DNA from: Acholeplasmatales bacterium
GTDB taxonomy: Bacteria > Bacillota_I > Bacilli_A > Acholeplasmatales > Anaeroplasmataceae
Direction of reading: 5' to 3'
Assembly: GCA_024698125.1 (NCBI GenBank)
Contig: JAILRQ010000102.1
Coordinates: forward strand, 1 to 34,185
DNA length: 34,185 bases
In this document: piece by piece, positions 1-34,185 of the stretch
Numbering within the stretch: position 1 is the first letter of the stretch
Layout of the letters: every line of letters begins with the position of its first letter
Notes under the pieces: model-generated
What the model was told of the DNA's origin: nothing
Databases searched by the model: none
Seen by the model: the letters and a program-made list of their open reading frames with translations, nothing else
Made by a program: the position numbers and the translations under genes

Positions 1-1266
1 ATTAACAATTTAATAAAGCCTAATGAAAGGGTAGTTGTAGCCTTATCAGGTGGTGTCGATTCATCTGTATTATTCTACACTCTTAAAAACATGGGATATG
101 ATGTAATAGTAGCCCATGTTAATCATAAAAAGAGAGTTGAATCTGATATGGAGGAGCAAAAGATTATTGAAATGTGTAATGCTACACATACCAAATATGA
201 AATCCTCCATCTAGAAAAGATTAATCAAAACTTTGAGGCTAAGGCTCATAAAAGAAGGTATGAGTTCTTCCTAGAGGTTGCTAAAAAGCATAATGCTAGG
301 TATATAGCGACTGCACATCATGCTGATGATAATGCTGAAACTATACTTATGAACATTATGTCAGGATCTAACCTTTATGGATATGGTGGTATAGCACCAG
401 ACCTTGTAATAGATGGTATTCACATTATTCGTCCTCTTCTTTCCTTATCTAAGGAAGAAATTAAGGAGTTTGCGATGAATAATCATATTGAATATTATGA
501 GGATTATACAAATGCCTTAGATGATTTTACTCGTAATAGAGTGAGGCATCATATCATCCCTGTTTTAAAAAGGGAATGCCCTAATCTTTTAGATAGAACT
601 AATGCTTATTCAAATCAGCTTCATGAGGCCTTTGATTTTGTAAGAGGGTTATCTATAGATTATTTAAAGAATAATGATAATAAAATCAATAAGGAATCAT
701 TTGATAAGCTTCACATCTTCCAGAAAAAGGATATCATCTGTCTTCTTCTTGAGGAGTATGATATCTTAAGAAGTGAAAATCTTATCAATGATTTATTAAA
801 GCTTATTTCAAATGATAAGCCACAGCTTGATTACAATCTATCAAATGGGCTTATATTTAAAAAGAGATATGACACTATCTTTATTGATAGATGTGATAAT
901 AATAGTGCATTTAGCTTTGTTTTGAATAATAGAAATGATATTATTGATAATAATAAGCTTAGGGCTTATTTTACAGATAGCATTCCTGAGGGTGCAATTT
1001 ATTTAAAGTTATGCTATAATGATATAGTATTTCCACTTACAATCCGTAACAGGAAAAATGGAGATAGAATTAGGCTTTCAGCTGGTGAAAAAAAGATAAA
1101 GGACTTGCTTATTGATAAGAAGATTTTAAAGGAAGATAGGGATAATATTCCTCTTCTTGTTGATGGTAATGATAATATCCTTTGGGTTTATAATCTAGCC
1201 AAGGCTGAAGCGATTCATAAGTATAGGGATAATTATGATATATTCCTAGTTTTAGAGGTGAAATAA
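1..1266 (+). CDS. tilS: tRNA(Ile)-lysidine synthase, 5' end cut by window edge
   Basis: TilS joins lysine to C34 of the tRNA-Ile that reads AUA, using ATP, in the cytoplasm. The frame is open from base 1 and already shows the PP-loop SGGVDSS (bases 49-69), so only a few N-terminal residues are missing; the ATG at 91 lies after the ATP site and cannot be the start. The later block with HHADDNAETILMN and a C-terminal TilS-type domain (around RNRKNGDRIRLSAG) are present. It ends one base before hpt, and tilS-hpt-ftsH is a classic Bacillota order. The identification is firm; the true start is outside the window. Confidence 0.95.
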   Translation: MNNLIKPNERVVVALSGGVDSSVLFYTLKNMGYDVIVAHVNHKKRVESDMEEQKIIEMCNATHTKYEILHLEKINQNFEAKAHKRRYEFFLEVAKKHNARYIATAHHADDNAETILMNIMSGSNLYGYGGIAPDLVIDGIHIIRPLLSLSKEEIKEFAMNNHIEYYEDYTNALDDFTRNRVRHHIIPVLKRECPNLLDRTNAYSNQLHEAFDFVRGLSIDYLKNNDNKINKESFDKLHIFQKKDIICLLLEEYDILRSENLINDLLKLISNDKPQLDYNLSNGLIFKKRYDTIFIDRCDNNSAFSFVLNNRNDIIDNNKLRAYFTDSIPEGAIYLKLCYNDIVFPLTIRNRKNGDRIRLSAGEKKIKDLLIDKKILKEDRDNIPLLVDGNDNILWVYNLAKAEAIHKYRDNYDIFLVLEVK

Positions 1267-1267
1267 T

Positions 1268-1801
1268 ATGCAAAATGATTTAGCTAAGGTTCTAATATCT
1301 GAGGATGAAATTATAGATTGCTGTAAAAGACTTGGAAAGCAAATTGAGTCTGACTATAAGGATAAGAATCCTATAGTAGTTGGACTATTAAAGGGTTGTG
1401 AGCCTTTTATGTCAGATTTAATCAAGAATATCAATACATATATTAGAACTGATTATATGGACTGCTCTTCATATAATGGAACAGTATCTACTGGTTCAAT
1501 TATTATTAAGAAGGATTTAGATGAGGATGTTAGTGGTCAGGATGTTATTATTGTAGATGATATTATTGACTCAGGTGCTACTCTATATGAAATAGTAGAT
1601 ATTTTAAAAAAGAGAGGCGCTAAATCAGTTAAGACCTGTGTTCTTCTATCTAAGGATGTTAAAAGAAAGTTTGATCTTCATGTAGACTATGTTGGTACTA
1701 CAGTTCCTAATGAGTTTGTAGTAGGATATGGTCTAGATTTTAATGAAGCATATAGAAATCTTCCATATATTGGTGTGTTAAAGGAAGAATTATATAAGTA
1801 A
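1268..1801 (+). CDS. hpt: hypoxanthine(-guanine) phosphoribosyltransferase
   Basis: A purine salvage enzyme that converts hypoxanthine or guanine plus PRPP into IMP or GMP. The 177-residue length is typical. The PRPP-binding motif [14 protein letters not shown] is intact, and the flexible-loop region SSYNGT and the base-binding end [15 protein letters not shown] are as in the family. The start ATG lies one base after the tilS stop, with GAGGTG inside the end of tilS as ribosome binding site, so translation is probably coupled. In some Bacillota Hpt and TilS also act together in controlling ftsH; nothing here tests that. Confidence 0.95.
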
Positions 1802-1821
1802 TATTAGTAAGGAGTTATGTG

Positions 1822-4038
1822 ATGGATAATAATCAACAAAACAATCAAAATCAAAACAATCAGCAAAACAATCAAAACAAAAATAATACTCCAAATAGAA
1901 GAAAGGGAGGATTCTTTTCATCATTTGGAGCATATATTCTAGTTATTCTATTGATAATTGGTGTATGGTTTGCTTACTCAAAGCTTAAGGCTACAAGCTA
2001 TGAAACTATCGAGTATAGTGAGCTTACATCTGCTATTACTGAGGATAGATATATCTCAGGTTCTGCTAAGCCTGCTGGTGAATCTAATGAGGGTATCTAT
2101 ATTATTAAGGGTACTATTTATGAAGATGCTGAGCATACTGAGGTTATCTATTATAAGATTAATGTAACAGAGTCTCAATATGATGAGCTTGTTGGAGCTA
2201 CATATAATGTTGACATTACATTAAAGACAATTTCAACAAATGCTGCAATGACTTGGATAATGTATCTTCTTCCATATGTATTAATCATTGGAGCAATTAT
2301 ACTTATCTCAAGATCTAGTGGAAACTCTAAGGCATTTGACTTTGCCAAGTCTAATGCAAGAAAGTCTAATGGTGGAAAGGTTACATTTGATGATGTAGCT
2401 GGATGTGATGAGGAAAAGCAAGAGCTTATTGAGGTTGTAGACTTCCTTAAGTCTCCTAAGAAATATGCCGATATGGGTGCAAGAATTCCAAAGGGAATTC
2501 TACTATTCGGTCCTCCAGGTACAGGAAAAACTTTACTAGCAAGAGCTGTTGCTGGTGAGGCTGGAGTACCATTCTTCTCAATCTCTGGTTCAGAGTTTGT
2601 GGAGATGTTCGTTGGAGTTGGAGCTTCTCGTGTGCGTGATTTATTCAAGCAAGCTAAGGAGCAGCATCCATGTATTATCTTTATCGATGAGATTGATGCG
2701 GTAGGAAGACAGCGTGGTGCTGGAATGGGTGGAGGACACGATGAGCGTGAGCAAACACTTAACCAGCTACTAGTTGAAATGGACGGATTCTCTACTAACC
2801 TAGGAATCATTGTTATGGCCGCAACAAATAGACCAGACGTATTAGACCCTGCGCTATTAAGACCAGGAAGATTTGATAGACAAATCACTATTTCTGCTCC
2901 TGATGTTACAGGACGTGAGGCAATCCTAAAGGTACATGCAAGAAACAAGCATTTAGCAGAGGATGTTAAGCTTGATGAGCTTGCAGCTCGTATCCCAGGA
3001 TTTAGTGGAGCTGATATTGAGAATCTATTAAACGAGGCAGCAATCCTTGCCGCTCGTGATAATAGAAAGGTAATTTCAGCTGATGATTTAGATGAGGCAA
3101 CAGACCGTGTTATGATGGGACCTGCTAAGAAGAGCAGAAAGTATTCAGAGCACGAAAAGGATTTAGTTGCACATCATGAGGCAGGTCATGCTGTAATTGG
3201 ATTAAAGCTTGAGCATGCCAATGTTGTTCAAAAGGTTACAATTATTCCTCGTGGACAAGCTGGTGGTTATACACTAATGCTTCCAGAGCAGGAAACATAT
3301 TTTGAAACTAAGCGTTCTCTACTAGACCAAATAACAGGTCTTCTTGGAGGAAGAGTTGCTGAGGAGATTACATTCAATGAGGTATCAACTGGTGCTTCTA
3401 ACGATTTCCAAAGAGCAACACGTATCGCTCGTTCTATGGTTACAGAGTATGGAATGTCTTCTTTAGGACCTGTTCAATATGAGCAGCAAACAGGATCAGT
3501 TTTTTTAGGACGTGACTATATGAAGGAAAAGAACTTCTCTGACCAGGTAGCTCTTGAAATCGATAGAGAGCAACGTAAGATTATTGAAGAGTGCTACACT
3601 GATTGTAAGAGAATTCTTACAGAAAACATTGACCTATTAAATACTATTGCTGAATACCTAAAGAAGGTTGAAACATTAACTAAGGCTGATATTGATGAAA
3701 TCGCAGAGACTATGCATTTAAAGCGTTGGGATGATCGTGATAGAATCAAGGCTGAGCGTGAGGCTAAGGAAGCTATGATGAAGGCAGCTGAAAATGCTAC
3801 TAAGGCTTGCCCTACATGTGGTACTGAAAATAAAAAGGATGCTATGTTCTGCATTAACTGTGGACGTAACATTGAATCAGTAACACCTCATAATGTAGAG
3901 CCAGTTACTCCTTCTACTCCTTCAGAGGAAAAGCCTTTAGAGGAGAAGCCTATGGATGATACTCCTTCAGAGGATAACACATTAGATAACAGCACTGAGG
4001 ATAACTCTTCAGAGGATAATAATAATGAGACTAGATAA
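1822..4038 (+). CDS. ftsH: ATP-dependent zinc metalloprotease FtsH with an added C-terminal zinc ribbon
   Basis: Membrane-bound AAA+ protease that degrades misfolded and short-lived membrane and cytosolic proteins. A Gln/Asn-rich N-terminus is followed by a membrane segment (about 36-52), an extracytoplasmic domain, a second membrane segment (about 144-162), the Walker A motif GPPGTGKT (230-237), Walker B (IIFIDEID), the arginine-finger region and the zinc site HEAGH (452-456). Unusually, the C-terminus carries four cysteines as CPTC and CINC (C663, C666, C677, C680), a zinc-ribbon pattern, followed by a roughly 55-residue acidic Ser/Thr/Pro-rich tail. The ATG at 1822 is preferred to the GTG at 1819 because AAGGAG lies 7 bases upstream of it. 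Confidence 0.95.
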
Positions 4039-4291
4039 GTTCTTAAAGGTTTCTAGAGTTATTAAGCGTAGAACCCTTGCTAAGGAGGTTGCCTCTGATG
4101 AGCGTATCCTTCTTAATGATAAAATTGCCAAGCCAAGCTCACAGCTTAAGCCTGGTGATATAATCACTATCCTTTTTGGAAATAAAGAGGTAAAGATTAG
4201 AGTACTTGAGCTTCTAGATTCAACAAAAAAAGCTGATACAGATAAAATGTATGAGCTAATAAGTGAAAGAAAAATAAATCCTGCAGATTAA
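4025..4291 (+). CDS. rqcP: S4-domain RNA-binding protein, RqcP/YabO type
   Basis: A small (88 aa) S4-domain protein. The opening [22 protein letters not shown] is the S4 fold with its basic RNA-binding helix, and the length and C-terminus fit RqcP (formerly YabO), which works with RqcH in adding alanine tails to peptides stuck on split 60S-like ribosomal subunits (50S). The start overlaps the last 14 bases of ftsH in another frame, which points to translational coupling. The family also includes Hsp15-like proteins; the short length and context favour RqcP. A terminator overlaps the last codons. Confidence 0.88.
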
Positions 4292-4311
4292 TCTCTGCAG
4301 GATATTTTTTT
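4279..4311. terminator. bidirectional intrinsic terminator between rqcP and the HAD gene
   Basis: A perfect 9-bp stem TCCTGCAGA / TCTGCAGGA (4279-4287, 4294-4302) with a six-base loop is followed by a T-rich run on the plus strand. It ends the tilS-hpt-ftsH-rqcP operon and sits just beyond the stop of the convergent HAD gene. Confidence 0.88.
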
Positions 4312-4312
4312 A

Positions 4313-4942
4313 TTATAAATACTTCTTTATATCACTAAGCTTATCAATCACATCATGACCCTTAAAAAAATCCTCATGCTGATGTCCTCCACTAAAAAGC
4401 ACACCCTTACAGCCAATAAGATCTGCTACCTCTATATCGTGAAGTGAGTCCCCTACACATATGATATCCTTAGGGTCTATATTGTTTTCCTTAATAAAGC
4501 TATAGCCTATCATAACCTTACTTCCACCCTCAACATTAGATGTACCAAGCACCTTATTGAAGAAGGAATATATCTTATAATACTTAAGCTGGAAGGTTAG
4601 GTTATTTATTTCAGATGATGATAGGCATATAAGATAATGCCCCATATCTCTTAGCTCACAAAGTAGGTCATATACATCAGGATATAGCTTACATGATAAT
4701 GATTCTCTCATATATCTATCGTTATAAACTATAGCTAAATCCTCAAACCTATCCATATTTAAATCAAGGCCTGCTCTTATATAGTAATCTCTTATAGGAA
4801 AGCCAAAGATATGTCTATATCTATCCATATCAAGTGTTGGCTTATTCTGCTCTAAGAGAAACTGATTTATAAGCTTTAATCCTAAATCTACATCATTAAG
4901 GATTGTCCCATTAAAATCAAATATTATATATTTCTTATTCAT
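4313..4942 (-). CDS. HAD-superfamily phosphatase (phosphoglycolate phosphatase-like)
   Basis: A haloacid dehalogenase-fold hydrolase of 209 residues. Motif I is FDFNGTI (the usual DxDGT with Asn in place of the second Asp), motif II is LSSSE, a Lys lies in GGSKVMIG, and motif IV is VGDSLHDIEVA. The alpha-helical cap between motifs I and II fits the PGP/beta-phosphoglucomutase-like subgroup. The Asn variant is common in small HAD proteins of Bacillota, but it removes the usual acid/base Asp of phosphatases, so the substrate and activity are uncertain. The start ATG follows AAGGAGGG. It is divergent from fba. Confidence 0.8.
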   Translation of the reverse strand: MNKKYIIFDFNGTILNDVDLGLKLINQFLLEQNKPTLDMDRYRHIFGFPIRDYYIRAGLDLNMDRFEDLAIVYNDRYMRESLSCKLYPDVYDLLCELRDMGHYLICLSSSEINNLTFQLKYYKIYSFFNKVLGTSNVEGGSKVMIGYSFIKENNIDPKDIICVGDSLHDIEVADLIGCKGVLFSGGHQHEDFFKGHDVIDKLSDIKKYL

Positions 4943-4998
4943 GGTTAGCCCTCCTTAACTTTAATATAATTATACTTTAAAATGAGCACTTTTTGTAG

Positions 4999-5004
4999 TA
5001 TAAT
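4999..5004 (+). promoter_or_regulatory. -10 element of the fba promoter
   Basis: TATAAT with a weak -35 (TTTAAA at 4976-4981, 17-bp spacing). The transcript would start just before the AAGGAGGG ribosome binding site of fba. An opposite TATAAT serving the HAD gene lies in the same 90-bp gap. Confidence 0.55.
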
Positions 5005-5032
5005 TTGTTTATGGAAAAAAAGGAGGGCTATT

Positions 5033-5968
5033 ATGCCATTAGTAAACGAATTAGAAATGTTAAAGAAGGCATATGACGAAGGATATGCCGTTGGTGCTTT
5101 TAACATTAACAATATGGAAACTATTCAAGGAATAGTTGAGGCTGCAAAGCTTGAAAAATCACCAATTATTCTTCAGGTATCTAGAGGAGCTAGAAAGTAT
5201 GCTAACCCAGTATACCTACAAAAGCTAGTTGAGGCTGCTGTTATTGATTCAGGGCTTCCTATTGCACTTCACCTAGACCATGGAGATTCATTTGAGATTT
5301 GTAAGGAGTGTATTGATACAGGATTCACTTCTGTTATGATTGATGGTTCTTCATTACCTTATGAGGAGAATGTTGCGGTAACTAAGAAGGTATGTGAGTA
5401 TGCACATGCACACACTCCTTATGTTACAGTTGAGGGAGAGCTTGGAACACTTGCAGGTATTGAGGATGAGGTTAATGTTGAGCATTCATCATATACTGAT
5501 CCTAACACTGTTGAGGATTTCGTTAAGAGAACTGGTGTTGATTCACTAGCTATCGCTATTGGAACATCACATGGAGCATTCAAGTTCAAGCCAGGTACTA
5601 AGCCACAATTAAGATTTGATATTCTAGAGGAGGTTTCAAGACGTCTTCCAGGATTCCCTATCGTATTACATGGAGCTTCTTCCGTACTTCAAGACTACGT
5701 TAAGATGTTTAACGAGTGTGGTGGAGATATGAAGGATGCCCTAGGAGTACCAGAGGAGCTATTATCTAAGGCTTCTAAGATGGCTGTATGTAAGATTAAT
5801 ATTGATTCTGATATTAGACTTGCTTGCTATGCACCAATGCGTAAGTATATTCTAGATAACCCTACAGTATTCGATCCACGTAAGCCACTTGGTGTTGCAC
5901 GTGATAACATTACTGAGGCAGTAAGACATAAGATGAGAGATGTTCTTCACTCATCAAATAAGGCTTAA
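5033..5968 (+). CDS. fba: class II fructose-bisphosphate aldolase
   Basis: Zinc-dependent glycolytic aldolase that cleaves fructose-1,6-bisphosphate to DHAP and glyceraldehyde-3-phosphate. The family signatures are visible: AFNINNMET near the N-terminus, the zinc/substrate region LHLDHGD, VEGELGTLAG, the second zinc region AIGTSHGAFKF, VLHGASSV and KINIDSDIRLA. The frame is open upstream to 4982, but the start is the ATG at 5033, which has AAGGAGGG immediately upstream and gives the family-standard N-terminus MPLVNELEML (311 aa). Codons are of the highly expressed type (CGT, GGA). A tagatose-bisphosphate or 6-phospho-sulfo-sugar role is possible but less likely. Confidence 0.93.
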   Translation: MPLVNELEMLKKAYDEGYAVGAFNINNMETIQGIVEAAKLEKSPIILQVSRGARKYANPVYLQKLVEAAVIDSGLPIALHLDHGDSFEICKECIDTGFTSVMIDGSSLPYEENVAVTKKVCEYAHAHTPYVTVEGELGTLAGIEDEVNVEHSSYTDPNTVEDFVKRTGVDSLAIAIGTSHGAFKFKPGTKPQLRFDILEEVSRRLPGFPIVLHGASSVLQDYVKMFNECGGDMKDALGVPEELLSKASKMAVCKINIDSDIRLACYAPMRKYILDNPTVFDPRKPLGVARDNITEAVRHKMRDVLHSSNKA

Positions 5969-5975
5969 ATTATAG

Positions 5976-6000
5976 AAAGGAGCACTGCTCCTTTTTATTT
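5976..6000 (+). terminator. intrinsic terminator of fba
   Basis: The stem AAAGGAGC / GCTCCTTT with a 3-base loop is followed by TTATTTTATTT, right after the fba stop. Confidence 0.85.
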
Positions 6001-6007
6001 TATTTGC

Positions 6008-6063
6008 TAAAACGCTATACACCATAAATTTATTTGCGTTTTACCAAATTATTATGATATAAT
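6008..6063 (+). promoter_or_regulatory. lysS promoter with an overlapping inverted repeat
   Basis: TTGCGT (6034-6039), an 18-bp spacer and TATAAT (6058-6063). A perfect inverted repeat TAAAACGC (6008-6015) / GCGTTTTA (6036-6043) covers the -35 and could be an operator. No T-box or L-box was found here. Confidence 0.55.
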
Positions 6064-6092
6064 AATATGGATTACTTTTTGGAGGTTATATT

Positions 6093-7649
6093 ATGGAACA
6101 AAAACTTTCTGATCAAGAGATTGTTAGACGTGAAAAGCTAGATAAATTAAGAGAGCTTGGTATTGACCCATTTGGTCAAAGATATGACACAGATGCACAT
6201 GCTTCTGATGTTAAAGCCAAGGCTATGAAGGCTATAGATGAGTTTAATGCAGCTCACACAAACCTTTCAGAGGAGGAGCATAAGGCACAGCTTCATGAAT
6301 ACATCGAGGGATTAAACCTTGAGGTTAATGTTGCTGGACGTATTATGTTTATCCGTAAGATGGGTAAGGCTTCCTTCTACTCACTACAGGATAAGTCTGG
6401 ATTCATCCAGGTTTATATCCGTAAGGATGTAGTAGGTGAGGAGCAATATGCATTATTTAAGATGGCAGATTTAGGAGACTTCGTTGGAACTAAGGGAACT
6501 GTTATGCTAACACAAACAGGTGAGATTACTATTAAGTGTACTTCTTATACTCACCTAGTTAAGGCAGTAAGACCTCTACCTGAGAAATTCCATGGTCTTC
6601 AAGATAAGGAAGAGAGATATAGACGTCGTTACCTAGACCTTATTATGAATGAGGATGCTAAGAAGACAGCTATTATGAGACCTCAAATCATTCGTGCAAT
6701 GCAATCATATTTTGATTCACTAGGATTCATCGAGGTTGAAACTCCAGTTCTTCAAAATATTCAAGGAGGAGCTTCTGCTCGTCCATTCATTACACACCAT
6801 AATGCGCTTGATGCTGACTTCTATCTACGTATCGCAACAGAGCTTCACCTAAAGAGACTTCTTGTTGGAGGACTAGAAAGAGTTTATGAAATTGGACGTA
6901 TCTTCCGTAATGAGGGTATGGATAAGACTCATAACCCAGAGTTCACTACAGTTGAGCTATATCAAGCCTTCGGAGACCTAGAGTCAATGATGGATATCTG
7001 TGAGGGTGTAATTAAGAGTGCAGCCGATAAGGTATGCCATAAGGAGGAGTTCTTAAACCCATTCGATAGAGAGGGTGCTAAGATTGATATCTCTAAGCCA
7101 TTCCGTAGAGTTACTATGTGTGATGTAATTAAGGAGCAAACTGGTGTTGACTTCAAGAATAACAATTATACATTCGAGGAGGCTTGTGAGCTTGCTAAGA
7201 AGCATAATGTTAAGGTTGAGCCTCACTTCATCTCTGTAGGACATATTATTAATGCCTTCTTCGAGGAGTATGGAGAAAAGACATTAATTCAACCAACATT
7301 CCTAATGGGACACCCAATTGAGATTTCACCTCTTACAAAGAAGGACCCACAGGACCCAAGATTTGTTCAACGTTTTGAGCTATTCATTGGAGGACATGAG
7401 TTCGCTAATGCTTATACTGAGCTAAATGACCCAATTGATCAAAAGGAAAGATTCCTAGAGCAGCTTGCTGAGAAGGAAGCTGGAAATGATGAGGCTAACG
7501 AAATGGATACTGATTTCGTAGAGTCTTTAGAGTATGGAATGCCTCCTGCTGGAGGAATTGGAATTGGAATTGATAGACTTGTTATCTTCTTAACAGAGTC
7601 TGAGTCAATTCGTGATGTAATTCTATTCCCTCAAATGAAGACTAGATAG
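6093..7649 (+). CDS. lysS: lysyl-tRNA synthetase, class II
   Basis: Charges tRNA-Lys with lysine. The protein has an N-terminal OB-fold anticodon-binding domain (about residues 65-170, VAGRIMFIRKMGKASFYSLQD), then the class II catalytic core with motif 2 (FRNEGMDKTHNPEFTTVE) and motif 3 (GIGIGIDRLVIFLT). Its 518 residues are slightly longer than the usual 490-505, the extra being in the N-terminal helix. The start ATG has GGAGG at a good distance. It has its own promoter and probably runs into the next gene, 10 bases downstream. Confidence 0.97.
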   Translation: MEQKLSDQEIVRREKLDKLRELGIDPFGQRYDTDAHASDVKAKAMKAIDEFNAAHTNLSEEEHKAQLHEYIEGLNLEVNVAGRIMFIRKMGKASFYSLQDKSGFIQVYIRKDVVGEEQYALFKMADLGDFVGTKGTVMLTQTGEITIKCTSYTHLVKAVRPLPEKFHGLQDKEERYRRRYLDLIMNEDAKKTAIMRPQIIRAMQSYFDSLGFIEVETPVLQNIQGGASARPFITHHNALDADFYLRIATELHLKRLLVGGLERVYEIGRIFRNEGMDKTHNPEFTTVELYQAFGDLESMMDICEGVIKSAADKVCHKEEFLNPFDREGAKIDISKPFRRVTMCDVIKEQTGVDFKNNNYTFEEACELAKKHNVKVEPHFISVGHIINAFFEEYGEKTLIQPTFLMGHPIEISPLTKKDPQDPRFVQRFELFIGGHEFANAYTELNDPIDQKERFLEQLAEKEAGNDEANEMDTDFVESLEYGMPPAGGIGIGIDRLVIFLTESESIRDVILFPQMKTR

Positions 7650-7659
7650 TGGTGATAAA

Positions 7660-8229
7660 ATGGATATTTTAACTGATTATGCCAATTGGAAATTTGATAA
7701 CTACACTCTTATAGACACTCTTTTAAAGAATGGTAGTGCTATAATTCGTAGATTCCCACATGTAATTGCTGTATGTGACTTCTTCTATAATGAGGTTACA
7801 AACAATCACTATAAGATGAGCAAGGATGAGGAAATCATCTTCCAAAGTGGATTCAATTATCTACATGATCATTTTAATACCATTGATTTAATTCTTAAGC
7901 ATGACTTCAACTCTAAGATGGATGAGATGGAGAAATGCAGTAAGACTATAAATCTTCTTCTATACATTAATGACTTCCAGGCAGAGCTTGAAAATGTAGC
8001 TCCAAATAACATTGCCCAAAAGAAAACACTTGATGATCTAGAGCAACGTACTATGCAGTATATTGATACTCATACTAATGCTCCTGATACAATGTTTCAG
8101 CTACTTAGTGATGTAACATCTGAAATGTTTAAGGATGGATACCAAGGAATTAATGAAATAATGTATGAGGTTGCTGAGGAGCTTGGAATTACTCCAGACG
8201 AGCCAGATGACGATATATATGAGATTTAA
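7660..8229 (+). CDS. hypothetical helical acidic protein, 189 aa
   Basis: I do not recognise this protein. It is soluble (no membrane segment or signal peptide), predicted largely helical, with a markedly acidic C-terminus (ELGITPDEPDDDIYEI) and several Asn/His residues in the middle. Only 10 bases separate it from lysS, so it is probably co-transcribed with it, and a good terminator follows directly. The conserved-looking codon use supports a real gene. Nothing in it suggests catalysis; a small interaction or regulatory protein is a guess only. Confidence 0.7.
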   Translation: MDILTDYANWKFDNYTLIDTLLKNGSAIIRRFPHVIAVCDFFYNEVTNNHYKMSKDEEIIFQSGFNYLHDHFNTIDLILKHDFNSKMDEMEKCSKTINLLLYINDFQAELENVAPNNIAQKKTLDDLEQRTMQYIDTHTNAPDTMFQLLSDVTSEMFKDGYQGINEIMYEVAEELGITPDEPDDDIYEI

Positions 8230-8254
8230 TAGGTAGTTATACTACCTATTTTTC
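8228..8254 (+). terminator. terminator of the lysS transcript
   Basis: A 9-bp perfect stem AATAGGTAG / CTACCTATT with a 5-base loop, then TTTC. It overlaps the stop codon of the 189-aa gene. Confidence 0.85.
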
Positions 8255-8264
8255 TTTATATCGC

Positions 8265-8293
8265 TTGAAAGGTCATCCTATTTGAGTTATTAT
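8265..8293 (+). promoter_or_regulatory. sigma-A promoter for the hydrolase-phosphatase pair
   Basis: TTGAAA (8265-8270), a 17-bp spacer and TATTAT (8288-8293), followed about 30 bases later by the GGGGAGG ribosome binding site. Confidence 0.75.
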
Positions 8294-8326
8294 TAAATTA
8301 GGGAAGCCTTGAGGGGAGGCGTTAAT

Positions 8327-9139
8327 ATGAATTACGTTAGAGTTTGTTTAAAGATTTTAATGTTCTTTTTAGTTTTTATGTTTGGAGTAAACTTCATTCA
8401 GGAGCGTATATGCTATATGAGCTTTACTCAAAAGTCAAAAATGGATGATCCAGTTGTTGAACCTGAGTTCATACAAATGAATGAAAAGCTTACTGGATAT
8501 GGATATAGGCTTGATTCTGATTCAGAGCAAGTCATCATCTTCTTTGGTGGTAATTATAATATTGCCTATAATGTTGTAGGTAAAAATGCTAGCATCTTTA
8601 ACTGTACATTTATTTCTCCAGATTATTATGGATCACAGGATAGTAAGGGCCATATGAATCTTAAAACCATGAAAAAAACAGCTGTTGATGTCTATGATTA
8701 TATTAAATCTACATATCCTGATAAAACCATTTATGTAATAGGTCATAGCTATGGTACTGGTATGGCAACATACCTAGCATCCGTTCGTGAGGTAGAAAAG
8801 CTATTTGTAGTATCAGGATTTAGAGATAATGCTGATATCTATAATAGAACTACTCCTATTTTCTATGGTCCATTAAAGGTATTTATTTCAAACAATATAA
8901 AAACTATTGATTACGCCAAGAATGTAGAGTGCAAAGCCTTTATAATGGGTTCTCGAAGCGATTTTACACTATCTGTAGGTATGCAGGAGAAGCTAAGAGA
9001 TGCTTATCCAAATGGAGAGCTTAAGCTATTTGAGAATGTAGAGCATTCTAACTACTTTAAAGATGATGAGGTTATAGATTTCATGCTTGATGAAATCGGA
9101 TTAGAGCCTATTGAGGAGACAACTGATAGTGAGGAATAA
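8327..9139 (+). CDS. membrane-anchored alpha/beta-hydrolase
   Basis: A serine hydrolase of the alpha/beta fold, 270 residues. An N-terminal hydrophobic segment (about residues 7-24) is probably an uncleaved anchor. The nucleophile elbow is GHSYG (S141); likely partners are Asp in GSRSDFT and His in NVEHSNYF, in the right order and spacing. This resembles the YqiA/BEM46-like hydrolases, whose substrates are mostly unknown. The ATG at 8327 was chosen over the upstream TTG at 8309 because GGGGAGG lies between them. It is followed three bases later by the phosphatase gene, so the two are co-transcribed. Confidence 0.8.
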   Translation: MNYVRVCLKILMFFLVFMFGVNFIQERICYMSFTQKSKMDDPVVEPEFIQMNEKLTGYGYRLDSDSEQVIIFFGGNYNIAYNVVGKNASIFNCTFISPDYYGSQDSKGHMNLKTMKKTAVDVYDYIKSTYPDKTIYVIGHSYGTGMATYLASVREVEKLFVVSGFRDNADIYNRTTPIFYGPLKVFISNNIKTIDYAKNVECKAFIMGSRSDFTLSVGMQEKLRDAYPNGELKLFENVEHSNYFKDDEVIDFMLDEIGLEPIEETTDSEE

Positions 9140-9142
9140 TTT

Positions 9143-9607
9143 ATGATACGTATACTATTTATATGCCACGGCAATATTTGCCGTAGCCCAATGGCAGAGT
9201 TTATAATGAAATCACTTGCCAAGAAATATTCAATAGATAAGGAATTATATATTACATCCAAGGCCACTTCTATGGAGGAGATTGGAAATGATATTTATCC
9301 ACCTGCTAAAAAGGTGTTATCAAATAATAGCATACCATATGAAAAGCATAGTGCTTCTCGTATCGTAAAGGCTGATTTAGATTCCTTTGATTTGATTATT
9401 GGTATGGATACCTATAATATGCAAAATATTCGCCGTATGCTAGGTGATAGTCCAAAAATACATAAGCTATGTGAATATTCTAATACTGAGGTTGATGTAG
9501 ATGACCCTTGGTATACAAGAGATTTTGACCAATGCTTTGGAGAAATATATGCACATTGTAATAATCTTTGCAAGAGATTGTGCAAAACACTAGCCAACAA
9601 AAATTAA
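9143..9607 (+). CDS. low-molecular-weight protein-tyrosine phosphatase
   Basis: A cytoplasmic phosphatase of the LMW-PTP/arsenate-reductase fold, 154 residues. The P-loop is CHGNICRS (C8 nucleophile, R14, the CX5R motif) and the general acid is in DDPWY (D121). In Bacillota such enzymes act on protein phosphotyrosine or phosphoarginine (YwlE-type); the sequence alone does not decide which. It is three bases downstream of the alpha/beta-hydrolase. Confidence 0.9.
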   Translation: MIRILFICHGNICRSPMAEFIMKSLAKKYSIDKELYITSKATSMEEIGNDIYPPAKKVLSNNSIPYEKHSASRIVKADLDSFDLIIGMDTYNMQNIRRMLGDSPKIHKLCEYSNTEVDVDDPWYTRDFDQCFGEIYAHCNNLCKRLCKTLANKN

Positions 9608-9621
9608 TTGTGATAGTATAT

Positions 9622-9750
9622 AGATGTAGGGTAACCTACTAGTCTCCATATTTTTTCATAAATAACTAACTCTCCCTATTAAACAAATATTTTTAATATG
9701 GAGGCTACATAACTCCATAAGGAGGTCTTGAAAAAGGCCTCCTTTCTTTC
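9622..9750 (+). ncRNA. structured intergenic RNA with alternative stems and a terminator
   Basis: Between the phosphatase and the YugP-like gene lie a small hairpin GTAGG-GTAA-CCTAC (9626-9639), a 12-bp helix between AGTCTCCATATT (9641-9652) and AATATGGAGGCT (9695-9706), and a terminator AAGGAGGTC / GGCCTCCTT (9719-9727, 9736-9744) with a T-rich tail. TATGGAG (9697-9703) can instead pair perfectly with CTCCATA (9713-9719), which excludes the long helix. This is the layout of a riboswitch or attenuator, or of a small RNA. I recognise no known aptamer, and the upstream promoter is weak, so it may be read from the phosphatase operon. Confidence 0.45.
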
Positions 9751-9754
9751 TTTT
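9719..9754 (+). terminator. terminator upstream of the YugP-like gene
   Basis: A 9-bp stem (one G-T pair) with an 8-base loop followed by TTCTTTCTTTT. It ends transcription 55 bases before the next gene. Confidence 0.8.
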
Positions 9755-9807
9755 AATATTTAATAAAAAATGGTAAAATAAGCATTGTGGGAAAGAGGTG
9801 TTTAATT

Positions 9808-10620
9808 ATGAATGAAATTATCGATGCGATAAAGGAGTCTACAGGAGCTACTTCTGATATCTTAGCCTTTGCGATGCTTGTAGTCGCAGGACTTATTGTA
9901 ATATTTACCCTAATTGGAGTATTTATTTCAATAATTCTATTCTTCAAGTATAACAAGCTAAATCATACAAAGAACTCTTGTGATATGACAGGACTTGAGG
10001 TTGCGCGAAAGATTCTAGATGATAATGACCTACAGCATATAAAGGTTAAGGCTACAGGATCATTTATTTGGGGTAATTCATATTCTCATGTATGGAAAAA
10101 GGTAAGACTTAGAAGATTCACCTATAAAAAGAATAGTGTTACTTCTCTTGCGATGGCCGCTCAAAAGTCATCACTTGCCATTCTTGATAAAGAGCATGAC
10201 CCAATAATGATGAAGCGTAATAAGCTTATTCCATTACAAATGTTTGGACCACTTATGTTCCTTCCACTTGTAATCATTGGAATAGTAATTGACCTTCTAA
10301 TTGCTAGTGCATTAGATAAGGATCCTAACTACGCTGTAGCATTTACATGTGCTGGACTTGGAGTTATTCTTTACGCAATATCATTTGCCCTAACAGTTGT
10401 TATTCTTAAGGCCGAAACTAAGGCTCAAGAAAAATCAATTGAAATCCTTAAGAAGGAAAATCTTGCGAATGATACAGAGATTGAACAAATCAAGGGACTA
10501 TATAAGGTATATAACCTAGAGTATGTTAATAACATGATTATTGCATTCCTAGAGCTAGTACTAAGAGTTCTTCAAATCATTGCTCAATTCCAAGGAAAGT
10601 CATCAAGTTCAAAGGACTAA
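9808..10620 (+). CDS. YugP-like membrane protein lacking the HExxH protease motif
   Basis: Resembles the YugP family of membrane zinc peptidases (Zn_peptidase_2): one N-terminal membrane segment (about 17-46), the signature CDMTGLEVARKILDDNDL, the helix before the active site (SVTSLAMAAQ), then two further hydrophobic helices (148-166 and about 174-198) and a C-terminal helix. Where the family has AAHEVGHA, this protein has AAQKSSLA (residues 117-124), so both zinc-binding His and the catalytic Glu are absent and peptidase activity is not expected. The gene is intact, with AGAGGTG before the ATG at 9808 (preferred to a GTG at 9787). A role as a scaffold or regulator is inference. Confidence 0.75.
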   Translation: MNEIIDAIKESTGATSDILAFAMLVVAGLIVIFTLIGVFISIILFFKYNKLNHTKNSCDMTGLEVARKILDDNDLQHIKVKATGSFIWGNSYSHVWKKVRLRRFTYKKNSVTSLAMAAQKSSLAILDKEHDPIMMKRNKLIPLQMFGPLMFLPLVIIGIVIDLLIASALDKDPNYAVAFTCAGLGVILYAISFALTVVILKAETKAQEKSIEILKKENLANDTEIEQIKGLYKVYNLEYVNNMIIAFLELVLRVLQIIAQFQGKSSSSKD

Positions 10621-10630
10621 TACAAAGAAA

Positions 10631-10660
10631 AAGCCTAGATTAATTCTAGGCTTCTTTTTT
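10631..10660. terminator. bidirectional terminator, YugP-like / ltaS-like
   Basis: A perfect 9-bp stem AAGCCTAGA / TCTAGGCTT with a 5-base loop. CTTTTTT follows on the plus strand, and the reverse side has an A-rich flank that gives a T-run on the minus strand. It overlaps the end of the convergent sulfatase gene. Confidence 0.85.
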
Positions 10661-12646
10661 GCCAAAATACTGGCTTTTTATTATTTGGTTTGATAAATAC
10701 TTACCCCTCTTTAAAATCTTTAAATCTGAAGGGATTTTACCAACTATATCAAAGCTTGCCTTTTGGGCATAGCTTAATGATGACTTAAGCATATTTCTTC
10801 CCATAAGAGTACGTACCATAGTACCATTCTTATTATAATAGAAATAATCCTCTATATCATACATGTATGCTAATGTAGGTAATACATCGATTTGTCCACA
10901 AATGTTATCGTTATATTCCTTTGCATCATATGTATCTATATTAAAGTTATAATCATAGCCATTCTTTCCGATTACATAATGACCATCAATATTCTTATTA
11001 TATAGAACTGTAAGCACTGAGTAGTCCTTTGCACTAGTTGTCCACTTATACTTACTCTTAGACTCTACATTACGCTTTGTTCTATTTGACATATACTTAT
11101 GAATTCCACCATGGTCTCCCATTACAACAATTGAGGTATTCTCAAGTATTCCCAATTCATCTAAATCATCAATAAATCTTCCAATACAATAATCAACATA
11201 ATGAGCTAGAGATACATATTCATAGAAATAAGATCCTAGCTCCTTTCTTAATCCAGTATCATTTCCAAGGAAGTCCATATCTATAACATCTGGACAATGG
11301 AATGGTACATGTGATGAGCATAATACAATGTGATTATAGAATCTATCAGTAGAGCTATACTGTGAAAGTATTTGCTCCTCATATCTTAGTAGTGAATTAT
11401 CATTGATATATCCACATACATAATCCATTCCATAGTCCTCATCATATTTTAGAGTCTCATCCTCGTTGTATACTATCTCATCACCATAATGAACCTCATT
11501 AAATCCAATAGTTGAATCCATTACACCCTTGTAGTTCCAAGTTGAACCATAGGCTCCATTAAGATATGATGTCTTATAGCCTTCTTTCTCTAGGGCTTCT
11601 GCAAGGCTATAATATTCAGATCTTTCATATTGGTTAAAGGTAATAACACTAGATACAGGATATTGACCTGTCATAAACATCAAATCACAGTCTGAGCTGT
11701 TTCCAAGATGAACCTGCTCAATGGTGTTCATTTGAACACTATGACCTAATAGCTTATTGATATTTGGTGTAATCTCATGAGCTACACCATTTGAATCAGT
11801 TATAGCATTTCCAACAACAAATGATTCAATAGCCTCCATTTGTAAAACAATAAGGTTTGAATCCTTCATTATATCCTCAAGGCCAAAGCTATCAGTGCTA
11901 TTATTCATATCCTCTAGGATAGCCTCCTCATACTCAATATAATCCTCATTATCATCAGATGACATAGTAACAGTTTTATTGTAGGCTGGAAGCTGTACTA
12001 TATCAACTATATGATACATAAAGTTTCCATAGGCTGCGGCCTTATCTGTTGAGTTAAGTGAATTAACAGTCTTATTTGATGTAATAAGTGTTAAAAAGCA
12101 TACCATAAATAATGATGTAAGGATTGTACCAGCCTTAGATACTAATCTATATTTATGATATGTAAATCTATGCTTTACAAGACCCCATATAAACATAAAT
12201 GTAAATAGGAATGAATCCACAAAGAATAGACCATCTGTTGGTGAGTAATGTACCCATAAGGACATTACTACATTATTATTACTATTATGTGGCATAATCT
12301 TCCAGAATAGGCTTGATGGGCCTTGGAAGAATCTAGTATATGCAAGATCTGCTACTATAAATCCTAATGATATAGCATATATTGCAATAACCCATATATA
12401 TCTTCCAACATTATTGAATAATAGCGCAAAGCTAAATAGTACTATATATGTTAAGCATAATAGTATTAAAAGCCATCCACATTCCTTTAATCCATATATA
12501 AACTTAAACGCAAAATGATAATTACTATCAGCCATACCAACATAATATATTTGCTTAATGATTATGGCTATAAATAATAGCGCCACAAATATAAAGCTAT
12601 AATGCTTGACTAGAAGCTGGTGAAGCTTCTTTAATACATTTTTCAT
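10646..12646 (-). CDS. LTA-synthase-family membrane sulfatase (phosphoglycerol transferase)
   Basis: A polytopic protein of 666 residues: five membrane segments in the first about 190, then an extracytoplasmic alkaline-phosphatase/sulfatase domain. Its elements follow LtaS: E271 in LQMEAIESF, TPNINKL, the nucleophile region GNSSD (315-319), SSHVPF (H446) and VVMGDHGG (D511, H512). LtaS polymerises glycerol phosphate from phosphatidylglycerol onto a glycolipid. Here Ser (S317) stands where LtaS has the catalytic Thr. The start overlaps the flippase gene by 50 bases. Another phosphoglycerol or phosphoethanolamine transferase activity is possible. Confidence 0.85.
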   Translation of the reverse strand: MKNVLKKLHQLLVKHYSFIFVALLFIAIIIKQIYYVGMADSNYHFAFKFIYGLKECGWLLILLCLTYIVLFSFALLFNNVGRYIWVIAIYAISLGFIVADLAYTRFFQGPSSLFWKIMPHNSNNNVVMSLWVHYSPTDGLFFVDSFLFTFMFIWGLVKHRFTYHKYRLVSKAGTILTSLFMVCFLTLITSNKTVNSLNSTDKAAAYGNFMYHIVDIVQLPAYNKTVTMSSDDNEDYIEYEEAILEDMNNSTDSFGLEDIMKDSNLIVLQMEAIESFVVGNAITDSNGVAHEITPNINKLLGHSVQMNTIEQVHLGNSSDCDLMFMTGQYPVSSVITFNQYERSEYYSLAEALEKEGYKTSYLNGAYGSTWNYKGVMDSTIGFNEVHYGDEIVYNEDETLKYDEDYGMDYVCGYINDNSLLRYEEQILSQYSSTDRFYNHIVLCSSHVPFHCPDVIDMDFLGNDTGLRKELGSYFYEYVSLAHYVDYCIGRFIDDLDELGILENTSIVVMGDHGGIHKYMSNRTKRNVESKSKYKWTTSAKDYSVLTVLYNKNIDGHYVIGKNGYDYNFNIDTYDAKEYNDNICGQIDVLPTLAYMYDIEDYFYYNKNGTMVRTLMGRNMLKSSLSYAQKASFDIVGKIPSDLKILKRGKYLSNQIIKSQYFGKKEA

Positions 12647-13703
12647 CTATAATCTCTTCCTTCTTTTTCTTCTTACCTGACATTACAATCATAGTTGTAA
12701 CACCACTAACTAATATTAATCCATAATAGCTTATACCACGTACAAGCAATGCAGCTAGGTCAGCAACTGCATCTCCTGATGCTTCATATATTCCACTATA
12801 TAGGCTCTTAATTGATACCTCAGCAGCTCCAATTCCTCCAGGTATTGGGAATGAGTCAGATATAAGAGCATATACTGTTTGGCATGCAATTATATATATG
12901 AAGCTATGTCCACTAAGACCTAGCCCCTTATATATGAAATAAGCAATTGCGAATGTCGCAATTCTTTTTAATATACAAAGTAGGAACACAATAAATACTG
13001 TTGGTATATGCTTCTTAAAGTATCTACTAGAACCCTTATAGTTTCTAACCATCTTCCTTAAGGCACGAGCTCTTTGATATGGATTCTTAACAAGATTATG
13101 CTTATGAAGCCAGAATATTAATCTTATACCAACCTTATAAACAACATTACCCATAACCATTAAAGCTAGGCTAAATGAGGCGATAAGAATATTTGATATA
13201 ACACCAAATATAATAAGGCCTATCATTAAGGCACTATCAGTTCCTGCAAAGAAATCCTTAAAATAGAATATAGCCGCAATAATTGCCATAACTATTAGCG
13301 CAAACTTATTCATAAATGAATATAAAAGCACCATAGGTGTAGTCTTTGCGACCTCTATTCCACCCTTGCTCTTCATCTCATATACCATCATTGGCTGTCC
13401 TCCGACAGCAAATGGTGTTAGCTGAGAAAAGAAAAGATCAACTGATACATAGCCATAGGCATTAAATGGATTAAGCTTTACTCCAAGCCCCCTACCCATT
13501 ACTATATAGCATAGCCCTTGGATAAATATTTGGGCAAACACCATAATAAAGGCTAGAGTTAAAAAGAATGGCTTTAAATCCTTAACACCATGCTTAATCT
13601 CACTTATATCTATATCCTTAAATAGATACCAAAATGAGAATGCAAACAAGGCTACTATTAATATGTATTTAACTATTTTCTTCCATAGCTTACCCTTTTT
13701 CAT
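12597..13703 (-). CDS. lysylphosphatidylglycerol synthase TM-domain (UPF0104) flippase-like protein
   Basis: A 368-residue integral membrane protein with about eight membrane helices and the hallmark PIPGGIGAAE near the C-terminus, plus QLTPFAVGGQP in the first half. This corresponds to the flippase half of MprF without the aminoacyl-transfer domain. Such stand-alone proteins are thought to move lipids across the membrane; the substrate is unknown. It overlaps the LtaS-like gene by 50 bases and lies next to a CDP-alcohol phosphatidyltransferase, so a shared envelope lipid pathway is likely. The C-terminal tail is basic (GKKKKKEE). The start has AAAAGGGAG upstream. Confidence 0.87.
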   Translation of the reverse strand: MKKGKLWKKIVKYILIVALFAFSFWYLFKDIDISEIKHGVKDLKPFFLTLAFIMVFAQIFIQGLCYIVMGRGLGVKLNPFNAYGYVSVDLFFSQLTPFAVGGQPMMVYEMKSKGGIEVAKTTPMVLLYSFMNKFALIVMAIIAAIFYFKDFFAGTDSALMIGLIIFGVISNILIASFSLALMVMGNVVYKVGIRLIFWLHKHNLVKNPYQRARALRKMVRNYKGSSRYFKKHIPTVFIVFLLCILKRIATFAIAYFIYKGLGLSGHSFIYIIACQTVYALISDSFPIPGGIGAAEVSIKSLYSGIYEASGDAVADLAALLVRGISYYGLILVSGVTTMIVMSGKKKKKEEIIDEKCIKEASPASSQAL

Positions 13704-13715
13704 ACATACTCCCTT

Positions 13716-13748
13716 TTATTCAAACTTACGTCCACATCTATTACACAT
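13716..13748 (-). CDS. possible 10-codon CxxC microORF
   Basis: MCNRCGRKFE followed by TAA, with AAAGGGAAG upstream of the ATG. It resembles half of a zinc ribbon and ends just before the ribosome binding site of the flippase gene, so it could be a short upstream ORF. Against it, a TATTAT -10-like sequence overlaps its start. Very tentative. Confidence 0.2.
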   Translation of the reverse strand: MCNRCGRKFE

Positions 13749-13775
13749 AATACTGCTTCCCTTTAAACGAAATAA

Positions 13776-13795
13776 ATTGCCTCAGCTGAGGCAAT
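13776..13795 (-). terminator. terminator of the phosphatidyltransferase gene
   Basis: A perfect 20-base palindrome, stem ATTGCCTC / GAGGCAAT with an AGCT loop, followed on the minus strand by TTATTTCGTTT, directly after the stop codon. Confidence 0.75.
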
Positions 13796-13801
13796 CATTT
13801 A

Positions 13802-14467
13802 CTACATAAACTTTAATAGCACAAATGCTATTAAAAATAAGCATCCAAATACACTAAAGGCTATAATCATTTTCTTACCAGCCTTTGGTACCTTAATCTT
13901 TAATACAAATAATAAGCCAAGTATCACAAGCACTGCAAAGTATAGCCATGCGAAGGCTAGGCTAGACATATTAGTAAACTTAAATAAATAAGCAATAGGC
14001 ATGAAGAATGCGGCCATTGTTATAGGCATTCCTGTATAGAACTTAAGGACTGAATCATCAGTCTTACTTCTTTCATGCTCTAATGCATTAAAGTATCCAA
14101 GTCTTACAAGACCAAATAAAACATAGAATAATAATGCCACTACTACAATTGCAAAAGCAATGCTATGCTCTTTAATTGATGAATCCAAGAATAATCTTAA
14201 TGCTATTGCTGCTGGAAGGATTCCAAAAGCTAGTAAATCTGATAATGAATCAATTTGAATACCATTATCCTTTTCAAACTCAGTTCTATCCTTCTTAGTT
14301 CTAGCAACCTTACCATCAAACATATCAAGCCCACCACATACAAGCAAGCATAAAACAGCATAATCTGCTGAATGTCCTGGATTAATTATACATAATGAAA
14401 CTCCTAAAACTGCTAATAAAGTGGATATGTATGTTAACCATACAGTGTAATTCCAATATCCTACCAT
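13802..14467 (-). CDS. pssA: CDP-alcohol phosphatidyltransferase, PssA-like
   Basis: An integral membrane enzyme of phospholipid synthesis, 221 residues with about six to seven membrane helices. The CDP-alcohol motif is present: D48, D51-G52, A55-R56, G69, D73 and D77 in DMFDGKVAR...GIQIDSLSD. The insert between AR and G is 12 residues rather than the usual 8, as in PssA-type phosphatidylserine synthases. The product is therefore probably phosphatidylserine from CDP-diacylglycerol and serine, but another head-group alcohol cannot be excluded. The promoter TTTAAA-17-TATACT lies just upstream, and GGGGTG precedes the start. Confidence 0.82.
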   Translation of the reverse strand: MVGYWNYTVWLTYISTLLAVLGVSLCIINPGHSADYAVLCLLVCGGLDMFDGKVARTKKDRTEFEKDNGIQIDSLSDLLAFGILPAAIALRLFLDSSIKEHSIAFAIVVVALLFYVLFGLVRLGYFNALEHERSKTDDSVLKFYTGMPITMAAFFMPIAYLFKFTNMSSLAFAWLYFAVLVILGLLFVLKIKVPKAGKKMIIAFSVFGCLFLIAFVLLKFM

Positions 14468-14757
14468 TTATAACACCCCTAAACTAAATTAAGTATATCA
14501 TATTAGACTTCTTTTTTAAATATAAAAAAGATAATAAATCTAAGATGTTTTTAAGCTTTTTGTCTGAATTTAAGCAAATTATGGATATATATTAAAACTC
14601 TATTACAAGGTAACAGTCTTCTTATACCATGAAATATTATTCGTGATATACGTTTTCATTATGAACTTTATGAAATTTTATTAAAATTTTATTTACAACC
14701 AGCATACAAAAAATTAAAATATTATTATTCTTAATGCAATAAAAGGAGATACACTTT
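14468..14757. promoter_or_regulatory. divergent promoter region pssA / purF
   Basis: A strongly AT-rich gap of 290 bases. The purF promoter is TTTACA (14692-14697), 17 bp, TAAAAT (14715-14720). A pssA promoter points the other way near 14490. I looked for a purine riboswitch and did not find one. Two weak PurBox-like sequences (ATTATTCGTGATA at 14637 and CATTATGAACTTT at 14657) lie about 60-90 bases upstream of the purF start, too degenerate to call. Confidence 0.6.
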
Positions 14758-16185
14758 ATGTTTGATTCTATTCACGAGGAATGTGGAGTTTTCGGTATTT
14801 TCGAAACTAAAAAAAGAAATGTAGCACATGACCTATATATTGCCCTATATGCTTTACAGCATAGAGGTCAGGAAAGTGCTGGTATTGCTGTATGTGATGA
14901 TGGTGTTATTAATTATCAAAAGGGTGCAGGTCTTGTTGGTGACTTCTTCACTAAGGATATCCTTGCACGTCTTGGAGAGGGTAACATGGCTGTAGGTCAT
15001 GTTAGATACTCTACTACTGGTGGTAATAACATTAATAATATTCAACCACTTGTTGTACGTCATATGAAGGGAAACCTTGCACTTGTACACAATGGTAACC
15101 TAACTAATGCTGATGAGCTTAGAAGAAAGTATGAGCTTAATGGAGCTATCTTCCATGGTACATCAGATACTGAATCAATCGCATATTCTATTGTTGATAA
15201 CAGATTAACTGCTCCTTCTATTGAAGCCGCTATTGAAACAACTATGACAGAAATAGCAGGTGCTTATTCTTGTATTGCTATGTCACCTACTAAGATGGTT
15301 GGATTTAGAGATCCTAATGGATTTAGACCCCTATGCCTTGGTCGTAGTAAGGATGGTGGATATATCCTATCATCAGAGTCTTGTGCTATTGATGCAATTG
15401 AGGGTACATTCGTTCGTGATATTTTACCAGGAGAGATTGTTGTAATCTCTGATGCGGGTGTTGAGTCAATTATGACTCATGTTGGAAAGAGAAAGCATAC
15501 TCTTTGTGTATTTGAATATATCTACTTCGCAAGAGGAGATTCATATATTGAGGGTGTAAATGTACACCAAGCTCGTATTACTGCAGGTAAGATCTTAGCT
15601 AAAGAAAATAAGATTGATGCTGATGTAGTAATTGGAGTACCTGATTCAGGACTTGATGCGGCACTAGGATATAGTATGGCATCAGGAATCCAATATGGAA
15701 TGGGATTTGTAAAAAACAAATACATCGGAAGATCATTTATAAAGCCTAGCCAAGAGGAAAGACGTAATACAGTTAAGATTAAGCTTAACGTTGTAAAGGA
15801 GGTTGTAAAGGGTAAGAGAGTAATCCTTATTGATGACTCTATTGTCCGTGGTACAACTTCTAAGGAAATTATTAAGCTTCTTCGTGAGGCAGGAGCCACA
15901 GAGGTTCACTTCCTATCATCAGCTCCAGCATTCAAGCATCCTTGCTACTTCGGTACTGATGTAGATAGTGAAGAAAACCTAATTGCTTGTAAGTATAGCA
16001 CTAATGAAGAAATTGCTAAGGCTCTTGGAGCTGATTCATTATCATATCTTTCACTAGAGGGTTCACATGAGCTTGCTAAAAAGGAAGGCCTATACTTCTG
16101 TGATGGATGCTTTAGTGGTAATTATCCAATTGATGTTCCTAAGGGAATTGAAAAGAATAAATTTGAACAAAAAATTACAAAGTAA
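14758..16185 (+). CDS. purF: amidophosphoribosyltransferase
   Basis: First committed step of purine synthesis: PRPP plus glutamine to 5-phosphoribosylamine. The short propeptide MFDSIHEE precedes the nucleophile C9 (ECGVFG), which becomes N-terminal after cleavage. The glutaminase domain is followed by a phosphoribosyltransferase domain with VILIDDSIVRGTTS. Cys in TLCVFEYIYFA, HPCYFGTD and FCDGCFSGNYP match the [4Fe-4S] ligands of the Bacillus enzyme. 475 residues is the normal size. It is alone here, without other pur genes, and ends with its own terminator. Confidence 0.97.
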   Translation: MFDSIHEECGVFGIFETKKRNVAHDLYIALYALQHRGQESAGIAVCDDGVINYQKGAGLVGDFFTKDILARLGEGNMAVGHVRYSTTGGNNINNIQPLVVRHMKGNLALVHNGNLTNADELRRKYELNGAIFHGTSDTESIAYSIVDNRLTAPSIEAAIETTMTEIAGAYSCIAMSPTKMVGFRDPNGFRPLCLGRSKDGGYILSSESCAIDAIEGTFVRDILPGEIVVISDAGVESIMTHVGKRKHTLCVFEYIYFARGDSYIEGVNVHQARITAGKILAKENKIDADVVIGVPDSGLDAALGYSMASGIQYGMGFVKNKYIGRSFIKPSQEERRNTVKIKLNVVKEVVKGKRVILIDDSIVRGTTSKEIIKLLREAGATEVHFLSSAPAFKHPCYFGTDVDSEENLIACKYSTNEEIAKALGADSLSYLSLEGSHELAKKEGLYFCDGCFSGNYPIDVPKGIEKNKFEQKITK

Positions 16186-16193
16186 TAATAAAG

Positions 16194-16222
16194 CGGTGTA
16201 TAAAATAAATACACCGTTTTTT
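16194..16222 (+). terminator. terminator of purF
   Basis: The stem CGGTGTA / TACACCG with a 9-base loop, then TTTTTTG. Confidence 0.85.
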
Positions 16223-16235
16223 GTTATAAAATAAA

Positions 16236-16253
16236 AAGGGCATTATTGCCCTT
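16236..16253 (-). terminator. terminator of the NUDIX gene
   Basis: The stem AAGGGCA / TGCCCTT with a 4-base loop, followed on the minus strand by TTTATTTTAT. Confidence 0.75.
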
Positions 16254-16254
16254 C

Positions 16255-16659
16255 TTACTTTAGATGATAAATTACCTGATGTCTATTGAAGTTATCTTTA
16301 ATTCCCTCATCAATAATATTTAGATAATCATTTACATCTAGCCACTTATATTCAGTGTGCTCATCTGATAATGTGATGTCCTCTTTATCTGTGTATGCTA
16401 TATAGTTCTTAAATACTATATTAGTGTTTTTTAGTGGATCATCATATAAGAACTCAGGATTCTTAATAATAAGACCTGTTTCCTCCATTACCTCTCGTTT
16501 AATTCCGTCATTGGCAGTTTCATAATGCTTTAAACCCCCACCTGGATTTTCCCACACACCAGGTCTTGCATCACTATTACTTCTTTTAATCGCTAATAGC
16601 TTACAGGTTTTGGTATTATAAATGTACGCCTTTGTAACTATAAAACTCAAAACTATCAC
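16255..16659 (-). CDS. NUDIX hydrolase
   Basis: A small (134 aa) NUDIX pyrophosphohydrolase. The box GX5EX7REUXEEXGU is complete (GGLKHYE ... REVMEETGLI). The protein has no extra domain, so it probably cleaves a nucleoside diphosphate derivative as a housekeeping or MutT-like enzyme; the substrate cannot be predicted. The start is uncertain: GTG at 16659 as listed, or TTG at 16650, which has AAGGTG six bases upstream and would give MSFIVTKAY. TATAAT lies just upstream, right after the terminator of the flavodiiron gene. Confidence 0.88.
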   Translation of the reverse strand: MIVLSFIVTKAYIYNTKTCKLLAIKRSNSDARPGVWENPGGGLKHYETANDGIKREVMEETGLIIKNPEFLYDDPLKNTNIVFKNYIAYTDKEDITLSDEHTEYKWLDVNDYLNIIDEGIKDNFNRHQVIYHLK

Positions 16660-16682
16660 CTTTTCCTATGACATTATAGCAC

Positions 16683-16706
16683 AAAAAAGAGCCGTTTGGC
16701 TCTTTT
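16683..16706 (-). terminator. terminator of the flavodiiron gene
   Basis: A 9-bp perfect stem AAAAGAGCC / GGCTCTTTT with an AAAC loop and further T residues on the minus strand. Confidence 0.85.
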
Positions 16707-16713
16707 ATTGTAA

Positions 16714-17871
16714 TTATTTTGCAAGTTCATCTGCAAGAGCATCAAGCTTAGCCTTATACTCATCGTTTAATGCTCCCTTAATTGTTACATTATTTTCTGC
16801 AAATGTAATATCCTTAAATCCCTCAAGCTTAGCCTTCATAGCCTTATTTGCCATTGGTCCCCACATTCCATTTTCAACAAGAGCAATCCTTCTATTTTGA
16901 TAGTTATGCTCTGCAAGAGTATTGATGAATGTTTCCATGAATGGGAACATTCCTCCATTATATGTTGTAGTCGCAAGTACTAATCTATCTAGCTCAAATG
17001 CACTTTCTATAGCCTCTGCCATATCATCACGAGCAAGATCAAATACCTCAACCTCTACTCCCTTATCCTTAAGCTTTTCCTCAAGATATAATACGGCATT
17101 CTTAGTATTACCATAAACTGATGTATAGCAAATACTTACACCCTTTGCTTCAGGCTCATATTTACTCCATGTATCATATAATCCAATATAATATGAAATG
17201 TTATCATTTAATACTGGTCCATGTAGTGAGCAAATAGTATTAATTTCAAGTGCTTGAAGCTTCTTTAATACATTTTGAACATTTACACCAAATCTTCCAA
17301 CAATTCCAAAGTAATAGCGTCTTGCTTCACAAGCCCATCCTTCAGGATCTTCTATATCATTAGCTCCAAACTTTCCAAATGCGTCTGCACTAAATAATAC
17401 CTTATCACACATATCATATGACATTATAACCTCTGGCCAGTGTACATTTGGAGCTTGAACAAACCTTAGAGTGTGCTTTCCTAAAGGAAGCTCATCTCCC
17501 TCCTTTACAACAAGCTTATTAGGGTTATAATCCTGTCCATACATATTCTTCATCATATTAAAGGCTGCCATAGATGCTACAACAACTGCGTTATTATATT
17601 TATCTGTGAAATCCTTAATAATAGATGAATGGTCAGGCTCCATATGGTGAACAATTAAATAATCAGGTACTCTTCCATTAAGAGCCTTATCTAGGTTATT
17701 TAACCACTCAGCCTTAAAATCTAGGTCAACAGTATCAAGTACTGCAATCTTATCATCTAATATAACATAAGAGTTATATGACATACCGTTTGGTACAATG
17801 TATTGTCCCTCAAACATATCTATTGTATGGTCATTTACTCCAATATACTTAATATCATTACTAATTTCCAT
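16714..17871 (-). CDS. flavodiiron protein (FprA-type oxygen/NO reductase)
   Basis: A cytosolic flavodiiron protein of 385 residues. The N-terminal metallo-beta-lactamase-like domain has the diiron ligands H76, E78, D80 and H81 (HMEPDH), then His in NVHWPEV, Asp in SADAFGKFG and His in SLHGPVL. The C-terminal flavodoxin domain begins at about 250 with YTSVYGNTKNA (FMN phosphate loop). There is no fused rubredoxin, so an external electron donor is needed. It reduces O2 to water and/or NO to N2O, protecting an anaerobe or microaerophile. The start has AGGAGG, and TATAAT lies about 35 bases upstream. Confidence 0.93.
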   Translation of the reverse strand: MEISNDIKYIGVNDHTIDMFEGQYIVPNGMSYNSYVILDDKIAVLDTVDLDFKAEWLNNLDKALNGRVPDYLIVHHMEPDHSSIIKDFTDKYNNAVVVASMAAFNMMKNMYGQDYNPNKLVVKEGDELPLGKHTLRFVQAPNVHWPEVIMSYDMCDKVLFSADAFGKFGANDIEDPEGWACEARRYYFGIVGRFGVNVQNVLKKLQALEINTICSLHGPVLNDNISYYIGLYDTWSKYEPEAKGVSICYTSVYGNTKNAVLYLEEKLKDKGVEVEVFDLARDDMAEAIESAFELDRLVLATTTYNGGMFPFMETFINTLAEHNYQNRRIALVENGMWGPMANKAMKAKLEGFKDITFAENNVTIKGALNDEYKAKLDALADELAK

Positions 17872-17952
17872 AAAAAACCTCCTAAAAAATACAACTTAAT
17901 TATATCATATATTTGTTTTTGTAATAGGATTTACGCTCAATTAATAAAGAAA

Positions 17953-17980
17953 AAGTCCACCGAAGTGGACTTATAATTAA
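17953..17980 (-). terminator. terminator of cysK
   Basis: An 8-bp stem AAGTCCAC / GTGGACTT closed by a TTCG tetraloop, then TTTCTTT on the minus strand. Confidence 0.88.
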
Positions 17981-18909
17981 TTATTAAATAATGGAGTTGA
18001 AAGATATCTATCACCATTATCTGGTAATAATACTACAATTCTCTTTCCCTTATTCTCAGGACGCTTTGCAAGCTCACGTGCTGCGTATAATGCAGCTCCT
18101 GATGAAATACCAATAAATACTCCATCACTCTTAACAACCTCACTACCTACTGCGAATGCTTCCTCATTAGGTACGGCAATAATCTCATCATAGATTGTTG
18201 TGTCCAAAGTCTTTGGTACAAATCCTGCACCAATCCCTTGAATCTTATGAGGACCTGCAACTCCTGTTGAAAGTACTGCTGAAGTCTTAGGCTCTACAGC
18301 AACAATCTTTATATTAGGATTCTTCTCCTTTAAATACTTACCAACACCAGAGATAGTACCTCCTGTACCTACTCCTGCCACGAAAATATCTACATTACCA
18401 TCAGTATCCTCCCAAATTTCAGGACCTGTTGCTAGATAATGTGCCTTAGGATTAGATGGATTAACAAATTGTCCTGCAATAACTGAATTAGGAATTTCCT
18501 TTTGAAGCTCCTCAGCCTTAGCTATAGCTCCCTTCATTCCCTTTGCACCTTCAGTTAATACAAGCTCTGCTCCGTAAGCCTTAATAAGGTTACGACGCTC
18601 TAATGACATTGTATCTGGTAATGTAATTATTAGTCTATATCCTCTTGCGGCAGCAAGAGCTGCAAGACCAATACCTGTATTACCGCTTGTTGGCTCAATA
18701 ATAGTAGCACCCTTCTTTAAAACTCCTGCCTCCTCATAATCAAGGATGATTTGCTTTGCAATTCTATCCTTTGCAGAACCTGCAGGATTTAATCCCTCTA
18801 GCTTAGCTACAATTGTAGCCTCAAGCTTATTATTCTTATTAAAATTAACTAACTCTACTAATGGTGTATGACCTACTAGGTCAGCCACACTCTTATATAT
18901 TTTACTCAT
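17977..18909 (-). CDS. cysK: cysteine synthase (O-acetylserine sulfhydrylase)
   Basis: A PLP enzyme making cysteine from O-acetylserine and sulfide. K47 in [10 protein letters not shown] is the PLP lysine, [11 protein letters not shown] binds the substrate/[16 protein letters not shown] holds the phosphate, and the length of 310 is standard. The C-terminus (YLSTPLFNN) ends in the style of CysK. It follows the Rrf2 gene by 32 bases on the same strand, so the two form an operon read from the promoter at 19413-19441 and are probably under the repressor's own control. Confidence 0.95.
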
Positions 18910-18941
18910 TTCATATTCTCCTTTATTTTTTCTTTATCTTA

Positions 18942-19376
18942 TTATATTGAATAGTCATTACCTATTCTTGCTCTTTCCTTTACTGCAAGGTCCTCTAAGG
19001 TTACTCCGTTTACATAATCATTTACTACCTTGTAGAAGCCTTGCCAGAAATCAATAGTTGCACAGCCAAGTGCTCTTGGACATGTATTAACCTCAGTCTG
19101 CAGGCATGATACAGGAGCAAGTGTTCCTTCTGCGGCTACAAGTATCTCTCCCACCTTGTAATCCTTAGGATCCTTTACAAGCCTATATCCTCCATTGTTT
19201 CCTCTAACGCTTATAAGAAGCTGGCTTCTTGTAAGCAGGGATACAACCTGCTCTAAATATTTAATTGAAATATTCTGCCTTGCTGATATATCCTTTAAGG
19301 ATACAACATTACCATTTGAATAGGCAGCTATATCAATCATTAATCTTAATGCATATCTTCCTTTTGTTGAAATCAT
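18942..19376 (-). CDS. Rrf2-family repressor with three IscR-like cysteines
   Basis: A winged-helix Rrf2 regulator of about 144 residues. The N-terminus MISTKGRYALRLMIDIA and the recognition region NISIKYLEQVVSLL are typical. Three cysteines, C91, C99 and C105 (SCLQTEVNTCPRALGC), sit where IscR binds its iron-sulfur cluster (C92, C98, C104), whereas CymR of Bacillus lacks this trio. Its position before cysK and next to a sulfhydrylase gene argues for control of cysteine supply. The ATG at 19376 is preferred (GGGGTG six bases upstream); a GTG at 19385 would add three residues. Confidence 0.87.
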   Translation of the reverse strand: MISTKGRYALRLMIDIAAYSNGNVVSLKDISARQNISIKYLEQVVSLLTRSQLLISVRGNNGGYRLVKDPKDYKVGEILVAAEGTLAPVSCLQTEVNTCPRALGCATIDFWQGFYKVVNDYVNGVTLEDLAVKERARIGNDYSI

Positions 19377-19388
19377 CAAATACACCCC

Positions 19389-19441
19389 ATTCCTAGTGCT
19401 TTACTAGTATTTATTGTATCACTTGGGGTAATATATTTCAA
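19389..19441 (-). promoter_or_regulatory. rrf2-cysK promoter and putative Rrf2 operator
   Basis: TTGAAA (19441-19436), 17 bp, TACAAT (19418-19413). Immediately downstream, CTAGTAAAGCACTAGGAAT (19407-19389) contains the inverted repeat CTAGT/ACTAG. It matches a sequence at the same position in the metY promoter at 14 of 19 bases, which suggests one shared regulator, most simply the Rrf2 protein itself. Confidence 0.65.
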
Positions 19442-19445
19442 CTAA

Positions 19446-20732
19446 CTAGATAGCTTTAAACGCATTCTCTAGATCATCAATGATATCATCAATATGCTCT
19501 GTACCAATTGATAATCTTACTGTATTCTTGTAGATACCTACAGCCTCAAGCTCCTCATCGTTAAGCTCTGAGTGAGTTGTTGATGCAGGATGTATTACAA
19601 GAGACTTTACATCTGCTACATTAGCAAGCAATGAGAATAGCTTTAGGTTATCAATAAACTTTAATGTATCCTCTTCACTTCCATTTACCTCAAATGTAAA
19701 TATAGAACCTCCTCCATTAGGGAAGTACTTCTTATATAGAGCTTGTTGTGCCTTATCCTTAGATACTGATGGATGATGTACCTTTAATACCTTTGGATTA
19801 GACTCTAAATACTTAACTACCTTTAAGGCATTCTCTACGTGACGCTCTACACGAAGAGATAATGTCTCAAGACCCTGTAATGCGATAAACGCATTTACTG
19901 GAGAAATTGCAGCTCCTGTATCACGTAAAAGAATTGCTCTTATATATGTTACGAAAGCCGCAGGTCCAACTGCATCATAGAATGATACACCATGGTATGA
20001 TGGATTTGGATTTACAAGATGTGGAAACTTTCCACTCTTTCTCCAATCAAACTTTCCACCCTCAATAATTACTCCTCCAAGTCCTGTTCCATGACCTGTA
20101 ATAAACTTAGTTGCAGAATGTACTACTATATCTGCACCATACTCTAATGGTCTTACAAGATATGGAGTTGCGAATGTTGAATCAACTACAAGTGGAATGT
20201 TGTGCTTATGCGCAATCTTTGCAATTTCTTCGATATCTACAACATCACTATTAGGATTTCCTAGTGTTTCAATAAACACAGCCTTAGTATTATCCTTAAT
20301 AGCCTTATCAATCTCCTTAGGATCTGGCTTCACAAATGTTGTAGTTACTCCATAATTTGGAAGTGTGTACTCTAAAAGGTTAATTGAACCTCCATAAATA
20401 TTATTTGCAGCTACAATATGATCTCCTGCAAAGGCTAAGGCCTCTAGGGCATATGTAATAGCTGCAGCACCAGATGCTACCGCAAGTGCTGCACTACCAC
20501 CCTCAAGGGCTGCTATTCTTTCCTCGAATACTCCTTGAGTTGGATTTGTTAATCTACCATAAATATTTCCTGCGTCTCTTAAACCAAAACGATCTGAGGC
20601 ATGCTTTGAATTATTAAATACATATGATGATGTTAAATAAATAGGAACTGCTCTTGCTCCTGTCGCAGGATCAGGATTCTCCTGACCTACATGTAATTGT
20701 AATGTTTCGAATTTGTACTTCTTATTGCTCAT
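19446..20732 (-). CDS. metY: O-acetylhomoserine sulfhydrylase (homocysteine/cysteine synthase)
   Basis: A PLP enzyme of the Cys/Met-metabolism family, 428 residues, joining O-acetylhomoserine with sulfide (or methanethiol) to give homocysteine (or methionine). K209 in VVHSATKFITGHG is the PLP lysine. Other signatures are YGRLTNPTQGVFEERIAALEGG, VVDSTFATPYL and the C-terminal VADVKSLVIHPASTTH. The length and the GHGTGLGG segment favour the sulfhydrylase over cystathionine synthases. It has its own promoter and a long leader (about 190 bases) with a small ORF. Confidence 0.93.
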   Translation of the reverse strand: MSNKKYKFETLQLHVGQENPDPATGARAVPIYLTSSYVFNNSKHASDRFGLRDAGNIYGRLTNPTQGVFEERIAALEGGSAALAVASGAAAITYALEALAFAGDHIVAANNIYGGSINLLEYTLPNYGVTTTFVKPDPKEIDKAIKDNTKAVFIETLGNPNSDVVDIEEIAKIAHKHNIPLVVDSTFATPYLVRPLEYGADIVVHSATKFITGHGTGLGGVIIEGGKFDWRKSGKFPHLVNPNPSYHGVSFYDAVGPAAFVTYIRAILLRDTGAAISPVNAFIALQGLETLSLRVERHVENALKVVKYLESNPKVLKVHHPSVSKDKAQQALYKKYFPNGGGSIFTFEVNGSEEDTLKFIDNLKLFSLLANVADVKSLVIHPASTTHSELNDEELEAVGIYKNTVRLSIGTEHIDDIIDDLENAFKAI

Positions 20733-20789
20733 TTATAATATCTCCTTATTAAACAAATATTTTTCTTTGAAGGATTTAATTATAATCAA

Positions 20790-20861
20790 TTAATTAATTT
20801 TAGAGTCTCCTTCTTGACTATTTCTTAACACTTGCATATCGCAATCACATTCACTAGTCAT
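20790..20861 (-). CDS. putative 23-aa leader peptide of metY, CDCDM motif
   Basis: A small ORF in the metY leader: ATG at 20861, AGGTGA six bases upstream, TAA at 20790, ending 57 bases before metY. It begins MTSECDCDMQVLRNS, so two Cys codons and a Met codon fall within five residues, fitting a ribosome that senses cysteine or methionine charging. I see no clear terminator-antiterminator pair after it, so the mechanism is open. It could also be a conserved small protein. The ribosome binding site and the position behind a strong promoter are the evidence. Confidence 0.5.
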   Translation of the reverse strand: MTSECDCDMQVLRNSQEGDSKIN

Positions 20862-20892
20862 AAAAATCACCTACTTTTTTCTTAATCTTACA

Positions 20893-20954
20893 ATTCCTAC
20901 CTGTTTAGTAGGGATTACATTTTTAATAATACACCATACGCAATACGGTGTCAA
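20893..20954 (-). promoter_or_regulatory. metY promoter and operator
   Basis: TTGACA (20954-20949), 17 bp, TATTAT (20931-20926). The spacer holds an imperfect palindrome (ACACCGTA / TATGGTGT). Just past the start point lies the 8-bp inverted repeat ATTCCTAC / GTAGGGAT (20893-20900, 20908-20915), related to the site at the rrf2 promoter. Confidence 0.7.
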
Positions 20955-20964
20955 CATAATTTTT

Positions 20965-21069
20965 TTAAAAAAATAAAAGGCTACATCGCTGTAGCCTTCT
21001 ATTTAGAGAAGTATATAATTAAAAAGGAGTTAGTGAAATGTATAATATTTGGTATTAACATATCATACT
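20965..21069 (-). ncRNA. candidate small RNA with its own promoter and terminator
   Basis: On the minus strand a near-consensus promoter, TTGACA (21104-21099), 17 bp, TATACT (21081-21076), is followed about 70 bases later by a terminator, stem AAGGCTAC / GTAGCCTT (20998-20977) and TTATTTTTTT. No ORF longer than three codons fits between them. The transcript of about 100 bases contains ACTCCTTTTT, complementary to a Shine-Dalgarno sequence, which could act as a seed against mRNAs. Confidence 0.55.
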
Positions 21070-21075
21070 GACTAT

Positions 21076-21104
21076 AGTATATACTAATTTATATAATGTG
21101 TCAA
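21076..21104 (-). promoter_or_regulatory. promoter of the candidate small RNA
   Basis: TTGACA-17-TATACT. The 12-base palindrome TAGTATATACTA (21075-21086) covers the -10, and ACTATAGT (21071-21078) overlaps it, so a repressor site is possible. Confidence 0.6.
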
Positions 21105-21246
21105 GTGGGCTTTACATTTTTATTTTTTGCATAATTATCTTAAAATTTAATATATTGAATATTCTTCTTCTATTACTTATTAAATTTTGAATTTTCAAAT
21201 ATATTTATAATTCTATTATAATTTTTAAAATTTAATTTGTTTGTGG

Positions 21247-21275
21247 TTGAAATGAAGGGCTCAAAAAAGTATAAT
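21247..21275 (+). promoter_or_regulatory. promoter of the DUF1846 gene
   Basis: TTGAAA (21247-21252), 17 bp, TATAAT (21270-21275). The expected start point is near 21282, giving a leader under 20 bases with AGGAG at 21285. Confidence 0.8.
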
Positions 21276-21298
21276 ATCCATATTAGGAGTTGACGTAT

Positions 21299-22780
21299 AT
21301 GGAACTAGCTTTTGACAATGAAAAGTATTTAAAGCTACAATCTGAAAATATCATCAAGCGTGTTAATACATTTGGTGATAAGCTATACCTAGAATTTGGT
21401 GGTAAGCTATTTGACGACTATCATGCTTCAAGAGTTTTACCTGGTTTCCAACCAGATACAAAGCTTAAGATGCTTCTTACTATCAAGGATAAGGTAGAGG
21501 TTGTAGTAGTAATTAACGCAGGAGACATTCAAAAGAACAAGATTCGTGGAGATTTGGGGATCAATTACGAATCAGACGTTCTAAGACTTATTGATGCCTT
21601 CCGTGCTTCAGGTCTTCTTGTTAAGTCTGTTTGTATTACACAATATCAAGCAGTACCTCAGGTAGAGGCCTTTATTAATAAGTTAAACAATTTAGGTATC
21701 AATACCTACAAGCATTATTCTATCGAAGGATATCCTCATAATGTATCTCACATTATCTCTGAGGATGGATTCGGTAAGAATGAGTATATTGAGACAACAG
21801 CCCCAATCGTTGTAGTTACTGCTCCAGGTCCAGGATCTGGAAAGATGGCTACATGCCTTTCTCAGCTATATCATGAGAATAAGAGAGGAGTTAAGGCTGG
21901 ATATGCTAAGTATGAGACATTCCCTATTTGGAATATTCCTCTAAAGCACCCAGTTAACCTTGCATATGAGGCTGCTACTGCAGATCTTCAGGATGTTAAC
22001 ATGATTGACCCATATCACCTAGAGGCATATGGAGTTACAACAGTTAACTATAACCGTGATGTTGAAATCTTCCCAGTATTAAAGTCTATGATGGAGGCTA
22101 TCTATGGTCAATCACCATATAAATCTCCAACTGACATGGGAGTTAACATGGCAGGATTTGCCATTTGTAATGATGAAGCTGCATTCAAGGCTTCAAAGGA
22201 TGAAATTATAAGACGTTATCTTAACTCTTTAGTTGACCTACGTAATGGTAAGGTTAATGAAGAGGCTTGTGATAAGATTGGAGTATTAATGCGTCAGCTT
22301 AATATTACAGTTGACGATAGAAAGTGTGTTGCTGCAGCTAAGGCTAAGGCAGTGGCTTCTAACACTCCTTCTATGGCAATGGAATTAAGTGATGGATATA
22401 TTGTAGATGCAAAGACTTCTGCTCTTCTTACTCCATCAGCTGCATTAATCCTAAATGCTTTAAAGCATCTAGCAGGATTACAGGATGATATTTTATTATT
22501 ATCACCTGCAATCATTGAGCCAATATCTAAGCTTAAGATTGAAAACCTTGGAAACCATAATCCAAGACTTCATGCAGATGAGGCATTAATTGCATTAACA
22601 ATATCAGCTACATCTAACCCTGTTGCTGAAATGGCTGTTAAGCAATTACCTAACCTAAAGTATGCTCAAGCACACTCAACAGTTATTCTACCTCAGGTAG
22701 ATGCACAAATATTTAAGAAGCTTAAGGTTGATGTAACAACTGAGCCAGAAATGGTAGCTCATAAGCTTTATACTAAGTAA
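21299..22780 (+). CDS. DUF1846 (UPF0371) family protein
   Basis: A large conserved cytosolic protein of unknown function found in many Firmicutes, 493 residues, close to the family's usual length. The family features are visible: LPGFQPDTKLKMLL, the central TAPGPGSGKMATCLSQLYHE with a P-loop-like glycine stretch (NTP binding is inferred only), AKYETFPIWNIPLKHPVNLAYEAATADL and DVNMIDPYHLEAYG. The ATG at 21299 was chosen because AGGAG lies nine bases upstream; an in-frame TTG at 21290 has no room for a ribosome binding site. A single-gene transcript between a strong promoter and a strong terminator. Confidence 0.92.
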   Translation: MELAFDNEKYLKLQSENIIKRVNTFGDKLYLEFGGKLFDDYHASRVLPGFQPDTKLKMLLTIKDKVEVVVVINAGDIQKNKIRGDLGINYESDVLRLIDAFRASGLLVKSVCITQYQAVPQVEAFINKLNNLGINTYKHYSIEGYPHNVSHIISEDGFGKNEYIETTAPIVVVTAPGPGSGKMATCLSQLYHENKRGVKAGYAKYETFPIWNIPLKHPVNLAYEAATADLQDVNMIDPYHLEAYGVTTVNYNRDVEIFPVLKSMMEAIYGQSPYKSPTDMGVNMAGFAICNDEAAFKASKDEIIRRYLNSLVDLRNGKVNEEACDKIGVLMRQLNITVDDRKCVAAAKAKAVASNTPSMAMELSDGYIVDAKTSALLTPSAALILNALKHLAGLQDDILLLSPAIIEPISKLKIENLGNHNPRLHADEALIALTISATSNPVAEMAVKQLPNLKYAQAHSTVILPQVDAQIFKKLKVDVTTEPEMVAHKLYTK

Positions 22781-22785
22781 TAGAA

Positions 22786-22818
22786 AAGAGATGATTCAAA
22801 CGAATCATCTCTTTTTTT
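22786..22818 (+). terminator. terminator of the DUF1846 gene
   Basis: A perfect 12-bp stem AAGAGATGATTC / GAATCATCTCTT with an AAAC loop and a T-run. It may serve the convergent gene as well. Confidence 0.9.
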
Positions 22819-22820
22819 CT

Positions 22821-23294
22821 CTAATTATAAATTACATTAAATAGCTGTAGCTTCTTTTTCATAAGCTGCATCTTCTCTTCATCAAAGTCTGCCTCTACAT
22901 TAAATACTCTATGCATAAAGTATGTCATAAAGGCAAACGCATCTACCTCTATATCAAGGCTCCAATCATCATCTGTTCTATCATGTATTTCAAACTCATG
23001 AGTCCATAGTGCGATTGTCTCATCGCTTTCAACAGGAATTCTATTCCTCTTAAGCTCCTCTCTAAAGCGTATTTGAATATATTGATAAGCATGTCTTAGC
23101 TCATGGAATGCCATACCTACTACTGTAAGCTCATCATTATTACTTACAAAGCTATTAGATAATCTTATCTCATAGCTATCGCTTATAAATACATATTCCT
23201 CCTCATAGTCTCCTATAATAACCTTTGGTGGCTCTATTCTTAGTCTATTAGAGGCAATACCTACTGCCTTTGTTAATAAATCAATTAATTCCAT
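22821..23294 (-). CDS. small HExxH putative zinc metallopeptidase
   Basis: A 157-residue soluble protein with HELRHAYQ (H64, E65, H68), a zinc-peptidase motif, and EVDAFAF about 50 residues on (E116, D118), a plausible third ligand in gluzincin-like fashion. It is short, has no signal peptide and looks like a minimal catalytic domain, similar in layout to small HExxH proteins often found near mobile or regulatory genes. I cannot place it in a named family. It starts five bases after the SDR gene and is probably co-transcribed with it. Confidence 0.7.
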   Translation of the reverse strand: MELIDLLTKAVGIASNRLRIEPPKVIIGDYEEEYVFISDSYEIRLSNSFVSNNDELTVVGMAFHELRHAYQYIQIRFREELKRNRIPVESDETIALWTHEFEIHDRTDDDWSLDIEVDAFAFMTYFMHRVFNVEADFDEEKMQLMKKKLQLFNVIYN

Positions 23295-23299
23295 TATAT

Positions 23300-24049
23300 T
23301 TACTCCTTAATCTCTGATTGCTTACGAAGTACCTTTGATATCATACGCTTAGGTACAAAATGTGAGAATAGATGAGATAGCTTAATGCTAAAGCCTGGTA
23401 CTATTTCAAACTTACCCTTAAGCATTTTCTTAATAGCATATTCTCCTACATATTCTGGCTTTAAAGAATGAATTGTAAACTTAGCATTAGCTCTTTCCTC
23501 AAATCCTGTTTTAACAGGACCTGGGCAAAGAACTGATATCCTAACCTTACTCTTCATATCCTTAAGCTCTCTATAATATCCATGTGCCATTGAATATACA
23601 AATAATTTAGTAGCATAATATATATTCATATATGGGGCTACTCCAAATGCGGCAGCTGAAGCTGTAATAAGGACTCTACCCTTATTATTTTTAATAAATC
23701 TTTTTAAAAATTCCTTTGTTAAAATAAATGTAGATATATCATTAAGCTTTATCATATTTACCTCCTTTGAGGTATCAGTTTTATTAATACGTCCTATGTC
23801 ACCATATCCCGCATTCGCAATAAATATATCTATATCTAAATCCTTTGTTTCCTCAAGTAATCTATAGTTTTCATCTTCTATAGATAAATCATATGAGTAA
23901 AACATAACATTAGTTTTACATTTAGCCTTAATATCATCTAATCCCTTATCATTCCTTGATACAAGTATTAGATCATATCCTCTTTTTGATAAGGAAATAG
24001 CCATTTCCTTACCTATACCCTTAGTTCCACCTGTAATTAATGCTAGCAT
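23300..24049 (-). CDS. short-chain dehydrogenase/reductase
   Basis: A classical SDR of 249 residues: cofactor motif TGGTKGIG at residues 6-13, NAGYG, a Ser in TASAAAFG and the catalytic YxxxK in YATKLF. The start of the chain (SRNDKG after the second strand) suggests NADP(H) preference through Arg. C-terminal residues are basic and hydrophobic (IKLSHLFSHFVPKRM), as in SDRs that touch membranes and act on lipids. The substrate is unknown. The ATG at 24049 is preferred to the GTG at 24058 (GGGTG six bases before). It leads the HExxH gene. Confidence 0.87.
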   Translation of the reverse strand: MLALITGGTKGIGKEMAISLSKRGYDLILVSRNDKGLDDIKAKCKTNVMFYSYDLSIEDENYRLLEETKDLDIDIFIANAGYGDIGRINKTDTSKEVNMIKLNDISTFILTKEFLKRFIKNNKGRVLITASAAAFGVAPYMNIYYATKLFVYSMAHGYYRELKDMKSKVRISVLCPGPVKTGFEERANAKFTIHSLKPEYVGEYAIKKMLKGKFEIVPGFSIKLSHLFSHFVPKRMISKVLRKQSEIKE

Positions 24050-24112
24050 AATGATCACCCTATTTATATAATAACATATTATTAAAAATAGAAAAAATAT
24101 TATACAAACAAA

Positions 24113-24136
24113 AAGAGATAGTTTTTTCTATCTCTT
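24113..24136 (-). terminator. terminator of the glycosyltransferase/acyltransferase cassette
   Basis: The 9-bp stem AAGAGATAG / CTATCTCTT with a 6-base loop, then TTTGTTTG on the minus strand; it overlaps the plsC stop. Confidence 0.8.
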
Positions 24137-24872
24137 ATTTTGTATCATATTTAAGCTCTTTTTGATAATACTCTTCGTATACATTCTTCCAAGCATTATA
24201 GTTTTCATCCATCATATATGAAATATTATCATTCTTCTTTAATTCATCCTTAGGATAAATTGGCTTTAGAATATTTATTTCATATTCCTGAATAGGAAAT
24301 CCATCATTTCCTCTTATATCGCTATCCTTCATACAGATAAATACTGGCACGATAGGTACTTTTGCCATACAAGCAATCTTAAAGGCTCCTGGCTGTAGTG
24401 GCTTAGGCTTTCTATAATTCCACCACATTGATTGCTCCGGATATACAAGAACTAGATTTCCTTCCTGTAGTAGCTCCTTTGTAGCTCTTAAGAATTCCTG
24501 CATTACTCTTGGATTTGATGCAAGAGGTAATGTATAGCAATTCTTCATAAGCATTCCATAGAATCCTGGGAATGATGTATAATTACCCTCACGTATTACA
24601 CGGTAGAATTTCTTCTTTCTTCTTACCTTCTTAGATATACTTTCCTCATATACAAGCTGTACTGCAAATGAGTCTAAGGCGTTGAAGTGATTACAAGTGA
24701 TTATGGCGCCAGATTCTAGGTTTCTTAGATTCTCCTTACCCTTTATATCACTTACAATCATAATCTTTTCATCTAAGATTTTATTTAAGAACTTACGTGC
24801 TGCGTGGAAGGCAAGCTTAGTCTTTATTTTATTCTTAAACCTTTTACGTTTATAGTCGACCTCACCTGGCAC
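24135..24872 (-). CDS. PlsC-type acyltransferase, N-terminus split off by a frameshift
   Basis: A 1-acylglycerol-3-phosphate acyltransferase-like protein: NHFNALD (H62, D67, the HX4D motif), FPGFYG and VYPEQSMWWNYRKP (block III region). The only usable start in the frame is the GTG at 24872, as listed. However, the frame stays open and protein-like upstream to about 24989 (AKRKDPERLQIVKKIKEYE, then FAEDVENDPPTRP), and this N-terminal extension is usual in such Firmicute acyltransferases. That part overlaps the end of the glycosyltransferase gene in another frame. See the junction feature. The substrate is probably a lipid or glycolipid intermediate. Confidence 0.85.
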   Translation of the reverse strand: MPGEVDYKRKRFKNKIKTKLAFHAARKFLNKILDEKIMIVSDIKGKENLRNLESGAIITCNHFNALDSFAVQLVYEESISKKVRRKKKFYRVIREGNYTSFPGFYGMLMKNCYTLPLASNPRVMQEFLRATKELLQEGNLVLVYPEQSMWWNYRKPKPLQPGAFKIACMAKVPIVPVFICMKDSDIRGNDGFPIQEYEINILKPIYPKDELKKNDNISYMMDENYNAWKNVYEEYYQKELKYDTK

Positions 24873-24991
24873 GATAGGACGTGTAGGTGGATCATTTTCT
24901 ACATCCTCTGCGAAACGCCCTTCTCGCTCATATTCTTTAATCTTTTTAACAATTTGAAGTCGTTCTGGATCTTTGCGTTTCGCTTTAGCAT
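24873..24991 (-). other. frameshift junction between GT8 and PlsC frames
   Basis: The GT8 frame contains ATG at 24991-24989 followed by CTA AAG CGA. One base back, the PlsC frame reads GCT AAA GCG AAA CGC, in frame with the acyltransferase. A single extra G after the ATG (ATGGCTAAAGCG) would join both into one continuous GT8-PlsC ORF from 25912 to 24135. The sequence shows a one-base offset; whether it is a mutation, a sequencing error or programmed -1 frameshifting (A_AAG is a possible slip site) cannot be told here. Confidence 0.7.
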
Positions 24992-25912
24992 CAGGAAAGT
25001 GTCAGGTCTCCTAATCTCCTCAAGCGCTAAGGCATATAATCTTTCTCCTGCCTTTAGATCCTTTGCTCTTTGCTCATCAGTATATGTCTCAAGTACATTT
25101 ACGATTTCATCGCATAAAGAGTTCATTCTAGCATACTTCCAGAAATAATCCTCATATCTTACACCAGTGAAATGCCAAGGCTTACTCCACATGATATAGT
25201 GGAATATGCAAGCATCCTCCTCAGATACCTTAATATTCTCATAGATTTCAACATTCCATTCGTCTCCAACCCAAGCAACTCTATCCTGGCAGATAGCGTT
25301 TAGGTAATCCTCATCCTGAGTTACTCTGAATGTATAGATTCCAAGTAGGTCAATGAATTGGTCAAGAACTGCTTCCTCTCTCCAAAGCTTTGAATTTATT
25401 ACAAGCATTCCAGCATTGAAGAAGTTATGTCTTGAAATACCAATGTTGTGCTCAACATAATCTCCATAAGCATCAGTTTGAACCATTGCTTGCTCATGGG
25501 CTGCACCAACAAGGTTATCTCCAATTTCCTTATTCCATAGAACTGATATATCTCCCTTAACTACCATATCTGAATCAAGATAGATAGCCTTGTCATATTG
25601 TGGGAACATCTCAGCTATAAATAATCTAAAGTATGTTGTCTTTGAATAATAATCACGGATAGGTAGTCTATCTGAGATTGAATCAAGATATGATGTAACA
25701 TCAACAAACTCTAGAGTTGCGTTATCATAATCATTTACAATATCAAATGAAGCCTGCTTCATTCTTTCCATAATATTAGTATTTAATACATAAATGTTAT
25801 AGTGATAATCCTTTGAAGCATTTTCTAGTAATGATCTTACTGTAACCATAGTAAACTTTACAAAATTATCGTCACATGCAAAAAATACTGGTACTATTTT
25901 ATTATTGCTCAT
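24899..25912 (-). CDS. family 8 glycosyltransferase, C-terminal tail out of frame
   Basis: A GT8 retaining glycosyltransferase using a nucleotide sugar. It has the DxD motif YLDSDMVV (D113, D115), NAGMLVIN, the acid patch TQDEDYLNAI and HYIMWSKPWH near residue 237, the HxxGxxKPW-like metal/diphosphate motif. Residues 1-308 look native; the last 29 are read out of frame over the N-terminal part of the acyltransferase. It overlaps the previous gene by 11 bases. The sugar (glucose or galactose) and acceptor are unknown; cytosolic, at the membrane face. Confidence 0.85.
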   Translation of the reverse strand: MSNNKIVPVFFACDDNFVKFTMVTVRSLLENASKDYHYNIYVLNTNIMERMKQASFDIVNDYDNATLEFVDVTSYLDSISDRLPIRDYYSKTTYFRLFIAEMFPQYDKAIYLDSDMVVKGDISVLWNKEIGDNLVGAAHEQAMVQTDAYGDYVEHNIGISRHNFFNAGMLVINSKLWREEAVLDQFIDLLGIYTFRVTQDEDYLNAICQDRVAWVGDEWNVEIYENIKVSEEDACIFHYIMWSKPWHFTGVRYEDYFWKYARMNSLCDEIVNVLETYTDEQRAKDLKAGERLYALALEEIRRPDTFLMLKRNAKIQNDFKLLKRLKNMSEKGVSQRM

Positions 25913-26747
25913 TTTTAATTACCTCTTTCTCAAATTTCTTTTTAAGATAAATATATTCATATAAGATATCATCAAACACATAGTAATGGAATACCTTATG
26001 TACATCAGATACATGCCATTGCTTGATGTTACGTGTCTTTGGTATTGGTAGCCAGAACAATCTCTTAGAGAAATGTCTTACTACTGTTGATTTATGTAAG
26101 AACTTTTGATCATTAAACTTTTGTGGAAGCATCTTCTTACGAGTAGTGCTTCTAATTAAAGCTGATTGATCAGCAAACATAAGCTTTTTCTTTCTAATTA
26201 GCTCACGTGCCTTCTCAAGTATTTTTGTCTTTCTCATCTCAACCATATTAAATAATAGCACTCCTGCATTTATATAATTTGGTTGAATTAGATATTTTCC
26301 ATAATGGTCTCTTGCACTTGCATACTCATATCCTGTTACATCCTGATTCCATAATAATGTAATATCTCTATTAAACATTATATCAACATCAAGATATAAT
26401 AGCTTATCAGGCATGTTAGGAACTAGGTCAGCAAATAATCTTAATAATGTATATGGGCTACAATAACAAGATTCATTTGGTGAGTTTCTAAACTCTCTGT
26501 TATAAATATCAAGTACATCTATTTTAGTAACCCTGTTCTCTGGGTTATATGATTTCGCAATCTTATCTAGGTAATCTGCCATTTCATCAGATAGTGCTAA
26601 ATATTGTGGCTTAATATCTGATACATCCATTGTGTATACATAGATATTGAAGGCCTCCTTAGTTGTGGTTCTCTTAAATATTGATAGCATTGTTGTTATC
26701 ATTCCATCAAATACCTTATCGTTACCACAGAAAAGTATATTAATCAT
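25902..26747 (-). CDS. second family 8 glycosyltransferase
   Basis: A GT8 protein of 281 residues with the DxD motif YLDVDIMF (D120, D122), INAGVLLFN and ADQSALI. It diverges from its neighbour and lacks the HxxGxxKPW motif near its C-terminus, where it has VVRHFSKRLFWLP and QWHVSDVHKVFHYY instead, so it probably uses a different acceptor or a different way of holding the metal. The start overlaps the acyltransferase gene by 8 bases, which couples their translation. The C-terminus is basic and may touch the membrane. Confidence 0.87.
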   Translation of the reverse strand: MINILFCGNDKVFDGMITTMLSIFKRTTTKEAFNIYVYTMDVSDIKPQYLALSDEMADYLDKIAKSYNPENRVTKIDVLDIYNREFRNSPNESCYCSPYTLLRLFADLVPNMPDKLLYLDVDIMFNRDITLLWNQDVTGYEYASARDHYGKYLIQPNYINAGVLLFNMVEMRKTKILEKARELIRKKKLMFADQSALIRSTTRKKMLPQKFNDQKFLHKSTVVRHFSKRLFWLPIPKTRNIKQWHVSDVHKVFHYYVFDDILYEYIYLKKKFEKEVIKNEQ

Positions 26748-27525
26748 TTGTCTTTTCCTCTACCTTTACATATTTTATTACTTCGTAGTTGTTTTCTTTA
26801 CTTCTTAGAACCATTTGATTGTATATTCTATCTCTTAAATCCTTACGAGCTTCCTTCTTATCTAAATCCTTATTGATAAGGAAGGGACCATCTACATAGG
26901 TTACAATCTTTGGTGTTTTACTAAATCTTCTCTTCTTATACACATTAGTAAAGCAGAAGGCTTTAGTATCATATTCAAGTGGGTATCTAAATGATACATC
27001 CTTGAAGGGTCTTATTTTTGTATAGTAAGGCCAAATGTGAGCTTCAGGATAAATCATTATACATTTCTTTTTAGAAACATAATAATCGATAGCCTTCTTG
27101 AAGTTCTTTGTAGCCTCTAAATCTCCAGGTAATGGTAAAGCTCCAAGTGATGGACATATTGGTCCAAGTACTGGAACTGAAACATTTTGTGGATTACATA
27201 TAAGATAAACGTCCTTATATCCATTAACGAATGCTGGTATGAAGGTATCACAAAAATTATGTGTATGATTAGCATACATGAAGATAGCTTCCTTCTTATA
27301 TGGCTTAAGCTTTTTCTTACCAATTATCTTATGGTGATACTTAAGCTTTGAGTGCATAAAGAAGATAGGCGCTATTACAAAGCGTAGCCAAAACACATGT
27401 GTGAACTTCTTCCATAGGCTCTTATGAACATATTTCCACTTCCCATCAATGACCTTAGGGACTATGTTATCGCCACTAAACTCATCGTTGAGCTCATCCT
27501 TATAATATATAATCTTCTGGGGCAT
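26740..27525 (-). CDS. PlsC-type acyltransferase, HX5D variant
   Basis: A lysophospholipid-acyltransferase-like protein of 261 residues. Motif I reads NHTHNFCDTF (H87, D93: one residue longer than the usual HX4D, as in the NHTQ-type branch) and motif III reads MIYPEAHIWPYY. A hydrophobic segment at 46-58 probably binds the membrane. The ATG at 27525 is chosen because GGAG lies nine bases upstream; an ATG at 27543 has none. It is the first gene of the four-domain cassette and differs strongly from the other acyltransferase, so the two probably act on different positions or substrates. Confidence 0.85.
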   Translation of the reverse strand: MPQKIIYYKDELNDEFSGDNIVPKVIDGKWKYVHKSLWKKFTHVFWLRFVIAPIFFMHSKLKYHHKIIGKKKLKPYKKEAIFMYANHTHNFCDTFIPAFVNGYKDVYLICNPQNVSVPVLGPICPSLGALPLPGDLEATKNFKKAIDYYVSKKKCIMIYPEAHIWPYYTKIRPFKDVSFRYPLEYDTKAFCFTNVYKKRRFSKTPKIVTYVDGPFLINKDLDKKEARKDLRDRIYNQMVLRSKENNYEVIKYVKVEEKTND

Positions 27526-27605
27526 ACCTTTCAACTCCAGCATAATTTTATCAAGATTGTTTGTAAAATTAAAGATAGCAGCGCTATAATCCGATATCTA
27601 CTATA

Positions 27606-27644
27606 ATTCTACCAAAATTTTAGAATTCTACTGCTAGTAGAATT
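27606..27644. promoter_or_regulatory. three AATTCTAC half-sites between the XRE gene and the cassette
   Basis: AATTCTAC occurs at 27606-27613 and 27624-27631, and its complement GTAGAATT at 27637-27644. The last two form a 21-base palindrome (27624-27644). The cluster lies between the divergent start sites and is a likely operator of the neighbouring XRE protein. Confidence 0.6.
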
Positions 27645-27682
27645 TCCCATAACCAAGCCTTTATTTTATAAAAAAATAATGA

Positions 27683-27688
27683 TATAAT
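27683..27688 (+). promoter_or_regulatory. -10 element giving a leaderless XRE mRNA
   Basis: TATAAT ends six bases before the ATG of the XRE gene, so transcription should start at or next to the start codon. No Shine-Dalgarno sequence lies upstream. The -35 is weak (TTTATT). Confidence 0.55.
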
Positions 27689-27694
27689 ATAAAT

Positions 27695-28279
27695 ATGAAT
27701 GATTTAAAGAAAACAATAGCCAATAATCTAATTGAGCTAAGAAAAAGAAAGAAATATACCCAACAGGATCTAGGAAATATCCTTGGTTATTCTGATAAAG
27801 CCATCTCGAAGTGGGAGAAAGGAGATTCACTTCCAGATATAGAGGTTTTATATCAAATCTGTAACCTATATGGAGTAACTCTAGATTATCTTACACATGA
27901 GGGTTCATATGATGAGAAAAAGGAATATATAATGCCAAAGTATGAAAGACGTAATAAGATCTTTATTACTCTTCTATTCTCTACATTAGTATGGTTTGTT
28001 GTAATTCTTGTATTTGTATACTACCAGAATAAGGATATCGATTTCTGGCCAGTATTCCTATGGGGAATACCTGCAACATGTGCTATGCTATTCTACTTCA
28101 ATATTAAGTGGGGACGTAGAGTATTTAACGTACCTATTCTATCAGTACTAGACTGGGGATTATTATTATCTATATTTTGCACACTGCTTTATATGAATAA
28201 CAATTTCTGGCCAATATTTTTAATTGGTATTCCATTCCAGGTAGCTGTAATATTGTGGGCACAAATTAAGCATGAATAA
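27695..28279 (+). CDS. membrane-anchored XRE-family transcription regulator
   Basis: 194 residues. Residues 1-66 are a Cro/CI-type helix-turn-helix (LRKRKKYTQQDLGNILGYS, then KAISKWEKGDSLPDIEVLYQIC). After a short linker come four predicted membrane helices (about 88-108, 116-134, 146-164 and 170-188) with paired FWP motifs. A DNA-binding domain tied to the membrane suggests that it senses membrane state. It is divergent from the glycosyltransferase/acyltransferase cassette with repeated half-sites between, so control of that cassette is the simplest idea. It appears to be translated from a leaderless mRNA. Confidence 0.87.
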   Translation: MNDLKKTIANNLIELRKRKKYTQQDLGNILGYSDKAISKWEKGDSLPDIEVLYQICNLYGVTLDYLTHEGSYDEKKEYIMPKYERRNKIFITLLFSTLVWFVVILVFVYYQNKDIDFWPVFLWGIPATCAMLFYFNIKWGRRVFNVPILSVLDWGLLLSIFCTLLYMNNNFWPIFLIGIPFQVAVILWAQIKHE

Positions 28280-28280
28280 T

Positions 28281-28307
28281 AAGGCTTCAATGAAGCCTTT
28301 TATTTTT
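28281..28307 (+). terminator. terminator of the XRE gene
   Basis: The 8-bp stem AAGGCTTC / GAAGCCTT with a 3-base loop and TTATTTTT. Confidence 0.85.
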
Positions 28308-28310
28308 GCC

Positions 28311-28485
28311 AAAAAAGAAAAACAAGTAACTAAAAAGGGTTACTTGTTTTGGAAAAGAAAATGAAATTTAGTTTTTTTGCTGGGCTTAGTTAAAACGTTT
28401 TTTAAGAGAGAGTTAAAGTATGAATATTATTGACTAAGCCAGCGGCCGCTCCTTCCATCTAAATTAATATACATTCTTCCTTTAG
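28311..28485 (-). ncRNA. candidate structured ncRNA, rod-like, about 170 nt
   Basis: A minus-strand unit in a 310-base gap without genes. A promoter-like TTGAAA (28518-28513), 18 bp, TATAGG lies upstream, and a strong terminator with the 12-bp stem AAAACAAGTAAC / GTTACTTGTTTT (28350-28319) and T-run lies at the end. Inside, AATTTAG pairs with CTAAATT and GCTGGCTTAGT with ACTAAGCCCAGC, giving a long interrupted helix with a GC-rich internal segment (AGCGGCCGCT) that stands out from the AT-rich surroundings. The shape is reminiscent of 6S RNA, but I cannot confirm that family. No ORF fits. Confidence 0.5.
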
Positions 28486-28555
28486 ACACCTATAGTTTAA
28501 CAAATCAATATCTTTCAATTATAAAAAAAATATGTGAAATTGTTGCACATAAAAA

Positions 28556-28582
28556 AAGCCCAAGCTTTTATAGCTTAGGCTT
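28556..28582 (-). terminator. terminator of serS
   Basis: The 11-bp stem AAGCCTAAGCT / AGCTTGGGCTT (one G-T pair) followed by TTTTT on the minus strand; a second small hairpin with a T8 run follows at 28523-28550. Confidence 0.85.
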
Positions 28583-28589
28583 ACCTTTA

Positions 28590-29879
28590 TTACTTAGTCT
28601 TCTTAATAAGCTTAGTAACTCCACCCATATATGGTTGAAGTGCCTTAGGAACGCTTACTGAACCATCCTCATTGTAGTTATTCTCTAGTACTGCGATTAA
28701 TCCACGTGGAGATGCAAGTACTGTGTTATTTAGTGTGTGTACTAAATAAGTACCATTCTCTCCCTTAGTTCTAATCTTAAGTCTACGTGCTTGAGCATCT
28801 CCAAGTGTTGAACAAGATCCAACCTCGAAGTACTTCTTTTGTCTTGGAGACCAAGCCTCAACATCACATGACTTAACCTTAAGGTCTGCTAAATCTCCTG
28901 AGCAGCACTCTAGTGTACGTACAGGTACGTCTAATGAACGGAAGAACTCAACTGTGAATTGCCACATCTTGTTATACCAGTCCATTGACTCCTCTGGCTT
29001 ACATAGAACTATCATCTCTTGCTTCTCGAATTGGTGAACTCTATATACTCCACGCTCCTCGATACCATGAGATCCTACCTCCTTACGGAAGCAAGGGCTA
29101 TATGAAGTAAGAGTAATAGGTAGCTCCTGCTCCTTTACAATTTGATCCTTGAATCTTCCAATCATAGAGTGCTCTGATGTACCAATAAGATATAGGTCTT
29201 CTCCCTCAATCTTATACATCATGTTCTCCATCTCAGCAAATGACATAACTCCATTAACAACATCTGAACGAATCATGAATGGTGGAATACAGTATGTAAA
29301 TCCCTTATTAATCATGAAATCACGTGCATAGCTTAGCATTGCACTGTGTAGACGAGCTACATCACCCATTAGATAATAGAATCCATTTCCTGATGTTCTT
29401 CCTGCTGCGTCCTTATCAAGTCCATTTAATCCTGCAATAATATCTGCATGGTGAGGAATCTCATATGCAGGTACTACAGGCTCTCCAAACTTCTCATTCT
29501 CAACATTATGAGTATCGTCCTCACCAACTGGTACTGACTTATCAATAATGTTTGGAATTACCATCATCTTCTTTAATAGCTCATCCTTTAATGGAGCTAC
29601 CTCTGTATCGATTTCTGCAATTCTATCATTGTTCTTAGCTACAGTAGCCTTAACCTCATTAGCCTTATCGATTTCCTTAGCCTTCATAAGCTTTCCAATC
29701 TCTTGGCTTAAAGAGTTTCTTGAAGCTCTTAGATTATCAGCCTCTGTTGAAAGCTCTCTAATCTTCTTATCAAGAGCTATAACCTCATCTACTAGAGGAA
29801 GCTTTTGATCTTGGAACTTCTTCTTAATATTTTCCTTTACGATTTCAGGATTTTCTCTTACAAATTTAATATCTAGCAT
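28590..29879 (-). CDS. serS: seryl-tRNA synthetase
   Basis: Class II synthetase charging tRNA-Ser, 429 residues. The N-terminal MLDIKFVRENPEIVKENIKK leads into the long antiparallel coiled coil (about 30-100) that grips the variable arm of tRNA-Ser. The core has motif 2 (CFRKEVGSHG...GVYRVHQFEKQE) and motif 3 (NNTVLASPRGLIAVLENN). The frame is open 43 codons further upstream, but that part crosses the T-box terminator; the ATG at 29879 with AAAGGAG upstream is the start. Regulated by the T-box leader. Confidence 0.97.
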   Translation of the reverse strand: MLDIKFVRENPEIVKENIKKKFQDQKLPLVDEVIALDKKIRELSTEADNLRASRNSLSQEIGKLMKAKEIDKANEVKATVAKNNDRIAEIDTEVAPLKDELLKKMMVIPNIIDKSVPVGEDDTHNVENEKFGEPVVPAYEIPHHADIIAGLNGLDKDAAGRTSGNGFYYLMGDVARLHSAMLSYARDFMINKGFTYCIPPFMIRSDVVNGVMSFAEMENMMYKIEGEDLYLIGTSEHSMIGRFKDQIVKEQELPITLTSYSPCFRKEVGSHGIEERGVYRVHQFEKQEMIVLCKPEESMDWYNKMWQFTVEFFRSLDVPVRTLECCSGDLADLKVKSCDVEAWSPRQKKYFEVGSCSTLGDAQARRLKIRTKGENGTYLVHTLNNTVLASPRGLIAVLENNYNEDGSVSVPKALQPYMGGVTKLIKKTK

Positions 29880-29894
29880 AATTTTTATCTCCTT

Positions 29895-30080
29895 TAAAAT
29901 AAAAAAGTCCCTTGTATATAACAAAGGACGATTATATCGTGGTGCCACCTTTTTTGCATCTCTTACCTTATACGTAAGGTCTAACGTATACCTCAGAAGT
30001 AGATTCACAAAAGGTCTTGCTATCTATTCTCACCAGCCATAGACTCTCTTAAAGCTTTCCTTAAGCTACTATTCTTCATC
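29895..30080 (-). promoter_or_regulatory. T-box leader of serS, serine specifier
   Basis: On the minus strand the T-box sequence AAGGTGGCACCACG (29951-29938) is followed by a terminator, stem GTCCTTTG / CAAGGGAC (29929-29907) and TTTTTT. Upstream, a Stem I-like region includes AGAGAGTCTATGGCTGGTGA and GAATCTAC, in which TCT (30003-30001) sits where the specifier codon is expected and reads serine. Uncharged tRNA-Ser would pair here and at the T-box and allow read-through into serS. Confidence 0.9.
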
Positions 30081-30099
30081 ATCAGTATTATTTTATTAA

Positions 30100-31458
30100 T
30101 TAGTTCTTTAAGCTTTGTAGTGGTGCAGGGATTTGTCCTCCACGGTTGATAAATACACTATTTCCAACCTTAGATACTGGCATAATAGGACCATATCCTA
30201 GAAGTCCACCAAAGTCTAGAACCTCTCCAGCCTTCTTACCAATTGCAGGAATAACACGAACTGCAGTAGTCTTTGAGTTTACCATACCAATGGCAGCCTC
30301 GTCTGCAATAATTCCTGAAATTTGCTCTGCTGTTGTATCTCCTGGAATGATAATCATATCAAGTCCTACTGAGCATACAGCAGTCATAGCCTCAAGCTTT
30401 TCAATCTTTAAAGCTCCACTCTCAGCTGCAGCAATCATACCAGCATCCTCAGATACAGGGATAAATGCTCCTGAAAGTCCTCCAACTCTAGATGAAGCCA
30501 TAACTCCACCCTTCTTAACAGCATCGTTTAGCATTGCAAGACATGCAGTAGTTCCGCATGCTCCACATTGATCAAGACCAATCTCCTCAAGAATGTGTGC
30601 AACTGAATCTCCAACTGCTGGAGTTGGGGCAAGTGAAAGGTCAACAATTCCGAATGGTACTCCAAGCATCTTAGATGCCTCAACACCTACTAGCTGTCCC
30701 ATACGTGTTACCTTAAATGCAGTCTTCTTAATAATATCAGCAATCTCTGCGATTGAGGCATCCTTAGGTGCCTTAGCAATTGCAGCTCTAACAACTCCTG
30801 GACCAGAAACTCCAACGTTAATAACTACGTCAGCCTCTCCAACTCCATGGAATGCTCCTGCCATAAATGGGTTATCCTCAACAGCGTTACAGAATACTAC
30901 AAGCTTTGCAGCTCCCAAACATTGGTTATCCTTAGTAAGCTCTGCACACTCTCTAACCTTTTGACCCATAATCTTTACTGCGTCTAGATTAATACCAGCT
31001 CTTGTAGAACCAATATTAACTGATGAGCATACAAGCTCAGTCTCGGCAAGTGCACGAGGAATAGACTCAATTAATTCCTTCTCTCCTGGTGCAAATCCCT
31101 TTTGTACTAATGCACTATAACCTCCAATAAAGTTAACTCCAATATCATGAGCAACCTTATCAAGAGTCTTGGCATACTTAACAGGATCTCCTCCTGATAC
31201 ACCAACTAGCATAGAGATAGGTGTAACAGAAACTCTCTTATTAACGATAGGAATACCAAACTTCTTAGAAATTGATTCTCCTGTCTTAACTAAGTCCTTT
31301 GCACATCTATAAATCTTGTTATAAACCTTCTCACAAGACTTATCGATGTCAGCATCCATACAATCTAATAGAGAAATACCCATAGTAATAGTTCTTACAT
31401 CTAGGTTCTCCTCTTGAATCATCTTGATGGTTTCCATTATTTCATTATTAGTATACAT
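30100..31458 (-). CDS. PFL-family protein (UPF0210/DUF711)
   Basis: A conserved protein of 452 residues, the usual family length. It has the N-terminal [81 protein letters not shown] and the glycine-rich end [15 protein letters not shown]. The fold is related to pyruvate formate-lyase, but without its radical machinery; the function is not established. It follows an ACT-domain gene by 17 bases, the standard pairing of UPF0237 with UPF0210, which suggests control by a small ligand, perhaps an amino acid. Confidence 0.92.
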
Positions 31459-31475
31459 TAACGGTACCTCTTATC

Positions 31476-31745
31476 TTAAATATTGTGCATTAAATTGAAA
31501 ATATTTTCGTGCATGCAATGAATCTCTAGGTTCTTATCCTTTCCTAGGCCTTGCATCTCATCTACGAAATCATTAAACTCAATGTTTAGCTTGTCAATGT
31601 CAACAATCATAAACATTGCGAAATAATTATCAATAATAGTTTGTTTAACATCAGTGATGTTTGCTTGGTGCTTGGCACACTTTTCTGAAACAGCCGCAAG
31701 AATTCCAACTGTATCCTTTCCAACAACAGATATAATAGCGTTCAT
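31476..31745 (-). CDS. ACT-domain protein (UPF0237)
   Basis: 89 residues forming a single ACT domain: NAIISVVGKDTVGILAAVSEKCAKHQANITDVKQTII is the typical first half with the ligand-binding glycine region. Related to GcvR-type regulators. It is the first gene of a two-gene operon with the PFL-family protein, so it may bind an amino acid and act on its partner. The start has AAGGAGTG nine bases upstream. Confidence 0.92.
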   Translation of the reverse strand: MNAIISVVGKDTVGILAAVSEKCAKHQANITDVKQTIIDNYFAMFMIVDIDKLNIEFNDFVDEMQGLGKDKNLEIHCMHENIFNLMHNI

Positions 31746-31769
31746 ATCAATTCACTCCTTATAAAGAAT

Positions 31770-31798
31770 ATTATATAAAAAATATGATTTTATTTCAA
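31770..31798 (-). promoter_or_regulatory. promoter of the ACT/PFL operon
   Basis: TTGAAA (31798-31793), 17 bp, TATAAT (31775-31770). Confidence 0.8.
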
Positions 31799-31839
31799 TG
31801 TAAAATTTCATTATGAAGCGTTTACTTAAATTAATAATT

Positions 31840-31862
31840 TAAAAAAGAGGCCCAAGGCCTCT
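31840..31862 (-). terminator. terminator of the Lrp/AsnC gene
   Basis: The 7-bp stem AGAGGCC / GGCCTCT with a 3-base loop and TTTTTT on the minus strand. Confidence 0.82.
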
Positions 31863-31865
31863 CTT

Positions 31866-32339
31866 CTACTCTAGTGGAATAGCAGTTGTTTGCTTCTCAA
31901 CACCTACAACCATCATAGTTTCAACATGTGAAACACCTGGGATAGCCATAAGCTTGTCGATAACGAAATCTCTATAGAACTTTAAATCCTTTGCATATAC
32001 CTTAAGTAGGTAAGCACAGTCTCCTGTAATAGTGTAGCACTCAACGATTTGAGGAATACTATTAGCCTCCTCAATAAACTTATGAGATGTTTCTCTATTA
32101 AGTGGTGATAGAGCTACCTTAGCAAATGCTGTAACCTCATATCCTAATCTCTTATCATCAAGAATTGTTGTAAATTGCTTAATGATTCCAGACTCCTTTA
32201 AGTTCTTAGTTCTTAGTAGGCAAGATGATGGAGCAAGTCCGATCTTCTTTGATAAATCTATATTAGAAATTGAAGAATCCTCTTGTAGGTAAGTTAATAT
32301 CTTCTTATCATACTCGTCTAATTCATTTTTCTCTGACAT
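31866..32339 (-). CDS. Lrp/AsnC-family transcription regulator
   Basis: 157 residues: N-terminal winged helix (LDEYDKKILTYLQEDSSISNIDLSKKIGLAPSSCLLRTKNL) and a C-terminal RAM/ACT-like ligand domain (ECYTITGDCAYLLKVYAKDL, GVSHVETMMVV). Such proteins sense amino acids (Leu, Ala, Lys and others) and often control transport or metabolism genes. The effector cannot be read from the sequence. It is a single gene with its own promoter (32370-32398) and terminator; CGGAGG precedes the ATG. Confidence 0.93.
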   Translation of the reverse strand: MSEKNELDEYDKKILTYLQEDSSISNIDLSKKIGLAPSSCLLRTKNLKESGIIKQFTTILDDKRLGYEVTAFAKVALSPLNRETSHKFIEEANSIPQIVECYTITGDCAYLLKVYAKDLKFYRDFVIDKLMAIPGVSHVETMMVVGVEKQTTAIPLE

Positions 32340-32363
32340 AAAAAACCTCCGATTAAGTATTAT

Positions 32364-32398
32364 GCGAATATTATACTATAATGTTACGCTTTTGTAAA
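32364..32398 (-). promoter_or_regulatory. Lrp-gene promoter with a palindrome over the -10
   Basis: TTTACA (32398-32393), 17 bp, TATAAT (32375-32370). ATTATACTATAAT (32370-32382), flanked by GCG and CGC, is a near-palindrome covering the -10 and could be an autoregulatory site. Confidence 0.65.
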
Positions 32399-32430
32399 TT
32401 ATTTTAGAATAAAAAACAATATAATTAAAA

Positions 32431-32464
32431 AATAATCGCAAATATTCGTATATCTGCGATTATT
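32431..32464 (-). terminator. terminator of the zinc-ribbon gene
   Basis: The perfect 10-bp stem AATAATCGCA / TGCGATTATT with a 14-base loop and a T-run on the minus strand. Confidence 0.75.
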
Positions 32465-32467
32465 CCT

Positions 32468-33172
32468 TTAGAATTTTATAAATGATATAAACTTACAATT
32501 GTCGTTAACACGTTTTTTAATTTGCGGATATGTCTGACCAAAGCTTCTTATAGTAACTATAAGATCTATATCTAAATCTTTATTTAAGTAATTATCTAAT
32601 ATATTAAAATCATCATCTGTTTCACACTTAAATAGATGTACTCCTATAAGCTCTGAATTGAAGAATGATCTTACACTAATAAGCCTATATTTATCTGGTA
32701 AAGAAATAGAATCAATGGATAGCATAATCTTTCCATATTCCTTCATCATATATTCATAATGAAGCTTTATGCTCTCCTTATAATCCATCTCTAACCATTT
32801 TTGAAGCTTGTTATAGATAATATCTACATTTCTATCAGATATCTCTACGTTATCCTCCGCAAAGATATTTACAATCTCATCTCTTGATTTATGGATTGTT
32901 TTATAATACATAATCTCAGCAATAAGCTTTGCACTAAAGGTATATCCCTTAAGACATAGCTTAGCTGCAGTTTGAGATGTGTAAATAAGCTCAGGATGTG
33001 GACAATCTGGATTAGTACAGCTATACCCTAGATTCTTAATCCTTCTTTTCTCACCGTGTGAGAATTGTATTACCTTATTAGATACCGCATAACGATATTT
33101 AAGCTTTCCACCACATAATGGACATCTATCTATTTCTGGCTTATAGCTTTTGGGTATGCTTAATCTTGCCAT
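32468..33172 (-). CDS. zinc-ribbon protein resembling a degenerate, truncated DDE transposase
   Basis: 234 residues. The N-terminal zinc ribbon CPLC...C...C (C17, C20, C52, C57) is followed by a helical region, then MLSIDSISLPDKYRLISVRS (D154), which resembles the first strand of an RNase H-like transposase core. The region DLIVTIRSFGQTYPQIKKRV resembles the second catalytic strand, but with TIRSF where an Asp is expected, and the chain stops soon after, before the third acidic residue. It is probably inactive as a transposase. It has AGGAGGTG before the ATG at 33172 and a good terminator. No terminal repeats were seen. Confidence 0.55.
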   Translation of the reverse strand: MARLSIPKSYKPEIDRCPLCGGKLKYRYAVSNKVIQFSHGEKRRIKNLGYSCTNPDCPHPELIYTSQTAAKLCLKGYTFSAKLIAEIMYYKTIHKSRDEIVNIFAEDNVEISDRNVDIIYNKLQKWLEMDYKESIKLHYEYMMKEYGKIMLSIDSISLPDKYRLISVRSFFNSELIGVHLFKCETDDDFNILDNYLNKDLDIDLIVTIRSFGQTYPQIKKRVNDNCKFISFIKF

Positions 33173-33195
33173 ATCGTTCACCTCCTAATTATTTT

Positions 33196-34185
33196 TTATA
33201 TTGTTGGCCATGTTCTTCTTGGAACAGCCGTTACTCCTGCAACCGTTGAATCGTAGAACTCATTTTTGCCCTTTGTCTTTGAATTGTTACCATGAGGAAC
33301 AGATTTTGTACTTTGATTATCGGTCGAGGTGGCCTCCTCATAGTCTGTTACATAGATCGTTTCATTAAACCATTCTGTATCCTTAAGCTTTGTAAGATTA
33401 TTAGAAGCGGCTACTGCAAATGAAGCCTCTCCACTTTCATCAAGACCTGCTGATACAATAATGTTTCCATTCATATCGACAAAGGTATTTTCACTTTCAC
33501 TCCACATAGTTGGAGCATATACCGCATCTGTCCATACGGCAATTCTATTTATGAATTGCTGTGTTGGGAATTGATTAGTATAATCTATTGTATATTCATT
33601 AGTACCACAGCAGCAACATACAACACACACACTGGGCTTTAGCATTTCTAAGAAATCAGTATTAGATGATGTATTTGAACCATGGTGACCTGCCTTATAT
33701 AAATCAACAGTTGGCATAGTTTTTTCCTCAGTTGAGCCATCATAGAACTCAACCATTTTATTTTCACCCTTTTTCTCTAAATCTCCTCCAAGGAAGAAAT
33801 ATTTAGATTCTCCATTAGACTTATATTCAAATAATGTACATACTGAATAATCATTTTCATCACTTGATTCATCATAGAAATAATAATAATTATATACAAC
33901 ATGCATAACTACATTATCTGATAATTCATAATCCCTTGAAGCTCCATTTGTATTATTCCAGCAATCTGCAGCATAATACCAATTAGCTCCATTATTTACC
34001 TCACCCTCAAATGCAGATAGCATATTAGAGTATGTTACAGTAGTCTTTGTTGTAAGCTCGTTTGTAATAATAGTGCCCATTTCATATGCATCCGCAAACT
34101 TAGGGAATCCTGCAATATGATCCTGGTCTCCATGAGTTGCGATAACATACTCAAGCTTACCATCCTCACAATAGTTATTAATATA
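33196..34185 (-). CDS. ComEC-like metallo-beta-lactamase protein, 5' end cut by window edge
   Basis: A metallo-beta-lactamase fold hydrolase of the ComEC/Rec2 C-terminal type. The frame runs to the window edge and upstream of the ATG at 34080 includes the metal motif THGDQDHIAGF, so the gene begins outside. Later come FLGGDLEKKGE and KAGHHGSNTSS, further metal ligands, then a run of cysteines (SVCVVCCCCG) where relatives usually have one. The C-terminal part (about 200-330) is low in recognisable features. There is no ComEC membrane part inside the window. It could be a secreted or cytosolic nuclease-like enzyme. Confidence 0.8.
   Translation of the reverse strand, partial: YINNYCEDGKLEYVIATHGDQDHIAGFPKFADAYEMGTIITNELTTKTTVTYSNMLSAFEGEVNNGANWYYAADCWNNTNGASRDYELSDNVVMHVVYNYYYFYDESSDENDYSVCTLFEYKSNGESKYFFLGGDLEKKGENKMVEFYDGSTEEKTMPTVDLYKAGHHGSNTSSNTDFLEMLKPSVCVVCCCCGTNEYTIDYTNQFPTQQFINRIAVWTDAVYAPTMWSESENTFVDMNGNIIVSAGLDESGEASFAVAASNNLTKLKDTEWFNETIYVTDYEEATSTDNQSTKSVPHGNNSKTKGKNEFYDSTVAGVTAVPRRTWPTI

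Follow-up and report, generated by a model that had tools for sequence, protein, structure and literature searches.

How is metY, the gene for O-acetylhomoserine aminocarboxypropyltransferase/cysteine synthase, controlled in this member of the Acholeplasmatales, and does the short ORF that lies ahead of it play a part? The window, i.e., the whole stretch of 34,185 nucleotides that we analysed (contig JAILRQ010000102.1), encodes downstream of this ORF, in that order, metY, an Rrf2-family regulator, cysK, and a flavodiiron-like protein. The preliminary description had reported a short ORF preceded at a suitable distance by AGGTGA, with Cys and Met codons packed early in it. Both features are present on the minus strand (20861-20790), and the stop codon of the ORF (20792-20790) falls shortly before the metY start at 20732. 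The elements of the locus are the following:

20926..20954, minus strand: sigma-70 type promoter TTGACA-17-TATTAT, with an equal layout in relatives
20892..20916, minus strand: operator palindrome of the Rrf2/CymR type, AATCCCTACTAAACAGGTAGGAATT, which overlaps the probable transcription start
20867..20872, minus strand: Shine-Dalgarno AGGTGA of the leader ORF, 5 nt ahead of its ATG
20790..20861, minus strand: leader ORF MTSECDCDMQVLRNSQEGDSKIN, from ATG to TAA, with Cys at codons 5 and 7 and Met at codon 9
20741..20747, minus strand: Shine-Dalgarno AAGGAGA of metY, 35% unpaired in the pseudoknot-free ensemble
19446..20732, minus strand: metY (TIGR01326, 608.8 bits against a cut-off of 495.1)
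19389..19409, minus strand: second Rrf2-type box TACTAGTAAAGCACTAGGAAT, ahead of the rrf2 gene
18942..19385, minus strand: Rrf2-family regulator, IscR/CymR-like (above the TIGR00738 cut-off, below both equivalog cut-offs)
17977..18909, minus strand: cysK, cysteine synthase A (above the TIGR01139 cut-off)

Taken singly, the ORF of the window is weak, suggestive evidence; when its 69 nt are shuffled with dinucleotides preserved, an in-frame CxC or CC motif appears in 6.5% of the shuffles. The operator motif is found again upstream of metY in relatives and, in the window operon, upstream of rrf2, and a repressor of the Rrf2/CymR type probably adds transcriptional control of metY through it. The metY leaders gave no Rfam match (riboswitch, T-box, or S-box) at gathering thresholds. 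The sole Rfam match of the window is an unrelated T-box leader (RF00230, 102.9 bits) at 29921-30091 of the minus strand.

The distribution of metY in the family is patchy: a gene of this type is found in 20 of its 55 genomes, with products ~70-79% identical to the MetY of Lachnospiraceae and Ruminococcus. The enzyme is poor in sulphur even though its leader is rich in it, twelve proteins of the family having one Cys in total and essentially no Met past the start codon. Two genomes of a second family in the order also encode this type of metY. All 22 metY leaders contain a promoter, the box, a Shine-Dalgarno, a short Cys ORF, and metY in that order, and the leader ORF, of 14-35 codons, is the first Shine-Dalgarno-led ORF past the Rrf2/CymR-type operator. 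Cys accounts for 10.5% of the residues of these ORFs, versus 1.5% in the proteins of the window. The 22 leaders have 62 Cys and 59 Met, versus 27.9 ± 4.4 and 25.3 ± 4.4 in shuffles; each residue is thus ~8 s.d. over composition-matched shuffles, and the same holds for the Clostridia set analysed below. Our first ORF listings contained Cys ORFs only, and we therefore repeated the choice blind to Cys. Taking the first Shine-Dalgarno-led ORF after the box returned the same ORF in 18 of the 22 leaders, a slightly longer in-frame ORF in three, and an ORF in another frame in one. The relatives are mostly metagenome-assembled genomes that are mutually non-independent, and all the evidence given here comes from sequence comparison.

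The peptide itself evolves rapidly. The genus is represented by two species, that of the window and one congener, whose leader peptide MTSECNCDMQRFKYSQEGDFKNI occupies the same place ahead of metY (peptide E = 1.6e-5 against the window). The Cys block and the block forming the pseudoknot described below are preserved between the two, and the intervening codons drift. In the whole set, the peptide sequence is kept only in small groups (the ECDCDMQ, DCCCDM, MCSCDCC, and RCMG..ARMC..SHNVMCD types), and some leaders have a single Cys (e.g., L020). Weak peptide matches inside a long frame (G027) and without leader context (G030) were discarded. Conservation in relatives had been set beforehand as the test on which the idea could fail. 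Codon content and position are conserved, whereas the amino acid sequence is not outside the genus, and the idea withstands the test: two related families and part of the Clostridia have Cys/Met-rich ORFs in their metY leaders. The preliminary interpretation is partly supported.

In the Clostridia, 23 of the 75 metY upstream regions contain a Shine-Dalgarno-led ORF with at least two Cys codons or a CGA motif (see below), a few of which look incidental. The nineteen leader ORFs used in the counts, which were chosen with Cys in view and thus give a Cys figure biased upward, contain 52 Cys (20.9 ± 4.1 in shuffles) and 45 Met (15.8 ± 3.5). Most of them terminate in RMC, RMCC, or similar. Since the RMC-type leader is common to the family and to the Clostridia, metY and its leader may have been transferred together. 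Twelve Clostridia genomes have a box of the CCTATTGACNNNNTAGGAA form that overlaps the -35 element. Behind this box, the Cys ORF is found before metY in most cases but not before cysK, sufC, or rrf2 genes, which indicates that the ORF goes with metY and rules out the operator as its cause.

Box-led leaders are also found before other genes. ORFs rich in Met and Cys (e.g., MKKIINFVSNMNMMMCSCMCMKANTDFSLRPNPIDNL), each with an intrinsic terminator behind it, occur before a lipoprotein/transporter-type gene in L156 (1500-1760) and on the reverse strand of L165, and one such ORF, again followed by an intrinsic terminator, occurs before a GNAT gene in L142 (1500-1700). These three leaders are candidate classical cysteine attenuators in Bacillota. 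The label 'transporter-type lipoprotein' reflects sequence features recognised by eye, a Pfam search of the partial transporter proteins having returned no family. In L172 (from the genome of L089), near 1560-1800, a box-led leader MKKSMSCLYLNKDSMCCCLCRMRNLGQVN and a terminator precede an SGNH-hydrolase-like gene; in L163, a similar hydrolase gene follows the box without a leader.

The 3' end of the leader ORF and the spacer that follows can form an H-type pseudoknot, a feature that goes beyond the preliminary description. Its stem 1 ends shortly before the stop codon and its stem 2 closes near or beyond it. In the window, the arms are the following:

20804..20819, minus strand: stem 1, AGTC (20819-20816) with GACT (20807-20804); p = 0.005 under the fixed topology; arms identical in the congener
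20813-20808, minus strand: 5' arm of stem 2, GAAGGA, in the loop of stem 1
20769..20774, minus strand: 3' arm of stem 2, TCCTTC, pairing with GAAGGA or alternatively, through TCCTT, with AAGGA of the metY Shine-Dalgarno

Under this topology, the pseudoknot is significant (p < 0.05) in 14 of the 22 leaders, versus 1.1 expected, and strong in eleven. The topology was fixed after a first search had been seen, and the less biased figure is that of the looser search, where the Fisher combined p is ~1e-11, uncorrected for relatedness. Compensatory changes are observed in about half of the leaders, including that of the window. The helices AGTC/GACT and GAAGGA/TCCTTC are replaced in relatives by AGTCATGA/TTATGACT with TGTCAT/ATGACA, AGAGCCGTA/TGCGGCTCT with TGTCAT/ATGACA, TGTCAT/GTGACA with TATCATGT/ACATGATA, or TTGTAGC/GCTACAA with TATGGGA/TCCCATA. 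In an unsupervised alignment of six leaders, picked because they fold, pairing is complete (100%) and four pairs are changed on both sides, which none of 500 shuffles matches. Where the hairpin-borne Cys codon has been lost, as in L007, there are Cys codons further upstream instead, with the pseudoknot retained. The pseudoknot is not universal: about eight of the 22 family leaders lack a convincing one, as most Clostridia leaders lack a significant one. In some leaders of type B, a Cys codon lies within the pseudoknot, so that stalling there would block its formation.

How could the position of a ribosome on this ORF be read out? A classical terminator attenuator is ruled out, as the window leader has no intrinsic terminator between the ORF and metY. 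Rho-dependent attenuation is ruled out as well: neither the genome of the window nor 20 relatives have a match over the TIGR00767 cut-off for Rho, and we took the weak matches to be other ATPases. The readout should then be the translation of metY or the decay of its mRNA. In the two congeners, TCCTT pairs with AAGGA of the metY Shine-Dalgarno, which is 35-37% unpaired, versus 56-98% in the other leaders. The pseudoknot and this anti-Shine-Dalgarno hairpin share TCCTTC and thus compete, in this genus only, with stem 2 the more stable of the two (-6.7 and -7.6 versus -4.3 and -4.4 kcal/mol). When a stalled ribosome is modelled, the unpaired fraction of the metY Shine-Dalgarno rises from 0.33 to 0.67 in the congener and, a small change, from 0.39 to 0.46 in the window. 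Sequestration of the Shine-Dalgarno is ruled out as the general mechanism, because this site is open in most relatives. In L036, the leader ORF extends into metY, which would suggest coupling instead.

On balance, we favour the view that translating ribosomes use the leader ORF to sense sulphur amino acids for metY, with a fair chance of being wrong; we infer from the sequences the translation of the ORF, the stalling, the direction of the response, and the anti-Shine-Dalgarno switch. With abundant Cys-tRNA, and perhaps Met-tRNA, ribosomes would pass codons 5-9, unwind the structured 3' end of the ORF, and terminate at 20792-20790. In that last position, a ribosome would cover the 5' arm of stem 2, and the TCCTTC freed after run-through would pair with the metY Shine-Dalgarno, MetY being then poorly made. 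When Cys-tRNA is short, the ribosome would wait at codons 5-7, ~20 nt or more ahead of the structured region, and leave stem 2 free. The pseudoknot would then form and capture TCCTTC, and the metY start would be open. The anti-Shine-Dalgarno switch would operate in the genus of the window only. A response in which starvation turns the gene on would fit metY. More broadly, a Cys/Met leader precedes metY in many gut Bacillota, where ribosomes short of cysteine would probably switch the gene on. By its way of working, the putative element is a ribosome-mediated leader-peptide regulator, not a classical terminator or Rho attenuator.

The same sensor could have another readout, to which we give perhaps a third of the credence of the first. 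In Bacillus, stalled ribosomes stabilise mRNA, and a ribosome stalled at Cys codons near the 5' end could shield the metY-rrf2-cysK mRNA from 5'-to-3' decay, with the pseudoknot as a second barrier. This would suit the leaders that have an open metY Shine-Dalgarno and no terminator, and in most leaders of the family the Cys codons are indeed close to the presumed 5' end. However, it leaves unexplained the placement of the pseudoknot at the stop codon and, in the genus of the window, the mimicry of the metY Shine-Dalgarno by stem 2, and the Cys codons of Clostridia leaders lie deeper in the ORF (codons 15-20).

A codon regularity, also absent from the preliminary description, characterises the relatives. 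Where Arg immediately precedes Cys or Met, its codon is CGA in 41 of 45 cases (19/22 in the family, 22/23 in Clostridia), in a count that covers the metY upstream regions L045-L116, as well as L005-L024 and L151. Among the Arg codons of metY genes, CGA represents 0/157 and 2/196 (2/353 together), and 1/123 among those of the window genes. The hexamer CGAATG is in the frame of the ORF in 23 of 24 cases, at codon 7 in the family and mostly at codons 15-17 in Clostridia, and four leaders finish with CGA-ATG-stop. On the sense strand, 15 of the 75 Clostridia upstream regions contain the motif CGAATGTG; none has it on the antisense strand. The leader of the window has no in-frame CGA. This codon was slowly read in an assay with the his leader (PMC4046918), four consecutive CGA codons were no obstacle to translation in B. 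subtilis (PMC10454642), and s2C32 in tRNA-Arg(ICG) prevents CGA binding (PMC5372741). A TtcA-like protein, scoring below the equivalog cut-off, is encoded in 46 of the 55 family genomes, whereas the B. subtilis control gave no such match; C32 is present in tRNA-Arg(ACG) of the window's genome. The role of CGA may be that of a slowly read codon, of a sensor of thiolation, or of a signal in the RNA. It is conceivable, if unlikely, that the leaders of relatives sense sulphur twice, the CGA before Cys/Met reading the thiolation of tRNA-Arg(ICG), and that the window leader is a variant. The s2C32 made by TtcA would then block the reading of CGA, so that ribosomes would pause at CGA when sulphur is plentiful, and would pass it and pause at Cys when sulphur is poor, which would displace them by one or two codons with respect to the RNA structure. 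If true, such leader peptides would incorporate a sensor of tRNA modification.

CGAATG and a AGTCATAATGTCATGTGTGACT block are conserved at the nucleotide level, which, together with the compensatory changes of the pseudoknot, might instead point to a structured RNA element, i.e., a riboswitch or a protein-binding site, in which the frame is open by chance and the ORF incidental. We consider this improbable: a Shine-Dalgarno and a start codon stand at a fixed place, CGAATG keeps to the ORF frame, Cys and Met are enriched beyond composition, the helix sequences are interchangeable with no invariant unpaired pocket common to all leaders, and Rfam returned no match at gathering thresholds. The CxC and CC motifs of several leaders would suit a small Cys-rich peptide that binds metals or thiols and acts in trans, but this is very unlikely given lengths of 14-42, no common fold or sequence, no matching Pfam or NCBIfam family, the single Cys of some leaders, and a strict placement in cis before metY. 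Finally, a functionless chance ORF in an AT-rich leader, compatible with the shuffles of the window ORF alone, is contradicted by the 22-leader and 19-leader tests and by conservation in the congener, and is the least credible of all.

Cysteine leader peptides of Actinobacteria have reportedly been studied experimentally, by Canestrari et al. in 2020. Their existence, mentioned in the preliminary description, agrees with their report before the cys operons of Mycobacterium and Propionibacterium acnes and before cbs of Bifidobacterium longum (PMC1262725). Like the metY leaders, these have a short ORF with Cys codons ahead of sulphur genes and no conserved terminator (PMC1262725). Those leaders have Cys runs close to the stop codon, with Rho as the proposed readout (PMC1262725), whereas the metY leaders have interspersed Cys and Met codons and then a pseudoknot, in genomes without Rho. 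The LEU element of actinobacterial leuA also combines a leader ORF and a pseudoknot with a link to the downstream Shine-Dalgarno and no ligand pocket (PMC1262725). There, the run of Leu codons itself pairs with the leuA Shine-Dalgarno (PMC1262725); in the metY leader, the Cys codons are ahead of the structure and the competitor for the Shine-Dalgarno is the 3' arm of stem 2, TCCTTC, past the stop codon and in this genus only. The uORFC-8-2 motif before cysS of Rhodobacterales similarly associates a Cys-codon uORF and an RNA structure controlling a Cys-related gene, but it ends in an intrinsic terminator, has tandem Cys at codons 14-15, and is alphaproteobacterial (PMC8632094). In Bacilli, amino acid leader peptides precede hisZ/hisS*; these differ in being specific for histidine, terminator-based, and associated with tRNA synthetase-type genes (PMC2965389).

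The literature searched, which excluded most subscription journals, contains no Cys leader before metY in Bacillota and no system with this combination of features, in agreement with the preliminary description, which knew of no Cys leader peptide in this phylum. In Firmicutes, CymR/Rrf2 controls cysteine genes transcriptionally, at the DNA level. The locus resembles such control by its operator-like palindrome and by the rrf2 gene inside the operon, and differs from it by the leader ORF, which would be an extra RNA-level layer. The best reading of the locus is a sulphur-amino-acid leader peptide that, within the literature searched, would be new in Bacillota.

Bacillota are thought to sense amino acids chiefly by T-boxes and riboswitches. 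The leaders described here form a natural series with interchangeable structures that, if the sensor is real, would be suited to testing how ribosome position is read out, and the CGA regularity offers a specific way to test whether sulphur status, tRNA thiolation, and codon reading are linked. If true, our interpretation would add an RNA-level layer on top of Rrf2/CymR control and would extend leader-peptide control to the sulphur metabolism of Bacillota, with a pseudoknot replacing the terminator in genomes that lack Rho.
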